A stretch of 64,000 bases of DNA from Caballeronia turbans. Its GTDB lineage: Bacteria > Pseudomonadota > Gammaproteobacteria > Burkholderiales > Burkholderiaceae. The position numbers and the translations under genes were made by a program. The stretch lies in assembly GCA_001544655.2 (NCBI GenBank), contig FCOD02000014.1, positions 62,001 through 126,000 of the forward strand, written 5' to 3'. Positions 1 through 64,000 of the stretch are shown here, one piece after another. Positions within the stretch are counted from its first letter, which is position 1. Each line of letters opens with the position of its first letter. Under the pieces are notes generated by a model. That model saw only the letters and a program-made list of their open reading frames with translations. It ran no database searches and was not told the DNA's origin.

Positions 1-181
1 GAGGCTTGGTACAAATGGAGTGCGCTGCACTCGGGTCGATGCGTCGATGACGCGGATAGGTGAATAGATGTTAAACCTTTCGATGCGCAGCGGTCGGCGG
101 AAAGCTCGCGATTTTGATGTGCCTTTCTGCTAACCCCTTTCAACACCCATGCAGATGGAGCATTAGCGCGCTCACGAAGAA

Positions 182-995
182 TTGAACCTCGAGCTCTTCG
201 CGACGATCGGCGGCCTAGGGCTCACCGGCCTTATCCTGTGGGCCGAGTTCGCGCTGATGCCGATCTGCACGAGCCTCATCGACGTTACGAGCATCCGTTT
301 CGGCAAGCTCGAAGAGTTCTTCGATCTCTCCGCGGAATACGACGCGAAGCACGAGTACCGCGTCGCGTGGGTCGATTTCGCGAGCCGCGGATCCGCGCTC
401 GGACGCGGCATCTTCATGGCGGGCGATCACCCGATTCACGGCTCGCTGGATGTCGAGGAACGGCCCAAGGGCCCCGCGTCCTTCACGCCGCCCGTCGCGC
501 TCATCAGCGGCCTCACGCTGCGCGCGTTCAACGAGCTGTAATATCGCCGCCAGAGGAAGCCGATCGAAAATCCGCGCGTTAGCTACGACGGCTATTTCTA
601 TCCGCTCGACAGCCTGCTCGAATGAAACCGCATCTACGGCCGTCGGGGTTCATCAGTATCAATGCGGCGAGCGCGCGCGACGCGATGCGCGCGATCCTCG
701 TTCGGATTTCGTCGAGCGGCACGGGTTCGTTTCCCGCAGTGCTCAAGCGCTGCGGGGACACTGCCTCGCGCGGGCTGCTGTCGTTTCCTACCGAAGGCGC
801 GTCGCTCGCGCTCGGATTTCCCCCAGCACGAAATACGCAATTCGCAACTCTTCGCCGCGCCCGACACGAGCATGGGCGAAGCCGGCAGATGCGTCTATCC
901 CGCCAAGGACGCGCACATGTCGGGCGCCGATTTCGCTTCGCGATCCGGCCTTGCTGTCGCATTCCGCGTTTTGCGTTCAAGCGCGCGTCGCTTAG
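182..995 (+). pseudogene. Decayed FAD-linked oxidoreductase (DprE1 / arabinonolactone-oxidase-like)
   Basis: Pieces of one FAD-binding oxidase can be read in all three forward frames. The first open stretch (182-541) begins inside the FAD domain with a GGLGLTG motif. It stops at TAA, where the same frame continues with YRRQRKPIENPRVSYDGYFYPLD, and a second stop (TGA) sits where the family has the Trp of a WNRxYGRRGF motif. One base appears to be missing after the GRRG codons, and further shifts occur before the terminal YPAKDAHMSG motif near 900-930. The N-terminal half is absent, and bases 1-181 show no recognisable start of it. Relatives are decaprenylphosphoryl-ribose-oxidase-like enzymes often found beside GtrA-type genes, and here a decayed gtrA converges on it. 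With several independent lesions it is certainly not functional. The exact family member is an inference. Confidence 0.75.
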
Positions 996-1390
996 GCGAA
1001 GGTGCGGAAGACGTAGCGCTTGTCGAGCCGGTATTTGATTATGTAACCGATCGCCAGGCCGATGCATCCGCCGATGTAGCGCGCTTCGGCCGTTCCGAAG
1101 ATCGCGTTGAAGCCGAATTCCACGCCCCAGAAGATCGCGGTCGTGACGACGCCCATCGTCACGTAGAGCGTGAACATGGTGGCGTCGTGGCGTGGGTTCT
1201 CGGCTTTGAAGCGGAAGATCCCCTTCTTGACGAGCACGTATTTCACGACAAGGCCGACGCCCGTGCCGACGAGCACCGACATCAGGATGTGGAACGGGCT
1301 GGTGTAGAGGCGCGTCGTAAGGTCCTGCGCGCCGATGTTGGCCAGCGTCGCGTTGGAGGCGAAGAAGGTCTAGAGCAACGCGAGTTGCAT
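992..1390 (-). pseudogene. GtrA-like membrane protein with an in-frame amber stop
   Basis: The frame starting at ATG 1390 reads MQLALL, then TAG at 1372-1370, then continues with TFFASNATLANIGAQ and about 125 residues typical of the GtrA family. These are four-helix membrane proteins thought to flip polyprenyl-linked sugars. The amber codon sits where relatives have an aromatic residue, so a point mutation is likely. Translation could restart at the ATG at 1282, giving 96 residues with about three membrane helices and the family's terminal YRLDKRYVF motif, but the first helix would be lost. It converges on the decayed FAD oxidase, so both genes of this small module appear abandoned. Confidence 0.7.
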
Positions 1391-1520
1391 CTGTCTGCAT
1401 CCGGACGGTTCGGCGTATTGGAGTTCAAATGCGCTTGGTTCGTCGAAGCCGGCTGAACCCACCGCAAAGGTAGTTTGGCGCAGCCGGCATTCGACGTTCG
1501 ACCCCGGCCCCTCTTTACCT

Positions 1521-2327
1521 TCAGCGCCTGAACCAGGACGACGTTACATTCTTCTTTCTAGTTGAAGGTCCGTCTTTCGCATCGTTCAGAGGAAAATTAT
1601 CGTGCTTCCTCGAGCCGCCAGTTTTTTCCAGATAATTTGCAAATCGCAGCTCGAAGCGCATTTGTTCGTTTTTCCATTCATCCAGTTTTTGTTCCGAGAA
1701 TTCCGAAACGTTGGAATCATGGAGTAAAGTCAACTCATTTGCTACGATACAGTTGAATCCGGCCAGAAATGCTCTGAACGTAAAGTCAATATCATACGTG
1801 TGGAAGCCTCGCAACCGCGCTTCATCGAATCCTCTCAGCACGTCATGCACTTTTCTGGTGCACGCGATGAAAAGTCCGTCCAAAGCCTGAATGCCCGCGA
1901 CATGCCGCCTCGAAGAACGACCGAATAACTCGAGACGATATTCGCCCTGCCTGCCCGGATCCGGAGCCACGACAGCGCCCATATTATATGGCTCGCCGGC
2001 ATCGTACCAATTCCCTGAAATAAGGCGAGTGGTTCCACATGGGCCGAAGAGGTCTGAGTTGGACATTGCATCGAACAGGATCTTGTCGACATCATGATCA
2101 AGAATTCCGATGTCGTCGTGGCAAAAGAAAATCCACTGTCCGGTCGCACGCTCCGCTCCCCGGTTATAGCCTTCCGCCATGGACTTGGCGTCTTCGATCC
2201 GGATGACCTCGAGTTTCGGCAGGTTGACTTTCCCCACAAAACGCTCCTCGAACTGGCGAAACCTTTGATTATCGCGGCTGTTCACGACAATCGAAACGGA
2301 TTCAACTATTCCGCGATGTGTGCGCAT
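1521..2327 (-). CDS. Glycosyltransferase, family 2-like (StrF / Glyco_tranf_2_5 type)
   Basis: A 268-residue protein with an N-terminal nucleotide-sugar fold. It starts SVSIVVNSRDN and has a WIFFCHDDIGIL stretch near residues 66-77, whose HDD is the probable metal and nucleotide-diphosphate site. The segment around VAGIQALDGLFIACTRK and FHTYDIDFTFRA matches glycosyltransferases with the StrF-like GT-A domain. It is soluble and cytoplasmic, without signal or membrane segments. It is the last gene of a three-gene minus-strand operon, about 9 bases after the preceding glycosyltransferase, and the C-terminal ~30 residues are basic and probably disordered. The acceptor and donor sugar cannot be told from sequence. 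It presumably adds a residue to the O-chain. Confidence 0.75.
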   Translation of the reverse strand: MRTHRGIVESVSIVVNSRDNQRFRQFEERFVGKVNLPKLEVIRIEDAKSMAEGYNRGAERATGQWIFFCHDDIGILDHDVDKILFDAMSNSDLFGPCGTTRLISGNWYDAGEPYNMGAVVAPDPGRQGEYRLELFGRSSRRHVAGIQALDGLFIACTRKVHDVLRGFDEARLRGFHTYDIDFTFRAFLAGFNCIVANELTLLHDSNVSEFSEQKLDEWKNEQMRFELRFANYLEKTGGSRKHDNFPLNDAKDGPSTRKKNVTSSWFRR

Positions 2328-2336
2328 GCTTGGTTC

Positions 2337-3227
2337 CTACTTTCCCAGACGATTCCATAGATCGTTGACTAGTCGTCGCGTGCTCAATGCTTCAACATCG
2401 CCCAGCAGCGTTCCGAGGCCCGACATCTCCGTGGCACGATCGACGTATTGCCTCAACGAACCCTCGTTCCAATGACCCGTGTGCTCCCATATGAAATCCC
2501 TGAAGAAGTCGGGCCGTGACGAAAGTCGCTCGGTGACCACGCCCGCGCCACATGCTGCCGCGAGATAGAGTCGAGGTTCGAAGGCTGCATGTCCGTCCGC
2601 ATGGACATTCAGGACAATTTTGGATCGCCTGAAAATTTCGGCGAGCCGTTTTCCCGATAGTCCATGCGCAACCCATAAAAAGCTCATTGAGCTCGACCGC
2701 AGAAAATCAAGCTGCGAGATCCGATGCGGGGTTGGCTTTCCCAGAAATGTGACGTCGAATGACCGCTTCTTTCCAGCCGATGGCGGCCGGAAGTGCGACG
2801 TATCAATTGGCAAGGGCCAGAACTCGTCAATCGGAAAGCGCATTTTTTCTGCACTTTCCTGCTTGCCCTTGTCATAGAAAATGCGCCAGTGATACGCACC
2901 CCAGGCCATCGAAGCATAGACTCGTTCTCGGAGTCGGGTTTCATCGGTGTAAGTCAACTCCCCGTCCGTGAGAACGGGCAGCGGCTCCGACAATATCGCA
3001 ACTCTGAGTCCGGGAATGCTCTCGATATAGTGCCTCGGGTACAACTCCGGCCGAAAAAACAGCGTCAGTTGTGGCCGGAAGTTGTATACGGAAAGCAGCC
3101 AACTATAGTCGCGCTCGTCCACGTCGACACACAAAACCTCTGAATCGCCTTGCCACCCCTCGGGAAAGTGATTTTCGAAATAGGTAAAGTGACCGACAAC
3201 CGCAATCCGCGACAGCTTTTCAGCCAT
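2337..3227 (-). CDS. Glycosyltransferase, CgeB / GT1-like
   Basis: A 296-residue protein of the CgeB-like GT-B group. The N-terminal half has short Rossmann strands (IAVVGHFTYF, LTLFFRPELYP). The C-terminal half carries the conserved FDVTFLGKPTPHR segment and the FEPRLYLAAACGAGVVTE donor-binding region of this family, near residues 200-260. No membrane helix is seen. Its start overlaps the end of the upstream 655-residue transferase by 8 bases, so the two are translationally coupled. The related gene at 17348-18322 has the same architecture, so this locus carries at least two CgeB-type transferases plus one fused copy. Sugar specificity is unknown. Confidence 0.7.
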   Translation of the reverse strand: MAEKLSRIAVVGHFTYFENHFPEGWQGDSEVLCVDVDERDYSWLLSVYNFRPQLTLFFRPELYPRHYIESIPGLRVAILSEPLPVLTDGELTYTDETRLRERVYASMAWGAYHWRIFYDKGKQESAEKMRFPIDEFWPLPIDTSHFRPPSAGKKRSFDVTFLGKPTPHRISQLDFLRSSSMSFLWVAHGLSGKRLAEIFRRSKIVLNVHADGHAAFEPRLYLAAACGAGVVTERLSSRPDFFRDFIWEHTGHWNEGSLRQYVDRATEMSGLGTLLGDVEALSTRRLVNDLWNRLGK

Positions 3228-5187
3228 GATGACCTTTCAACGCCCGAAGCGGTGCAGTGATTCTCCAACTCGTGGACCCTCGCAGCGCTTGCACTTCTGT
3301 CTGAAGTTCTTGCAGCCGCCGATTCACCTCGGTGAACTCCGACAATTTCTGAGTGAGATCTGCGATATGGCGATCCTTGTCCGCTATATGACGATCCCTA
3401 TCCGCGATATGGCGATCCTTATCCGCAACGATACCGGCAGCGCTGAAATAGCCCATTCGCTCCGGCAAAGTCCCGGCAATGAGCGAAACGAGATCTTGAT
3501 AGAATCCCATGCGGGTTTTATCCAACGCCAACGCCATGAGCGGACCGAGGCGAGGATCATGCGGGTCAAGGAAAAGAACGCCAAGCCCGTATGAATGGTG
3601 GAACTCGACGGTAGCAAACCGTTCCTTCAGTTCTTCCCACAGTCTGTGAACGCCAAATCCTCGGTCATAGACGCAAGTATCATGAAACAAAATCACGCCC
3701 GAGGGCGTCATAGCGCTGAACCACGTGGTGAAGTCGTCTTTCACCGCGTCGTAAGTGTGCAGGCCGTCAATATGAAGCAAGTCGATCGATTCATCGCTAA
3801 ATTGACTGCGTGCGTCCGCGAAGAAAGACCTCACCAATTTGACGTTCCGGAAATTAACGTCGAGATGGGTCTTCAGCTCAGTATAAATCGCCTCTCCCTC
3901 ATAATGCCCGGCATGGTCGTCGCCCATCCATGCGTCGACTCCGTATAGCCTGCAATCAAGATTATACGATTTAGCTGCCGTGCAAGCCGCAATCAAACTT
4001 GCGCCGTTGTGAACCCCAAGCTCGACGTATGTTTTTGGCTTGAGAAGTTTCATTAGTGCGAACATGAACGGAATATGTCCCTGCCACGCCGTCACTGGCA
4101 ACTTCGTCGGGACACTGAACAGCGGTTCGATCAACTTTGAGAATTCTGACGCAAATCCCTCGAAAAGATCGGTAGAACCCAGACGCGCCGGCAAAGTTGA
4201 CCCTGAAGTGCGGGATGCGACGACCTGCGTGCCGCCAGTCAGCACTACGTTTCCTTTGGCATCAACCACAGAAAAACTTTGCTGGCGAGGAGACTCCGAC
4301 TCGCCGATTTCGAAATCGACCAGACCAGCAATTTGCGACGAGACGTAATTTTGGGTCTCGCTATACTCGCTCTTTACATAAGAGAATTTGAAGTCGAGTT
4401 TAAATTGCTCCCGCTCTGAGACATTATGTTGATCCGGATAATTCAGGGCGAGATTACGAAGAGCCTTTGAATCGAGTCCGCCGGTCGCGAACTGCTTTGC
4501 CAGATCGACCCAGTGAAATCCGTTACGCTTGGCAATATTGATTCGTTCGCGCATAAGGCGATTATTACCGTTTGCCAGCTTAAAACCAAACTGCACGCGG
4601 CTCTGGATCGGAATGTGAATGCAGTAACTGTCGTCGCAGTCGATTTTGGTAAAACCTCGATCATCAAACGTACTGACGTCGTGGTAGCCCTGGCTTACGA
4701 TGAAGTCCGGTGCTTTTGCCGCAATGCTCTTTTTGAGCGCAACTTTGAAATAGAGCGGAGAAGGCAGACCACGGATAAAGGCGCCCGAAAAGATATCGCC
4801 GCCATCAAAGTTCTCGGGACACGCGTTCAGCCAGGGAAAACGAATAACATCCGCTCCCGACTTTTTTGACAGAAACTCTTCGAGATGCTTCCTGTCATTA
4901 AATGGCAGAAATTCGTCGCAGTCGAGGAAGAACAGATAATCGGCGTCCCCTTGGGAGAAGGCGTTCTTGGCGAAAAAGCTTGCCACCTCGGACTGCGGAT
5001 ATCCGGAGGCTTTCAGTTGGTAAAGCTCGAACTTCGAACTGTCTCGACGACTTACCATCTTCACGCTGTCGTCGCTAGATCCATGGTTCAAAATGACACA
5101 TTGATCAAACAAGGCTTCGACTTGGTCCAAAAATGGGCCCAGAATCGGGGCCTCGTTCCGCATCATCACAAAACATGCAATCTTCAT
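3220..5187 (-). CDS. Multidomain glycosyltransferase - methyltransferase - coiled coil
   Basis: The start at ATG 5187 is preferred to one ten codons upstream because AAGGA lies 7 bases before it. The 655-residue product has three parts. Residues 1-235 are a GT-A domain (IACFVMMRNEAPIL; acidic FLDCDEF motif with Asp89 and Asp91). Residues 370-545 are a class I SAM methyltransferase of the Methyltransf_24 type (YVELGVHNG at 387-395, HIDGLHTYD from 472, HDT at 502-504). Residues 588-635 are a heptad-repeat coiled coil, ending in STSWRITAPLR at 638-648. Fusing transfer and methylation on a coiled coil suggests a chain-modifying or capping enzyme like WbdD, but that role is inference. It is the first gene of the three-gene minus-strand operon. 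Confidence 0.75.
   Translation of the reverse strand: MKIACFVMMRNEAPILGPFLDQVEALFDQCVILNHGSSDDSVKMVSRRDSSKFELYQLKASGYPQSEVASFFAKNAFSQGDADYLFFLDCDEFLPFNDRKHLEEFLSKKSGADVIRFPWLNACPENFDGGDIFSGAFIRGLPSPLYFKVALKKSIAAKAPDFIVSQGYHDVSTFDDRGFTKIDCDDSYCIHIPIQSRVQFGFKLANGNNRLMRERINIAKRNGFHWVDLAKQFATGGLDSKALRNLALNYPDQHNVSEREQFKLDFKFSYVKSEYSETQNYVSSQIAGLVDFEIGESESPRQQSFSVVDAKGNVVLTGGTQVVASRTSGSTLPARLGSTDLFEGFASEFSKLIEPLFSVPTKLPVTAWQGHIPFMFALMKLLKPKTYVELGVHNGASLIAACTAAKSYNLDCRLYGVDAWMGDDHAGHYEGEAIYTELKTHLDVNFRNVKLVRSFFADARSQFSDESIDLLHIDGLHTYDAVKDDFTTWFSAMTPSGVILFHDTCVYDRGFGVHRLWEELKERFATVEFHHSYGLGVLFLDPHDPRLGPLMALALDKTRMGFYQDLVSLIAGTLPERMGYFSAAGIVADKDRHIADRDRHIADKDRHIADLTQKLSEFTEVNRRLQELQTEVQALRGSTSWRITAPLRALKGHHG
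3362..3424 (-). repeat. Three tandem 21-bp units encoding a coiled-coil heptad
   Basis: Three consecutive 21-bp copies (3362-3382, 3383-3403, 3404-3424) differ at only a few positions. On the minus strand each encodes the seven-residue unit D-(K/R)-D-R-H-I-A. A unit equal to one heptad lets the coiled coil lengthen or shorten in frame by slippage. Confidence 0.85.
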
Positions 5188-5861
5188 TTGCAGTTCCTTC
5201 CATTCGAAATTTTGCAACGGCTAGCATAGCAATCCCAAAAGATCTGGAGATCACAAACCTCGCGTCTGGCGCACATGATACTAAACCGCTGACGGTATAG
5301 GTGGGTAGTGATCGGCGTGGATTCACCAACGAGACAACCGCGGGTCTGAAGGCGGTCTACTGCGAACTCGCCAATGGTCCGCGCCGCGGGAGAGCGAACC
5401 AATGCTCGCGATGAGTCACCGCAGCGCGTATCGTGAGAACGACCGCGGCGCACATCGTCGGGCGTGGGCATAAGGTTGGATCATGCGGGTTCACGTCCGG
5501 TCCCGATGAGAGACGGGCGATCTGCAACGCGCGTTCGGGCAGATGCGGACTTGCAACGCTGCTCTGTCGAGAGTGGCACATGTGCCCCTGCCCCCTGTAT
5601 ACCGCGGACGATCAGAGGCGGCGAGCAGTCGCCTTGAGCGACCTGGCGTACGCTCCGTCGCACCACTGCGTCGAAAGCCGGGGCGGCGAGACGATGTGTT
5701 ATAAATCATGGACAGACCGATTGATGGGCATGCGAAAAAGCTCAGCTCGTCATCGCTTTCGAGACAAAATGCCAACTTCAAACGGCCCAGGTCTCACTTA
5801 AGTCCACGCTCCACGGCGTTATTTTAAAACCGCATTAAATAGTCACTTAAAAGCTCGTCGA
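5188..5861. other. Long divergent intergenic region
   Basis: These 674 bases separate two divergent glycosyltransferase transcription units and should hold both promoters. Open frames here on either strand have low-complexity, Cys/Arg-rich translations without family features. The last ~60 bases before 5862 are AT-rich, which fits a promoter region, but I could not place a convincing -35/-10 pair. No JUMPstart/ops element (GGCGGTAG) was found. Confidence 0.5.
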
Positions 5862-8045
5862 ATGACACTTTTACCACGTAGTCTTTTGCGCCGCCTTCGC
5901 GACCGCATAATTGCGCCGGTTACGCTGAAGTTAGAGACTGAAATTGAAAGCCGCAAAACAGAAGCGGAATCACTAAAGCAATATCTCCAGGCGCAGGCAG
6001 TTGCCCACGAAGCGCGGATTAATGAACTCGTTGCGGCATTCGATACCAGGCTTGCGGCCCTTCAAGTCGAGCACGAAAACCGCTTCAACGAAATCGTTGC
6101 GGCATCGGATGCAAAAGCGCTCGCGCTCCGCGCAGACATCGCTAGGATCACCGAACTGCTAGCGGCCACGACCTACGCTCAAGAGATGAGCGCGCGAAAT
6201 CTGAACGAACTGAGCGTGCGCGGCGCCGAGGAGGCAAAGACCACCGACGCCCTGCTTTCCAGCGTCGTCACTACGTCGCTCGCGCCGCAAGCGAATACAC
6301 GAGCGCGGCATACGTCGAACTTACCGCGAGTCAGTGTGGTCATGCCGGTTCGAAATCGACCAGACGAGATCCGCGCCGCACTGATCAGCGTTCAGGCACA
6401 AACAATGACGGACTGGGAAGCGGTCGTCGTCTCCGATGGCTCTGCCGACGCCACGGCAGCCGTCGTCCGGGAAATCGCTGCGTCGGACGAGCGCGTGCGA
6501 CTGTTCGAAATTGCTCCATCCGGTGTCTCTCCAGCGCGCAATTACGCACTTTCGCGCACTCGCGGTCAGATAATTGCCTACCTCGATTCGGACAATCGCG
6601 CACTTCCAACCTACCTCGAGGAAGTCGTCAATGCATTCGACGACAAGTCCGAAACTCAGTGCGTGTACGCCGCAATGGTGTGTGACGCGCCGATCTTCCA
6701 TGGCAAGCACGTGCTGTGGCATCCGTGGAATCGAGAAGCGTTATTGCATGGAAACTTCATTGATCTGAATGTCTTTGCACATCGAAGGGAGGTTTATGAA
6801 CGCCTCGGCGGATTTGACGAGCAACTCACACGACTCGTCGACTGGGATCTGATTCTTCGTTATACCGAACATCAGGCGCCGCTGCGCTTGCCCGTAGTCG
6901 CAATAAGCTACAGCACGCGTAGCAGGAACCGAATCTCCCGTCGGGCTGACATAAATCGCAATCGTTTCCTGATCCGCCGCAAGTGGTTGTCATCGGAACA
7001 GCACGGGCCACGCGTGCTTTACGTTCTGGATGATCGGTCTCGAGCTTGGGACCGTCACGCCGAGACGGAAATTCTTGCATTGCGGCGTGCTGGCGCAAAT
7101 ATCGAAGCGTGGGCGGGAGACGGAGCAACTTCTATTTCTTCCGAAGTCGTCACTTTGCATAAAGATTCGCTCAAATCGGCGATGCGGCAATTTCAGCCCC
7201 GCATCGTGCATATCCACGGATTCAGCCAACTGTCCGATGTGCTCGCCATCGCAAAGACGCAGCAGATTCCCGTTACGGCGAGAGCTCACCACCACGAGGA
7301 TTTAGAAGGGCTGGTGAACATGTCGAAAAGCGACGGAATTACTCGAGCCGACATTTTTCCTCACCAGGTCGCCGCAGTGGCGCCCAGATCATGGATTCAC
7401 GTCACTTCTACGGTATTCGATACGACGCGCTTCTTTCCGCCCTCGGACATCATCGCGGGGAAAGAACCCCGTCTGGTCTTACGTGTAGCGACCGCCCTGC
7501 CATGCGAAAACCTGAGCGTTTTCGTTTCGGCTTCGTGCCGATTGCGCGAACATCGCTTCGTGCTGGCACTAACGACAGAAGGCGCCAATGCTTCGTACAT
7601 CGAACTGATCAAGAAGGAAATCGAGGAGCGAAACGCTCCCATTGAACTGCACATCGATCTGTCGTATTCCAACATTTTGGCGCTCATGACGCGGGCTGAA
7701 CTCTATCTTCATTCGATTTCCGACGAATCTGCGCGGGATCCGAGACAGATGGCGATACCGCAATCGGTCGTCGAAGCGATGGCGACCGGTACGATTCCGC
7801 TGATGCGAAATGTCGCGGGCCTCGCGGAAGTACTCGATGAAAGCGGCATCGTGTATAGCGGCGTCGAAGATCTGACCGCGAGCATCGAAGAAACGGCAAA
7901 ATGGGATGTCGATACATGGCGGCAGCGCAGAATCGCCGCTATCGATTGGGCTTACGGCGGACATACGGATGACATCGTACTGCGGCCCATCTTCGACGCC
8001 TGGTGCGCATTGTCAGAGAACTACGCTGACGCTCCCACCGCGTAA
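5862..8045 (+). CDS. Coiled-coil plus GT2 plus GT-B bifunctional glycosyltransferase
   Basis: A 727-residue protein. Residues 20-125 are charged and heptad-patterned (coiled coil). Residues 156-370 form a GT2 domain (RVSVVMPVRNRPDEI; DxD-like DSD at 242-244; LVDWDLILRY near the end). Residues ~395-715 look like a GT-B (GT1/GT4-like) transferase (IVHIHGFSQLSDV; VVEAMATGTIPLMRN in the donor-binding loop). Two catalytic domains in one chain suggest two successive sugar additions. The coiled coil may tether it to the other coiled-coil proteins of the locus. It is first in the plus-strand run, and its TAA abuts the next gene. Sugar specificity is unknown. Confidence 0.75.
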   Translation: MTLLPRSLLRRLRDRIIAPVTLKLETEIESRKTEAESLKQYLQAQAVAHEARINELVAAFDTRLAALQVEHENRFNEIVAASDAKALALRADIARITELLAATTYAQEMSARNLNELSVRGAEEAKTTDALLSSVVTTSLAPQANTRARHTSNLPRVSVVMPVRNRPDEIRAALISVQAQTMTDWEAVVVSDGSADATAAVVREIAASDERVRLFEIAPSGVSPARNYALSRTRGQIIAYLDSDNRALPTYLEEVVNAFDDKSETQCVYAAMVCDAPIFHGKHVLWHPWNREALLHGNFIDLNVFAHRREVYERLGGFDEQLTRLVDWDLILRYTEHQAPLRLPVVAISYSTRSRNRISRRADINRNRFLIRRKWLSSEQHGPRVLYVLDDRSRAWDRHAETEILALRRAGANIEAWAGDGATSISSEVVTLHKDSLKSAMRQFQPRIVHIHGFSQLSDVLAIAKTQQIPVTARAHHHEDLEGLVNMSKSDGITRADIFPHQVAAVAPRSWIHVTSTVFDTTRFFPPSDIIAGKEPRLVLRVATALPCENLSVFVSASCRLREHRFVLALTTEGANASYIELIKKEIEERNAPIELHIDLSYSNILALMTRAELYLHSISDESARDPRQMAIPQSVVEAMATGTIPLMRNVAGLAEVLDESGIVYSGVEDLTASIEETAKWDVDTWRQRRIAAIDWAYGGHTDDIVLRPIFDAWCALSENYADAPTA

Positions 8046-8074
8046 TGCCGAATACATTGAGAACGGAGGCGAAG

Positions 8075-9475
8075 ATGCCGGAAATGTTCAATAGCAAGTC
8101 CTACTGGTCCGAACGATATCGTGCTGGAGGGACGTCGGGTGCAGGGTCATATGGGCGGCTCGCCGAGTTCAAGGCCGAGGTGATTAACGGCCTGGTTGAC
8201 AAGTACGGAATTGATTCGGTCATCGAATTCGGATGTGGTGACGGAGCGCAACTCTCACGTGCGATTTATCCTTCCTATCTCGGATTCGACGTCGCCGACG
8301 AAAGCATCACCATGTGCCGTTCCGCATTCGGCGAGGACAGCACCAAGGCGTTTCGAAATGTGGATCAGTACAACCACGAACGAGCCGATGTGACGCTGTC
8401 ACTCGACGTCATCTTCCATCTCATCGAAGATGACGTGTTCGAGGAGTACATGCGGCGACTGTTTTATTCGGCAAAGCGATTCGTCGTGGTTTATTCATCG
8501 AATTACGATGGAGAATGGCCCGACAAACACGTGAAGCATCGCAAATTCACGGATTGGGTTGAGAAGCATCATGCCGATTTCGAGCTGGTTGAGCACATTC
8601 CCAATCCCTATCCGCTTCTCAATGATCCGCAAAACGAAACCTTTGCGGATTTCTATGTCTTCAAGAAGCGGGCTGTGAAAAGGCATTCGCTGCCCGGCAA
8701 TCTTGTCGTCTCCGTGACTTCGTATGCGGTCCGATTTCCTACCCTGGGACTCACGCTGCGCAGGATCCTTCAGCAGTCTGTGGTGCCCGATGAAACCGTG
8801 CTATGGATTTCGCCGCGCGATGCCGAGCATCTCCCTTCGAACGTTATTGCACTTCAGCGTTGCGGCTTGTCCATTCAGATCACGAAAGACATTCGCTCTT
8901 ACAAGAAAATCATTCCCGCGCTGAAGCAGTATCCCGACAGTTTTATCATCACGCTCGATGATGACCAGATATATCCTCTCGACGTGCTCGAGCCGCTGAT
9001 CGCGAATTACCGTTCACCGACGGAAATTCTGTGTCGCCGTGCCCATCGCATCAAATTCGATGAACGCGGAGCTCCACTTCCCTATATGCAGTGGCAGCAT
9101 GAATATCAGAAAAACGACGATTGTCCTGATTTATTCGCGACCGGCGTGTGCGGGATACTTTACCCGCCGAATGTCTTGCCGCCGGAAACGCTCGACGAGG
9201 CAACGTTTTTGCAACTCGCGCCGCATGCCGATGACATCTGGTTGTATTGGATGGCTCGTCTCGCAAGCCGTAATATTCGTTTAGTCGGAAGACCTTGGCA
9301 AAATGTCATGTGGCCTGGGGCGGAATCGTCATCTCTTATGAATTACAACTGGAACGGCGGCAATGACACGCAAATTGCCGCCATGGTCGAGCATTTCGGA
9401 GTTCCGAGGAAATCGACGCCGGCGAGCTCCCGGTCGATATTTCGCGCCTTGGCCAAACTGCGTTCCGCGACTTGA
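8075..9475 (+). CDS. SAM methyltransferase fused to a GT-A-like domain
   Basis: Two in-frame starts exist. ATG 8045 overlaps the previous stop. ATG 8075 has GGAGG five bases upstream and is preferred. The 466-residue product begins with a class I methyltransferase (motif I VIEFGCGDG at 49-57; YLGFDVADESI). After about residue 205 comes a second domain starting LVVSVTSYAVRFPTL, with SFIITLDDDQIYPLD. This DDD-containing domain resembles glycosyltransferases that act on polysaccharide backbones. No membrane segment is seen. Its position between glycosyltransferases argues for O-chain elongation with methylation, but the substrate is not determinable. Confidence 0.65.
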   Translation: MPEMFNSKSYWSERYRAGGTSGAGSYGRLAEFKAEVINGLVDKYGIDSVIEFGCGDGAQLSRAIYPSYLGFDVADESITMCRSAFGEDSTKAFRNVDQYNHERADVTLSLDVIFHLIEDDVFEEYMRRLFYSAKRFVVVYSSNYDGEWPDKHVKHRKFTDWVEKHHADFELVEHIPNPYPLLNDPQNETFADFYVFKKRAVKRHSLPGNLVVSVTSYAVRFPTLGLTLRRILQQSVVPDETVLWISPRDAEHLPSNVIALQRCGLSIQITKDIRSYKKIIPALKQYPDSFIITLDDDQIYPLDVLEPLIANYRSPTEILCRRAHRIKFDERGAPLPYMQWQHEYQKNDDCPDLFATGVCGILYPPNVLPPETLDEATFLQLAPHADDIWLYWMARLASRNIRLVGRPWQNVMWPGAESSSLMNYNWNGGNDTQIAAMVEHFGVPRKSTPASSRSIFRALAKLRSAT

Positions 9476-9573
9476 ACATTCTTGGCAACCTTCGCGTTTT
9501 GCCCCGCGCACGAGCGCTTCTTTCTAGTACCATGCATGTGTGCCAGAGCAGATTGCCTACGCCAGGGTGACCC

Positions 9574-10647
9574 ATGGAAAGACGCGACGCGGTTCTGGAA
9601 GGTCTTACGAAAGATCAGCGTGGAATCGAGATCGGGCCGTGGTTCAACCCACTCGCGTCCAAGGCGGAGGGTTACCAGTGCCTGGTGCTAGATGTATTTG
9701 ACCTCGCCACGCTCAGGCAGCGCGCCACTGAAATAGCCAACGTTGCCGATAATATTCGGGATCGGATTGAAGATGTCGACCTATTGGGCTCATCCACGGA
9801 TATCGAGGAGCTTGTCGAAGCGCGTGGTGAATTGGGCAAATTCGACTACATTGTGTCCTCGCACAATTTTGAGCATTTACCCAATCCGATCAAGTTCCTG
9901 CAAGGGTGTGCCAAGGCTCTGAAACCCAGCGGGATAATTTCGATGGCCATTCCCGACAAGCGATCGTGTTTCGATTATTTTCGGCCATTAACGTCGCTCG
10001 GCCAGTGGATCGACGCCTATGAAGCGCAGCGAGACAAACCGACGCGCGCACAGTACTTCGATCTGTATTCGTGCCTCGCCGCGTTTGACACCGGAAATGG
10101 GGCAAGTATCGCGTTTCATCGTGGCGTACCACCGGACAAGGTTTCCTCGAGTTTGAGCCTTGACCGGTACTATGCTGAGTGGCAAGAGCAATCGAGATCG
10201 GGCAGCGAGCAATACCTGGATACTCATTGTTCCGTATTTACACCTGCGTCGTTTGAATTGTTGATCCGGGACCTTGGTTATCTCGGCCTTGCCCCATTCG
10301 AAATTGTCCGGGTATTCGACTCGCCTGGCGTCGAGTTCTATGCGCGATTGAAACGCTCGGATTCGCCGTCGTCTTTGCGGCCGCCTGATTACGAGGATAC
10401 GCGAAACACGCTCCTTCGTCGGATACTGGATGAAAGTTCTGAAGCGTCGAATACGAGACTAGAAGCGACCGAGCTCAGAAATCAAAACACCAGATTGAAA
10501 GATGAATTGAGCGCTTTGCATCGAGAGATCGAAGCGTTGAAGCGCGAAGCTGCTTTGCGCGATCACGAATTATCTGCGGTGAGAACGTCTACGAGCTGGC
10601 GGATTACTTCGCCATTGCGGCGCGCCGTCACGATCTTGCGAAAGTGA
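9574..10647 (+). CDS. SAM methyltransferase with C-terminal coiled coil and WRITSPLR tail
   Basis: A 357-residue protein. The N-terminal ~250 residues are a methyltransferase with a GIEIGP motif at residues 17-22, the FDYIVSSHNFEHLPNPIKFL segment (motifs typical of Methyltransf_11-like enzymes), and a post-catalytic VFTPASFELLIRDLGY region. Residues ~275-335 are a coiled coil (repeated LEATELRNQNTRLKDELS pattern), followed by TSTSWRITSPLRRA near the C-terminus. The same tail motif ends the 3220-5187 product and sits inside the 10806-13526 product. The acceptor is probably a sugar of the O-chain. The GGGTGA upstream of ATG is a modest ribosome-binding site. Confidence 0.7.
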   Translation: MERRDAVLEGLTKDQRGIEIGPWFNPLASKAEGYQCLVLDVFDLATLRQRATEIANVADNIRDRIEDVDLLGSSTDIEELVEARGELGKFDYIVSSHNFEHLPNPIKFLQGCAKALKPSGIISMAIPDKRSCFDYFRPLTSLGQWIDAYEAQRDKPTRAQYFDLYSCLAAFDTGNGASIAFHRGVPPDKVSSSLSLDRYYAEWQEQSRSGSEQYLDTHCSVFTPASFELLIRDLGYLGLAPFEIVRVFDSPGVEFYARLKRSDSPSSLRPPDYEDTRNTLLRRILDESSEASNTRLEATELRNQNTRLKDELSALHREIEALKREAALRDHELSAVRTSTSWRITSPLRRAVTILRK

Positions 10648-10805
10648 CCATAAGAGCCAGGCTTGAGAAATTCCTCATTTCCCGGCAACTGACACGATCG
10701 GCGAATTCCGCTGCTACATTGTGAATGCCGCGCCTGTCCGCCGTTGACTGACGCTGAGTATACTGAGGCCTTCACATCATCCGACGCGAACCCACCGCGA
10801 GCAGC

Positions 10806-13526
10806 ATGCAGAATTTTTTGAACACGCCATTGCAATCCGACGTCAGCGATCACGGACTCGGCAGCCTTTGCGATTCTTCGCTCGATCCCATCTTCTGGCG
10901 GGCCGAACGAATCGATGCAATGAGCGCCTGGTGCGAGCACATTCCCTTAGCTTACTGGCTGATTGCGGCCACGGCGCCGCGTTCTTTCGTCGAACTGGGT
11001 ACGCACAGCGGCGTTTCATATGCCGCGTTCTGCTCGGCTGTCGAGCGCAGCAAGCTTGCTACGCGTTGCTACGCCGTGGACACGTGGGCCAGCGACCGAC
11101 GTCCGGGAGAGACTGGCGACGCGGTGTACTCGGATCTGCTCGCATACAACGACCGGCGCTTCCGCGCGTTCTCCAACCTGTTGCGCACGACATTCGACGA
11201 GGCCGCGCTTCAGTTCCCGGATGGCTCCATCGACTTGTTGCATATCAACGGTTTGCGCACCTACGACGCCGCACGACACGATTTCGATCTCTGGCTTCCC
11301 AAGCTGAGCGACCGCGCAATCGTTCTCTTGCACAACACCAACGAGAAACGAAGCGACGCCGGCGCAGGACGGCTGTGGTCGGAGTTAAACGGACGTTACC
11401 CTTCGTTCGAATTTCTGCATGGACACGGTCTGGGTGTGCTCGCCGTCGGCGCTCACGCGCCCGAATCGGTACAGCGTCTTTGCGGATTGAACGACGATGG
11501 CGTCGCGAGAACCCGCGACCGCTTCGCGATGCTGGGTGAACGATGGGAAAGCGAGCGGCGCGAGCGTGCGCATGCAGCGCGGCCATCGCGGGAATCGGAC
11601 GAACGAGCCCGTACGAGCGAAATCGACGAGATCCGTCAGCGTCTGCAAGAAGCGAAAGGCGCACTCGCCGCCGCGACCACGGTTGCCGAGCATGAAACCC
11701 GCCAACGTCTCGCACTCGAGCAGGATCTGCGCAAGGCGCGCGCGCGCATCCTTTCAGTGGAAGACGCCCGCGCCGACCTCGAAGCGCAGATGACGCACGC
11801 ACTCGACGATGCGCAACAGCGGGCATCCGAAGCGGAAGAGGCGTTGCGCGGCATCGAATCGAGCACCATCTGGCGCGCCACGCGCCCGCTGCGCTCAGTG
11901 CTTGCGCAAGCGCCCGGAGGACGTCGCAATGTCGGAGCCGCCCTGCGCGCGCGCGGCGCGCGGATCGCCAGGCAGCTTCCGCTCGGTCTCGGCGGACGCG
12001 CGCGTCTGGAAGAGAATGCACGGATCGTCGCCGGGTCCCCGCTCTTCGACGCCGAGTGGTACGTGCAGCAATATCCGGGCGCGTCGGGGAAAAGCGCGGC
12101 ACATCACTTTGTGAGCGTGGGCACGGCGGAGCATCACGACCCGAGTCCGCTCTTCGATGCCCAGTGGTATTTGAAGCACAACCCCGATGTCGCCGCGCAC
12201 GGCATGAACCCGCTCGTGCATTTCGAGAAGTTCGGCCGCGCGGAAGGCCGCGCAATTCGCGCTCTCGACGGCAAGACGGCGGAGCCTGCCATCGAACCGG
12301 TCGAGGCCGCCTTTCCGGCGCCGGCGGCCGGCTGGAAGCCCGAACGGGCCGGCCCCGATCTGCACTCGCTTTTCGCGCAACGATTCGCACCCATCGCGCC
12401 GCTGAGGATTTTCCGCGTCGCCGGACAGGAACAGCACGTGACACTCGTCATCGACAGCGTCAACGGCGGACCGCTTGCCAACGATCCGCGCGCGGGCCTC
12501 GCCCTCGCGGCGACGCTCGCTAGGCGCATCGGAGCCGGCCTGCGGATCGTCACCCGCCTCGAAGCCATCGACGCCGGAAACGTCGACATGTTGCTCCGAC
12601 ATCACGGGATCGAGTGGCACGGCAACATCGATTTCGTCTACTCGGCGGTCAACGACGGCACGGCCGTCGCCGTGGGACCGAACGACCTGTTCCTCACGAC
12701 AAACTGGTGGAATGCGCACGCGGCAACGCGCGTCGTCGAGCCGCGCCGGATCGTTCACCTTCTGCAGGAAGACGAACGCGCGCTCTATGCATGCGGAGAA
12801 GAACAACTGCGCTGCGCCGAAACGATTGCCACGCCGGGGCTGCGCCTCGTGGTCGATTCGCAGACGCTGCACGCCCACCTCGTCGCCGATGGAGTCGTTC
12901 CGGCCGACACGCCCTGGTTCGAACCCGCCGCAGCGCACGCCATTCCGTCCGAAAAGGCGCCGCAGCTTCCCGAATGCAAGCGCCGGTTCGTCTTCTACGC
13001 GCGGCCCGATCAGCCGCGTCACCTATACTGGCGTGGCCTCGAAGCGATCGGAGCGTGCGTCGAGGACGGCATCCTGAACCCGCAAGAGTGGGAAGTGCAT
13101 TTCTTCGGCGCGGGACTGACGCCTCTGGCGCTGACCGGCGCCGTCTATCCGCAACTTCACGAACTGACGTCGTTGGCGGACGCGAGCGGCGATCCCGGAC
13201 GCGTCATCCAGACGGCGGACGTCGCGCTGTGTCTGATCGAATCGCCGCATCCCGGCTATGTGACGCTCGATCTCGCAAGTGCCGGCATTCAGGTCGTGTC
13301 GAATCGATACGGTGTCAAGACATCGCTTGAGCGCTATGCGCCTAATCTGCAATGCGTCGATCCGAGTGTCGCGAGCCTGAAAGCCGCAATTCGCGACGCG
13401 GCGCAGCGCAGGCGCGTTCCCGCGGCCGCGCCTCGCCCGGCGCACTGGGAATCGTTGCTCTCGACCGCGCTGGCGGGTCTCGAAACGTCCGCAACGTCGG
13501 ATACGGGAGCATCGCCCAATGTTTAA
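10806..13526 (+). CDS. Methyltransferase-like, coiled coil, repeat and WsaF-like glycosyltransferase fusion
   Basis: This 906-residue protein has four segments. Residues ~45-215 are a Methyltransf_24-like domain (FVELGTHSGVSYAAF at 61-75). Residues ~245-350 are a coiled coil ending in SSTIWRATRPLR (352-363). Residues ~412-485 hold two copies of an SPLFDA-WY-P repeat that in relatives reads WYLxxNPDVAxxGxNPLxHF. From ~530 a WsaF/rhamnosyltransferase-like GT-B domain runs to the end (HVTLVIDSVNGG, RIVHLLQEDE, HPGYVTLDLASAG). Compared with the paralogous domain in the 3220-5187 gene, two acidic residues are replaced by Asn (HING at ~147, LHNT at ~175), so methyl transfer may be lost. It overlaps the next gene by 8 bases. 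Confidence 0.7.
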   Translation: MQNFLNTPLQSDVSDHGLGSLCDSSLDPIFWRAERIDAMSAWCEHIPLAYWLIAATAPRSFVELGTHSGVSYAAFCSAVERSKLATRCYAVDTWASDRRPGETGDAVYSDLLAYNDRRFRAFSNLLRTTFDEAALQFPDGSIDLLHINGLRTYDAARHDFDLWLPKLSDRAIVLLHNTNEKRSDAGAGRLWSELNGRYPSFEFLHGHGLGVLAVGAHAPESVQRLCGLNDDGVARTRDRFAMLGERWESERRERAHAARPSRESDERARTSEIDEIRQRLQEAKGALAAATTVAEHETRQRLALEQDLRKARARILSVEDARADLEAQMTHALDDAQQRASEAEEALRGIESSTIWRATRPLRSVLAQAPGGRRNVGAALRARGARIARQLPLGLGGRARLEENARIVAGSPLFDAEWYVQQYPGASGKSAAHHFVSVGTAEHHDPSPLFDAQWYLKHNPDVAAHGMNPLVHFEKFGRAEGRAIRALDGKTAEPAIEPVEAAFPAPAAGWKPERAGPDLHSLFAQRFAPIAPLRIFRVAGQEQHVTLVIDSVNGGPLANDPRAGLALAATLARRIGAGLRIVTRLEAIDAGNVDMLLRHHGIEWHGNIDFVYSAVNDGTAVAVGPNDLFLTTNWWNAHAATRVVEPRRIVHLLQEDERALYACGEEQLRCAETIATPGLRLVVDSQTLHAHLVADGVVPADTPWFEPAAAHAIPSEKAPQLPECKRRFVFYARPDQPRHLYWRGLEAIGACVEDGILNPQEWEVHFFGAGLTPLALTGAVYPQLHELTSLADASGDPGRVIQTADVALCLIESPHPGYVTLDLASAGIQVVSNRYGVKTSLERYAPNLQCVDPSVASLKAAIRDAAQRRRVPAAAPRPAHWESLLSTALAGLETSATSDTGASPNV

Positions 13527-14757
13527 CTCCGTGTTCGAGAATCCGCTGCGTTACGCGCATCCCTGGGACTTGAACTTCGAGCGACGCTACGAAGCCTTGA
13601 TGAAGCGTCCCCGGCGCGTGGCCTACTTCTATGAAAAGCCGGACAGCACGACGTTCCGCTACCGCGTCTTCAACATGACGCAGGCGCTCGAAGCCGACGC
13701 TGCATCCGGCGTGTCCGCGTCGTGGTTCTTTCGTGAAGACCTGCCGCACATGACGCGCATCGTCGACCGGATCGACACGCTCGTCTTCTGCCGCACCCAT
13801 TTCTCTCCGAGTATCGGCGAGCTGATCGACCGGGCGCGCCGGCGCGGCGTGCGCGTGCTCTTCGACGTCGACGATCTCGTCTTCGATACCGACTACGTTC
13901 ACCTCATTCTCAGTTCGCTCGATCAGGACGCGAACAATGAAGCGGCGCTGAACGGCTGGTTCGCGTCGATCGCGCGCCAGGGCTCGCTGCTCAAGATGTG
14001 CGACGGCGCCATCGTGACAAACGCGTTTCTCGGCGATCGCATTCGCGCATTCGCGCCGTCGCTCGATATCTCGACGGTCCCGAACTTCCTCAATCGTGAG
14101 CAACAGGCCGTGTCCGAGCGGATGTTCGAGCAAAAGCGCGAGCGCGACTTCGAGTCTTCACAACCGTTTCATATCGGTTACTTCAGCGGCACGCCCACGC
14201 ATCGGCGCGATTTTGAGATTGCTGTGCCGGCGCTTGCGCGGCTACTTCGCGACGACAGTCGGCTCAGGCTGCTGATCGTCGGCGCGCTCGAATCCGCCGA
14301 GGTTCTCAAGCCCTACAAGCACAGGATCGACCGCTATCCGCTGCAGGACTACATGAACCTGCAACGTCTGATCGCGCGCACCGAACTGAATATCGGCCCG
14401 CTGCTCGACAACCTGTTCACGAACTGCAAGTCGGAGCTCAAGTTCTTCGAAGCGGCGATCACCGGCACCGTCACAATCGCGAGCCCGACCTACGCATTCC
14501 GGCAGGCGATCACGGACGGCATCACCGGACTGCTTTCCCGGTCGCACGAATGGCACTCGAAGCTGGAGCGCGCGGTCGAATTGCTCGATGACCGGCAGCG
14601 CTATGCCGACATGAGCGCCGCGGCTTACGAGCACGCGCGAAACGTCTACGGATGGAACCGGCAGACCACGGCCATCCATCACGCGCTGTTCAGGGATGCG
14701 CCGGAGCAACGGCTGGCGCAGACGGGCGTGAAGGCAGAAGTCTCCGTCACGCCCTGA
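13519..14757 (+). CDS. Glycosyltransferase, GT4-like
   Basis: A 412-residue GT-B enzyme without membrane segments. The N-terminal domain includes RRVAYFYEKPDSTTFRYRVF and VLFDVDDLVFD. The C-terminal Rossmann domain starts FHIGYFSGTPTHRRDFE and carries SELKFFEAAITGTVTIAS, the donor-phosphate and nucleotide-binding region of GT4 enzymes. The start codon lies inside the last codons of the WsaF-like gene, which implies coupled translation and a shared function. It converges on wzt, with 21 bases between the two stop codons and no obvious terminator hairpin. The sugar is unknown, and rhamnose is possible given rfbBACD downstream. Confidence 0.75.
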   Translation: MFNSVFENPLRYAHPWDLNFERRYEALMKRPRRVAYFYEKPDSTTFRYRVFNMTQALEADAASGVSASWFFREDLPHMTRIVDRIDTLVFCRTHFSPSIGELIDRARRRGVRVLFDVDDLVFDTDYVHLILSSLDQDANNEAALNGWFASIARQGSLLKMCDGAIVTNAFLGDRIRAFAPSLDISTVPNFLNREQQAVSERMFEQKRERDFESSQPFHIGYFSGTPTHRRDFEIAVPALARLLRDDSRLRLLIVGALESAEVLKPYKHRIDRYPLQDYMNLQRLIARTELNIGPLLDNLFTNCKSELKFFEAAITGTVTIASPTYAFRQAITDGITGLLSRSHEWHSKLERAVELLDDRQRYADMSAAAYEHARNVYGWNRQTTAIHHALFRDAPEQRLAQTGVKAEVSVTP

Positions 14758-14778
14758 AGCGAAGGCGCGACAAGAAAA

Positions 14779-15492
14779 TCAGCGTTCTTCGATGCGTCCG
14801 TGCTGGAAGGTCAGCACGCGATTGCACATCTTCTCGACGAGGCTCGGCGAGTGCGAAGCCAGCACGAGGATGGACGAGTTCTCGACGACCTTGTCGAGAC
14901 GCTCGGCCGCCTTCTCGTTAAACGCGGCATCGCCGACGGACAGCCATTCGTCCATCAGTACGATATCGGCATGAATGGATGTCGAGACCGCAAAGGCCAG
15001 GCGCAGCAGCATGCCGCTCGAATACGTCCGCACGGGCATGTTGAGGAAATCCTCGCCGAGCTCGCTGAATTCGGCGATCTCGTCTAGCTTGCGTTCGATC
15101 TCGCTGGGCTTGATGCCCATCATGATGCCGCGCAGGAAGATGTTCTCGTAGCCCGTCGCCTCGTGATCCATGCCGAGGGAAAGATCGATCAGCGAGACGA
15201 TCCGGCCGCGCACTTCCAGCGATCCGCCCACCGGTGGATACACGCCCGCAAGCACGCGCAGCATCGTGGTCTTGCCCGCGCCGTTGTGGCCGACGAGCCC
15301 GATGCGATCGCCCGCCTTGAATTCGAACGACACGTCGTCGAGCGCGCGCACGGTCACGCGCTTGGCGGCGTCGGCGGCGACGCGCCCCCCCGTGGTCGCC
15401 CGCATCAGCGACTTGCGCAGCGAGCGGTGCGACGCGTTATAAATCGGAAATTCGACGACGACGTTCTGCGCGCGAATGTATGAATCACTCAT
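14779..15492 (-). CDS. wzt: O-antigen ABC exporter ATPase without C-terminal glycan-binding domain
   Basis: The 237-residue product is a complete ABC ATPase: Walker A GHNGAGKTT at 68-76, signature YSSGMLLRL, Walker B IVLMDEWLS, and an H-loop in LVLASHS. It pairs with the Wzm permease to export lipid-linked O-polysaccharide across the inner membrane. I chose ATG 15492, which reads MSDSYIRAQNV and follows the wzm stop by 7 bases. Wzt proteins of the E. coli O9a type carry an extra C-terminal carbohydrate-binding domain of over 150 residues that reads a terminal cap. This protein ends right after the ATPase, as in exporters where synthesis and export are coupled without cap recognition. Confidence 0.85.
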   Translation of the reverse strand: MSDSYIRAQNVVVEFPIYNASHRSLRKSLMRATTGGRVAADAAKRVTVRALDDVSFEFKAGDRIGLVGHNGAGKTTMLRVLAGVYPPVGGSLEVRGRIVSLIDLSLGMDHEATGYENIFLRGIMMGIKPSEIERKLDEIAEFSELGEDFLNMPVRTYSSGMLLRLAFAVSTSIHADIVLMDEWLSVGDAAFNEKAAERLDKVVENSSILVLASHSPSLVEKMCNRVLTFQHGRIEER

Positions 15493-15499
15493 CGTAGAC

Positions 15500-16315
15500 T
15501 CACAGCCAGTATGCGATGCGATCACGGAAACGCCCTTGCAGCGCGATGCCGATCACGAGAAGTACAAAGGTGGTCGCAAGCGACCAGATCCACGAATCCA
15601 GCGGGAAATACCCGTTGATGATCGGCGCCCGCACGATCTCGATGAGATGCGCAAAAGGGTTGTACTGCGCCACCCATTGATGTTTTTCACCGAGCGCCTC
15701 CGGGCGCCAGATGATGGGCGTGACGTAGAAGAGCACCATCGTCGCGTTTTGAATGATCATCGGCATGTCGCGAAAGCGCGTGCAGAAGACGCTCACGACC
15801 ATCGAAATGGCGAGCATCGCGATGGTGCCTAGCAGCAGGCCCGGCAATGCCAGCCACGCATGCCACGTCAAACTCGGGCCCAGCAGGCCGATGACGATCA
15901 CGATGATCACGCAGTTGTGCCCGAGGATGATCAGGTTGCGCATGAGAATGCGCAGCAGATAGACGCCCATCGGGAAACGGATCTGCTTGATCGTGGATTC
16001 GAACTGCGTAAAGCCGGTGCACGCTTCGTTGATCTGCGCGGCGTAGAAAGTCCACACCACGTTGCCGATCGCGAAGAACGGCAGGAACGACTTGACGTCG
16101 TTCTTGAAGAGCACGGACCACAACACGCCCATCGTGCCGATCATGATGCCCGTGGAAAGCGTGACCCAGAACGGGCCGAGAATGGAGCGGCGATAGCGCT
16201 GCCGGATGTCGTACCAGGCGAGCAGCGCCCAAAGATGCGGATTGGCAAGCGCGGCCCAGAGATCGCGCAGACCTTTGAAGCGGTCGAGTGAGGTTGTGTT
16301 CATACCTGCTTGCAA
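15500..16315 (-). CDS. wzm: O-antigen ABC exporter permease
   Basis: A 271-residue ABC-2 type inner-membrane permease with about six transmembrane helices (for example ILGPFWVTLSTGIMIGTMGV and FLPFFAIGNVVWTFYAAQI) and the N-terminal LLAWYDIRQRYRRSILGPFW amphipathic region typical of Wzm/RfbA/TagG permeases. With the adjacent Wzt it forms the exporter of undecaprenyl-linked polysaccharide. No wzx or wzy gene was seen in this window, so the locus uses the ABC-dependent route. It lies downstream of three minus-strand glycosyltransferase genes, separated by 94 bases. Confidence 0.88.
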   Translation of the reverse strand: MQAGMNTTSLDRFKGLRDLWAALANPHLWALLAWYDIRQRYRRSILGPFWVTLSTGIMIGTMGVLWSVLFKNDVKSFLPFFAIGNVVWTFYAAQINEACTGFTQFESTIKQIRFPMGVYLLRILMRNLIILGHNCVIIVIVIGLLGPSLTWHAWLALPGLLLGTIAMLAISMVVSVFCTRFRDMPMIIQNATMVLFYVTPIIWRPEALGEKHQWVAQYNPFAHLIEIVRAPIINGYFPLDSWIWSLATTFVLLVIGIALQGRFRDRIAYWL

Positions 16316-16409
16316 AAATTTAGCTCACTATTGTATCTGAATGCGTTTTCGCGAAAGCACCGCGTGGGTCACGATTTCGTCTGACACCGCCTTCGCAACG
16401 ACGCGGGTT

Positions 16410-17351
16410 TCAGGTCCGAAGAAATCCTTCGGTAACTCCCTTCAGCATGGCTCGCGCCCTCGCCAGCCGTGGCGCGACGAACAGGCTTTGCAGCACGAAC
16501 AGCCGCACGAGCCGGCGTATCCAGAAACGCCGCCAGGGCGTCGGCACGTCCGCGGAGCGAATCAGCCGGACGGAATTGCGGAAATAGTAGTAGTCGCGAA
16601 GCGGGCTGTGCACCGCAAGCTCGCGTCGCCTGAGCAGCCAGAAAGACACCACTTCATCGCCGATCATGTGATTGAGGCGCGCGCGCGGCGCGCAGTACAT
16701 GGCAAAGCCCGATCGCTGCGCGCGCAGGCACCATTCGATGTCGACCTGATCGACGAAGTACGTTTCATCCATCGGGCCGACCGAATCGAATACCGCCATC
16801 GGTATCAGCGAGCCCGAAGCAATCAGATATTCGCATTCGGTGGGCTGCGAGGGCGGCGCCTGTACGAATCGAACGGCGCCATCGACGATCTGCGGCAACG
16901 GGGCCGCGGTCTGCGTCTGCCTGTCGATGATGACGGGCCCCACCGCCCCGAGCGCGACAGCACGCGCGGCGAGTTCCTCCGCCGCGACGCGCAGCGCGGC
17001 GACCATGTCAGGATCGGGCACGCTATCGTGATCGAGCAGTAGGACATGGGTCGCGCCAGTTGCCCTCGCCCATTCGATCCCACGATTCTGCGCCGCCGCG
17101 ACGCCCAGGTTCTTGTGCAGCCCGTGCAGCTCCGCCCGCGTGCCGCAAAGCCGCGCGACCTCGCGCGCCGATTCCTCGCGCGATCCGTTGTCGACCACGA
17201 CGATGCGCTCCACCTGCGCCCGCGTCGCCGTCAGCAGGGCGTCGAAAACGGCGGCGTCCGGATTCAGCGTGACCACGACGGCAACGATGCGGTGCGAGCC
17301 CGCCTTTCCATCCGGACACGGCCCGGCGCGCATCGCGTCCGTTCCGTTCAT
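16410..17351 (-). CDS. Glycosyltransferase family 2, RfbF-like rhamnosyltransferase
   Basis: The 313-residue product starts at ATG 17351, where ATGA overlaps the stop of the upstream gene. It has a GT-A domain: IVAVVVTLNPD, NLGVAAAQNRGIEWA, and the HVLLLDHDSVPD motif containing the DxD (DHD). ETYFVDQVDIEWCLRAQRSGF is a hallmark of rhamnosyltransferase-like GT2 enzymes such as RfbF/WbbL. The C-terminal ~80 residues with YYYFRNSVRLIR are also typical. The plus-strand gene at 20968-21897 is a clear paralogue. With dTDP-rhamnose genes nearby, rhamnosyl transfer is the best guess, but it is not proven. Confidence 0.78.
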   Translation of the reverse strand: MNGTDAMRAGPCPDGKAGSHRIVAVVVTLNPDAAVFDALLTATRAQVERIVVVDNGSREESAREVARLCGTRAELHGLHKNLGVAAAQNRGIEWARATGATHVLLLDHDSVPDPDMVAALRVAAEELAARAVALGAVGPVIIDRQTQTAAPLPQIVDGAVRFVQAPPSQPTECEYLIASGSLIPMAVFDSVGPMDETYFVDQVDIEWCLRAQRSGFAMYCAPRARLNHMIGDEVVSFWLLRRRELAVHSPLRDYYYFRNSVRLIRSADVPTPWRRFWIRRLVRLFVLQSLFVAPRLARARAMLKGVTEGFLRT

Positions 17352-18322
17352 GCGCTCGCCGCGTAACTGCCGATGAGCGACAGGATGCGCTGCGCCCGGC
17401 TCGCGTAGGTGTGATCCGCGATCGCCCGCGCCTGCGCTGCGCCGGCAAGGGCCGCGGCTTTCGCGGGATCGTCTCGGAGCATCTCCACATGCCGGCGCAA
17501 CTCGGCCGGTGTATCGAAGAGCAGGATTTCGCCCGCATCGGGATCGAAGTAATCGTAGATTTCCAGTCCTTCGACGAACATGCATTGCACCGTGCCCGCC
17601 ATCGCCGCTTCGAAGGTGCGCGGTCCTGGCGTGGGCGCGTCGAGGTTGAAGCGCGCGTTGGCGAGATCGAAACGGCGTCCGAAGTTGAGCGTCACGAGCG
17701 AACTCGCATAGTAATCGGGCAGCAAGCGGTTATCGATTCGCTCGTTGCGCGCGAACTTCAGCGTATCGGGCCATTCGGCCCCGAGTATTTCGACCTTCAG
17801 ATCGCCGAGAACCGGCGCGCAGTCGCGCAGCACGCCCACGCGGTTCGGAAAGCCGACGCCGCAAAAGAAGACTTCGCGATCCTTCGACGGCCGTGGCGCG
17901 CGATAGTGCTCCGCCCTGCTGGCGCCGAGCGGTACGTGATGCACGCGCGGATGCTGATAGTGCGTAACCGCCCAGCGATCGTTCGAGAAAATCACATCGG
18001 CGATCGGCAGAATCTTGTAGTTGAAGTCGAATTCGTAAGGATCGTCATGCAGCCAGAACGCAAGGCACGCACCGGTGCGAAGCGAATAGTTCTTCAGCCC
18101 GTGATAGACGCTCACGGCAGGCATACACGATCCGAATACGAGAACCAACTGCGGCGCGAATTCCTCGGCGCAGTATTCGGCGGCTTCGAGCGAGGTCACG
18201 CGCACTGCCGCGTCACCGAGAATCGCGCGAAAGCCTTCGGCGACATAGCCGCGCAACTGCGCATTGTTGTTGATCGAATCGGGCGATGCGCTGCATACCA
18301 GCACACGTTCTAGCGAGTCCAT
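17348..18322 (-). CDS. Glycosyltransferase, CgeB-like
   Basis: The start at ATG 18322 (MDSLERVLVCSAS) overlaps the end of the upstream gene by 13 bases. The open frame continues further upstream, but that part is the shadow of the neighbour. The 324-residue product has an N-terminal Rossmann domain with the GACLAFWLHDDPYEFDFN segment diagnostic of the CgeB family and FFCGVGFPNRVGVLRD at the inter-domain start. Its donor-binding region is PGPRTFEAAMAGTVQCMFVE, and the end is ADHTYASRAQRILSLI. It is related to the N-terminal half of the 18310-20892 product, so the two arose by duplication. Donor and acceptor are unknown. Confidence 0.72.
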   Translation of the reverse strand: MDSLERVLVCSASPDSINNNAQLRGYVAEGFRAILGDAAVRVTSLEAAEYCAEEFAPQLVLVFGSCMPAVSVYHGLKNYSLRTGACLAFWLHDDPYEFDFNYKILPIADVIFSNDRWAVTHYQHPRVHHVPLGASRAEHYRAPRPSKDREVFFCGVGFPNRVGVLRDCAPVLGDLKVEILGAEWPDTLKFARNERIDNRLLPDYYASSLVTLNFGRRFDLANARFNLDAPTPGPRTFEAAMAGTVQCMFVEGLEIYDYFDPDAGEILLFDTPAELRRHVEMLRDDPAKAAALAGAAQARAIADHTYASRAQRILSLIGSYAASA

Positions 18323-20892
18323 AAAATCCTTTTCGCATGTTTTGCCAGTAGCTGGGCCGTTCTCTTGAAGCCGTGCGCCGCGTAATACGCCTGGACGTTG
18401 CGCAGTTTCGTGCGCCGCAGTTCGTTCATGAGCTGGGCGGGCACGACGGCAGCGGCCATCGACTGCAGGGGCGACACTGAGGATGGCGTGCCCTGCATCG
18501 CGAGGCACGGTGCAGCGCCGTTCTGAAACCACGACGTCGACTGCAGCACGATGCCGAGCTCCGCGATGCCCACCGCGCGAAGTTCCGCGGACGGCTGGCT
18601 GGCGTGCGGCAGGTCGCGCAGGTGCTGCCGGTATTCGCTCTTGAGCGCGGCGACGTGCGGCGTGAGCGTCGGGTAGAGTTCCTCACGCTGACGCGCCGCG
18701 ATATGCGCCTTGAGCCGGGCAAGCAGCGCGCGATCTTCGGCGAGCAAGCGGATCGCATTGATGAGATCGCCTTCCGCGCCGACGCGAATCTTAATGCCAT
18801 TGACTTGATTCTTCACCCGTTCGCCGAGCGCGCCGATGTCGGACACGACCGGCACGATACCGTTCTGCCAGGCCTCCGAGAGCGTAAGGCAATACGTCTC
18901 GGGCCAGATGGACACATGCACCGATACGTCGCACTCGAGCAGTGCCGGAGGAAGCTGGTCCGCGACGTAGGTGCCGTGGACGAACACGTTCGGAAACATC
19001 GCCTTGTCGTTCAGGTATGCGTAGCCATCGTCGATGCGCCCGAACACATGGAACTCCACGGCGGCATTCGCCAATGCCGCCGCGGCGGGTGCGAACAAGT
19101 CGCCGCCCTTGCCGACCGTCACGTTGCCAAGGAGCGCCACCTTCAATGGTCCGGCCGGCCGTGTCGCTTCTTGCGCGTTGGCGCATTGCGGCTTGGGCGC
19201 GAGGACGGGTTCGTCGTCGAGGATTGGCACCGGCAGCACCCGCACGCCCAGATGCTGGCGCACGGCAGGGTAAATCCCGCCGACCAGATTGCGTACGCCG
19301 GCTGTATTGAAAAAGATAAGGTCCGACGCCGCGAGCACGCCGTTCCAGAAATCCCGGCGCGCCGCCTGGGAGCCCGGCAGGATCTGACGCTTCTTCCAGA
19401 GACAGAGATCGCATTGCGCGAGCGACACATCCGGCGCGCCGCAGAATTCGCCCTTGAACGAGATCAATTGATATTCGTTGCACACGGGCAGATAGTCGTG
19501 AACCGTCATCGCGGTCGGAATGCCGAGCGATCGGGCCACATACACCAGCGACGGCGGGTGGCCGATGAAATGCTGGAAATGAACGAAGTCCACCTTGCGC
19601 TCGATCAGCATCGCGTGGAACGCCTTCTCCCGCTCGGGCGATGACAACATCTGCACGGCGTACGGCTCTTTGAACGTGTAACGCTTGAGCAGCGAGTACT
19701 CCTGGTCGAGCAGAAGCGCGTCCCAATGCTCGCCTGCGCCTCCGCGCACATAGAACAGGATGTCGAATTCGTCGCCGAGCTTCGCGCGCAGCCGATCCAG
19801 ATAAATCTCGACACCGCCGAAATCGCCGCGCGCCACGTAGTTATGGCTCACGAAGAGAAGCGTCTTGCGTGCGGGCTTCGCGGGGTCGCGCGGAATCGCA
19901 ACATCGCTCGCGAGCGGTTTCGGCGGAAGATTGGCGGCTTCGCCGAGCATCGTCGCCACGCGTTGGTCGTAGGTGTGATCGCGCAACGCACGCTCACGCG
20001 CGGCCGTCGCGATCTCGTTACGATACGCGCGGTCGTCGATGACGTCGGATGCCTTGCGGATGAAATCCCTTGCGTCCGAGAACAGAACGATCTCGCGCCC
20101 CGGCTCGAACGCGAGCGCAACCTCGGCAAGCGACTCCTGCACGAGCTGGACGCCGCCCGCGAGCGCCGCTTCGAAGAGACGCGGCGGCGGCGTTTCGGCG
20201 AATTCGCGGTTTCCCGACGCGGAGAAGACACGCGGCAGCAAGATCGTGATGGCCGAGCGGTTCACGAAGCGTCCGAAATCGGGCGGCGAAGTGCGCCATG
20301 TAATCAGGCTTTCGGGCAGATCGACGTTACGCGGAGGCAGATGCTCGTTCACCGGCAGTGCGAGCTTGAAGCGCCAGTCGGCAGGCATGTCGCCGAGTAT
20401 CGATCGAACGAACGCCGTGCGGTTGGGCCATGCGGTGCCTGCGAAAAAGAGGTCGTAACGCAACGGCTTGTCGGTGGGAAGCACTGGAATGCTGTGAAAC
20501 TCGACGGCGCCCGCAAGCGGCAGGTGGCGTCCCTTCGAACCGTATTCGGCGACGCTCGATGAATCGTTGGTGAAGACCAAATCGAAGATCTCAGCGTTGC
20601 GCTTGTTGATCGAGATTTCGTAGGGATCTTCCGTCACCCACAGGATCGAGCGACCGCATTCATGCGCGAGTCGCCTGCACAAGGTCGTGTCGAGCTCCTC
20701 GCCGTCGAATGCAATGAAGAGGTCGCACCGGTTGCGATAGGCGAGTTCGATGGCATCGATGGCATCGGCCTTGATGACGAGTTCAACGTCGCCGGAACGC
20801 GCGAGCGCCTCGCGCAGCGCAATGCAAATATAGTGATTGGGGTTGCGAAACTTGGTGTCGAGTAACAGAACCCGGTATTTACGGTTTGTCAT
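18310..20892 (-). CDS. Fused CgeB-like and GT4 glycosyltransferase
   Basis: A protein of about 860 residues starting at ATG 20892. A GTG six codons upstream is possible. Residues 1-330 are a CgeB-like transferase (CGRSILWVTEDPYEIS; PPPRLFEAALAGGVQLVQE; RDHTYDQRVATML). Residues ~345-700 are a GT4 transferase (FVSHNYVARGDFGGVEIYLDRL; VALLGNVTVGKGGDLFAPAA; WPETYCLTLSEAWQNGIVPVVSD). The final ~100 residues are helical and not assigned. Two active domains suggest it adds two sugars or polymerises a repeat. It is the first gene of the minus-strand operon leading to wzm-wzt and faces the divergent 20968 gene across 75 bases. Confidence 0.75.
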   Translation of the reverse strand: MTNRKYRVLLLDTKFRNPNHYICIALREALARSGDVELVIKADAIDAIELAYRNRCDLFIAFDGEELDTTLCRRLAHECGRSILWVTEDPYEISINKRNAEIFDLVFTNDSSSVAEYGSKGRHLPLAGAVEFHSIPVLPTDKPLRYDLFFAGTAWPNRTAFVRSILGDMPADWRFKLALPVNEHLPPRNVDLPESLITWRTSPPDFGRFVNRSAITILLPRVFSASGNREFAETPPPRLFEAALAGGVQLVQESLAEVALAFEPGREIVLFSDARDFIRKASDVIDDRAYRNEIATAARERALRDHTYDQRVATMLGEAANLPPKPLASDVAIPRDPAKPARKTLLFVSHNYVARGDFGGVEIYLDRLRAKLGDEFDILFYVRGGAGEHWDALLLDQEYSLLKRYTFKEPYAVQMLSSPEREKAFHAMLIERKVDFVHFQHFIGHPPSLVYVARSLGIPTAMTVHDYLPVCNEYQLISFKGEFCGAPDVSLAQCDLCLWKKRQILPGSQAARRDFWNGVLAASDLIFFNTAGVRNLVGGIYPAVRQHLGVRVLPVPILDDEPVLAPKPQCANAQEATRPAGPLKVALLGNVTVGKGGDLFAPAAAALANAAVEFHVFGRIDDGYAYLNDKAMFPNVFVHGTYVADQLPPALLECDVSVHVSIWPETYCLTLSEAWQNGIVPVVSDIGALGERVKNQVNGIKIRVGAEGDLINAIRLLAEDRALLARLKAHIAARQREELYPTLTPHVAALKSEYRQHLRDLPHASQPSAELRAVGIAELGIVLQSTSWFQNGAAPCLAMQGTPSSVSPLQSMAAAVVPAQLMNELRRTKLRNVQAYYAAHGFKRTAQLLAKHAKRILWTR

Positions 20893-20967
20893 GAATATCC
20901 CAGTGATCACTCTCTCGGTGCTCTAATCCCTTTCAATTGACCGGCGACAGCTTGTTCGATTACCCTT

Positions 20968-21897
20968 GTGCCGAATTATCCACTCGGGCTTCGTCACTTG
21001 TCTCGCCGCACCGCCGCTGTCATTGTCACATACGAGCCCGAGGCCGAAACGCTGGCGCGGCTGATTCAGTCGCTTTCCGCGCAGGTACGCACCGTCTTTA
21101 TCGTCGATAATGCGTCGTCCAATTTTGCGCATTGGCAAGACATCCTTGCGCCAGTCGATTGTCGTGTGATCCGCATGGCGGACAACGAGGGCATCGCGGC
21201 CGCGCTCAATCGCGGGCTGATCGCCGCCGAGGGCGAGCCGGGGCTCGATTTTTGCGCCATCTTCGACCAGGACAGCGCGCCTTCGGAACGGATGATCGAA
21301 GCGCTCGAACAGCATCACGACCAACTATCCCGGCGCGGTCCCGTTGCGCAGATCGGCCCGTATTTCTTCGAGCACAATCGCGGCATCTTTCTGCCGTTCA
21401 TCGAGTTCAGATTCGGCATTCCGCGCCGCAAGCGCGATCCGGGCAACGGCACCTGGACCACCGCCGATTACCTGATTTCATCGGGATCGCTGCTCTCGCT
21501 CGCCGCGCTCAAAAAAATCGGCAACATGGACGAGTCGCTGTTCATCGATTACGTCGATATTGAATGGGGGTTGCGCGCCCAGGCGGCGGGCTTCCAGAGC
21601 TACGGCGCATTCGATGTCCGCATGGAACACCGCATAGGCGAGGAAGCGCTCGATGTGGCGGGCTTTCGCCTCGCCGTCCACAAACCGCTGCGCCGCTATT
21701 ACTACTATCGGAACGCCGTGCTGCTGTGCCGCCGCCCCTATATTTCGCTCGCGTGGAAGGTCAGCGAAATGACGCGGCTCGGCATCAAGTTCGTGATCTT
21801 CAGCACGATGTCGAAACGCCGCCGGGAAGACTTCGTCATGATGACGCGAGGCATTCGCGACGGCTTGCGCGGCAAGACGGGCAAGTACCAGCATTAA
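20968..21897 (+). CDS. Glycosyltransferase family 2, RfbF-like rhamnosyltransferase
   Basis: A 309-residue protein whose first codon is GTG at 20968. A TTG about 11 codons later is an alternative. Motifs are AAVIVTYEPEAETLARLI, NEGIAAALNRGL, FDQDSAPSERM (DxD as DQD), and ESLFIDYVDIEWGLRAQAAGF, the rhamnosyltransferase signature region. It ends with the RRYYYYRNAVLLCRR helix shared with the gene at 16410-17351. It is alone on the plus strand, between the divergent 860-residue transferase and the convergent rfbD. It probably transfers L-rhamnose, consistent with rfbBACD next door, but specificity is inferred. Confidence 0.78.
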   Translation: MPNYPLGLRHLSRRTAAVIVTYEPEAETLARLIQSLSAQVRTVFIVDNASSNFAHWQDILAPVDCRVIRMADNEGIAAALNRGLIAAEGEPGLDFCAIFDQDSAPSERMIEALEQHHDQLSRRGPVAQIGPYFFEHNRGIFLPFIEFRFGIPRRKRDPGNGTWTTADYLISSGSLLSLAALKKIGNMDESLFIDYVDIEWGLRAQAAGFQSYGAFDVRMEHRIGEEALDVAGFRLAVHKPLRRYYYYRNAVLLCRRPYISLAWKVSEMTRLGIKFVIFSTMSKRRREDFVMMTRGIRDGLRGKTGKYQH

Positions 21898-21916
21898 CGC
21901 GGCGATACACGCCGCG
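21898..21916. terminator. GC-rich hairpin between convergent genes
   Basis: A perfect 7-bp stem (CGCGGCG / CGCCGCG) with a 5-base loop starts right after the stop codon of the plus-strand glycosyltransferase, between it and convergent rfbD. No U-tract follows, so its use as a terminator is uncertain. Confidence 0.4.
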
Positions 21917-21933
21917 CCCACGGACTGCGGTCG

Positions 21934-22824
21934 TCAACGCTCGGTGAGACACAACCGCAACGCTTCATCCCATTGCGGAACCTGCAAGCCGAATGTTTGC
22001 GCGAGCTTGTCGCACGACATGCGCGAGTTGGCGGGCCGCTTCGCCGGCGTCGGGTACTCGCTCGCGGGAATCGATTCGACGACCGGCTTCTTCTCCAGTG
22101 CAGCCAGATCGAAGATGGCCTGCGCGAAACCGGCCCACGACGTCGATCCGCCCGCGCAGAGATGATAGACGCCCGCTCTCGACTTCCACCAGTCCTGGCC
22201 GCCAACGACGCCCTGAGCGGTGATGTGCGCGACGAGCGTCGCGATTGTCTTGCTCCACGTAGGCGCGCCATGCTGGTCGCCGACGATGCGCAGCGCCGGC
22301 TTGTCGGCTGCGAGACGGAGCATCGTCAGCAGGAAGTTCTTGCCACGCAGCCCGTAGACCCAGCTCGTGCGCAGCACGAGCGCCGCGCCGCCCACCTGAG
22401 CGATGGCCGCTTCGCCGGCGAGCTTGCTCGCGCCGTACACATTCTGTGGATTCGTGGCGTCGGTCTCGACATAGGCTTCGGCCTTCGTGCCGTCGAACAC
22501 GTAGTCGGTCGAGAAATGCACGAACGCAGCGTTCAGCTTGCGTGCCTCTTCGGCGATGACCCCGGGCGCCTCCCCGTTCACACGCATGGCCGCGGCGCTG
22601 TCCTGCTCGGCCTGATCGACCGCCGTGTAAGCCGCAGGATTCACGATCAGCGCGGGTTTCACATCGCGAATCACCGCGCGGATCTGATCGAGATCGGACA
22701 GATCGAACTGCTTGCGCTCGAGCGCGACGATCCGCCCGAGCCCCTGAAGCGTGCGCGCCAGCTCGAAGCCCACCTGGCCATTCACGCCGGTGACCAGAAC
22801 CGTTTTCTGCGGCGCGGCGCTCAT
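21934..22824 (-). CDS. rfbD: dTDP-4-dehydrorhamnose reductase
   Basis: The 296-residue product starts at ATG 22824 ([13 protein letters not shown]) and reduces dTDP-4-dehydro-L-rhamnose to dTDP-L-rhamnose with NAD(P)H, the last step of the pathway. It shows the GVNGQVG nucleotide-binding motif near the N-terminus, the FSTDYVFDG strand, and the YGASKLAGE YxxxK catalytic pair. The ATGA overlap with rfbC (22821-22824) shows coupled translation. It is the last gene of the rfbBACD operon and is cytoplasmic. Confidence 0.93.
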   Translation of the reverse strand: MSAAPQKTVLVTGVNGQVGFELARTLQGLGRIVALERKQFDLSDLDQIRAVIRDVKPALIVNPAAYTAVDQAEQDSAAAMRVNGEAPGVIAEEARKLNAAFVHFSTDYVFDGTKAEAYVETDATNPQNVYGASKLAGEAAIAQVGGAALVLRTSWVYGLRGKNFLLTMLRLAADKPALRIVGDQHGAPTWSKTIATLVAHITAQGVVGGQDWWKSRAGVYHLCAGGSTSWAGFAQAIFDLAALEKKPVVESIPASEYPTPAKRPANSRMSCDKLAQTFGLQVPQWDEALRLCLTER

Positions 22825-23372
22825 GCAAACGTCTCCGCGTCCGCGAGATACTTGCCTGCCGCATCCTTCGCCGCAAGCATCGGCTCGAAATCGATCGGCC
22901 ATTCGATCCCGATCTCCTTGTCATTCCACACGATGCTGCGTTCGAACTCGGGAAACCAGTAATCCGTCGTCTTATACAGAAACTGCGCCGCATCCGACAA
23001 CACGACGAAACCATGCGCAAAACCCGGCGGAATCCACAGCTGGCGATTATTTTCCGCCGACAGCGTCACGCCCACCCACTTGCCGAAGTTCGGCGAGCTC
23101 TTGCGGATATCGACGGCGACATCGAACACTTCGCCCTCCACGACGCGCACGAGCTTGCCCTGCGCATGCTGAATCTGGTAATGCAGCCCGCGCAGCACCC
23201 CCTTCGCCGAACGCGAATGATTGTCCTGCACGAATTCGACGCCCGCCTCGACTTGCTCCGCGAATTCGCGCGCGTTGAAGCTCTCGTAAAAGAACCCGCG
23301 CGCATCGCCAAACACCTTCGGCTCGATGATCTTGACTTCGGGCAGCCCCGTAGCGATTACTTGGATGGCCAT
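22821..23372 (-). CDS. rfbC: dTDP-4-dehydrorhamnose 3,5-epimerase
   Basis: The 183-residue product starts at ATG 23372 ([16 protein letters not shown]). It converts dTDP-4-keto-6-deoxy-glucose to dTDP-4-dehydro-L-rhamnose. Recognisable are the RmlC cupin features: [31 protein letters not shown] with the catalytic His region, [10 protein letters not shown], and [12 protein letters not shown]. Length and order match the family. It overlaps rfbA by 16 bases and rfbD by 4. Confidence 0.93.
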
Positions 23373-24250
23373 GCGACTTGGTCCTTGGGAAGATTGAGCA
23401 GATATTGACCGTAGGCGTTCTTCGAGAGCGGCTTCGCCAGCGCGAGCAACTGTTCCTCGCCTATCCAGCTCTTGCGATACGCAATTTCCTCCGGACACGC
23501 CACTACGAGTCCTTGCCGCTTCTGCAATGTCGCGATAAACGTCGCCGCTTCGATCAGCGAATCGTGCGTGCCGGTGTCGAGCCACGCATAGCCGCGCCCC
23601 ATGATCTCGACATCGAGCATCTTCTGTTCGAGATAGCGCGAGTTGACATCGGTGATTTCGAGTTCGCCGCGTGCCGACGGCTTGATGTCCGCGGCGATGT
23701 CGCACACGCGGTTGTCGTAGAAATACAGGCCCGTCACCGCGTAATTTGAACGCGGCTGCGCGGGCTTCTCTTCGATCGACAATGCGCGGAACTGCTGGTC
23801 GAACTCGACCACGCCGTAACGCTCGGGATCATGCACGTGATAGGCAAACACCGTCGCGCCGTCCGTTCGGGCGCTGGCGCCCTCCAGTTGCTTGGCGAGA
23901 TCGTGACCGTAAAAAATGTTGTCACCGAGAATCAACGCGGACGGATCATTACCGACAAATTCCTTGCCGATGATGAACGCCTGCGCGAGCCCGTCGGGCG
24001 ACGGCTGCACCGCGTACTGGATGTTCATGCCCCACTGGTTGCCGTCGCCGAGCATCGACTCGAACCGCGGTGTGTCCTGCGGCGTCGAGATGACGAGCAC
24101 GTCGCGAATGCCCGCGATCATCAGCGTCGAAAGCGGATAGTAGATCATCGGCTTGTCGTAGACAGGCAGAAGCTGCTTCGACACCGCGTGAGTGATCGGA
24201 TAAAGCCGCGTGCCGGAGCCACCGGCGAGAATGATGCCTTTGCGCGCCAT
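23357..24250 (-). CDS. rfbA: Glucose-1-phosphate thymidylyltransferase
   Basis: The 297-residue product starts at ATG 24250 ([16 protein letters not shown]). It makes dTDP-glucose from dTTP and glucose-1-phosphate, the first committed step to dTDP-L-rhamnose. The [11 protein letters not shown] nucleotide-binding loop, [24 protein letters not shown] and [14 protein letters not shown] are all present, and length is normal. Its start is 10 bases downstream of the rfbB stop in the same operon. It is usually feedback-inhibited by dTDP-rhamnose, as in the family generally. Confidence 0.94.
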
Positions 24251-24260
24251 CGTCAGCCCC

Positions 24261-25322
24261 TCACGCGCGCTGCGCGTAGTTCGTCTCGACCCACTTCCGG
24301 TACTCGCCGGAAGCGACTTCATCGGCCCACGCTTGATTGTCCAGATACCACTGGACCGTCTTGGCGAGACCGGTCTCGAACGTTTCCGCAGGCTTCCAGC
24401 CGAGCTCGCGCTCCAGCTTGCGCGCGTCGATCGCATAGCGGCGGTCGTGGCCCGGACGGTCCTTCACATAAGTGATCTGATCGCGATACGAACCGCTCGA
24501 TTTCGGCTTTGCCTCATCGAGCAAGTCGCACAGCGTGTGCACGACTTCGAGATTCTTCTTCTCGTTCCAGCCGCCGACGTTGTACGTCTCGCCCGGCGTG
24601 CCGCGCGCGAGCACTTCCCGGATGGCGGAGCAGTGGTCGCCCACGTACAGCCAGTCACGCACGTTCTGGCCGTCGCCGTAGACCGGCAAGGGCTTGCCCG
24701 CGAGCGCGTTCGCGATCATCAGCGGAATCAGCTTTTCAGGGAACTGGTACGGCCCGTAGTTGTTCGAGCAATTCGTAGTTAGAACCGGCAGGCCGTAGGT
24801 GTGGTGATACGCGCGCACCAAGTGATCGGAGCCCGCCTTGGTCGCCGAATAGGGGCTGTTCGGCGCGTAAGGCGTGGTTTCGGAGAACTGCGGATCGGTG
24901 GCGGAGAGCGAGCCGAACACTTCGTCCGTCGACACGTGCAGGAAGCGGAACACAAGCTTCTCTTCTTCGGGCACCTTGCTCCAGTACATCCGCGCGGCTT
25001 CGAGCAGCGTGAACGTGCCGACGACGTTGGTCTGCACGAAATCGGCCGGTCCGTGGATCGAACGATCGACATGGCTCTCGGCTGCGAAATGCAGGATCGC
25101 ACGCGGCTTGTGCTTGGCCAGCAATGCATCGATCGCGGCGCGGTCGCAAATGTCCGCGCGCGCGAACACGTGACGGTCGTCGTCCTTGAGCGACTTGAGC
25201 GTTCCCAAATTGCCCGCGTACGTCAGCTTGTCGACGTTGAGAACGGGTTCATCCGAAGCGTTGAGCCAATCCAGAACAAAGTTGGCGCCGATAAAACCGG
25301 CGCCGCCCGTCACGAGAATCAT
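24261..25322 (-). CDS. rfbB: dTDP-glucose 4,6-dehydratase
   Basis: A 353-residue short-chain dehydrogenase/reductase that dehydrates dTDP-glucose to dTDP-4-keto-6-deoxyglucose using bound NAD. Visible are [10 protein letters not shown] at the N-terminus, the catalytic STDEVFG (Asp-Glu pair), [11 protein letters not shown] (YxxxK), [17 protein letters not shown] and [11 protein letters not shown]. It is the first gene of the rfbBACD operon. The upstream 350 bases hold a -10-like TATACT on the minus strand. Confidence 0.95.
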
Positions 25323-25360
25323 ATAAGCCCTCTTTGCTGACTTCAGCCAGCTTGTAAGCC

Positions 25361-25380
25361 CGAACGCACGTTCGAGTATA
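25361..25380 (-). promoter_or_regulatory. Possible rfbB promoter -10 and adjacent palindrome
   Basis: Reading the minus strand, TATACT (25380-25375) is a good -10 hexamer about 55 bases before the rfbB start. Directly next to it is the inverted repeat CGAACG-CA-CGTTCG (25361-25374), at the expected start of transcription, which could be an operator. No good -35 box is present at 17 bases. The rest of the intergenic region 25323-25673 shows nothing I can name. Confidence 0.35.
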
Positions 25381-25673
25381 GGAAAACTTGCCCGCCTGGC
25401 GCTGTTTTTGTGAAAAGTCGGAATCTATGACTGATCCAAACCTGTTTCTCGTCGCCTTTCGGTCAACCGCTAATTATAAGGCCACGCCATGCAAAAACTA
25501 CACGACTAACAACTTGATACAGCTACCTATTTATGGTTGCACACGTTGCAAAAAAGTGTCATTACGCGGCAGCGTCCCTATTTATCTGACCGCAGATACT
25601 CATGGCGTGTTTCATAATGCGCGGATCGCGCACTTAAGCCGGCTCGCGGCTCCTTCAAAACCCGTAATCTCCG

Positions 25674-26573
25674 ATGACCGACGCCCTCACCTCCAGTCTC
25701 GACCTCGCCTCCGCCCCGCTCGTCTTCGGCGATCTTCAGGGCTGCTGCGACCCTTTCGAGCGTCTCCTGAAGAAAGCCGCGCCCGAGCCCGGCACGCCGC
25801 TCTGGTTCGCCGGCGATCTGATCAATCGTGGCCCCAAGTCGTTGCAAACCCTACGCGAAGTGATCGCCCTCGGCTCGCGCGCAACCGTCGTGCTCGGCAA
25901 TCACGATCTCAATTTGCTTTCAGTCGCGGCGGGTCTGCGCAAGCCGAAAAAAGGCGACACCCTCGATGAAATTCTCGAAGCGCCCGACGCCGCCGATCTC
26001 ATCGAGTGGGTGCGTCACAAGCCGGTCGCGCACTTCGAAAACAATGTGCTGATGGTCCACGCGGGCGTGCTGCCGCAATGGGACGCGACGATGACGATGG
26101 AGCTCGCGCACGAGCTCGAACAGGCGTTGCGTGCGCCGAACTGGAAGGAGACGCTCGCGTCGCTTTACGGCAACGAGCCGCATCGATGGGAAGATTCGCT
26201 CAAGGGCGCTGATCGGCTGCGCGTGATCTACAACGCGTTGTCGCGCATCCGCTTCTGCACGCCCGAAGGCGCAATGGAATTCGCCAACAACGGCGGCCCC
26301 GATGCCGCGCCGCCCGGCTATGTGCCGTGGTTTGACGTACAGAACCGACGCACGCAGGACGTAACAATTGTGTTCGGCCATTGGGCCGCGCTCGGCCTGA
26401 TGGTCCGCGAAAACGTGCTGTGTCTTGACTCGGGCTGCGTGTGGGGCAACAAGCTATCGGCGGTATTGCTGACCGCTGATCCGGCCCAACGCGTAATCAC
26501 GCAGGTGAGCTGCTCGGTCAATCACCCCGGCAAAGCCCGGAGCTTTTTGAAGCACTCGAAAGCTCGAGATTGA
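25674..26573 (+). CDS. apaH: Symmetrical bis(5'-nucleosyl)-tetraphosphatase
   Basis: A 299-residue calcineurin-like phosphoesterase that splits Ap4A into two ADP, controlling stress dinucleotides and RNA Np4 caps. Metal-site motifs are visible: VFGDLQGCCDPFERLL (GDxxG), WFAGDLINRGPKS (GDxxxRG), VVLGNHDLNLL (GNHD), MVHAGVLPQW and IVFGHWAALG. The ApaH-specific LDSGCVWGNKLSAVLL is also present. The stop codon is about 25 bases upstream of the IscB RNA scaffold, so the last residues (KHSKARD) lie near the insertion boundary. Otherwise the gene is complete. Confidence 0.93.
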   Translation: MTDALTSSLDLASAPLVFGDLQGCCDPFERLLKKAAPEPGTPLWFAGDLINRGPKSLQTLREVIALGSRATVVLGNHDLNLLSVAAGLRKPKKGDTLDEILEAPDAADLIEWVRHKPVAHFENNVLMVHAGVLPQWDATMTMELAHELEQALRAPNWKETLASLYGNEPHRWEDSLKGADRLRVIYNALSRIRFCTPEGAMEFANNGGPDAAPPGYVPWFDVQNRRTQDVTIVFGHWAALGLMVRENVLCLDSGCVWGNKLSAVLLTADPAQRVITQVSCSVNHPGKARSFLKHSKARD

Positions 26574-26583
26574 CCAGACCTAG

Positions 26584-26828
26584 CACTGTAAAGCGCTACG
26601 TTGTGCAGAGACAGCAAACCCACCGTCGAATGCTTCCTCAGTTCGACGCTCTGGAAGTCGCAGCAGCAGACAAGCCCCGGGTAGGTACGAAACGGGCTGC
26701 GACGGAAGCGAAGGCTTCACCTGCTGCACAACATGGTCGAGGGGAGCCATACCCGAAGGTATGCGTCACTAGGCCCGTAAGGCCAACCGCGCCGAACGGA
26801 CTTCGGCGGTGATCGAATAGGGGCTGCC
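26584..26828 (+). ncRNA. Omega RNA (HEARO RNA) guiding IscB, with candidate 5' guide
   Basis: The 255-base gap between apaH and iscB has no ORF but folds strongly. A 9-bp closing stem pairs 26600-26608 with 26724-26732 (GTTGTGCAG / CTGCACAAC). Inside are hairpins 26624-26630 with 26642-26648 (7 bp), 26673-26677 with 26694-26698 (5 bp), and 26705-26709 with 26714-26718 (5 bp, GAAG loop). After it come 26748-26753 with 26758-26763 (6 bp, CGAA loop) and 26790-26796 with 26802-26808 (7 bp). This size, position and multi-stem form match the RNA that lies directly 5' of iscB genes. In such RNAs the guide is at the 5' end, so about 16 bases at 26584-26599 are the candidate guide. No promoter was identified; read-through from apaH is possible. 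Confidence 0.82.
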
Positions 26829-28201
26829 TTGGCTGTTTTTGTACTCGATCGGAATGGCAGAGCGTTGATGCCGTGCAGTGAAAAGCGCGCGAGATTGCTG
26901 CTCGCGCGGGACCGCGCACGCGTGCATCGAGTTGTGACGTTCGTTATTCGGCTCACGCACCGTAACGCCAATTGCAGCAAATTTCAACCGTTGCGCCTCA
27001 AGTTCGACCCCGGTAGCAAGACCACCGGTCTAGCGCACGTGCGCGACATCGTAACGCCGAGCAAGGAGTCCGTCGAACTCATCCGCGGCGCAGCCGTACT
27101 TAATCTATTCGAACTGGCCCAACGCGGCCGGCAAATCAGTGAGGCGCTTACGGCGCGTCGGGCCATGCGTTGCCGGCGACGCGGTAAGCTGCGCTACCGT
27201 GCACCACGCTTCTCGAACCGCACGCGCTCTATGGGTTGGCTTGCCCCCTCGCTCCAGCACAGGGTTGATACTACAAAGGCCTGGGTTCATCGTATCATGC
27301 GCTGGGCACCGATCAGCGCATTCTCCAGCGAGCTCGTGCGCATCGACACGCACCTGCTCGAAAACCCTAAAGTCACTGGGGTGGGCTATCAGCGGGGAAC
27401 GCTGGCAGGCTACGAAATACGCGAATACCTTTTGGAGAACTGGGGCCGGCGTTGCTCATACTGCGACGCAAGTGGTGCGCCGCTGCAAGTAGATCACATC
27501 GTCGCTCGGGCCCGCGGTGGCACCGATCGAGTGTCGAACCTGACGCTGGCCTGCGAACCTTGCAACCGGGCAAAGGGGGCGCTGTCTGCTGAAGCATTTC
27601 TAGCGAAGCGGCCAACGCGATTGGCGAAGATCCTGTCCCAAGCGAAGCGTCCACTGAAAGATGCTGCAGCAGTGAACGCCACACGCGGGGCGCTGACCAA
27701 CGCACTGGACACGATCGGCCTACTCTTGGAACTTGCCTCAGGCGGACGTACCAAATTCAATCGGTTGGCAGTCGGTGTACCGAAAACACATGCGCTCGAC
27801 GCCGCTTGTGTCGGGGCAGTATCTGTCGTAACAAACTGGATTAGACCGATCCTGTCTATCAGCTGCACCGGTCGCGGCAGTTACCAGAGGACAGGGCTCG
27901 ACCGCTGTGGCTTCCCGCGCGGCGGATATCTGACAAGGGCAAAGCGTGTGCACGGATTCCAGACCGGCGACCTCGTGCGCGCCGATGTACCCTTTGGAAA
28001 GAAGGCTGGCACATACGTCGGCAGAGTGGCGATGCGTGCTACCGGTTACTTCAACATTCAAAGAGCTGGGAAAGTTGTACAGGGCGTCGCGCATCGGCAT
28101 TGCCGATTGGTTCAACGTGGCGACGGCTACGCATACTCCCGGATAAGCCCGGCCCACGCAGGCGCCCGCAGACGCGGTGAGGGCCCGTCGCCCTATCCCT
28201 T
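26584..28201 (+). mobile_element. Solitary IscB/HEARO-type element (OMEGA system), no transposase
   Basis: The segment holds the omega RNA and iscB and interrupts the apaH-acyltransferase neighbourhood. The right end is placed at 28201, just before GTGA (28202-28205); HEARO elements are known to insert 5' of ATGA or GTGA. The left end is placed near the start of the RNA scaffold (around 26584-26600) and is less certain. An imperfect terminal hairpin is present (AGGGC 28180-28184 with GCCCT 28190-28194, and GGATA 28141-28145 facing TATCC 28194-28198). No TnpA (Y1) gene exists in the window, so the element would need transposase in trans or is immobile. Confidence 0.75.
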
Positions 28202-28205
28202 GTGA
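26829..28205 (+). CDS. iscB: IscB RNA-guided DNA nuclease
   Basis: A 458-residue protein of normal IscB length, starting at TTG 26829 directly after the RNA. Domain order is PLMP (ALMPCSEKRA, residues 12-21), RuvC-I (KFDPGSKTTGLA, Asp60), and an Arg-rich bridge helix (~110-130, ending YRAPRFSNR). RuvC-II follows (SSELVRID, Glu168), then HNH (CSYC 209-212, VDHIV with His223, SNLTL Asn237, CEPC 242-245). RuvC-III is THALDAACVG, with His321 and Asp324. The C-terminal TAM-interacting region includes GFPRGGYLTRAKRVHGFQTGD and GRVAMRATGYFNI. All catalytic and zinc-binding residues expected for the family are present, so it should be active. The stop codon lies in flanking DNA, and the gene overlaps the convergent acyltransferase by 13 bases. 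Confidence 0.92.
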   Translation: MAVFVLDRNGRALMPCSEKRARLLLARDRARVHRVVTFVIRLTHRNANCSKFQPLRLKFDPGSKTTGLAHVRDIVTPSKESVELIRGAAVLNLFELAQRGRQISEALTARRAMRCRRRGKLRYRAPRFSNRTRSMGWLAPSLQHRVDTTKAWVHRIMRWAPISAFSSELVRIDTHLLENPKVTGVGYQRGTLAGYEIREYLLENWGRRCSYCDASGAPLQVDHIVARARGGTDRVSNLTLACEPCNRAKGALSAEAFLAKRPTRLAKILSQAKRPLKDAAAVNATRGALTNALDTIGLLLELASGGRTKFNRLAVGVPKTHALDAACVGAVSVVTNWIRPILSISCTGRGSYQRTGLDRCGFPRGGYLTRAKRVHGFQTGDLVRADVPFGKKAGTYVGRVAMRATGYFNIQRAGKVVQGVAHRHCRLVQRGDGYAYSRISPAHAGARRRGEGPSPYPL

Positions 28206-29023
28206 ACTTGAAGCCCTTGGTCTCCGGCGCAAGTGGTTCGAAGCTCAGCGGCGCGATCACTAAGGGCGACATCGGTCACAATAGCCGACGCGCCACACAT
28301 GCGATCCAGCGCAGCCTGCACCGCCGCCTGCGCCTCGCTCGCCAGCAGCCGCCGGTCCGCGCCCGGTGCGAGCGGATCGCATACGTACAGATGCGCGGTG
28401 ATCGCCCCCGCGCGCAATAGCGCGTTCAGCGAATCGTTGAGCGACATATCGCCGATATACGCGGGCGCAGTCGATTGCCGTCCTCGCGCGTCCTCGTACA
28501 TCAGGCAGATCGGCTGAACCGGACACGATGCCGACACCGCCGCCTGAAACATGTTCGCGTGAAACGGCAGCAGCGACTGGCCATCGGTCGTCGTGCCTTC
28601 CGGGAACACGCACATCATTTCGCCCGCGAGCAGCCGGTTGGCGAGCTCGTGCATGATGCGCTTCGCGTCGCTGCGCTTCTCGCGCTGCACGAACACCGTG
28701 CCCAGTTGATGCGCGAGCCAGCCGACCACCGGCCACTTGCGGATCTCCGCCTTCGAGACGAACGGCGTCGGACGCCACGCGTTGATCACATAGATGTCGA
28801 TCCACGAAACGTGATTGCCGACGACGAGCACGCCCGCATCGAGCCGCGCCTCGTCGTTATGCACGACGAGCTTCATCCCGGAAAGACGCAACATTTCCAG
28901 CGACCACACGCGATTCATCTCGGCGCGCTCGCTCGCGGACGCGCGTGGAAAGCGCCTCGCGACGATCCACATGCCGTACAGCAAGTGGACGGCGAGCCGC
29001 AGCTTGCGCAACGCGCAGCGCAT
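28193..29023 (-). CDS. Lysophospholipid acyltransferase (PlsC-like)
   Basis: A 276-residue membrane-associated acyltransferase that would acylate lysophosphatidic acid or a related lipid. It starts at ATG 29023, two bases after the pyrC-like stop. VVGNHVSWIDIYVINA near residue 67 is the family's HX4D motif in its NHVSWID form, and FPEGTTTDGQSLLPF (~140-154) is the substrate-binding FPEG block. An N-terminal hydrophobic helix (LAVHLLYGMWIVA) anchors it. The stop codon and last two residues (Lys-Gly) lie within the IscB element, so the native C-terminus was replaced on insertion. Lipid specificity is not determinable. Confidence 0.85.
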   Translation of the reverse strand: MRCALRKLRLAVHLLYGMWIVARRFPRASASERAEMNRVWSLEMLRLSGMKLVVHNDEARLDAGVLVVGNHVSWIDIYVINAWRPTPFVSKAEIRKWPVVGWLAHQLGTVFVQREKRSDAKRIMHELANRLLAGEMMCVFPEGTTTDGQSLLPFHANMFQAAVSASCPVQPICLMYEDARGRQSTAPAYIGDMSLNDSLNALLRAGAITAHLYVCDPLAPGADRRLLASEAQAAVQAALDRMCGASAIVTDVALSDRAAELRTTCAGDQGLQVHKG

Positions 29024-29025
29024 GA

Positions 29026-30303
29026 TCAGCGGCACTCGTACGCCACGTGACCGCCGACGATCGTCGCACGCACGCGCGCCGGCAGTTCGTAGCCGAGGAA
29101 CGGCGTGTTGCGGCCCTGGCTCTTCAGTTTCTTCGGATCGACGCGCCATTCGCCCGCCGCGTCGAACACGCAGAGATCGGCAAGCGCGCCGGTCGTGATG
29201 CGGCCCGCGGGCAGCTTGAGCACGTCGGCGGGCGCGGACGAAATGCGCGCGAGCGCCTTCGCGAGCGGCACGTCGGCTTCGCGCGCCCACTTCACCGTCA
29301 GCGACAGCAGCAGTTCGAGACCAGTCGCGCCGGGCGTCGCTTCGGCGAAGGGCAAGAGCTTTTCGTCGTCGTCGAGCGGCGTGTGATCGGAGCAGATCGC
29401 GTCGATGGTGCCATCGGCGAGACCGGCGCGGATCGCATCGCGGTCGCGCTGCGAGCGCAGCGGCGGATCGAGACGGAACTGCGCATCGAAGTAGCCGATG
29501 TCGATATCGGTCAGATGGACATGATTGATCGTCACGTCGCAGGTCACAGCGAGCCCTTCGGCCTTCGCCGCGCGCACGAGCTCGACGCCCGCCGCCGACG
29601 ACAGATGCGACAGATGCACGCGCGCGCCCGTCACGCGCATCAATTCGAAGATGGTATGCAGCGCGATGGTTTCCGCCGCCACCGGCACGCCCGACAAGCC
29701 GAGCCGCGATGCGACCGCGCCGCTCGCAGCCACCCCGCCCTTCGACATGTACGCGTCCTGCGGACGCAGCCACACGGTGTAGCCGTAAGTGGTCGCGTAC
29801 TGCAGCGCGCGCTGCAAAGTGCGCGTATCCGCGATCGGGTTATCGGCCTGCGAGAAACCGATGCAGCCCGCTTCGGTCAGCTCGACCATTTCGGTGATGG
29901 TTTCGCCCTTCAACCCGACGGTCAGCGCGCCGAGCGGATACACATGCGCGAGGTGCAGCTTCTGCGCGCGGAACTTGAGCATCTCGACGAGGCCCGGCTC
30001 GTCGAGCGTCGGATCGGTGTCGGGCGGGCACACGAGGCTCGTCACGCCACCTGCCATCGCGGCGGCCATTTCGGATTCGAGCGTCGCCTTGTGCTCGAAG
30101 CCCGGCTCGCGCAAACGCGCGGACAAGTCGACGAAACCCGGCGCGATGTAAAGCCCCGACGCGTCGATCACCTTCGCCGCGTTGAAATCGGCGGGCGCTT
30201 GGCCGATGCCGACGATCCGCCCCGCCGCGATGAATACGTCCTTGCGCGCTTCCGTGCCCGCAGCCGGGTCGATGATCGTGCCGTTTTGAATCTGGATCTT
30301 CAT
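29026..30303 (-). CDS. Dihydroorotase-like protein lacking metal ligands (PyrC' type)
   Basis: A 425-residue amidohydrolase-fold protein next to pyrB. Active dihydroorotases have GFVDxHxHLREPG; here the sequence is GFVDLSARLREPG, so both His of HxH are gone. Other metal sites are also altered: CDVTINHVHLTD instead of a TPHHL-type motif, and ICSDHTPLD instead of TDHAPH. This matches the non-catalytic PyrC' proteins that pair with PyrB in Pseudomonas-type aspartate transcarbamoylase. The likely role is structural support of ATCase, and a true dihydroorotase must be encoded elsewhere. It starts 10 bases after the pyrB stop. Confidence 0.88.
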   Translation of the reverse strand: MKIQIQNGTIIDPAAGTEARKDVFIAAGRIVGIGQAPADFNAAKVIDASGLYIAPGFVDLSARLREPGFEHKATLESEMAAAMAGGVTSLVCPPDTDPTLDEPGLVEMLKFRAQKLHLAHVYPLGALTVGLKGETITEMVELTEAGCIGFSQADNPIADTRTLQRALQYATTYGYTVWLRPQDAYMSKGGVAASGAVASRLGLSGVPVAAETIALHTIFELMRVTGARVHLSHLSSAAGVELVRAAKAEGLAVTCDVTINHVHLTDIDIGYFDAQFRLDPPLRSQRDRDAIRAGLADGTIDAICSDHTPLDDDEKLLPFAEATPGATGLELLLSLTVKWAREADVPLAKALARISSAPADVLKLPAGRITTGALADLCVFDAAGEWRVDPKKLKSQGRNTPFLGYELPARVRATIVGGHVAYECR

Positions 30304-30313
30304 GTCGTCTTCT

Positions 30314-31339
30314 TCAGTCGCTGTTGCCGGCCACGATGCCCATCACCGCCATGCGCACGGCGATGCCGAAGGTCACCTGATTCAGGATCACCGACTGCGG
30401 GCCGTCGGCCACCTGCGAGTCGATTTCCACGCCGCGGTTCATCGGGCCCGGATGCATGACGATCGCATCGGGCGCGGCGAGCGCGAGACGCTCGAGCGTG
30501 AGTCCCCAACTCTTGAAATACTCCTGTGCGGAAGGAAGGAGCGCGCCGCTCATGCGCTCGTTCTGCAAGCGCAGCATGATGATCACGTCGACGCCCTTCA
30601 GACCTTCGTCGAGATTGTGGTAGACGTGCACGCCCATCTGGTCGAGGTTGCTCGGCAAGAGCGTGCGCGGTCCGATTGCGCGCACTTCCGGCACCCCGAG
30701 CGTGGTCAGCGCGTGAATGTCCGAGCGCGCGACGCGCGAATGCAGAATGTCGCCGACGATCGCCACGCGCAGCTTCGTGAAGTCGCGCTTGTAATGGCGG
30801 ATCGTGTACATGTCGAGCAGGCCTTGGGTCGGATGCGCGTGGCGGCCATCGCCTGCATTGATCACGTGCACATGCGGCGCGCAATGCTCGGCGATCAGAT
30901 ACGGCGCGCCGCTCGACGCGTGACGCACGACGAACATGTCCGCGTGCATCGCGGAGAGATTGTTGATCGTGTCGAGCAGCGATTCGCCCTTGCTCGTCGA
31001 CGACGCGTTGATGTTCAGATTCAGCACATCCGCCGACAAGCGCTTGGCCGCGATTTCGAACGTGGTGCGCGTGCGCGTCGAGTTCTCGAAGAAGAGATTG
31101 AACACCGACTTGCCGCGCAAAAGCGGCACCTTCTTCACCTCGCGGTCGGTCACGCTCACGAACTGCTCGGCGGTGTCGAGAATGTGCGTGACGATCGAGC
31201 GCGGCAGCCCTTCGATAGTCAGCAAGTGCTTCAGCTCGCCGTTCTTCGTGAGCTGCGGGTTGCCTTTGAGAAAGCCGTACCGGAATTTATCCGATGCGGG
31301 CGCGCCCGGAACGGCAGCGCCCTGGATGGCGGTGTTCAT
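30314..31339 (-). CDS. pyrB: Aspartate carbamoyltransferase catalytic subunit
   Basis: A 341-residue enzyme that joins carbamoyl phosphate and aspartate in pyrimidine synthesis. The carbamoyl-phosphate site [27 protein letters not shown] (HPTQ), [12 protein letters not shown] and [13 protein letters not shown] are all present. The N-terminus is about 30 residues longer than the E. coli chain, as in PyrB proteins that pair with a PyrC' subunit. No pyrI regulatory subunit is seen, which agrees with the PyrB-PyrC' architecture. It lies between pyrR and the pyrC-like gene, all on the minus strand. Confidence 0.94.
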
Positions 31340-31401
31340 GATATTCCCGGATGTTTCTTTGGAAAGAAGCGTAAAGACGTAAAGCAGCCGCCATGTGCGC
31401 G

Positions 31402-31917
31402 TCAGTGCGCGCGCGGTTCGGTCGTGAACGCAAGTGTGTTGTCGTCACGGCGCGCGAGCACGAGATCCTCGTTCGCGGACACTTCGACCGTGCCGCCGGT
31501 AAAGCGCGCCGCGATCGGCATTTCGCGCCCGCCGCGGTCGGCGAGCACCGCAAGGTCGATCGACGCCGGGCGGCCGTAGTCGTACAGCTCGTTGATCGCG
31601 GCGCGCACGGTGCGGCCCGTCGACAGCACATCGTCGATCAGGATGATGCGACGGCCGTTCACGTCGAAAGGCAGCTCGGTCGGACGCGCCTGGCTGTGCA
31701 GGCCCTTTTTCGCGTAGTCGTCGCGATGCAGCGCGACATTCACCACGCCGAAGTGCGGCGCGTCCAGGTCCTTCGCGAGCCGCTCGGCGAGCCACACGCC
31801 GCCGCTGTAGATGCCGGCGAGCACGGGGCCATCGGGTGCGGCAAGCGATTGTCCGAACGCGGCGCGAATCTGGTCGACGAGCGCACGGTAGAGCGTCTCG
31901 GCGTCAATGGAACTCAT
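31402..31917 (-). CDS. pyrR: PyrR, pyrimidine regulator / uracil phosphoribosyltransferase family
   Basis: The start at ATG 31917 ([14 protein letters not shown]) is preferred; a TTG four codons upstream is possible. The 171-residue type I phosphoribosyltransferase carries the PRPP loop [16 protein letters not shown] and the [13 protein letters not shown] region typical of PyrR. It can act as uracil phosphoribosyltransferase and, in Firmicutes, as an RNA-binding attenuator of pyr genes. A regulatory role here is suggested only by its place just upstream of pyrB, 62 bases away. It overlaps ruvX by 14 bases. Confidence 0.9.
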
Positions 31918-32350
31918 GATCGTCGGCAAGTCCGTCGAGGTATTGTTGAAGGATGACGCGGGCGGCTTCGGCGTCGATCTCGTCGAAGCGGCCGCGTGTG
32001 TTGGTCCGCACGCCGCGTTCGCGCAGATCGGCTTTGGCGTCGACGGACGAGTAGCGCTCGTCCACCCATTGCACGGGCACGTTGAAACGGCCGTTCACCT
32101 GATTGCCGAAGCGCTTTGCGAGCGCGCTCATTGCATGAGGCGTGCCGTCGGGATGCATCGGCATGCCGACCACGACAGCGTCGGGCTTCCACTCGTCGAG
32201 CAGTTTGCGCACTTCGACGAAGCGATATTCGCGATCGCGATTTTCCAGCGTAAGGAGCGCACGCGCGCTTTTCGTGAGCGTGTTGCCGACGGCCACACCG
32301 ATACGCTTCTCGCCGTAATCGAATGCCAGCAGCGTGGCTTCGCGGCTCAT
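31904..32350 (-). CDS. ruvX: Holliday junction resolvase-like protein YqgF/RuvX
   Basis: The 148-residue product starts at ATG 32350 ([18 protein letters not shown]), overlapping yqgE by ATGA. It has the RNase H-like fold of the family: [13 protein letters not shown] with the first catalytic Asp, [22 protein letters not shown], and the acidic [14 protein letters not shown] end. The family is linked to 16S rRNA 5'-end maturation, with RNase activity. The yqgE-ruvX-pyrR-pyrB order is conserved in beta-proteobacteria. Confidence 0.92.
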
Positions 32351-32925
32351 GCGTGCCCTGCTTCGCCGGACAACATCGAGCGCGACACGCCGAGCAGCGA
32401 GAGCGCTGCTTCGAGGCGATCTTCGGCGGGCACGTCGAAGATGATGCGCGGATCGGCTTCCACCGTGAGCCAGCCGTTCTTCGAGATTTCCTCTTCGAGC
32501 TGCCCCGCGCCCCAGCCGGCGTGACCGAGGGTGAGCAGGAAGCGCTCGGGACCCTTGCCGCTCGCGACTGCTTCGAGCACGTCTTTCGACGTGGTCATGG
32601 AGAGGCCGCCGGGCACGCTCATCGACGAACTGTACGGCTCGCCCTCGCCCGCTTCGTGCAGCACGAAGCCGCGCTCGGTCTGCACGGGACCGCCGAAATA
32701 CACGGGCAAATGGACGAGCGGCTCGATCTCGAGCTTCAGATCGATGCGATTGAAGAGCGACTGGAGATCGATATCGGTCGGCCGATTGATGACGAGGCCG
32801 AGCGCGCCCTTCTCCGTGTGATCGCAAAGGTAGACCACCGTTCCTGAGAATGTCGGATCCGCCATGTTCGGCATGGCGATCAGGAACTGATTCGTCAAAT
32901 TGATGCGATCGGAAGTCTTGGACAT
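32347..32925 (-). CDS. YqgE/AlgH family protein
   Basis: A 192-residue protein of the UPF0301 (YqgE/AlgH) family: [27 protein letters not shown] near the N-terminus, [10 protein letters not shown], and [16 protein letters not shown]. The biochemical function of the family is not settled; AlgH of Pseudomonas was first named for an effect on alginate. It is the first gene of the yqgE-ruvX-pyrR-pyrB-pyrC'-acyltransferase run. Only 30 bases separate its start from the divergent photolyase start. Confidence 0.9.
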
Positions 32926-32955
32926 AATTCAGAATTTTAACAAAGGCGCTGCGAG

Positions 32956-34446
32956 ATGGCCGGCTTTGATGTGGGTCTGGTCTGGTTTCGGCGGGACCTT
33001 CGCGCGGCAGACAATGCTGCACTCTATCATGCGCTTACAAGGTGCCGCCGCGTGCTGTGCGCCTTCATTTTCGATCGCGATATTCTCTCGCCGCTCGATA
33101 GAAATGACCGGCGCGTACCGTTCATCCATGCAAGCGTCGTCGAGCTGGATCGCACGCTGCGCGAGGCTGGTGGCGCGTTGATCGTGCGGCACGGTCATCC
33201 GGTTCACGATATTCCTGCACTCGCGCGCGAATGCGGCGTCGATGCGGTCTTCGCCAACCGAGACTACGAGCCGTCCGCGAAGGCGCGCGACGAGGCTGTC
33301 GCGCAGAAACTCGCGAGTCAGGGCATCGCTTTTTTCACGTTCAGGGATCAGGCCGTCTTCGATCACGACGACGTGATGACAGGCGCGGGCAAGCCCTACA
33401 CCGTCTTTACGCCGTATAAGCGCAAATGGCTCGCCACGCTCACGCCGGACGCGCTGAAGCCGTATGCGTCGGAGGATCATCTGAGCGCACTCGTGCAACC
33501 GCCGGCTGGCGTGACATGCGCGGCTCCATCGCTCGCCGCGCTCGGCTTTCCGGATGCGCACCGCCCCGCGTTTCCCGCGGGCACGAGCGGCGCTTACGAA
33601 CTTTTCGACGATTTCCGGGACCGCATGACCGACTACGGCCGCACGCGTGATTTCCCCGCGCTGAAGGGCCCGAGCTATCTCGGCGTGCATCTGCGGCACG
33701 GCACGGTGTCGATCCGCGCGCTCGCCCGCAGCGCGCACGACGCGCAGCGCCACGGCGACAAGGGCGCGGAAACCTGGCTCGGCGAGCTGATCTGGCGGGA
33801 GTTCTATTTCTCCGTGCTGCACCATTTTCCGCACGTCGGTGTGCCGGGCGATCATCGCGCGTTCAAGCCGGAATACGACCGCATACTCTGGGAAACCGGC
33901 GATACCGCCGACGCCAGTTTCGCCGCGTGGTGCGCGGGTGAGACCGGCTACCCGCTCGTGGATGCGGCGATGCGGCAGATCAACATTTCCGGCTACATGC
34001 ACAACCGGCTGCGCATGGTGGTCGCGAGTTTCCTGACGAAGGATCTCGGCATCGACTGGCGGCGCGGCGAGGCGTATTTCGAAGCGCACCTGAACGACTT
34101 CGAGCTCTCGAACAATAACGGTGGCTGGCAATGGGCCGCATCCAGTGGATGCGACGCGCAGCCGTACTTCCGGATCTTCAATCCGGTCACGCAATCGCGG
34201 AAATTCGACTCGACGGGCAAGTTCATCCGGCATTACGTGCCGGAACTCGCGGGCCTGCCGGATCGCGATATTCACGCGCCGTGGCTTGCGAAACCGGACG
34301 CGCTGAAGGCTGCGAAACTCTCGCTCGGGGCGGATTATCCGCAACCGATCGTCGATCACGATGCCGCGAGAAAACGCACGCTCGCGCGCTACGACGTCGT
34401 GCGCGGACCGGGCGCAAAGCGCGACGCGCCGCCCGAGGACGATTAA
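32956..34446 (+). CDS. phrB: Deoxyribodipyrimidine photolyase (class I)
   Basis: A 496-residue cryptochrome/photolyase that uses blue light and FADH- to split cyclobutane pyrimidine dimers. The N-terminal Rossmann domain starts [14 protein letters not shown]. The C-terminal FAD domain has [59 protein letters not shown] and [10 protein letters not shown], as in CPD photolyases. It starts 30 bases from divergent yqgE and ends overlapping the convergent 34443 gene by 4 bases. Confidence 0.93.
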
Positions 34447-35837
34447 CGCGCGATCAGCGCCGGCTTCTCGATCATCGCGGTGAGCGCGACGATCGAGCCG
34501 CGGCCTTCGGAGGGCGCAATGCCGGCGGCCGCCTGATGCAGCATCGAGCGCAGCATTTGCGCGGCGCGCTCGGGCACGGTCGCATCGATGCCGCGCGTCG
34601 CGCCCTCGGCGCCATCGGCGTGGGTTTCTCCATGATGTGCGACGCGCCGCCACGCCAGACCGAGTGTGTCCGCCAGCAGCGCGACATGACCGAGGCCCAG
34701 CGCGCAGGCCGCCGCACCCAGCCGATGCGACGCATCGGCCGCGGAGAGCGCCGCGGCTTCGTCCACGGTGCCGGTCTCGCTCGCCTGCGCGCCGCGCTCG
34801 ACGAGCGCATCGATCGATGTCTCCGCACTCTGCAGGAAGTCTTCGTAGGCGGCCGCGTTGACGCGCAGCACGCCGAGATCGCGGGTTGCGGCGTCCCGCG
34901 TGGCTTCCTCGCTCGCCTGCGCGGCGCTCGCTTCCCACGCCGCCTCCGATGCCGGCGTCGCCGCGACGTGCCACGCCACGGTCAGACCGTAGTCGCGCAG
35001 CACGTCGACGTGCCCGGCGTCTTCGGGCGCCGCGCCGTACAGCGCGAAATCGCGCCACAGAAGCGCGAGCGTCGCTCGCACCAGCGAACGGGGCGCGTAC
35101 GACAGCGCATGCGCCTGGTCCGCCAGCACGAGGTTGAAGCGCGCGTAGAGACGCTTCGCGTCGGCGATATGGTCGAGCTCACCGCCCGTGCGTTCGGCGC
35201 GCTCGCGCAACGCACGGACCGTCGAGGACGCGAGCCGCCAGAAATCGTAGGGATCGGAACCGCGCAATTCGTCGAGACAGGCATCGAGGCGCGCGTAGGC
35301 ATCGGCGGATTCTCCAGCCGGTGCGCGCAGGAGCTTGAGCAGCGTCTCCTCGTAGTGCGCCCGCACCCGCGCGAGGCGCTCGGGTGCAATGCCGCGCAGC
35401 GTCGCCGGCGCGATCGCGCGGCCCGCGAGCGCGAGGTCGTCGTAGGAAACCGGCGCGACGCGCGTGTGCGCGGCCAGCAGCGCGTGCAGGCCGCGATAGT
35501 GATCGAAAAGCACGGTCGAGCACGAAAGCTCGCGCAGATTATGGCGCTCGACCGCGCCGCGAAACACGCCGATCGCGGCGGCAATGCGCGCGTGGCTTCC
35601 CTCCGAGTCGTCGCCAAGCGGCGCGACGAGCGCGAGCGCCTCGGCGAATCGCTGCCCGGGCAGCCAGCCCGCCGAATGCAGCGCGGCAATGGCGCGCTTC
35701 AACGCGGCCCCGGTTTCGCCCTGACGCTGAAACGCGTGCAGCGCGTCGGTCAGCGCCATTTCGGCGAGGCGCACCGATCCGCCGCGCGGATTGGGCAGGG
35801 CTTCGAAAGGAACGGGCAGATCGGGACGAGATGTCAT
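34443..35837 (-). CDS. Uncharacterised helical protein, possibly Hpt/ChpA-N-like
   Basis: A 464-residue Ala/Leu-rich, all-helical cytoplasmic protein without signal or membrane helices. I do not recognise it with certainty. The segment SHRLGAAACALGLGHVALLADTLGLAW (~residues 372-398) resembles the HxLxGxxxxLG helix of histidine phosphotransfer domains, and the overall character recalls the Hpt-rich N-termini of ChpA/PilL and FimL proteins of type IV pilus chemosensory systems. A rubredoxin gene next door is often close to pilG-pilL in related genomes, but no pil genes follow here. Function is unknown. Its end overlaps phrB. Confidence 0.55.
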   Translation of the reverse strand: MTSRPDLPVPFEALPNPRGGSVRLAEMALTDALHAFQRQGETGAALKRAIAALHSAGWLPGQRFAEALALVAPLGDDSEGSHARIAAAIGVFRGAVERHNLRELSCSTVLFDHYRGLHALLAAHTRVAPVSYDDLALAGRAIAPATLRGIAPERLARVRAHYEETLLKLLRAPAGESADAYARLDACLDELRGSDPYDFWRLASSTVRALRERAERTGGELDHIADAKRLYARFNLVLADQAHALSYAPRSLVRATLALLWRDFALYGAAPEDAGHVDVLRDYGLTVAWHVAATPASEAAWEASAAQASEEATRDAATRDLGVLRVNAAAYEDFLQSAETSIDALVERGAQASETGTVDEAAALSAADASHRLGAAACALGLGHVALLADTLGLAWRRVAHHGETHADGAEGATRGIDATVPERAAQMLRSMLHQAAAGIAPSEGRGSIVALTAMIEKPALIAR

Positions 35838-36148
35838 AACAAGCGCTCACAAGCCGGTTCGCGGGCGCGGTGATCGAACGCCGCCGTCGCACGCGGTTGA
35901 AATGCGTCATCGGTAGGCGCGCACGGTGTCGCCACGCCTGCTTCAAGCGTATGCCTTGACGAGCGGGTGCGGGGATCGAATGTGTCCGACGGATTTGTCG
36001 CACCTTTCACTTCCTTCGCCACACTCGCGCGATGCCGGAATCGCCGCAACGAAATCGCCCTACGCCTCGAAATCCGAAAAAAATCAGGTAAACCGCACGG
36101 CGGCAGCCCGCGCGCGGCACGCGTCGTCATCGTCGAACGCGGTCCGCT
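35838..36148. other. Intergenic region without recognisable gene
   Basis: Between the 34443-35837 gene and the rubredoxin terminator I see no gene. Forward open frames such as one from 35967 cross the terminator and the rubredoxin on the wrong strand. The upstream promoter of the 464-residue protein should lie here but could not be placed. Confidence 0.5.
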
Positions 36149-36186
36149 AAAAAACGCGCGCCGCATGACTCGCGTCATGCGGCGCG
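36149..36186 (-). terminator. Rho-independent terminator after rubredoxin
   Basis: On the minus strand a perfect 13-bp stem (36186-36174 pairing with 36169-36157, 4-base loop) is followed two bases later by six T residues (36154-36149). This is a textbook intrinsic terminator, 14 bases after the rubredoxin stop codon. Confidence 0.88.
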
Positions 36187-36200
36187 GCAGAACGACAAGA

Positions 36201-36371
36201 TCAGATCTGAACCATCTCGAAATCTTCCTTGCGGGCTCCGCATTCGGGACAGGTCCAGTTGATCGGAACGTCCTCCCAGCGCGTGCCCGGCGCGATGCCC
36301 TCTTCGGGCAATCCCGCCTCCTCGTCGTAGATCCAGCCGCAGATCAGGCACATCCAGCTTCTGTATTCCAT
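36201..36371 (-). CDS. rubA: Rubredoxin
   Basis: A 56-residue one-iron electron-transfer protein that is easily missed because it is short. It begins MEYRSWMCLICGWIYDEE and ends NWTCPECGARKEDFEMVQI. The four cysteines that bind iron are Cys8, Cys11, Cys41 and Cys44 in two CxxC knuckles, and the aromatic residues between them fit the family. It is followed by a strong terminator, so it is a single-gene unit or the end of one. Its redox partner is not in the window. It is divergent from thiD. Confidence 0.95.
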   Translation of the reverse strand: MEYRSWMCLICGWIYDEEAGLPEEGIAPGTRWEDVPINWTCPECGARKEDFEMVQI

Positions 36372-36667
36372 ACTTATGCCGCGTCGATTGGTCGGTTGAA
36401 ATTAGGACATGATGGTACCGTGTTGCCGTGTCGATGCCTAGCAAGCGGCCCGCCCGCTGTGCGCGCATCGTGACATCGGTCGAAACGGGCGCCGCGCAGG
36501 CTGCGCCACCCCGAGCCCCGCGCGCCGGAAAAAAGTGCGCAAAGAGAACAGCCGGACGGCATTAGGCCGCATAATCAGACATGACCGAGCGGGCATTCGC
36601 TCACGCGCCCGAGGCGCGGACGAGTTCGCTTAAAGCCGATCGTCCATTCAAGCAATCCAATACCATA

Positions 36668-37558
36668 ATGTCCGCTTTTGCCATGACCGGCGACTCCCCC
36701 CCGATCGTTCTCACTTTCGGCCTTTCCGATCCCACGGGCGGCTCGGGCCTGCAAGCCGACCTGCTGACGCTCGCGAGCATGGGCTGCCACGGCGCGACCG
36801 TGCTCACCGGCTACGCGGTGCGCGACTCCGCGACCTGCGATGAAGTGACCGGGCTCGATCCAGACACCGTCGCAACTCAGGCGCGCATGTTGCTGGAGGA
36901 CATGCCGATCGCCGCGTTCAAGATCGGCGCGGCGACCCGCGCGGAGCTCGTGTCCGCCATCGCCGAGGTCGTCTCCGACTACGACGATGTGCCGCTGATC
37001 CTTGCGCCCGATTTCACGCTCGACGACGAACACGTGCTGTCCGCCGACGAGCTCCGCGAATCGCTTGCCGATCTGCTCGTGCCGCAGACCACCATGCTGA
37101 TTGCCGACCATGCCACGCTGCTGCAACTCGCCCAGCCGGACAGCGACGCCGAATCGCCGACGCTCGATTCCGCGATTTCCCACATCCTGGCGCAAGGTTG
37201 CGAGTACGTGCTCGCCATGGAAACGGGCACGCATCGGCACGTGAACACGCTGTACAGCGAAGAGGGACAAGTGCGACAGGACACGTGGGAGCGCGGCGTG
37301 CAGCGCATCATGGGCCTGACTGATACGCTCGGCTCTGCCGTCGCCGCATTGCTCGCGAATGGGCAGGAGCCCGCCGAGGCCGCCCGCGAGGCGCAGGAGT
37401 ACGTGTTCCAGGCCGCGCGCGCCGCGTTTCGCCCCGGCATGGGCGCCTATTTGCCGGACCGCTTCTTCTGGGCGCGCTCGAACGACGCCGACGAAGACGG
37501 CGACACGTCCTCGCTTCCTGATGATCCAACGGGACTGCCCGGAGAAGCCCGACACTGA
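36668..37558 (+). CDS. thiD: Hydroxymethylpyrimidine / phosphomethylpyrimidine kinase
   Basis: A ribokinase-fold kinase that phosphorylates HMP and HMP-phosphate for thiamine synthesis. ATG 36668 (MSAFAMTGDSPPIVLTFG) gives 296 residues; an in-frame ATG at 36581 would add 29 residues of poor quality. Visible are DPTGGSGLQADLLTLASMGCHGATVLTGYAVRDS near the N-terminus and FLANG/DTLGSAVAALLANGQ, which holds the family's catalytic GxGD-type region in the variant form DTLGSA. The C-terminal ~30 residues are acidic and low-complexity. The altered GxGD motif leaves substrate preference less certain. Confidence 0.8.
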   Translation: MSAFAMTGDSPPIVLTFGLSDPTGGSGLQADLLTLASMGCHGATVLTGYAVRDSATCDEVTGLDPDTVATQARMLLEDMPIAAFKIGAATRAELVSAIAEVVSDYDDVPLILAPDFTLDDEHVLSADELRESLADLLVPQTTMLIADHATLLQLAQPDSDAESPTLDSAISHILAQGCEYVLAMETGTHRHVNTLYSEEGQVRQDTWERGVQRIMGLTDTLGSAVAALLANGQEPAEAAREAQEYVFQAARAAFRPGMGAYLPDRFFWARSNDADEDGDTSSLPDDPTGLPGEARH

Positions 37559-37589
37559 CACCCGAACAATAAGGGAGCGACGCGAGCGC

Positions 37590-38369
37590 ATGCCATATCG
37601 ACTGCCCCATCTGCACAAGCCCGGCCCGCAAGGCGCGATCCGCATCGGCTGCGCGGGCTGGGGCCTGTCGAGCGCTGTCTCCGCGAGCTTCCCGCATGAA
37701 GGCACGCATCTCGAACGCTATTCGCACGTGCTGACGTGCGTCGAGATCAACTCCAGTTTCTACAAGCCGCATCGCGAGCAGACTTACGCACACTGGGCGG
37801 AGAGCGTACCCGAGTCGTTCCGCTTCTCGGTCAAGGTACCGAAGGCGATCACGCACGACGCGCGCCTCGTCGATACCGAATCCCTGCTCGACGAATTCCT
37901 CCAGGCGGCCGGGCAACTCGGCGACAAACTCGGCTGCTGGCTCGTGCAACTGCCGCCGAGCCTGCCGTTCGATCACGACGTCGCCGAGTCATTTTTCGCG
38001 GCGTTGCGCGAACGCACGAAGTTGCCGGTGGCGTTCGAGGCGCGAGAGCATACTTGGTTCACGACGCACGCAGCGGCGCTTCTGAAGGCGCATCACATCG
38101 CATACGTGGACGCCGATCCGATCCCCGATGAATGCGAGATCAAGCATCGCGCGGACGCGTCGCTCGTCTATGTGCGACTGCACGGCTCGCCCGAGCTCTA
38201 CAGGTCTTCCTACGACTACACCTATCTCGACGAGCTCGCCCGCACACTGCATAACCGCGCGAAAAAGACGGCTGAAGTCTGGTGCATCTTCGACAACACC
38301 ACCGAGAGCCATGCGCAGCCCAACGCACTGCATCTGATGGAGCGGTTGCGGATTCATCACAAGGTCTGA
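37590..38369 (+). CDS. DUF72 family protein (YecE-like)
   Basis: A 259-residue TIM-barrel protein starting at ATG 37590 with AAGGGAG about ten bases upstream. Conserved DUF72 blocks are IRIGCAGWGLS, YSHVLTCVEINSSFYKPHREQTY, FRFSVKVPKAITH, LVQLPPSLPFD, VAFEAREHTWF, YVRLHGSPELYRSSY and WCIFDNTTESHAQPNAL. The biochemical activity of the family is unknown. It begins 31 bases after thiD on the same strand and may be co-transcribed. Confidence 0.9.
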   Translation: MPYRLPHLHKPGPQGAIRIGCAGWGLSSAVSASFPHEGTHLERYSHVLTCVEINSSFYKPHREQTYAHWAESVPESFRFSVKVPKAITHDARLVDTESLLDEFLQAAGQLGDKLGCWLVQLPPSLPFDHDVAESFFAALRERTKLPVAFEAREHTWFTTHAAALLKAHHIAYVDADPIPDECEIKHRADASLVYVRLHGSPELYRSSYDYTYLDELARTLHNRAKKTAEVWCIFDNTTESHAQPNALHLMERLRIHHKV

Positions 38370-38397
38370 CCACATTCGACGCCACGGAGATTCCCCG

Positions 38398-38829
38398 ATG
38401 CATAAGCCGGCAGGACGAATTGCCCGTTTGCTTGGAGCCACGATGCTCGCCTCGCTGTTCAGCCTTGCTCCGCCCGCTCACGCTCAGAATGCCGCGCCGC
38501 CGCCGGGGGCGACGCCCGCGGGCGACGGCACATTTTTACTGACGATTTTCCTCAAGCATGACGAATCGAAGACGCTGCCGCAGATAAACCAGCAGCTGAA
38601 AGAACAAGGCTACTTCAAGCAGTTCCCGCCGCCGGGCGTCGAAGTGGTGTCGTGGTACGTGATGATGGGCATCGGACAGGTGGTGACGCTGCGTGTGCCC
38701 GCCGAGCGGCTGCGCGAAGTGAACCGCGCGATCGAGAGCACCGCGTGGGGCGGCTATCGCACGGAGTTTTACCCGACCTACGACTACAAGGCGGCCGCGC
38801 AGAAACTTCGCGACGAGATGAACAAATAA
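38398..38829 (+). CDS. Small secreted protein of unknown function
   Basis: A 143-residue protein with a clear Sec signal peptide: basic MHKPAGRIAR, hydrophobic LLGATMLASLFSLAPP, and a cleavage-like AHA-QN near residues 28-31. The mature ~113 residues have FLLTIFLKHDESKTLPQINQQL and GQVVTLRVPAERLREVNRAI, an alpha-beta pattern like a small ferredoxin-fold domain, and no cysteines. It is likely periplasmic. It starts 28 bases after the DUF72 gene and is followed by a bidirectional terminator. I cannot assign a function. Confidence 0.8.
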   Translation: MHKPAGRIARLLGATMLASLFSLAPPAHAQNAAPPPGATPAGDGTFLLTIFLKHDESKTLPQINQQLKEQGYFKQFPPPGVEVVSWYVMMGIGQVVTLRVPAERLREVNRAIESTAWGGYRTEFYPTYDYKAAAQKLRDEMNK

Positions 38830-38845
38830 CGTTTGTATGGACAAA

Positions 38846-38869
38846 AAAACCCGCATCGCTGCGGGTTTT
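38846..38869. terminator. Bidirectional terminator between secreted protein gene and groEL
   Basis: A 10-bp stem (AAAACCCGCA / TGCGGGTTTT) with a TCGC loop has a T-run on one side and an A-run on the other. It can stop transcription from both directions: the plus-strand 38398 gene and minus-strand groEL. Confidence 0.88.
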
Positions 38870-38930
38870 CCTTTCGCACGGCGCGAAACCTCTTCCGAAG
38901 CCCGCGCCGATGCAATCGGCCAAAGCCAGA

Positions 38931-40610
<1,680 letters not shown>

Positions 40611-40668
40611 TCAGCGCGCCCGAAAGGGCTGCGGCTTGTTGGCGAAGCCGAACGTGCAGGAAGGATGC

Positions 40669-40959
40669 TTACTTGACCAGAACGGCCATGATGTCTTCTT
40701 CGCGCATGACGAGCAGTTCTTGCCCGTCGACCTTGACGGTCTGGCCGGCGTACTTGCCGAACAAAACGCGGTCGCCGACCTTCACGTCGAGAGCGTTCTG
40801 CACGCCCTTGTCATCGCGCTTGCCCGGGCCGATGGCCAGGACTTCGCCTTGATCCGGCTTCTCAGCCGCGGCTTCCGGAATCACGATGCCCGATGCGGTC
40901 TTGGTTTCCTGGTCCAGACGCTTGACGATGACGCGATCGTGCAAAGGACGAAGGTTCAT
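40669..40959 (-). CDS. groES: Co-chaperonin GroES (10 kDa)
   Basis: A 96-residue lid protein of the GroEL cage, starting at ATG 40959 ([16 protein letters not shown]) with GAGGAG upstream. The mobile-loop region [18 protein letters not shown] and the C-terminal [16 protein letters not shown] are complete. It is first in the operon, directly downstream of a sigma-70 promoter and a CIRCE operator. Confidence 0.97.
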
Positions 40960-41038
40960 ACACACTCCTCTCTTGATTGAGACTGAAAACACGGGAAAAC
41001 CCGTCCGTTGAGAACAATCTCGCCGGACGGCAATCTTG

Positions 41039-41093
41039 TTAGCACTCTCGTGCAGTGAGTGCCAATTATATGGACCGAGTTTGACAATTTCAA
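41039..41093 (-). promoter_or_regulatory. groESL promoter with CIRCE operator
   Basis: On the minus strand TTGAAA (41093-41088) and TATAAT (41070-41065) are separated by exactly 17 bases, a near-consensus sigma-70 promoter. Next to the -10 lies TTAGCACTC-N9-GAGTGCCAA (41039-41065), the CIRCE operator bound by the HrcA repressor, with one mismatch to the TTAGCACTC-N9-GAGTGCTAA consensus. This predicts HrcA-controlled heat-shock expression of groES-groEL. Confidence 0.93.
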
Positions 41094-41099
41094 GGAGGG

Positions 41100-41941
41100 G
41101 CACGAACGGAGTGTCGAAGTTCATCGAACACTGAACTACGTTCATCGAGTGTTGATTGCTCGACGACAAGCACGCATGTCTCACGGCGCCAGATCTTCCG
41201 TCAGATCAACGACTTAGGATTGTTGGACGCGACGGTCAGCTCGGGCAGGCGCCGTGGGCGGACCTGTAAAAAACTCAAAACCGGACGACTCGCCCACGCG
41301 AAGCGTTGCTCCTTGAGGGTTAGTGTTACCTCCCTCGAACCTTCTCATCCATTGACGTTCGCCGTCAGGGGACATGAAGTTGATTCCAATCTGGGCGCAT
41401 CACCGGAGAATTGGGCGGGTCACGGCAGCAACGGCAGTAGGATGTGCGGATTCAATGGGTCGAACGTCGCTGAGCGACCCTCGACCGAACTTGACCTAGT
41501 GACCGTCGGTGGCAGCTACGGGGCTGCAACGGTCGCTCGGCCGGGCACGTTTTCTTTCGAATTAGGCACATCGCCGAGCAGCCTCTTTTCAACCGAAGAT
41601 AGCGCAAAACGCCCACTTCGAGCAAAGCCTACGAATTCTCCAGAATGCGCGGTGGGGCGCTGGAGACCCGGCTGATCAACACCGTGCTGGACGTCTCAGA
41701 CCCGCGTCCGCCAAAAAGAAGCACGGCGGGATGAAATTCCGCACTTCGTGCATCTTCGTTCGCGCCTGGAGAGGGAGGAAACGACAGCGGGATAGGAAGA
41801 TAGTATCAACGATAGCATGGCGCAGCAGAGCTGCAGCTTGTCCCGGCCCGCCCGACGCAGCCGCGCTCAAAAATAGGCTGGCTCGCCGATCCTGCCGCTC
41901 AGCGACTTCAGGGGCAACGTCGCGGCAAAGGTCATGAGCGC
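41100..41941. other. Non-coding stretch between groESL promoter and IS remnant
   Basis: No recognisable gene. A forward open frame at 41220-41675 translates to a Ser/Arg/Gly-rich sequence without family features. Around 41260-41315 a GTGGGCGGA / TCGCCCAC partial inverted repeat flanks an A-rich stretch. The region reads as decayed DNA at the edge between the core groESL operon and the accessory cluster. Confidence 0.5.
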
Positions 41942-42589
41942 GTGCGGCGCGAGATGGGTTGCGGCAGCGGCATGAGCTGCTGGCGCCGTCTGCGCGACTG
42001 GCAGGCCGCCGGTGTCTGGGACCGACTGCACGAACTGCTTCTTGCAAAGCTACGCGAAGCGGACCGCATAGACTGGTCGCGCGTGGTCGTCGACTCCTCC
42101 TCGATCCGCGCGGTTGGTGCGGGTCAAAAACGGGACCCAATCCCACCGACCGTGCGCGACCAGGTTCAAAGCACCACCTCATCACAGAAGCGCAAGGCAT
42201 CCCGCTCGCGGTAATCCTCACTGGCGCCAACCGCCACGATGTCACCCAGCTGCACGCGCTGGTTGACGCCATCCCGCGCATCGCCGGCAAACCTGGCCGC
42301 CCGCTTTCGAAACCCCGGATCGTTCAAGGCGACCGAGGGTTACGATCACGACAAATACCGCCGTCCACTACACACTGCCGGCATCGACACTGAAATCGCC
42401 CGACGAGGCGAACCTCACGGCAGCGGACTGGGCAAAACCCGCTGGGTCGTCGAGCGCACGATCTCCTGGCTTCACAACTTCCGACGGCTGCGCATCCGCT
42501 TCGAACGTCTTGCATTCATCCACGAAGCCTTCATGAAAATCGCATGCTGCATCATCTGCTGGAGACGACTCAAAACGTCCTTTTGTTAA
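41942..42589 (+). pseudogene. IS5-family transposase remnant with two frameshifts
   Basis: Three frames together spell the C-terminal two thirds of an IS5-type DDE transposase. The first is REMGCGSGMSCWRRLRDWQAAGVWDRLHEL and VVVDSSSIRAVGAGQK (DDE Asp region). After one extra A in an A-run near 42127 comes TGPNPTDRARPGSKHHLI and LTGANRHDVTQL. After one extra base near 42340 comes DRGYDHDKYRRPLHTAGI and RWVVERTISWLHNFRRLRIRFER, with the catalytic Glu region. The N-terminal third is missing. The right end is probably just past 42590 (GTTAAGGCC). It is inactive and marks an insertion point between groESL and the catabolic genes. Confidence 0.85.
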
Positions 42590-42812
42590 GGCCTGTTAGC
42601 CGACATTGACGGTAGTCGCGTCCAAGGTCCGCAGCCTGGCGGACAGCGAACGTTCCCGGCGTCGGCAGCAGGACCGCAACTGACCGGATCGGCGAGTTCA
42701 CACTTACGACCCAACATGGCTGAAGCTCCCAAAACGCATCATTATCCGGATAACGGTGTACTCTGTTACTCAGGAATTCGGGCAGCATGTCTTCACGAAC
42801 CACCGTCGGCCT

Positions 42813-43745
42813 CTAGTCGAATCCATAAAGCCTCGTGGCATTGTCTACAAATATTTTCTGCTGCCAATCCGATCTGCCGATCCACCCGTCGATAGTGTCG
42901 AGAAGACCTGCGTCATCTGGCTTGACGCCTCTCTCAGTCGGATGCGGCCAATCGGTGCCCCAGAGCATTCGCTCGGGAGCCATGCTAATCAGCGTTTTCG
43001 CCACAGGCGCAACATCCGCGTAAGCAGGCGCCCCAGTCTTCGTATCGACATAGGGGCCCGACAGAGTAATGAATGTGTTGCCTTTGTCGACGAGGCGCTG
43101 CGCCGTGCGCAGTGCCTCCGACGTGAGACCGCCTGGCTCGGGAACATGCGCGATATGGTCGATCACCAGCGGACAAGGAAGCGCCGAGAGACGGCTTTCC
43201 AGTTCAGGCAGCCGGACGCCTTGCACAACGAGTTCGATATGCCACTTCAACTCAGCGATTCGCGTCGCGAGCGGCGCCAGCATATCCACCGTTGTTGCGC
43301 CAGGATAACTGAGATTGAACCGTATAGCTCGAATGCCGCCCGTGTGAAGTTCGTGCAACTCCTTGTCGCTTACCGACGTGTCTACGACCGCCACACCGCG
43401 CGCGTTGCTTCCGATTCGCTTCAGCGCATCCAGCGTGCAACGATTGTCGGTTCCATAGGTCGACGGCGTCACAACGACATTTCGGTCAACGCCAAGACGA
43501 GCCTGCAGCAGTCGATACTGCTCCACCGTTGCATTGGGCGGCCGCAGCGTCGTGCCGGGAGCGACAGGAAAGCGATCGTCGTAGATATGCATGTGGCAAT
43601 CGACGGCTCCGGCAGGCAGTCGGAACGAGGGCGGCTCAGACCCGCTGGACCATGTTTCGATCGCCTTGACATGCGTCGGCAACGTCGACGCTGCCATCAG
43701 CGCCCCGCCCATCTTGAGGAAACCTCGTCTGGTCGCTTTTTGCAT
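42813..43745 (-). CDS. Tat-exported amidohydrolase, 2-pyrone-4,6-dicarboxylate hydrolase-like
   Basis: The 310-residue product starts at ATG 43745 and opens with a twin-arginine-like signal (TRRGFLKMGGALMAAS, cut near THVKA). The mature part is an amidohydrolase_2 TIM barrel: VDCHMHIYDDRFP (HxH), IRFNLSYPGATT, LVIDHIAHVP, and MLWGTDWPHPTE with the catalytic Asp. This pattern matches LigI-type lactonases that open 2-pyrone-4,6-dicarboxylate. Periplasmic export is unusual for LigI, so the substrate may be another lactone. It is last in the minus-strand catabolic run, two bases after the MFS gene. Confidence 0.8.
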   Translation of the reverse strand: MQKATRRGFLKMGGALMAASTLPTHVKAIETWSSGSEPPSFRLPAGAVDCHMHIYDDRFPVAPGTTLRPPNATVEQYRLLQARLGVDRNVVVTPSTYGTDNRCTLDALKRIGSNARGVAVVDTSVSDKELHELHTGGIRAIRFNLSYPGATTVDMLAPLATRIAELKWHIELVVQGVRLPELESRLSALPCPLVIDHIAHVPEPGGLTSEALRTAQRLVDKGNTFITLSGPYVDTKTGAPAYADVAPVAKTLISMAPERMLWGTDWPHPTERGVKPDDAGLLDTIDGWIGRSDWQQKIFVDNATRLYGFD

Positions 43746-43747
43746 GG

Positions 43748-45073
43748 TCAGACGGTCTCCGTCTTGCGTGCCAGGTGTTTCGTCTGTCCGTTGCGCGTCA
43801 GCATTAAGAGCGTTGCGACGCTGACGAGCGTGAGGACCGCGAGCGGCATTAGCGCCAATGCGTAGCTGCCCGTGGCTTCCTTGACCCATCCATACACATT
43901 GACCATGAGTCCGCCGCCGAGAAGGTTGGCGATCGCGTTGATGGTCGCCAGGCCCGCTGCAACCGCGCTGTTCGACAGCATGTCCGTGGCAAGCGCCCAG
44001 AAAGGCCCTTTGAAGGAATAAGCACCCACGAGCACTGCGCACAGCATGAAAATCGTCGGCACGAGCGAGCCGCTCAGCGAGGTTGCAAACAGCCCGCCAC
44101 CAATCAGAAGCATCGGCACGACAGTGTGCCAGCGACGTTCACCTGAACGGTCAGACCGGCGTCCCCAGTAGACCATCAAGACAGATGCCACTGCGTAGGG
44201 AATCGAATTGATGAGACCCGTTTGCATGACCGACAGACCGAACGACTTCAGCAACTGAGGTTGCCAGACCGACAAGGTGCTGCCGGCAGCCGACGCACAG
44301 GTATCAACGAGTGCCAGGCACAACACATAGGGATTGCGAAAGAGCTTCGTCAGCGGCATGTCGAGCACCTTCTTGGGTGCCTTGGTCTCACTGGCCAGCG
44401 CATCGACGAGCCACTGCCGTTCGTCGTCCTGGAGCCACTTTGCATCGCCAGGTTTGTTCGTCAGGACAAACAGGCAGACGAGGCCCAGCAGCACCGTGGG
44501 AATGCCTTCGAGGATGAAGAGCCAGTGCCAGCCGCGCAGGCCCCAGAACCCGTCCATCTGCAGCAGCGCCGCGGAAATGGGTGAGCCGATGAAGCTCGCG
44601 GCCGGGATCGCGACCATGAACGTGGCGACGATTCGCGCTCTATACGACGCAGGAATCCAGTACGACAGATACAGCAACACGCCTGGAAAGAATCCGGCCT
44701 CGGCGGCACCGAGGAGAAAGCGCAGAATGTAGAAGGTGGTTGCGTTCTGCACCAATGCCGTTGCCGCCGACACGATGCCCCACGTAATCATGATCCGGGC
44801 AATCCAGATTCGCGCGCCGTATTTTTGCAGCGCCATATTGCTCGGCACTTCGCAGAAGAAGTACGAGATGAAGAAGAGGCTGCTGCCGAATCCGAAGACT
44901 CTCGCGGACATGCCCAGGTCGTGATTCATCTGCAACGACGCCATGCCCACGTTGCCGCGGTCGATGAACGCCAGCAGGTAGCAGATCATCAGGAACGGAA
45001 TCAGCCGCCATACGACCTTCCGTATGGTGCGGCGCTCCATGTCCGATTTCGCCATGACACCGGTAGCTTGCAT
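43748..45073 (-). CDS. MFS transporter, anion:cation symporter (ACS) family
   Basis: The 441-residue product starts at ATG 45073 (MQATGVMAKSDMERR) and has 12 predicted transmembrane helices. The ACS signature is LLAFIDRGNVGMASLQMNHDLGMS in helix 1-loop, and GLSYWIPASYRARIVATFMVAIP and LFVLTNKPGDAKWL follow the usual order. Such carriers bring organic anions such as tartrate, phthalate or hexuronates into the cell with protons. The actual substrate is unknown. It is one of four MFS carriers in this cluster. Confidence 0.85.
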   Translation of the reverse strand: MQATGVMAKSDMERRTIRKVVWRLIPFLMICYLLAFIDRGNVGMASLQMNHDLGMSARVFGFGSSLFFISYFFCEVPSNMALQKYGARIWIARIMITWGIVSAATALVQNATTFYILRFLLGAAEAGFFPGVLLYLSYWIPASYRARIVATFMVAIPAASFIGSPISAALLQMDGFWGLRGWHWLFILEGIPTVLLGLVCLFVLTNKPGDAKWLQDDERQWLVDALASETKAPKKVLDMPLTKLFRNPYVLCLALVDTCASAAGSTLSVWQPQLLKSFGLSVMQTGLINSIPYAVASVLMVYWGRRSDRSGERRWHTVVPMLLIGGGLFATSLSGSLVPTIFMLCAVLVGAYSFKGPFWALATDMLSNSAVAAGLATINAIANLLGGGLMVNVYGWVKEATGSYALALMPLAVLTLVSVATLLMLTRNGQTKHLARKTETV

Positions 45074-45098
45074 GTTTGTCTCCACTCTATTTTGCGCC

Positions 45099-46328
45099 TC
45101 AGCGCTGTTCCTTGAATCGTTGCCACAAGACGATGGAAATGACACCCACTGCGAGCACCACGGCCATCGCCGCAAATGTGTGCCGCACGCCCAGCGCTTC
45201 GGATACCGTCCCGACAAGCAGGTAACCGAACGGCATGGTCCCGTTGTAGGCCATGCCGTACATGCCCACGAGTCCGCCGCGCACGTGTTCCGGACACTGT
45301 CGCTGGATCGTTGCATTGGTCGAAGTAGCGGCGAAGGTGAGGCTGAAGCCCAGGATAAAAAAAGCCGGCATGGACGCGGCGGCTGCATCGGTCGTCGCGA
45401 GGACCATGAAAGCAGCGATGGCCGACCACGGCGCCCACGCGATGAACCGAGCCGATGCACGCGGCCCAAGGGCCGAGGACAACAGCACCGCCGAACTCAG
45501 CGAGCCGGCGCCTGCGCACGCGAAGAACACGCCCGTAAAGCGTGCGGCGTCGTGACACGCCTTGTCCGCGAGCAGCGGCACTAGCGTTTGATAGCTCGCC
45601 GCGAACAAACCGATGCACGCCAGAATCGGCAGGTACCGCGCTGAAAAAGCGTCCGACATGACATAGCCGACCGCGTCGCGCAGGCTGCTTTCAGCGCGAG
45701 ACGGTCTTGCCTTATCGGAGACGCGGATCGAGCGCACGCACGTTGCCATGAAGCAAAGCGCCAAGGCGTAGATGGCGAACGATGCGCGCGGTCCGAGCGT
45801 CGGATAGACGAAGCCCGCGATCGTCGGCCCGACCATCCGCCCGACGTTGTAGACCATGGTGTTCATCGCCACGGCGTTGGAGGTGAGCGTTCCGTCTCGC
45901 AGGCTCGTCAGCAGCAGGACCTGGCGCGCGGGCACTTCCACGGCGCTCGAAACGCCGATCGCCAGCGCATGCGCGAGGATCAGCTTGACGCCCAATACGC
46001 CCAACGTCCCCAAAGTGATCAGGCTGCCGGTCAGAACGAGCGACACCGTCAACACGCAAAGCGTGACACGCCTCGCGTTCTCGGAACGAATCCGCGAACC
46101 TGCGATCGGCGCGACGATCAATTGCGGTCCGTACAGCAGGAAGTTCAGCAAGGCAAGAATCGCCGCCGAACCCGACAGGTGATAAACAAGCAGATTCAAG
46201 GTCACGTTCTGCGTCCAGCTGCCCAGAACAGATGCGACTTGCCCACTGAGATATCGGCGCAGCGCCGGCTCGGTCAGCGCGGGAAAAAGCCGGCTGACGA
46301 TGCCCGATGATCGTGCGGCCGTGTTCAT
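45099..46328 (-). CDS. MFS transporter (MFS_3 / EntS-like)
   Basis: A 409-residue, 12-helix MFS protein of the MFS_3/EntS-like group (LSGQVASVLGSWTQNVTLNLLVYHLSG; GSRIRSENARRV; FILGFSLTFAATSTNATIQRQCPEHVRG). This group contains exporters such as EntS rather than importers, so it may export a product or a toxic intermediate. Its start overlaps the upstream MFS stop by four bases (ATGA). Confidence 0.8.
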   Translation of the reverse strand: MNTAARSSGIVSRLFPALTEPALRRYLSGQVASVLGSWTQNVTLNLLVYHLSGSAAILALLNFLLYGPQLIVAPIAGSRIRSENARRVTLCVLTVSLVLTGSLITLGTLGVLGVKLILAHALAIGVSSAVEVPARQVLLLTSLRDGTLTSNAVAMNTMVYNVGRMVGPTIAGFVYPTLGPRASFAIYALALCFMATCVRSIRVSDKARPSRAESSLRDAVGYVMSDAFSARYLPILACIGLFAASYQTLVPLLADKACHDAARFTGVFFACAGAGSLSSAVLLSSALGPRASARFIAWAPWSAIAAFMVLATTDAAAASMPAFFILGFSLTFAATSTNATIQRQCPEHVRGGLVGMYGMAYNGTMPFGYLLVGTVSEALGVRHTFAAMAVVLAVGVISIVLWQRFKEQR

Positions 46329-47608
46329 GAAAGCGCCTTGCCCCGCGTCTCAGGCGCGAAGAACACAACGATGGCCGCCGCGATGAACGCGACGATCGTC
46401 GTCGAAAGCCCGAGAACGAAGCCGCCCGATGTCGACGCCAACGTGCCGATGACCAATGGTGCAATAAAGCCGCCGAGCCGCCCGCCGTTGTACGCGAGCC
46501 CCATGAAGAACCCTCTCGACGCCGTATTCCCGATAATCTCCGCGAGAAATGGCCCCGCGCCCGCGAAGATGCCGTTCACGCTGAAGCCGGTGAAGAAGAT
46601 CGCCACCGTCAGAACCAGTGCGCTCGACGACATGATGTAGCCGAACACCGCCGCCGCGCCGACGAGCAGGTACGCCATGAACATCGGCCGGCGACCGAGA
46701 CGGTCTACAAAGGCCGAGAACAACAGAAAGCCGGTGATCGCGCCGAACTGAAGCGCGAGAACGAACTTGAGGCTGTGCACGAAGTCGAGATGTTTCACCG
46801 CGACGAGAAATGTCGGCGTCCAGGTGAACACGCCCCAATACAGGTACTGAAGGAAAAAGATGAACGTGAACGCCGTCACGAGACCTCGAACGTTGAGCTT
46901 TTCGTCGATTGCTGTTTTCTGGATCGCTGGCTGAGCGTTTGCGCGTTTGCGCTCAAGCCAGATCGGCGACTCGGGCGTCTTGCGTGCGACAAAGAAGAGG
47001 ATAAAAAACGGCAGCGCGCCGATCAGAAATAGCACTCGCCAGCCGTTGCCGCCCAAGCCATCGTTGACGCTCGTGACGATGCCCGAAATCGTGATGGCGA
47101 GAATCGCGCCAATCGGCAAGCCCATCTGCATGAGGGCACCGCCCTTGCCCCGACGGCTCGCATGCCAGGTTTCGGCAATCAGCGCCGCGCCGGCCGTCCA
47201 CGTTCCGCCCATTCCCAACGCGCCGAAGAAGCGGATCGTTGCGAACCAGTGCTCGTTCGGTGAGAACGCGAGCAATCCCGAGAACAGCGAGTAGATGCCG
47301 ATGCACAGCATGGCCGTGCGCACGCGGCCGAGCCGGTCCGACACATAGCCGAATAAAATCCCGCCGACGATCTGCCCCGCTGCCGTAATGCTCGTGAACA
47401 GCCCAAGTTGCGCTTTCGACAGACCGAACTGGAGGGCGAGCGTCGGCAGAAGAAGCGACAGCAGGAACGAGTCGTAGCTCTCGAATGTCCATCCGAGTCC
47501 CGCAAGGGAAAGCGACCGCCATTCGACGCGGGTGATGTCCTTGTAGCGCTTTCCCTTGACCTCGTTGTCGGGTCGAATCTGCGCAAGGCTCGCGCTTGTC
47601 TTCATCAT
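46325..47608 (-). CDS. MFS transporter, aromatic-acid:H+ symporter-like
   Basis: A 427-residue, 12-helix carrier with the sugar/aromatic-acid transporter pattern: GWTFESYDSFLLSLLLPTLALQFGL in helix 1, FGYVSDRLGRVRTAM (MFS loop 2-3 motif), PESPIWLERKR in the central loop, and FVDRLGRRPMF. This fits uptake of small carboxylates, possibly the ring or lactone acid that the cluster degrades. It overlaps the amidohydrolase upstream by 4 bases (47605-47608) and the EntS-like carrier downstream by 4, so the three are coupled. Confidence 0.83.
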   Translation of the reverse strand: MMKTSASLAQIRPDNEVKGKRYKDITRVEWRSLSLAGLGWTFESYDSFLLSLLLPTLALQFGLSKAQLGLFTSITAAGQIVGGILFGYVSDRLGRVRTAMLCIGIYSLFSGLLAFSPNEHWFATIRFFGALGMGGTWTAGAALIAETWHASRRGKGGALMQMGLPIGAILAITISGIVTSVNDGLGGNGWRVLFLIGALPFFILFFVARKTPESPIWLERKRANAQPAIQKTAIDEKLNVRGLVTAFTFIFFLQYLYWGVFTWTPTFLVAVKHLDFVHSLKFVLALQFGAITGFLLFSAFVDRLGRRPMFMAYLLVGAAAVFGYIMSSSALVLTVAIFFTGFSVNGIFAGAGPFLAEIIGNTASRGFFMGLAYNGGRLGGFIAPLVIGTLASTSGGFVLGLSTTIVAFIAAAIVVFFAPETRGKALS

Positions 47609-48648
47609 GTGTCTCCGTGAAGTGACAGTCGGTAAGTCGCCGCCGCGGTCTTGCTAAAGAGCGCTGCCTTCTCTTGCGGCGTCATCGAACCAGCCAGTCT
47701 TTTAAAGGCGTTCCACACGACGCCGTAGCCGAACATGCCCTTATCGACGGGAAAGTTGCTCTCGAACATGCAGCGCTCGACGCCGAACAATTCGATGCAC
47801 GTATCGAAGTACGGTCGCCATGCGGCGGCGAGATCCTCGGAAGAAGGCGGTAAGTCGTGGCGCGCGAAATCGAAGCCGAATACGCTCATGCCCGCGCCGC
47901 CGAGCTTGATACGTGTATTCGGCAGAGTCGCCATACGTGCAAGGCCACGTTTCCAGTCGGCGAATACTTGCTCATGCTTGCCTTCGTGCGGCCCGACGCC
48001 GACCGGTCCTCCAAAGTGGTCGATGACGACCGTCACATCCGCTGCAGCGCGAGCCAGCTCGTACAACTCGCCCAACTGCGTGTGATACACCCACGCGTCG
48101 AGCGATAAACCGAAACGGGCCAACGTCTTCACACCGCGCTCGAAAGCGGAATCGAGCATCAGATCGCGCGGTGGAGTAACTGGGCTGGAACTCACCTCGG
48201 GACTTTCATGCCACGCCAGCGGATTGCGAATGCCGCGTAACCGCCCGCCCGAAACCTCCAGCATCGTTTCGAGCACGTTCTCGAGCGCGTCGCCAAGCGT
48301 GAGATCCGCACCGCCAACGATGGCCTCGCAACCGCGCGCCGGCCCATACCCTCCACTTGCGAACATCGCCGCGATGCCGGTCGCGAATTCGATCTCGCCG
48401 ACGGGTTTCATCGACTCGGGACCGTCGTGGCGCAGCATCGAACGACACTGCACGTAGACGGTCGATACGACTCGATGACCGCATCGCACATCTTTTCCGA
48501 ACTCGTCGGTCAGGTATCGCCCTGTCTGACGATCCCAAAGATGGTGGTGCGCATCGACGATCAGAAGCTCGGGCTCGAGGATCGGCTCCTCGCGCAACGC
48601 AAGCCATTCTTCGCGGACAGGCAAGTGAGGGGCATGGACTATTTGCAC
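47605..48648 (-). CDS. Amidohydrolase_2 family hydrolase
   Basis: A 347-residue TIM-barrel metal-dependent hydrolase. IVDAHHHLWDRQTGRYL holds the HxH metal motif. VSTVYVQCRSMLRHDGPESMKPVGEIEFATGIAAM, WVYHTQLGELYELA and VVIDHFGGPVG follow, and the C-terminal MFESNFPVDKGMFGYGVVWNAFKRL carries the catalytic Asp position. It resembles lactonases of the L-rhamnono/L-fucono-lactonase and PDC-hydrolase group, and is cytoplasmic. With the second amidohydrolase and the SMP-30 protein, the cluster has three candidate lactone-opening enzymes. Confidence 0.8.
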   Translation of the reverse strand: MQIVHAPHLPVREEWLALREEPILEPELLIVDAHHHLWDRQTGRYLTDEFGKDVRCGHRVVSTVYVQCRSMLRHDGPESMKPVGEIEFATGIAAMFASGGYGPARGCEAIVGGADLTLGDALENVLETMLEVSGGRLRGIRNPLAWHESPEVSSSPVTPPRDLMLDSAFERGVKTLARFGLSLDAWVYHTQLGELYELARAAADVTVVIDHFGGPVGVGPHEGKHEQVFADWKRGLARMATLPNTRIKLGGAGMSVFGFDFARHDLPPSSEDLAAAWRPYFDTCIELFGVERCMFESNFPVDKGMFGYGVVWNAFKRLAGSMTPQEKAALFSKTAAATYRLSLHGDT

Positions 48649-48674
48649 GGCGGTTTCTCGTCAGGATCGCGTCG

Positions 48675-49826
48675 TCAGAACTTCTGGCGAAGACCGACGG
48701 TGACGCCGGTCTGGTTATGGCCCGCTGCGACCGTGCCGTAGCCGTTCACGCCGAGCGCCGAATTGTCCTTGTTGTGCGCATATGCGACGGTCGCGTACAG
48801 GTCCGTACGTTTCGACAGGAAGTAGTCCGCGTTCAGAACGGCGAGCCACGGATCCGCGCCCGTCGAATGAACGTCGTGGTAGTAGCCGGCAGCAGTCAGC
48901 TGGAACGACGGCGTGATCAGGTACTGCGCACCGAGCCAGTAGAGATTTGCGGCATTGGCTTTCGAACCGTTGGCGACTGCGATCGGATTCGTCGGCAGGA
49001 ATGCATTCGACGCACGCAGATAGCGATAGCCGGCGTAGGCGGTCACGGGCCCGAAGTTGTAGCTCGCAGCGGCCAGCGCGCGGCGTTCGGTGCTCGTGTT
49101 GGTCGCGACCGTGTTGCTGTTGCGTTGCTCGTAGACGGCAGTCGCGGCAACCGGGCCGCTCGCATACGTCAGGGCGCCGCTGAAGAACCGGCCGGTGATG
49201 AGCGCGCCGGGCACCTCTGCACCGTATCCCGTGTCATAGCGCGTGCTATACATCGCCTGGGCCGTCACTGGGCCAAACTTTCCCGTGTACTTAACGGAAT
49301 TGTCGATGCGCGCGGCCAGCGCGTAGTCGAGCGAAAGCGCGGAGTAGCGGGACGACACGCCCATCGGGTCGAACACGATCGACTGTTCGTAGATAAGGGC
49401 GTTCTGCCGACCCAACGTCAGTTGCTGGCCCTTGTAGGAAAGCCCGACCCACGCCTGACGGCCGAAAAGCCGGCTGGTCGTCGTCGGATTCGCGCCGAGG
49501 CCGCGCGTCGATTGCGCGGTCGTGCCGTCGTTGATGTTGAAACCGTTCTCCAACTGGAAGATGGCCTTCACGCCGCCGCCCAGATCCTCGACGCCTTTCA
49601 GGCCCCAGCGTGAGCCGGACAGATTGCCCGACACTTCCCTGACCTGCGATCCTCCCGCCGTCGTGTTGTTGAGGAATTCGACGCCGACATCGGCAATGCC
49701 ATAGAGCGTCACGCTGCTTTGCGCATGCGCCAGGTTTGATCCGAATACCAGACTTGCCGCTGCGACGGCGCCAAGCGAGAAGCTAGTGTTGAGGTTGGCT
49801 TTCTTGGGAGCCTTCTTCAAAGACAT
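48675..49826 (-). CDS. Outer-membrane porin (Burkholderia type)
   Basis: The 383-residue product starts at ATG 49826 and has a signal peptide ending NLAHAQSSVTLYG. The beta-barrel shows the Gram-negative porin family pattern of beta-proteobacteria: SSVTLYGIADVGVEF, SRWGLKGVEDLGGGVKAIFQLENGF, RLFGRQAWVGLSYKGQQLTLGRQ, ending in GVTVGLRQKF with a terminal Phe for BAM recognition. It likely provides uptake of the cluster's substrate across the outer membrane. Confidence 0.92.
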   Translation of the reverse strand: MSLKKAPKKANLNTSFSLGAVAAASLVFGSNLAHAQSSVTLYGIADVGVEFLNNTTAGGSQVREVSGNLSGSRWGLKGVEDLGGGVKAIFQLENGFNINDGTTAQSTRGLGANPTTTSRLFGRQAWVGLSYKGQQLTLGRQNALIYEQSIVFDPMGVSSRYSALSLDYALAARIDNSVKYTGKFGPVTAQAMYSTRYDTGYGAEVPGALITGRFFSGALTYASGPVAATAVYEQRNSNTVATNTSTERRALAAASYNFGPVTAYAGYRYLRASNAFLPTNPIAVANGSKANAANLYWLGAQYLITPSFQLTAAGYYHDVHSTGADPWLAVLNADYFLSKRTDLYATVAYAHNKDNSALGVNGYGTVAAGHNQTGVTVGLRQKF

Positions 49827-49878
49827 GGTGTCTCCAGACAGTGGGTAATAGATTTTGTTTGTTCGACGCGCGCGACTT

Positions 49879-51252
49879 CTAAAGCGTCGCCGATGCCTCG
49901 CCTGCATTGGCGCCGGGATCGCCGAGCCATGCGATGGTCGCCGCACCGACGAGCATCACTGCCGCAATGGCGAACAACGGAACGGTGAAACCGCCTGACA
50001 TCTGTTTGAGTGCACCGATCATCGACGGGCCGACGAAACCGCCGAGATTGCCGACCGACACGATCAACGCGAGACCTCCCGCCGCCGCCCGGCCCGTAAG
50101 AAAGCCCGACGGAATCGCCCAGTAGGTGGCTTGAAACGACAGGATCCCGCTCACCGTGAAGCACAGGCACAGCAGCTTGAGAACGGCGCCGTCAACGTAT
50201 GTGCTCAGGCAAAGGGCCGCTGCTGCAACCACCAGCGCGCCTGCAACGTAGGGAATTCGGTTCGCCGCTCGGGCAGCGATTTTTGCCCATAGCAGCATGA
50301 CCACGGCTCCGGCGACGTAAGGAATCGCGGTCAGCCAGCCGACGACGGCGTGCTCGACACCGAGCTGCTTGATGATCTGCGGCATCCATAGGCCGACGCC
50401 GATCGACCCGACGATGCCGCAGAAGTTGATGAACGCAAGCACGAACACGCGCCAGTTGGTCATCGCGTCGCGCAGCTTGTTGCCGTGCTTGGCACCAATG
50501 TCACGTTGCTCCGCCGACAGCCTCCGGGCGAGCGCGGCCTTCTCGTCGTCGGAAAGCCATTTAGCCTTCTCCGGCCGGTCAGCCAGCACGAACAGACACG
50601 CGATGCCGAGAAGGACCGCAGGCAATCCTTCGATCAGCAGCAGCCATTGCCAGCTACGTAGCCCATGCATGCCGCCCAGTTGCAGCAGCGCGCCGGAGAT
50701 GGGCGAACCGGTGATATTGGCCACCGGAATACCGACGAGAAAGGCTGCCGTCACTTTGGCGCGCCACTTTCCCGGGAACCAGTGCGTGAAATACAGATAG
50801 ATGCCGGGTGTAAAGCCGGCCTCGGCCAGCCCAAGGAGAAAGCGTGCCGCTGCGAAGCTCTTCGGACCGACGACGAAGGCCGTCGCCATCGACAGAATTC
50901 CCCACGAAATCATGATGCGGGCGATCCAGATGCGCGCACCGACCTTCTGCATGATGAGATTGCTGGGAATCTCGAACAAAAAATACCCGATGAAGAACAT
51001 GCCCGCGCCGAACCCGAACTGCTCGGCCGTCAAGCCGAGGTCTTTGTTCATGGTCAACGCCGCGAACCCGACGTTCGTTCTGTCGAGGTAGCTGATGACG
51101 TAGCACGCAAAGATAAAAGGCAGTATCCGACGAAAGACTTTCGCCAGGGTGCGCTCGCTCGCGGCGTACTCCTCGCTGCTGATGCTCTGGACCGGCTTCG
51201 TTTCGGTCATCGGCGAAGTTTGTGCGCCGTTCACACTTTGCGATATGTTCAT
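49879..51252 (-). CDS. MFS transporter, ACS family
   Basis: A 457-residue, 12-helix MFS carrier closely similar in pattern to the one at 43748-45073: CYVISYLDRTNVGFAALTMNKDLGL, GYFLFEIPSNLIMQKVGARIWIARIMISWG, GKWRAKVTAAFLVGIPVANITGSPISG, LFVLADRPEKAKWLSDDEK. It probably imports an organic anion. It lies upstream of the porin and downstream of the SMP-30 gene. Two ACS carriers with the same pattern suggest a local duplication or two related substrates. Confidence 0.85.
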   Translation of the reverse strand: MNISQSVNGAQTSPMTETKPVQSISSEEYAASERTLAKVFRRILPFIFACYVISYLDRTNVGFAALTMNKDLGLTAEQFGFGAGMFFIGYFLFEIPSNLIMQKVGARIWIARIMISWGILSMATAFVVGPKSFAAARFLLGLAEAGFTPGIYLYFTHWFPGKWRAKVTAAFLVGIPVANITGSPISGALLQLGGMHGLRSWQWLLLIEGLPAVLLGIACLFVLADRPEKAKWLSDDEKAALARRLSAEQRDIGAKHGNKLRDAMTNWRVFVLAFINFCGIVGSIGVGLWMPQIIKQLGVEHAVVGWLTAIPYVAGAVVMLLWAKIAARAANRIPYVAGALVVAAAALCLSTYVDGAVLKLLCLCFTVSGILSFQATYWAIPSGFLTGRAAAGGLALIVSVGNLGGFVGPSMIGALKQMSGGFTVPLFAIAAVMLVGAATIAWLGDPGANAGEASATL

Positions 51253-51324
51253 GTGTGCTCCTCCATCGCACTCTTTTCGGCGCGACGTGTGTTTCTCGTG
51301 GCTTGGATGAGTCGAGCGCGCGGA

Positions 51325-52251
51325 CTAGCTCGTCTTCGCTCGCTTGGGCAGTGGGCCGGCGACCGCCATGTCGGCTCGCAGAATCGTTCCGGATACCGAT
51401 TCGGTCATGAACAGCGTCTTCATGTCGGCGCCGCCGTAACAAAGATTCGTGAGCGAAGCGCCCTCCGGGCTCGTCAGAATCTCAACCGGTTCGGCGCGAT
51501 GATTCAGCACCCACACGCGGCCAAGCCCAGGATTGGCGACCAGGATGCGTCCGTCGAGATCGACGGTCAGGCCGTCCGGGCCGCTCGGTCCGTACGACGT
51601 AAAGAACTGGCCGACCTTGCTCACGGAACCATCGGCCTGAAGCGGAACGCGCCATACGCAATTGCCCCGCGTCATACCGACGAACAGAACTTTTTCGTCG
51701 GGCGACAGCACCAGTCCGTTGGGACTCGGGCAGTTGCCGAGCAGCACGTCCAGCTTGCCGCCCGCCGAGAGCCGATAAACGCGGCCGGTCGGATCGTGCA
51801 GCCCCGTCTGTCCTTGATCGGTGAAGTACAGATTTCCGGCGGAATCGAAGGTCAGGTCGTTCACGCCTCGGAAGCGCTCCGTATTGCGCCGCTCGAGGTA
51901 TGGACGAACCTCTCCGCGCGCGATGTCGAGCAGCATCAGCCCGTTGCGATAGTCCGTGATGAGCAGATGGGCATCGTCGAAACGCTTCATTCCGTTCGGC
52001 TCACCGTCGTACTTCGCGACGAGTTCCCACTCGCCCGCCAGCGAAATCCTGAAGATGCGACCGTGTGGGATATCGGTCACGAACAAAAAGCCGGCAGGAT
52101 CCCAAACGGGTCCTTCGAGGAAGGAATCCGTGGACACGCCGCCTCGATTCGCGCGCGCCCATTCCGTTTGAATGTCCGGCTGACGGAACTTTTGCGGCAT
52201 GCGCGTGAAGACTTCGGCGGTGCGGACTTCGGGCGATGTGAGATAGAACAC
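51325..52251 (-). CDS. SMP-30/gluconolactonase family lactonase
   Basis: A 308-residue six-bladed beta-propeller of the SMP-30 family. FLEGPVWDPAGFLFVTDIPHG has the first metal-binding Glu. GVNDLTFDSAGNLYFTDQGQTG and NCPSPNGLVLSPDEKVLFV bring the Asn ligands. GPSGPDGLTVDLDGRILVAN brings the Asp. Members hydrolyse sugar-acid lactones with Ca or Zn. In this cluster it probably opens a lactone before the dehydrogenase and aldolase act. The substrate is unknown. It is about 20 bases after the dehydrogenase gene. Confidence 0.87.
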   Translation of the reverse strand: MFYLTSPEVRTAEVFTRMPQKFRQPDIQTEWARANRGGVSTDSFLEGPVWDPAGFLFVTDIPHGRIFRISLAGEWELVAKYDGEPNGMKRFDDAHLLITDYRNGLMLLDIARGEVRPYLERRNTERFRGVNDLTFDSAGNLYFTDQGQTGLHDPTGRVYRLSAGGKLDVLLGNCPSPNGLVLSPDEKVLFVGMTRGNCVWRVPLQADGSVSKVGQFFTSYGPSGPDGLTVDLDGRILVANPGLGRVWVLNHRAEPVEILTSPEGASLTNLCYGGADMKTLFMTESVSGTILRADMAVAGPLPKRAKTS

Positions 52252-52271
52252 GCTTAACCTCTCTTACCGAA

Positions 52272-53216
52272 TCAGGCCACGTTGCGCGCGTTTTCCGCGA
52301 CCACTGCCAGGACATTCGCTGCCGCGCCCTTGCCCATGTTCACGTACGCGGCATCGCTCACTCCGCCGATGTGCGGTGAAAGGATGACGTTGGGAACGGA
52401 CTGGAAGGGGTGCGTCGTCATCGGCTCGACGGCGAAGCTATCGAGGCCTGCTGCGCGCAATTGACCGCTCGCGAGCGCTTCAATCAAGGCTTCTTCGTCG
52501 ATGAGACCGCCACGCGCGGTGTTGACCAAAATCGCGCCGCGCTTGAATCGGCTCAGCACTTCACGATTCAGCATGGCGCGGTTCTCCGCGGTGAGCGGGC
52601 AATGCAGCGAAACGATGTCCGACGTGGAATAGATGTCTTCGAGTGACACGGGCTTTACGCCCTCGTGTGTCTCCTTCGCGAACGGGTCGAACGCCTGAAC
52701 CCGCATGCCGAAAGCAAGACCTGCCTTCGCGACGCGACGGCCGATGGCACCCAGCCCGACGAGTCCGAGCGTGCGTCCTTCCAGTTCGAAGGACTTGTGT
52801 GTCGACTTGTCCCAATGACCCGCGCGCATCCGCACATCGAGTTGAGGAACCGATTTCGCGCATGCCAGGATCAGCGCCCACGCGTGCTCCGCCACGGCCG
52901 CGGCGTTGGCTCCGGTAGCCGCGCGAACCGCGATACCGCGTGCAGCGGCGGCTTCCTGGTCGATTACGTCGATGCCGCTGCCGTGCTTGGAGATGACTTG
53001 GAGGTTCTCGGCCGCATCCATGATGCGGGCATTTACCTTGCCGTACCGAACGATGATGGCAACCGGCTTGTGCTGTGCGCACAGCGCGACGACGTTGTCT
53101 TCCGTCGGCTGCTTGCCGGCGAACACGAGCTCAAAATCGTCGAGCATCTCCAGCGCTTGTGGAGCGAGGTCCGCTGCCGTCACCAGCAGCACGGGCTTTG
53201 CAGAATTCGCGGCCAT
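52272..53216 (-). CDS. D-2-hydroxyacid dehydrogenase (SerA-like)
   Basis: A 314-residue NAD(P)-dependent D-isomer-specific 2-hydroxyacid dehydrogenase. The Rossmann motif is LGLVGLGAIGRRVA. The catalytic Arg is in ILVNTARGGLIDEEAL, with the Glu following, and the His is in VILSPHIGGVSDAAY. It oxidises a hydroxyacid to the 2-oxo acid or the reverse. It overlaps the RraA-like gene by one base and precedes the SMP-30 lactonase, so lactone, hydroxyacid and oxo-acid steps are neighbours. Exact substrate unknown. Confidence 0.88.
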   Translation of the reverse strand: MAANSAKPVLLVTAADLAPQALEMLDDFELVFAGKQPTEDNVVALCAQHKPVAIIVRYGKVNARIMDAAENLQVISKHGSGIDVIDQEAAAARGIAVRAATGANAAAVAEHAWALILACAKSVPQLDVRMRAGHWDKSTHKSFELEGRTLGLVGLGAIGRRVAKAGLAFGMRVQAFDPFAKETHEGVKPVSLEDIYSTSDIVSLHCPLTAENRAMLNREVLSRFKRGAILVNTARGGLIDEEALIEALASGQLRAAGLDSFAVEPMTTHPFQSVPNVILSPHIGGVSDAAYVNMGKGAAANVLAVVAENARNVA

Positions 53217-53908
53217 TACAGCACCTCGCCTTCCGCGAGCATGCCCGCCGCGCGCAGTTCCTTCTCGAGCCAGCCGGCACGCGTGTCGCCTTTGCGGATC
53301 GCCGCGATACGGGCGGTTTCGGCGTCGAGCTTCTTTTGCGCGAGTTCGACAATGCGCGCAACGTCGTCCTTCGGAATCACGACGACGCCATCAGCGTCGC
53401 CTACGATGAGATCGCCTGGATTGACGCTGGCGCCCGCCACCGAAATTGGGAAGTTGACGCGGCCTGCGACGCTCTTGGTCGGTCCGCACGGATTGAGGCC
53501 GGCCGAGAACACCGGAAACTCGCCTTGCGCCAGTTCGTGCGAGTCGCGCACCGCGGCGTCGATGACGAAGCCCGCGATACCTGTGGCGTGAGCCTGAGTC
53601 GCCATGATCTCGCCGATCAGGGCGCAGCTGACGTCGCCCTTTCCATCCACCACAATCACGTCGCCCGGCTTGGCCACAGCGAGCGCTGCATGGATAGCCA
53701 GGTTATCGCCCGGCCGCACTTCGACGGTGACGGCAGGTCCCGCTACCTTCATCGTCGGCGCGAGCGGCTTTACGCGGCCGTTGAGCGTACCGCGGCGGCC
53801 AGCCACGTCGGCAAGGATGGCGGCTTGGAATTTGGCAGCGTCCTCGACGAGTTCAGGGCTCACACGCTCGACACTGCGGTTGATGGAAGAGTTGGACATC
53901 GTGCTCAT
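53216..53908 (-). CDS. RraA / LigK-type aldolase family protein
   Basis: A 230-residue protein of the RraA-like fold, which includes 4-hydroxy-4-methyl-2-oxoglutarate / 4-carboxy-4-hydroxy-2-oxoadipate aldolases and RraA regulators. The metal/oxalate site of aldolases is present: VEVRPGDNLAIHAALAVAKPGDVIVVDGKGD, then GFVIDAAVRDSHEL with the catalytic Arg-Asp pair, supporting enzyme rather than RraA-inhibitor function. It would cleave a hydroxy-oxo diacid to pyruvate and an oxo acid. It is the first gene of the catabolic operon, divergent from the IclR gene. Confidence 0.83.
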   Translation of the reverse strand: MSTMSNSSINRSVERVSPELVEDAAKFQAAILADVAGRRGTLNGRVKPLAPTMKVAGPAVTVEVRPGDNLAIHAALAVAKPGDVIVVDGKGDVSCALIGEIMATQAHATGIAGFVIDAAVRDSHELAQGEFPVFSAGLNPCGPTKSVAGRVNFPISVAGASVNPGDLIVGDADGVVVIPKDDVARIVELAQKKLDAETARIAAIRKGDTRAGWLEKELRAAGMLAEGEVL

Positions 53909-53929
53909 TTGGAATCACCTCGAATTGAA

Positions 53930-54073
53930 GTTGTATCTAGTACAACTATGGTGTACGGCATGAAATTATATTAATCATGGCCTCAGCGCGATGCCATCGG
54001 CGTTAACCCTTTTACACCGTGCAACGCGGTTGTACTGTATAAACCTTCGCGACTGACGTTTTACTGTGTAAAA
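53930..54073. promoter_or_regulatory. Palindromic operator candidates between RraA and IclR genes
   Basis: Three inverted repeats sit in the 198-base divergent region. GTTGTA-TCTAG-TACAAC lies at 53930-53946. GTGCAAC-GCG-GTTGTAC lies at 54019-54035 (one mismatch). TTTTAC-TGT-GTAAAA lies at 54059-54073, about 34 bases before the IclR start. The first two share the GTTGTAC half-site and probably bind the same regulator, most simply the adjacent IclR protein. Confidence 0.65.
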
Positions 54074-54106
54074 TGCGGCGAGGAGACAAGGGACGGGAGA
54101 ACGAAC

Positions 54107-54820
54107 GTGGGAAACGAAGGTGTGGCAGCGGTCGAGAAGGCGCTTTCGCTGCTCGATTGCTTCAAACCAGGTGTGGAGTCGCTTTCATTGGCCGCGCTCG
54201 CGCAAGCGTCGGGCATGCACAAGACGACGGTTTATCGGCTGATGAACTCGCTCGAACGGATGGGGTATGTCGTGCGGTCCGAAGCAGGGTCCTACTCTCT
54301 CGGTCATCGGGTTCTGTATCTTGGAAAGCTGTACGAGCAGTCTTTCCACCTCTCCACGATCGTCGAACCGATCCTGCATTCCCTTGCCATCTCGACGAAG
54401 GAGAGCGCGTCGTATTACGTCATCGACAAGAAGCAGCGCCTTTGCCTTTTCCGAGTGGAACCGTCTGAGGGTCTGAGAGAGACCAGGCTTGCCGGAACAT
54501 CCTTGCCTCTGGATGACACGGCGATCAGCCAGGTGCTGAGATACTGGGGACTAGGCGAGCCGCTTTACGAGAAAGCTCCTTCCTTGCCGCTCTTCACTTC
54601 AGGCGCGCGAGATGAACATACCGCCGCGTTCGCCACCCCGATTTTTGGAGCATCGGACAAGTTCATGGCCGCCCTTAGTCTTTCTGGACCTGCGTCGAGA
54701 CTCAACGCGGCCCACAAGACCGGCGAGTTGACCGCACTGCAACTCAACGCTGCCTCAGACCTGTCGCGAAAGCTCGGGGCAAGTATTGCGTTCTGCGAAT
54801 TCATTTACGCGATCCGCTAA
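54107..54820 (+). CDS. IclR-family transcriptional regulator
   Basis: A 237-residue regulator starting at GTG 54107. The N-terminal winged helix is VEKALSLLDCFKPGVESLSLAALAQASGMHKTTVYRLMNSLERMGYV (recognition helix HKTTVYRLMNSL). The C-terminal IclR effector domain follows, with SAGSYSLGHRVLYLG, SYYVIDKKQRLCLF and AAFATPIFGASDKFMAALSLSGP. It is divergent from the catabolic operon with shared palindromes, so it likely controls that operon and itself in response to a pathway metabolite. Confidence 0.9.
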   Translation: MGNEGVAAVEKALSLLDCFKPGVESLSLAALAQASGMHKTTVYRLMNSLERMGYVVRSEAGSYSLGHRVLYLGKLYEQSFHLSTIVEPILHSLAISTKESASYYVIDKKQRLCLFRVEPSEGLRETRLAGTSLPLDDTAISQVLRYWGLGEPLYEKAPSLPLFTSGARDEHTAAFATPIFGASDKFMAALSLSGPASRLNAAHKTGELTALQLNAASDLSRKLGASIAFCEFIYAIR

Positions 54821-54980
54821 ACCGACGGGGCCCGACATCCCGGCCATGTACTTATCTAGACGTGTAGATACTCTGGCAGAACGGATGGCTCGCGCCCAGT
54901 GCTCGCGAAAGGTTTGCCGCGGCGACACGCTGAGGCTCGCCGAACTCGCCAGTGACATTGCCCGCTTCGAGCGTCGAAGC

Positions 54981-55130
54981 AGCGCCGGAGAGCTACGGAA
55001 CGGGGCGCTCGTGAGAGTGCTCGGCGGCTGGGACATTGGATCCGGCGACGTCCACGTCGTTCTGCCAGCAGGCCGGGCCGCCAAACCGTCAGCGCGCGCG
55101 TTCGCGGATTTCATCGTGTCAGAATTTGCC
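54981..55130 (+). pseudogene. Fragment of a LysR-type regulator C-terminus
   Basis: About 50 residues starting SSAGELRNGALVRVLGGWDIG and including VHVVLPAGRAAKPSARAFADFI have the typical end of a LysR effector domain (LRxGxLVRVL ... ARAFxDFL). No helix-turn-helix or rest of the domain is found upstream. This is a remnant inside otherwise non-coding DNA. Confidence 0.6.
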
Positions 55131-55683
55131 CATGCAACCTTCGACGGACGGCGTGTCGGCGCGTGCGACCGTGTCGAAGCGTTAAACCGCACCCGCTTAG
55201 GCCATGCATCGCGGCGCGGGCCGAGCGAATCCAGTCAGCAATGTCCGTAATACAGGTAGTCCGGACGCTGATTGTCTGACGCCGAGGGAATGGCCGATTT
55301 GGTGAGGTCGACAACGTCCGCTTTACGGTGCTCCAGTCCGCAAAACGCTGATTCGGTAGACTGACCGCTTTGCGGAGGGGCGTCTGACCGAAGTGGGTCG
55401 GTTTGCGTCCGTTCGCTCCTCAAACTCGTCGCTGGACAGCGGTAAGTGGAGTTCAGCTGCCCAGAAGCGCCCAATCGGCAGCGGCTCTTCCCAACCCCGA
55501 ACAGCCGTTGAAAGTTCCCGAAGCCTACGTTTTAGGGCTGCGGAAGTCCCCCCTGCGTAAAATGCGCTAGGCGAACGTAGCGCGTTGTCGCACGTGCGAC
55601 AATTTGGTTTTCGCCTGCGCGCGCACCGCCCTTGAGCGTCTGCACCGCATCGGCACAGGTCGGGCCATCCGGGGCCATATATC
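55131..55683. other. Non-coding stretch before the AraC gene
   Basis: I see no gene in these 553 bases. Both strands hold open frames of atypical composition. Short inverted words such as GACCGAAGTGGGTCGG near 55385 give local hairpins. It probably contains decayed sequence plus the AraC promoter. Confidence 0.45.
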
Positions 55684-56511
55684 ATGAACCTGCAAACACC
55701 GGTCTTGCCCCCCGACTGGGTAAGGCGTGCCGAGTCGATAGAAGGCGTCGAGCGCATCGAAGCGTGGTTTCACGGCAGCGCGTATTCGATGCACCGCCAC
55801 GACACCTACGCGATTGGCCGCACGCTCGCGGGCGTCCAGAGTTTCAACTATCGGCGCAGCCAGAGGAACAGCCTGCCGGGCAACACGCTCGTGCTGCATC
55901 CCGATGAGGCTCACGATGGCCAAGCGGGCACCGATGAGGGGTTCCAATACCGGATGGTCTACGTAGAACCCGCTCTCTTTCAGGAAGTGCTCGGCGGACG
56001 AGCGCTGCCGTTCCTCGAAGGTGGCGTGACTACCGATCCGCGCCTTGCGGTTGCGACCGCAGCGTTGCTGCAGCATGTCGGCTATACGCTTGAGTCGCTT
56101 GAACAGAGCGATGCGCTTGCCGAATTGGCGAATGCCCTGGCCGCCGTCACCGGTACGCCTACACGAACAGCCAAAGGGGACTTCCTCGCTGCGCGGCGCG
56201 CACGCGACTATCTGCACGCGAACTGCTCGCGCGTTGTCACGCTCGACGAACTTGAAGCGGTGACGGGCCGCGATCGCTGGAGCCTGTCGCACGATTTTCG
56301 CAGGTTCTACGGCACGAGCCCGTATCGGTATCTGACGATGCGGCGTCTCGACGCAGTGCGCCACATGCTGCTCGCTGGCACCTCGCTCGCTTGCGCTGCT
56401 GCAGCCGCGGGTTTTGCTGATCAGAGTCATATGACGCGACACTTTTCGAAGACATTTGGACTGACGCCGGGGCGCTGGTTACAAGTCGCGGGCGGCGTTT
56501 TGCGCGGCTAA
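55684..56511 (+). CDS. AraC-family transcriptional regulator
   Basis: A 275-residue regulator. The N-terminal AraC-binding cupin (YSMHRHDTYAIGRTLAGVQSFNYRRSQRNSLPGNTLVLHPDEAHDGQAG) is followed by an AraC/XylS HTH pair: ARDYLHANCSRVVTLDELEAVTGRDRWSLSHDFRRFYGTSPYRYLTMRRLDAVRHMLLAGTSLACAAAAAGFADQSHMTRHFSKTFGLTPGRW. The cupin helps sense a small ligand. The downstream cupin gene on the same strand may be its target. Ligand unknown. Confidence 0.9.
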   Translation: MNLQTPVLPPDWVRRAESIEGVERIEAWFHGSAYSMHRHDTYAIGRTLAGVQSFNYRRSQRNSLPGNTLVLHPDEAHDGQAGTDEGFQYRMVYVEPALFQEVLGGRALPFLEGGVTTDPRLAVATAALLQHVGYTLESLEQSDALAELANALAAVTGTPTRTAKGDFLAARRARDYLHANCSRVVTLDELEAVTGRDRWSLSHDFRRFYGTSPYRYLTMRRLDAVRHMLLAGTSLACAAAAAGFADQSHMTRHFSKTFGLTPGRWLQVAGGVLRG

Positions 56512-56587
56512 AAACACCACGATCGTTCAATACGACCGAAAGGAGTATGCGTATCCTCAACGCATCAACCTTTGAACGGAGAGAACG

Positions 56588-57013
56588 ATGTCCCAATCCT
56601 CGAACCATCCCACCGCGCCGGTCACCCGCGGCCAGTGCCACACCATCGATCTGATGGGCAAGATCGCGCAGATTAACGATCACTGGCAACCGCGCGTTGT
56701 CGCTGAAATGAACGACTATCAATTCAAGGTCGTCAAGGTCGAAGACGACTTCGAGTGGCACCGACATGCCGATACCGACGAAGCGTTCATCGTCCTTGAT
56801 GGCGAGCTGCGTATCGATTTTCGGGCAGGGCCTTCAGGCGATGGTTCGATCGTATTACGTGCCGGACAGCTGGGAGTAGTTCCGAAGGGCGTCGAGCACA
56901 AGCCCTGTGCAAACGGAGAAGTTAAGCTGCTGCTTATCGAGCCGCGAGGTGTGGTGAACACGGGCGACGGCGCGACAAGCGAGCGTACTGTCGCAAACGA
57001 CCAGTGGATTTGA
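56588..57013 (+). CDS. Small cupin protein
   Basis: A 141-residue single-domain cupin. The metal-binding motif EWHRHADTDEAFIVLDGELRI has two His and a Glu in the HxH-E order, and the second motif LGVVPKGVEHKPCANGEVKLLLIEP has the second His. Such proteins can be isomerases, dioxygenases or sugar-sensing modules, and no activity can be assigned. GGAGAGAACG lies before the ATG. It is 76 bases after the AraC gene. Confidence 0.85.
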   Translation: MSQSSNHPTAPVTRGQCHTIDLMGKIAQINDHWQPRVVAEMNDYQFKVVKVEDDFEWHRHADTDEAFIVLDGELRIDFRAGPSGDGSIVLRAGQLGVVPKGVEHKPCANGEVKLLLIEPRGVVNTGDGATSERTVANDQWI

Positions 57014-57583
57014 GGCGGCCGCCGGGGTATGACCGGTGAGATGAGCGGACGGACACGGGCGATTCTTCGGGGGCGCGATTGTCGTGGATTTGAACCCGCC
57101 AGTTGAACGTCCGCTCGTGTCCGGGTCGAGGTAGTGCCGCCCGCGATTCGCTCGCCGGAGACCGTCCATTGAGCGTCGGTGGACGACGCCTTGGATATTC
57201 AAATTGGAGGGTGACCCCGACCGACCGCTGATGGCCCGCAAGTACGCATTGGCGCCGGTGTAACGCGCCATTTGCGGCCCGCGAGCTGCGGATGGCTGGA
57301 AGGCGGAGTACAGCAGCCTCAGCACGGCCAACCACCGAAGCATCGCTATGGCCGACGATCTGCCGGAGGAACGGAGTGGCCGACGGCCATTGTTCCTTTG
57401 AGGCGACCTCGCGTGAGGCTCAGCATCGGCCTCGTGGTTCGAAGAGCCGATTTTCAGATCGTCAAGTCAACGGGCTTCCGCCGCCGCAAGCCGCGAATGG
57501 CCGAAAAACGCGCCGCATCCGCCCTGATGCGCCGTAACGAGTAGCCATCCCGCGCGCGTATCAAAAGCTGCAGGCTAAAGCGA
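57014..57583. other. Intergenic region without a gene
   Basis: 570 bases between the convergent cupin and ClC genes. Open frames on either strand have Arg-rich, atypical translations. No tRNA, IS ends or clear terminator hairpin with a T-run were found. Confidence 0.5.
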
Positions 57584-58888
57584 CTAAAGAAGGTATTTCT
57601 GCGCCAACGCCTCATACAGCGGCGGAGCGAAGAGCCTCGACACCTGGCTCGAAATCAGCGCCGTGGCCATCAGCGACAGCACGAGCGCGTGACCGTTGAT
57701 CATCTCGATGACGATCACGAATGCTGTAATCGGACTCTGCGTGACTGCGGCGAGATAGCCCACCATGCCCAGCGCGATCAGCATCGGCAATTGCATGCCG
57801 CCGAAAATCTGGTGAAGCGCGTTGCCGATGCCCGCTCCAATCGCGAGCGATGGCGCGAAAAGTCCGCCGGGCGCGCCGGGAAGATACGAACCGACCATCG
57901 ACGCCATTTTCAGTAGCGGATAGCTCGCGCCGAGCCGCGAATTGCCTTCGAGCATACCGCGCGCTTCCGCATAGCCGCTGCCGAACGTATGACCGCCCGC
58001 TGCCACCCCGATCACGGCGATGAACAGGCCGCACATGGCGCCGAAAGCCACGGGATGCGACTGGCGCCAGCCGACCATTCGTGCCGGCATCCAGCGCTGC
58101 GTGTTCAGCAATAGCCAGCAGAACATCCCGCCAGCGATGCCCGTTACCGCGCCAAGCAGAACGACTGCGAGCGCGAGCGATTCGGGAAAATGCCCGTCCA
58201 GTTGAATGGTGCCGAAATAGGTGTAGTTGCCTTGCAGCGCGAGCGACACGATACCGGCAAAGATGATCGCCGTGATCAGCACGCCGCTGGTGCGCTGCTC
58301 GAAGCTGCGCGTGAGTTCTTCGATAGCGAACACCACGCCCGCGAGCGGCGCATTGAACGCAGCCGACAATCCGGCGGCCGCGCCCGCGAGCGCCAGCTTG
58401 CGCTCCATTGCGCCGCCGCGAAAGCTGCGCAAGCGCAACGGATAGAAGCGACGCAGGCTATACATGAGCGCCGCGCCGACGTGAATGGTCGGCCCTTCCC
58501 GCCCGATGGTGAAGCCCCCGAGAATCGACAGGAACGACAAGGCGATCTTGCCCACGAGAATCCGGATGGTGAGCAGCCGCGGCCCGAGCTCCCGCCCGTC
58601 ATGCAGCGTCGCGATGACCTGCGGAATGCCACTGCCTTCCGACCCGGGAAAGAAGCGGCGCGTCACCCAGACGCCGAATGCGCCGATCGCCGGCGTGATC
58701 ACCAGAGGCAACCACCAGCAGACGGCCGTGAAGCGTAGAAAGGTGTCGTATCCGAAGTCGATGAGCCGCGCGTACATGACCGCGACGAGCCCCGTCGCGA
58801 CCGCGCCGAGCCAGAACACGCCGTAGTGCAGCCATAGCCGCCTGCCGCGCAATATCGTGCGTCGGTCGATGAATCCGGGGATGCGCAT
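57584..58888 (-). CDS. ClC family chloride channel / H+:Cl- antiporter
   Basis: A 434-residue inner-membrane protein with about ten or more hydrophobic segments. The ClC selectivity motifs are present: GSEGSGIPQV, GREGPTIHVGAALMYSL with the gating Glu in GREGP, and GAPGGLFAPSLAIGAGIGN. The Glu in GREGP fits a gated chloride pathway and usually antiport. It lacks the C-terminal CBS domains. It lies downstream of a MarR regulator on the same strand, 86 bases away. Confidence 0.9.
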   Translation of the reverse strand: MRIPGFIDRRTILRGRRLWLHYGVFWLGAVATGLVAVMYARLIDFGYDTFLRFTAVCWWLPLVITPAIGAFGVWVTRRFFPGSEGSGIPQVIATLHDGRELGPRLLTIRILVGKIALSFLSILGGFTIGREGPTIHVGAALMYSLRRFYPLRLRSFRGGAMERKLALAGAAAGLSAAFNAPLAGVVFAIEELTRSFEQRTSGVLITAIIFAGIVSLALQGNYTYFGTIQLDGHFPESLALAVVLLGAVTGIAGGMFCWLLLNTQRWMPARMVGWRQSHPVAFGAMCGLFIAVIGVAAGGHTFGSGYAEARGMLEGNSRLGASYPLLKMASMVGSYLPGAPGGLFAPSLAIGAGIGNALHQIFGGMQLPMLIALGMVGYLAAVTQSPITAFVIVIEMINGHALVLSLMATALISSQVSRLFAPPLYEALAQKYLL

Positions 58889-58974
58889 CGGAAAATGGAG
58901 AACTCGAATTTAAGGCACATTGTGACATAAATTCGATTCTTCCTTCGATGCGACCCGGCTCGTGTGTTATCGGC

Positions 58975-59394
58975 TCACTCTCGCCTGTCGTCGAAGACCC
59001 AGCCGAACGACCCATAGTGCGATTTGTGTTCCGCTGCCAGCCTGAGCAGACATCGCTCGCCTTTGGCTGTCAGATGCACCTGCACCTGTCGACGATCCGT
59101 CTTGTCGATCTTGCGCGTGACGAGGCCCGCAGTCTCGCATCGCGACACCAATGCAGCCGTTCCGTTGGGCGCGGCCTGCAATCGCTCCGCGAGTTCGCCG
59201 ACAGTGGCCCACTTGCGCTCGGGGAATCCGCGAACGTGCAGGAGCAACTGATATTGAAGCGTGGTGATCCCGGCCGCATTGGAGATCTCTTCCGACACAC
59301 GCAGGAATTTGCGTAGCTCGTAACGGAAGAGCGACATCGCTTCCAGATCGTGCTTGTGAGGAACTGCGGCTTTCTGTTTCGTGCTCGATGACAT
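58975..59394 (-). CDS. MarR-family transcriptional regulator
   Basis: A 139-residue winged-helix regulator: ISNAAGITTLQYQLLLHVRGFPERKWATVGELAERLQAAPNGTAALVSRCETAGLVTRKIDKTDRRQVQVHLTAKGERCLLRL, with the DRR wing and the HTH in front of it. MarR proteins usually repress genes for stress or drug response and release DNA on ligand or oxidation. It precedes the ClC gene and may control it. No operator was identified. Confidence 0.9.
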   Translation of the reverse strand: MSSSTKQKAAVPHKHDLEAMSLFRYELRKFLRVSEEISNAAGITTLQYQLLLHVRGFPERKWATVGELAERLQAAPNGTAALVSRCETAGLVTRKIDKTDRRQVQVHLTAKGERCLLRLAAEHKSHYGSFGWVFDDRRE

Positions 59395-59514
59395 GGGCGG
59401 CCCTGATTCGACATTGACATGACGATCCGACCACGCGCATCGGATTTCGTCATTCGTGTTCGCGGATCATACCCAGTCCTGGAAACGCGGGCGTGCCGTG
59501 ACGCCCGCTTCGCC

Positions 59515-59748
59515 TTACTGCGACATCGCGCCCGATGCGGGATGGTCCATGCCCATCGCGTCATGCTTCTTCATCTTGTCGCTCTTGCTCATCTTGTCGT
59601 GAGACATCTTGTCGTTGGACATGCTGTCTTTCTTCATCGCGTCGTGCGACATCGCGTCGTTGGACATCGTGCCGCTTGCCTGTGCGAACACGGCCGATGT
59701 GCCCATGGCCAGCGCCGCTGCGAGTACGGCCGTCATCAATCGCTTCAT
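59515..59748 (-). CDS. Pentapeptide MXKDX-repeat periplasmic protein
   Basis: A 77-residue protein starting at ATG 59748 with AGGAG upstream. A signal peptide (MKRLMTAVLAAALAMGTSAVFA) is followed by repeats of M-S/K-x-D-x, such as MSNDAMSHDAMKKDSM and MSKSDKMKKHDAM. This matches small secreted MXKDX-repeat proteins of beta-proteobacteria, rich in Met, Asp and His. They may bind metal ions; their function is not established. It follows the YedY-like gene on the same strand and may belong to the sigma-factor regulon. Confidence 0.88.
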   Translation of the reverse strand: MKRLMTAVLAAALAMGTSAVFAQASGTMSNDAMSHDAMKKDSMSNDKMSHDKMSKSDKMKKHDAMGMDHPASGAMSQ

Positions 59749-59814
59749 AGCTTCTCTCCTTGGTGAGTCAAACATGGCATCCGGACAATCCGGAACCGGT
59801 GGATGGTTCGGCGC

Positions 59815-60591
59815 TCAGGATCCGCCGAACCAGTTGTATCCCTGGTCGACCCAATAGCCGCCCGGATAGGTGTTGGTCACGAATATCTCGACGATGTGCT
59901 TCGGATTCTTGTAGCCGAGCTTGGTCGGCATGCGCAGCTTCATCGGATAGCCGTATTTCGCCGGAAGGCGCTGCCCGTCGTATTCGAACGTGAGAAGCGT
60001 CTGCCGATGCAGCGCCGTCGGCATGTCGATGCTTTCGTAGTAGTCGTCGGCGCAGCGGAAGCCGACGTACTTCGCCGTCGTGTCCGCGCCCACGCGCCGC
60101 AGAAACTCGGCGAACGGCGTGCCGCCCCAGCGCCCGATGGCGCTCCAGCCTTCGACGCAGATGTGCCGCGTAATCTGCTCTTCGTGAGGCAGCGCGTATA
60201 ACTCCGGCAACGTCCAGACGCGTTGTCCCGTCACGAGCCCGCTCACCTTCAGGCGATAGTCGCTGCCGTTGACTTCGGGTACGTCATCGATCCCATAGAA
60301 GGCGTTGAATGGAAACGGCCGCGTGAGTTGCGCTTCGGTATAAGTCGGCGCGAGCCGCTTCGGATCGAAGAGCCACGCCTGCGCACGATCGTTCAGACGC
60401 GATACGGCGGTGAGGAGCGTGTTGACGGAGTCGTCGTCGGTGATCGAGCAGCCGGTCAGCAGAGCGAGCCCGCCCAAGGTCAGCATGCGCTTGCCGAACA
60501 AGCGCCGCGACGGCATATCGAGTTCACGGCGCGCATCCGCCAGCACGGAAGCACGATCGACCGTGATGATTCGCTTGTCGTTGGATTTCAT
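59815..60591 (-). CDS. YedY/MsrP-like molybdopterin oxidoreductase
   Basis: A 258-residue sulfite-oxidase-fold enzyme. The N-terminus has an SRRLFGKRMLTLGGLALLTGCS segment combining a twin-arginine-like motif with a lipobox Cys, so export through Tat is likely. The Mo-binding Cys is in RHICVEGWSAIGRWGGTPF, followed by YVGFRCADDYYESIDMPTAL and a C-terminal LGYKNPKHIVEIFVT. YedY/MsrP proteins reduce oxidised methionine in the periplasm using electrons from a membrane cytochrome b. The cytochrome b561 gene 19 bases upstream is the expected partner. Confidence 0.87.
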   Translation of the reverse strand: MKSNDKRIITVDRASVLADARRELDMPSRRLFGKRMLTLGGLALLTGCSITDDDSVNTLLTAVSRLNDRAQAWLFDPKRLAPTYTEAQLTRPFPFNAFYGIDDVPEVNGSDYRLKVSGLVTGQRVWTLPELYALPHEEQITRHICVEGWSAIGRWGGTPFAEFLRRVGADTTAKYVGFRCADDYYESIDMPTALHRQTLLTFEYDGQRLPAKYGYPMKLRMPTKLGYKNPKHIVEIFVTNTYPGGYWVDQGYNWFGGS

Positions 60592-60610
60592 GGCGTGTTC
60601 CTCAAATGCA

Positions 60611-61249
60611 TCAGCGGCCGCGCAGCATCGTCACGAGCGAGCGCGGCACGAGCGCGACCATCGTCACGTGCACGACGACGAACGCCGCCATCAATGCCAT
60701 CGCGCAGAAGTGCACGACGCGCGCGTTGTCATAACCGCCCATCAGCTCGCGCAAGAGCGGAAACTGCACGGACTTCCAGATCGCGAGCCCCGAGAGCACG
60801 AGCACGATCAGATCGACGACGACCGCGAGGTAAGCGAGCTTCTGCACCGCGTTGTACTGGCGCAGATCGGCGTGCGCGAGCTTGCCGCTCAATGCGGCGA
60901 TGAGATCGCGCAGCACGGCGCGCGGCGATAAAGGGAAAAACTTCGAGAAGAATCGGCCGCTCGCAATATTGAGCGCGACATAGACGATGCCGTTGAACAC
61001 CAGCAGCCACATCGCCGCGAAATGCCACTGCAAGGCGCCGCCGAGCCATCCGCCGAGCGTGATCGACGGGGGAATGACGATGCCGCGGAACACCGGCGAC
61101 GCGTCGTAAATGCGCCACCCGGAGAACATCATGATCAGCGCCGCGATCGCATTGAGCCAGTGCGTGACGCGCAACCAGAACGGATGGATCGGTGCATCGG
61201 GAGGCGAGCTTTCGCGCACTGGCGAAAGTGGCGGTCTCATCGCTTTCAT
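60611..61249 (-). CDS. Cytochrome b561-type membrane electron carrier
   Basis: A 212-residue four-helix membrane protein of the Ni/Fe-hydrogenase b-type cytochrome family. [22 protein letters not shown] and [20 protein letters not shown] supply heme-ligand His residues, and the last helix [21 protein letters not shown] supplies another. It likely passes quinol electrons to the adjacent YedY-like enzyme. GAGGTAA precedes the ATG. It is the first gene of the operon and has the SigF-type promoter upstream. Confidence 0.87.
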
Positions 61250-61291
61250 ATGGGTTACCTCGAAAGTCGAACTGAAGCTTGGTTACCGGTT

Positions 61292-61319
61292 AATTCGTCG
61301 CCTGGGCGTCGCTGGTTAC
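61292..61319 (-). promoter_or_regulatory. ECF sigma (SigF-type) promoter of the cytochrome b561-YedY operon
   Basis: On the minus strand GTAACC (61319-61314) is followed after exactly 16 bases by CGAATT (61297-61292). This matches the GTAACC-N16-CGAA form recognised by SigF-type ECF sigma factors of Caulobacter. It lies about 45 bases upstream of the cytochrome b561 start. Confidence 0.75.
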
Positions 61320-61387
61320 AGCGCGCGAATGAACCGGCATCTTTTTGTGACCGATTCGGGAGAAACCCGCGAAACAGGCAGGCCATG

Positions 61388-61413
61388 CTGTAACGCGTGG
61401 AGGGAAAAGAACG
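61388..61413 (+). promoter_or_regulatory. ECF sigma (SigF-type) promoter of the sigF-nrsF operon
   Basis: GTAACG (61388-61393), 16 bases, then CGAA (61410-61413). The same pattern as the divergent promoter on the minus strand, with one base different in the -35. It points into the sigma factor gene, which suggests autoregulation. Confidence 0.65.
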
Positions 61414-61580
61414 AACTAACGAAAGGCACGAGGGAAACGACGAACATGAACCAGGACGGCGTCATTGCAGCGCATCACGGCTTCGGATACTGTGTAGCGA
61501 CCGATGCAAAACGCAGCACGCCGCTCGCTTGCGCTGCGGCGTGCGAAATTTCGTCCCGTTGTCCCGCCCCTACAGGAACC

Positions 61581-62129
61581 ATGTCGCACGATGCGGAAAG
61601 CCGGCTGAAAGCGTTGTTCATCAGCGGACTTGCAGGCGATCAGAACGCGTATCACAGCTTTCTGCAGGCTCTCACACGGCATCTGCGCGGCTATCTGCGA
61701 AAGCGCATTCCGCATCGTCTCGACGATGTCGAAGACCTCGTCCAGGAAATTCTGCTGGCGGTACATAACGCGCGACACACCTATCGGTCCGATGAGCCGT
61801 TGACGGCGTGGCTGCACGCGATCGCGCGCTACAAGCTGATGGACTTCTTCCGCTCCCACGCACGTCGCGAGTCGCTGAACGTCCCGCTCGACGATCATGA
61901 GGAACTGCTCGCCGCCGCCGACGACGAACCCGCGCAGGCGCGGCACGACATCGGCAAGCTGCTCGAGCATCTGCCGGACAAGCAACGTCTGCCGATCGTT
62001 CACATGAAACTCGAAGGGCTGTCGGTGACGGAAACCGCGCAGCTCACCGGTCTTTCCGAGTCGGCCGTCAAGGTGGGCGTGCATCGCGGACTCAAGGCGC
62101 TCGCGGCTAAAATCCGGGGATTGCGATGA
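61581..62129 (+). CDS. ECF sigma factor (SigF-like)
   Basis: A 182-residue sigma-70 family protein starting at ATG 61581 with AGGA just upstream. An in-frame ATG at 61446 would add 45 residues not typical of the family. Region 2 is [49 protein letters not shown]. Region 4 is [45 protein letters not shown]. It directs RNA polymerase to stress promoters and is held by the NrsF-like anti-sigma encoded with it (ATGA overlap). Confidence 0.88.
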
Positions 62130-62767
62130 ACACCGACGAACTCATCTCCCTCCTTTCGAACCAGGTGACGCAGGTCGACCGTAGGGCCATCGCACGCCGG
62201 TTCGTTCAGGCGCTGCTGATCGGCGCAGCGGGCTCGCTGGTCCTGATGAGCATCGTGTTCGGCGTTCGTCACGATCTCGGCAGCGTCGCCGGTACGGGCA
62301 TCTTCTGGGCGAAGCTGGCCTTTCCGCTGGCGGTTGCCATCGGCGCGCTGCTCGTCATCGCCCGGATCGGCCGGCCCGGCGCTCGTGCGGGATATGCGTG
62401 GGCGCTCGTGGCCTTGCCGTTCGCGGCGGTCTGGATCGCGGGCTGGATGATCGTCGACAACGCGGGCCCGAACGCGCGTGCCGCATTGGTGCTCGGTCAG
62501 ACGTGGCGCACCTGCCCGTTCAATATCCTGCTTCTTTCGATGCCGACCTTTCCCGCTGCGATGTGGGCGATGCGATCGCTCGCGCCGACGCGACTGCGGC
62601 TTGCAGGCGCCGTCGTCGGCTTGCTGGCAAGCTCGACGGCGACGATCGTCTATTGCCTGCACTGCCCCGAAATGAGCCCCGCATTCTGGGGCGTGTGGTA
62701 TGCGATCGGCATGCTGTTGCCCGCGCTCATCGGTGCGTGGACAGGCCCGCGATTTCTGCGCTGGTAG
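62126..62767 (+). CDS. NrsF-like anti-sigma factor (DUF1109)
   Basis: A 213-residue membrane protein with about six helices ([57 protein letters not shown], and others) and two Cys in a [11 protein letters not shown] / YCLHCPEM pattern. This is the NrsF (DUF1109) anti-sigma family that holds SigF in Caulobacter until stress such as metals or hypochlorite modifies its cysteines. ATGA overlap with the sigma gene shows coupling. Confidence 0.87.
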
Positions 62768-62775
62768 TGTGACCG

Positions 62776-63186
62776 CTATCCGACGACGCGTGCCCATGCC
62801 GCCCGAATGCGACGCCCGCGATCTTCGAGAAGATACGAAGCGAGCAGCGCCAGAAGTCCGGAGACGACGCCCGTCAGCACGTGCTCGACATAGGGCAGAC
62901 GGTAACGGCTCGCGTGCGCATACGCATCGCCGATTGCAGTCAGCAAGCCGACGATCGCTGCATTGCCGTACCGGTTTTCGTAGAGCTTCGCGGCGGGCGT
63001 AAAAGTCAGAAGCACCGCCAGAAGCCCGGTGAAAAGTCCGGTCTTGAACGCTACGGTCCAGTGAGCCATGCTCGCGATATTGCTCCAGCTGCCCGGCATG
63101 CAGGTCATGCACGCGCTGGTCGGCTGCCAGAAACGCTGAACGAATAATCTGACCCGCCGCTTGAACTCGCTCGACATGATCGACAC
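62776..63186 (-). CDS. Small membrane protein of unknown function
   Basis: A 136-residue protein with two or three probable membrane helices (WTVAFKTGLFTGLLAVLLTF and HVLTGVVSGLLALLASYLL) and an N-terminal cytoplasmic or periplasmic part with two Cys (CMTCMPG). I do not recognise a family. It converges on nrsF (8 bases between stops) and lies downstream of the TPR gene on its own strand. Possibly a membrane accessory protein. Confidence 0.6.
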   Translation of the reverse strand: MSIMSSEFKRRVRLFVQRFWQPTSACMTCMPGSWSNIASMAHWTVAFKTGLFTGLLAVLLTFTPAAKLYENRYGNAAIVGLLTAIGDAYAHASRYRLPYVEHVLTGVVSGLLALLASYLLEDRGRRIRAAWARVVG

Positions 63187-63192
63187 CCCTTC

Positions 63193-64000
63193 TCATTCGT
63201 CGATGAGATTCGACTGGCTTACGAGCGCGCGATCTATTGCTTCGAGCGCGTAAATGAAACCGGACTTCCGGCCTTCTTGCCTGATTCGCTGAAGCTCCTT
63301 AATCGAGGCAGCGTTCCGATCACCCTTTCCGTACGAGACCAGCGCCCGTGCGCGCCCCACGTAGAACGCTGAAAAGAGCGATGGCTCCCGGCGAGCGTAT
63401 TCCTCCAGCGCCGCGGCATGATGCTCGGCCGCATCCCAGCGGCGCCGATCGATGCACGCTTCGATCGCGTCACGTCGAAAGAGAAAGTGATTGTGGCTCA
63501 CCGCGCCGGCCGTGAGCAGCGCCTGCGCTTCCGCAAGCGCGCTTTCGAATACATCGATGTCGTCTGTCACGCGCGCAAGGACGCCCAGATAATGCGCGCC
63601 CAGATAGGCCATGCCCGTCTCCCGGCTGATCGACAAGGCCTCCGCGATATCGTCCAGCGCTTCGCGCCCGCGCCCCGCGATCCGATGCAGTTCCGCACGA
63701 AGCGCAAGCGCTTCGCCTTCGAATCTTTTCGACTTCAGTTCGCGCGCACATCGCAGCGCAGGTTCGACGTGCTCCCACGCACGATCCCATTCGGCGAGAT
63801 CGTGCAGGCAGTGCCAGGCCGCGTGATGAGCAACGGCGAGCGCCCGAAGATGCCTCACCTTCTCGGCCGCGGCGACACTCGCGAGCGCGGCTTCCAGTCC
63901 GGCCTGTGTCTTGCCTGCGAACCACGCCGTGATGGCGCGCATGGGAAGATTGGCGACAGCGATACGTCCGAACCCGTGGCCTTCGCAGAGTTCGATGCAG
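63193..64000 (-). CDS. C-terminal part of a TPR-repeat protein (adenylate-cyclase/ATPase-type regulator)
   Basis: The frame stays open to the window edge, so only the last ~269 residues are seen. They are helical repeats with TPR-like spacing (HHAAWHCLHDLAEWDRAWEHVEPALRCARE; GEALALRAELHRIAGRGREALDDIAEALSISRETGM). This kind of tail is found in large regulators with an N-terminal AAA-type ATPase or cyclase domain. The first part lies beyond base 64000, so identity is open. It ends 6 bases upstream of the membrane protein gene. Confidence 0.55.
   Translation of the reverse strand, partial: CIELCEGHGFGRIAVANLPMRAITAWFAGKTQAGLEAALASVAAAEKVRHLRALAVAHHAAWHCLHDLAEWDRAWEHVEPALRCARELKSKRFEGEALALRAELHRIAGRGREALDDIAEALSISRETGMAYLGAHYLGVLARVTDDIDVFESALAEAQALLTAGAVSHNHFLFRRDAIEACIDRRRWDAAEHHAAALEEYARREPSLFSAFYVGRARALVSYGKGDRNAASIKELQRIRQEGRKSGFIYALEAIDRALVSQSNLIDE

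Follow-up and report, generated by a model that had tools for sequence, protein, structure and literature searches.

An old HEARO/IscB insertion at the end of apaH, with the gene end as its predicted guide and exchange at the site among sister genomes

Classical homing endonuclease genes follow the Goddard-Burt cycle, and TnpB was reportedly described by Meers in 2023 as a retention factor of IS200/605 elements. PMC11870625 presents TnpB both as a retention factor and as a gene drive of these elements, and homing by transposon-encoded RNA-guided nucleases appears to have been argued from constructed assays and from plasmids with TnpB (PMC11870625). In a search of the open-licence literature, we found no report on homing of IscB from one species to another, and none on a preference for start codons.

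The locus described here lies within a 64-kb stretch of DNA (the window) and is best regarded as an old HEARO/IscB insertion that has the end of apaH as its guide and sister copies with exchange at the site. It shares with other HEARO/IscB (OMEGA) systems (RF02033, NF040563) an omega RNA 5′ of the gene, the RuvC and HNH residues, a guide taken from the left flank, and ATGA beside the target. In contrast to these systems, the right end of the window element is decayed, no canonical TnpA was found in its assembly, and in several species the apaH-site element occupies a single conserved position within coding sequence. Classical homing endonuclease genes likewise show patchy presence at such a position, a flank shared with the element, and broken copies, whereas the specificity here would be set by an RNA guide belonging to the host gene itself. 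As in TnpB of IS200/605 elements (PMC11870625), the guide records the insertion site and the empty allele is the target; the differences are that the nuclease is an IscB, that the evidence is comparative, between species and at a chromosomal locus, and that transposition has seemingly been lost.

Insertion site, omega RNA, and guide

The gene apaH (25674–26573, plus strand), coding for symmetrical bis(5′-nucleosyl)-tetraphosphatase, matches NCBIfam PRK00166 and TIGR00668 above their cut-offs. Only the part up to position 26516 is native, and the last 18 residues and the stop codon come from the element. Homology of uninterrupted relatives to the window ends at 26516, and when such sites are located through apaH alone, the sequence continues with ATGA in 12 of 13 relatives, the thirteenth (G011) being different. 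A typical uninterrupted site reads ...TGCTCG|ATGAAGAAG, and most go on as ATG AAG AAG followed by a stop codon, which is the end of apaH. A survey of 36 uninterrupted sites gave ATGA in 35 and ACGA in one, in a search pattern that itself required ATGAA with up to two mismatches. The element therefore sits directly before ATGA in the last codons of apaH, and its target motif (TAM) is ATGA. This agrees with a related nickase, DtIsrB, whose targets carry TTGA or ATGA (PMC9581776). Copies at other sites start at the base corresponding to 26517. At the level of sequence, the empty allele has the recognition site expected for a homing endonuclease gene, and the insertion destroys it.

Clean copies elsewhere end in a hairpin and ...CGCGCAA..CTG|ATGA. 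In the window, the remains of the right end were assigned to 28206–28236 (plus strand) from the right ends of relatives and from DNA folds, with an approximate boundary placed by eye. The former target motif, an ATGA that is now mutated, probably corresponds to 28237–28240 (plus strand), an approximate and uncertain position taken from a by-eye comparison with the right flanks of relatives; ATGA is still found behind the element in G007 and G044. The conserved right-end hairpin is not formed in the four readable apaH-site copies (window, G044, G007, and G049), the right end of G004 falling beyond its contig, which stops inside the element. Conserved hairpins at both ends are not found in the window element, in which the left-end hairpin is also weak. 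Fold energy was considered as a sign of right-end decay and rejected. One of two clean right ends forms an 8-bp hairpin of −10.6 kcal/mol, a value reached by 0 of 200 shuffles, and the other a 7-pair hairpin of −5.9 kcal/mol, reached by 53 of 200; the right ends of the window, G044, and G007 fold into other shapes at −4.7, −6.8, and −6.2 kcal/mol, and that of G049 hardly folds (−0.4). Energy does not separate clean from decayed ends, and it is the conserved hairpin that is lost.

The omega RNA scaffold lies at 26517–26752 (plus strand), where the covariance-model search proposed in the initial annotation gave a match to Rfam HEARO (RF02033) of 101.8 bits (gathering score 83, E 8e-20). This is the sole Rfam match above its gathering score in the window, and its first base is also the left edge of the element. 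The initial annotation was right in placing an omega RNA upstream of the nuclease gene; the start given there, 26584, misses the first 67 bases, as the 5′ end of the RNA lies within the apaH frame (to 26573). Its 9-bp closing stem is likewise present in an alignment of 24 related RNAs, as pairing of columns 106–114 with columns 262–270. For 36 of the 61 predicted pairs, both sides are changed in at least one of these 24 sequences.

Since the left edge of the element coincides exactly with the junction of the uninterrupted site, the omega RNA guide is predicted to be apaH coding sequence. It would comprise positions 26501–26516 (plus strand), directly 5′ of the HEARO match, and double as the coding sequence of apaH; a guide length of 16 nt is assumed in all guide comparisons. 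With this length, 9 of the 36 relatives with an uninterrupted site carry the window guide there without mismatch and followed by ATGA, and the guide common to G007, G044, and G049 matches 10 of the 36 sites exactly. A search of the window's own assembly for the guide followed by NTGA returned its own junction as the best match (one mismatch). The other seven matches have three mismatches each and a reversed control gave 12 matches, so that this search revealed no second good target in the assembly. Scans of 25400–28400 were uninformative: no sigma-70-like promoter was found, and two terminator-like sites, both on the minus strand, are fewer than in shuffled sequences.

IscB protein and loss of transposition

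The iscB gene (26829–28205, plus strand) starts with TTG at 26829 and encodes 458 amino acids. Its product belongs to the guided IscB family by NCBIfam NF040563 (396.1 bits, cut-off 175) and is also matched by Pfam RRXRR and HNH, which bears out the intact 458-residue IscB of the initial annotation. The RuvC residues Asp-60, Glu-168, and Asp-324 and the HNH residue His-223 are where that annotation had put them and are invariant in 11 of 11 aligned proteins. Its PLMP motif was a misreading, as residues 12–15 are ALMP; the proline at position 12 is invariant in 21 other proteins compared, and the family-model match of the N-terminal region begins at residue 3. Solved relatives by sequence include TbaIscB, HfmIscB, and OgeuIscB. 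The 7.35-Mb draft assembly contains one IscB and one HEARO.

Between the window iscB and the four other apaH-site copies, dN/dS is 0.12–0.20, with dS above 1.3 and thus near saturation in three of the comparisons, indicating that iscB has long been under selection. Such low values need no host function, because copies at other sites show 0.08–0.15 among themselves. Signs of relaxed constraint on the window IscB come from seven changes at residues invariant in 21 other proteins (P12A, P37T, D44H, H98Q, F172I, E181K, and R356G); each of the 21 has 0–4 such changes, with one exception that has 11. A separate comparison, of 11 proteins, likewise gives the window seven private changes at otherwise invariant columns, some of them at different residues; L013, L014, and L016, which are more distant, have 7, 10, and 18. 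Private nonsynonymous and synonymous changes in codons 1–340 number 27/9 in the window, 12/9 in G049, 16/12 in G011, and 20/18 in G287, and over a longer stretch 38/27 in the window and 29/16 in G011. As counts of private changes are biased toward conserved sites, they serve as a hint only. The window copy may be at the beginning of decay. Its activity is uncertain, because seven otherwise invariant residues are changed while the catalytic residues are kept, and RNA-guided activity is possible.

TnpA is absent from the window, in line with the initial annotation, and the sole Y1 match in the whole assembly is weak (33.9 bits) and lies on another contig, in a 235-amino acid open reading frame whose product presumably resembles REP-associated transposases. 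The four other apaH-occupied genomes have one weak Y1 match each, and the Pfam Y1 search found no canonical TnpA in any of the five assemblies. Of 25 genomes with the IscB family of the window, 12 had a strong match (E below 1e-20) in the same search. With a decayed right end and no canonical TnpA found, transposition of the window element has probably ceased. Matches to the protein occur in 78 plasmid and 34 phage records; the closest are only 60–80% identical (eight plasmid records in this band), so that no vector of the apaH-site clade could be identified among them.

In G004, two copies that are 91.7% identical over 1345 bp occur at apaH and before pyrB. These copies (L018/L044 and L028) are ∼5 kb apart in the gene order of the window and are sisters in the tree (98/95). 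The pair suggests a local jump.

Distribution and shared history of flank and element

We surveyed the locus in relatives, as the initial annotation had advised, using 58 same-genus genomes including that of the window. The apaH junction is occupied in 5 (G000, which is the window's genome, G004, G007, G044, and G049) and uninterrupted in 36. One further genome (G021) among the 42 with a match to the site pattern has it off the apaH contig, and together with the 16 genomes without a match, 17 fall in neither class. At the apaH site, G007 and G004 have a frameshifted iscB, and the gene is open in G000, G044, and G049. Counting matches of any kind, IscB is present in 18 of the 58 genomes, several of these being HNH fragments only. 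Empty, intact, and frameshifted alleles are best explained as stages of a homing cycle within the genus, as read from these sequences.

For the flank tests, 16 empty and 5 occupied genomes were taken from the 58, and 20 of these 21 were used for the right flank and the 210-bp scan, because the G004 contig ends inside the element. Over the last 200 bp of apaH, G044, G007, and G049 are 94.0–96.5% identical, compared with 82–86% upstream, an excess reached by none of 200 pairs with at least one empty genome. The last 210 bp place the three genomes in one clade (100/99), which is rejected by upstream apaH (p-AU 0.00175) and by plsC plus pyrC (3e-84). The three have eight private states in common between −202 and −25 and none further upstream (846 columns). 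The next best of 1330 triples has one private state in the last 210 bp of apaH; across rfbB, apaH, plsC, and pyrC, the highest count for another triple in a 210-bp stretch is three.

The element tree joins G007 with G044 (100/100), a grouping rejected by rfbB (p-AU 0.0007), upstream apaH (0.013), and plsC plus pyrC (0.004). Between these two genomes, dS is 0.20 for iscB and 0.57, 0.49, 0.52, and 0.71 for apaH, plsC, pyrC, and rfbB. The five apaH-site copies and the second G004 copy form one element clade (99/98), and a clade of the five without that copy is rejected (p-AU 0.012). The neighboring genes fail to group G007, G044, and G049 and are thus at odds with one old insertion passed on by vertical descent alone.

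The grouping of flank and element against the neighboring genes indicates that the element or its left part was exchanged together with a short adjacent piece of apaH at the same target, which fits the pattern expected of homing. In G049, recent common history extends from about −240 to +310 and so takes in only the flank and the omega RNA; its IscB body is ∼80% identical to those of G007 and G044, which means that less than the full element was exchanged. Unlike in the element tree, G044 is closer to G049 than it is to G007 within the last 210 bp, where a forced grouping of G044 with G007 meets mild rejection (p-AU 0.04). No co-transfer was seen on the right flank among 20 genomes; grouping the three over its first 220 bp costs 17 log units and is not rejected (p 0.18). 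The window's own flank does not join the three and has no private state in common with G004. Signs of flank co-conversion are strong on the left side in G007, G044, and G049 and missing on the right side; in G049 they do not take in the full element, and the window itself shows none. Elsewhere, pairs of genomes have up to six private states within 210 bp (e.g. G038 with G044), showing that exchange without an element also happens.

Homing, its rivals, and insertion preferences of the family

We consider RNA-guided homing into empty apaH alleles the best explanation of the locus, with confidence somewhat above even. A HEARO/IscB element (left edge 26517, right edge ∼28236) would have inserted immediately 5′ of ATGA in the last codons of apaH. 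We infer that the apaH transcript supplies the omega RNA from its 3′ portion, with apaH sequence as the guide. With such a guide, IscB could recognize the uninterrupted allele, where the guide match is followed by ATGA, and would spare its own occupied copy, where GTCA follows. An uninterrupted allele entering the cell, or arising by loss, would be cut and then repaired from the occupied copy, provided that the copy still works, and the element would in this way keep itself and spread at one site. We hold more tentatively, at somewhat below even confidence, that this IscB is now purely an RNA-guided homing gene, its guide dual-coded as the conserved 3′ end of apaH, its transposition lost, and its persistence in the genus due to recurrent homing, decay, and loss at a single chromosomal site. 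The case would show one way in which an RNA-guided nuclease outlives its transposon. Congeneric species in which one chromosomal site is empty, carries an intact copy, or carries a broken one, with matching guides and TAMs, would make natural IscB homing directly testable.

The main rival, which we judge unlikely, is a stranded transposon remnant that is inherited passively, passes between species by homologous recombination without cutting, and is now decaying. Frameshifts in two of five copies, loss of the right-end hairpin in all four readable ones, and the seven altered invariant residues of the window IscB would suit such a remnant, as would the exchange of only flank and omega RNA in G049 and the element-free exchanges between pairs nearby. 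However, the tract common to the three sister genomes ends at the insertion point and is not approached by any other triple in rfbB, apaH, plsC, or pyrC, and the dN/dS values show that iscB was under purifying selection. Two copies in G004, strong Y1 matches in almost half of the genomes with this IscB family (12 of 25), and clean right ends in most relatives at other sites could instead indicate an ordinary, still mobile HEARO/IscB transposon served by a TnpA from elsewhere; with the right-end hairpin of the window not formed, a single copy in its assembly, and only a weak Y1 match there, this is improbable.

Homing also fits the data better than the view of the initial annotation, in which an IscB in a core chromosomal slot may have been kept for a host function; regulation or defense would be examples of such domestication. 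An intact frame with its catalytic residues, the missing canonical TnpA and right end, and the low dN/dS would agree with domestication. The supposed core slot is, however, an inserted mobile element that displaces the last apaH codons, is present in 5 of 58 genomes and missing from the 36 uninterrupted ones, and has a broken iscB in two of the five. Copies at other sites have equally low dN/dS, the window IscB shows the relaxation described above, and its guide has no second good target in its own assembly. We therefore regard a host function as very improbable.

Elsewhere, insertions of the IscB family of the window tend to lie directly before start codons. At 19 of 20 insertion sites, a frame of 80 codons or more begins with the ATGA, compared with 140 of 389 ATGA in the flanks as background, and at 12 of 20 sites the ATGA also holds the first in-frame ATG (background 45 of 389). 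A Shine-Dalgarno-like sequence lies just upstream at 11 of the 20 sites (background 10%). These counts cover 20 of 22 sites (L025, L026, L027, L113–L118, L120–L123, L006–L010, and L042/L045), L019 and L005 being left out as no right end was found; 6 of the 20 come from three Marinobacter genomes. Ribosome-binding sites would thus fall within the natural guides at such insertions. The apaH site does not follow this preference.

Insertions of the family are found at the end of apaH (five genomes), before pyrC (G019 and G314), and before pyrB (G101 and the second G004 copy). In the gene order of the window, these points correspond to 26517, 30303 (pyrC start), and 31339 (pyrB start), all within 5 kb. 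The insertions come from three genera within one family, fall on several branches of the element tree, and may mark the apaH–pyrC–pyrB region as a hot spot. In G370, contig C38 carries four near full-length IscB genes within ∼124 kb.
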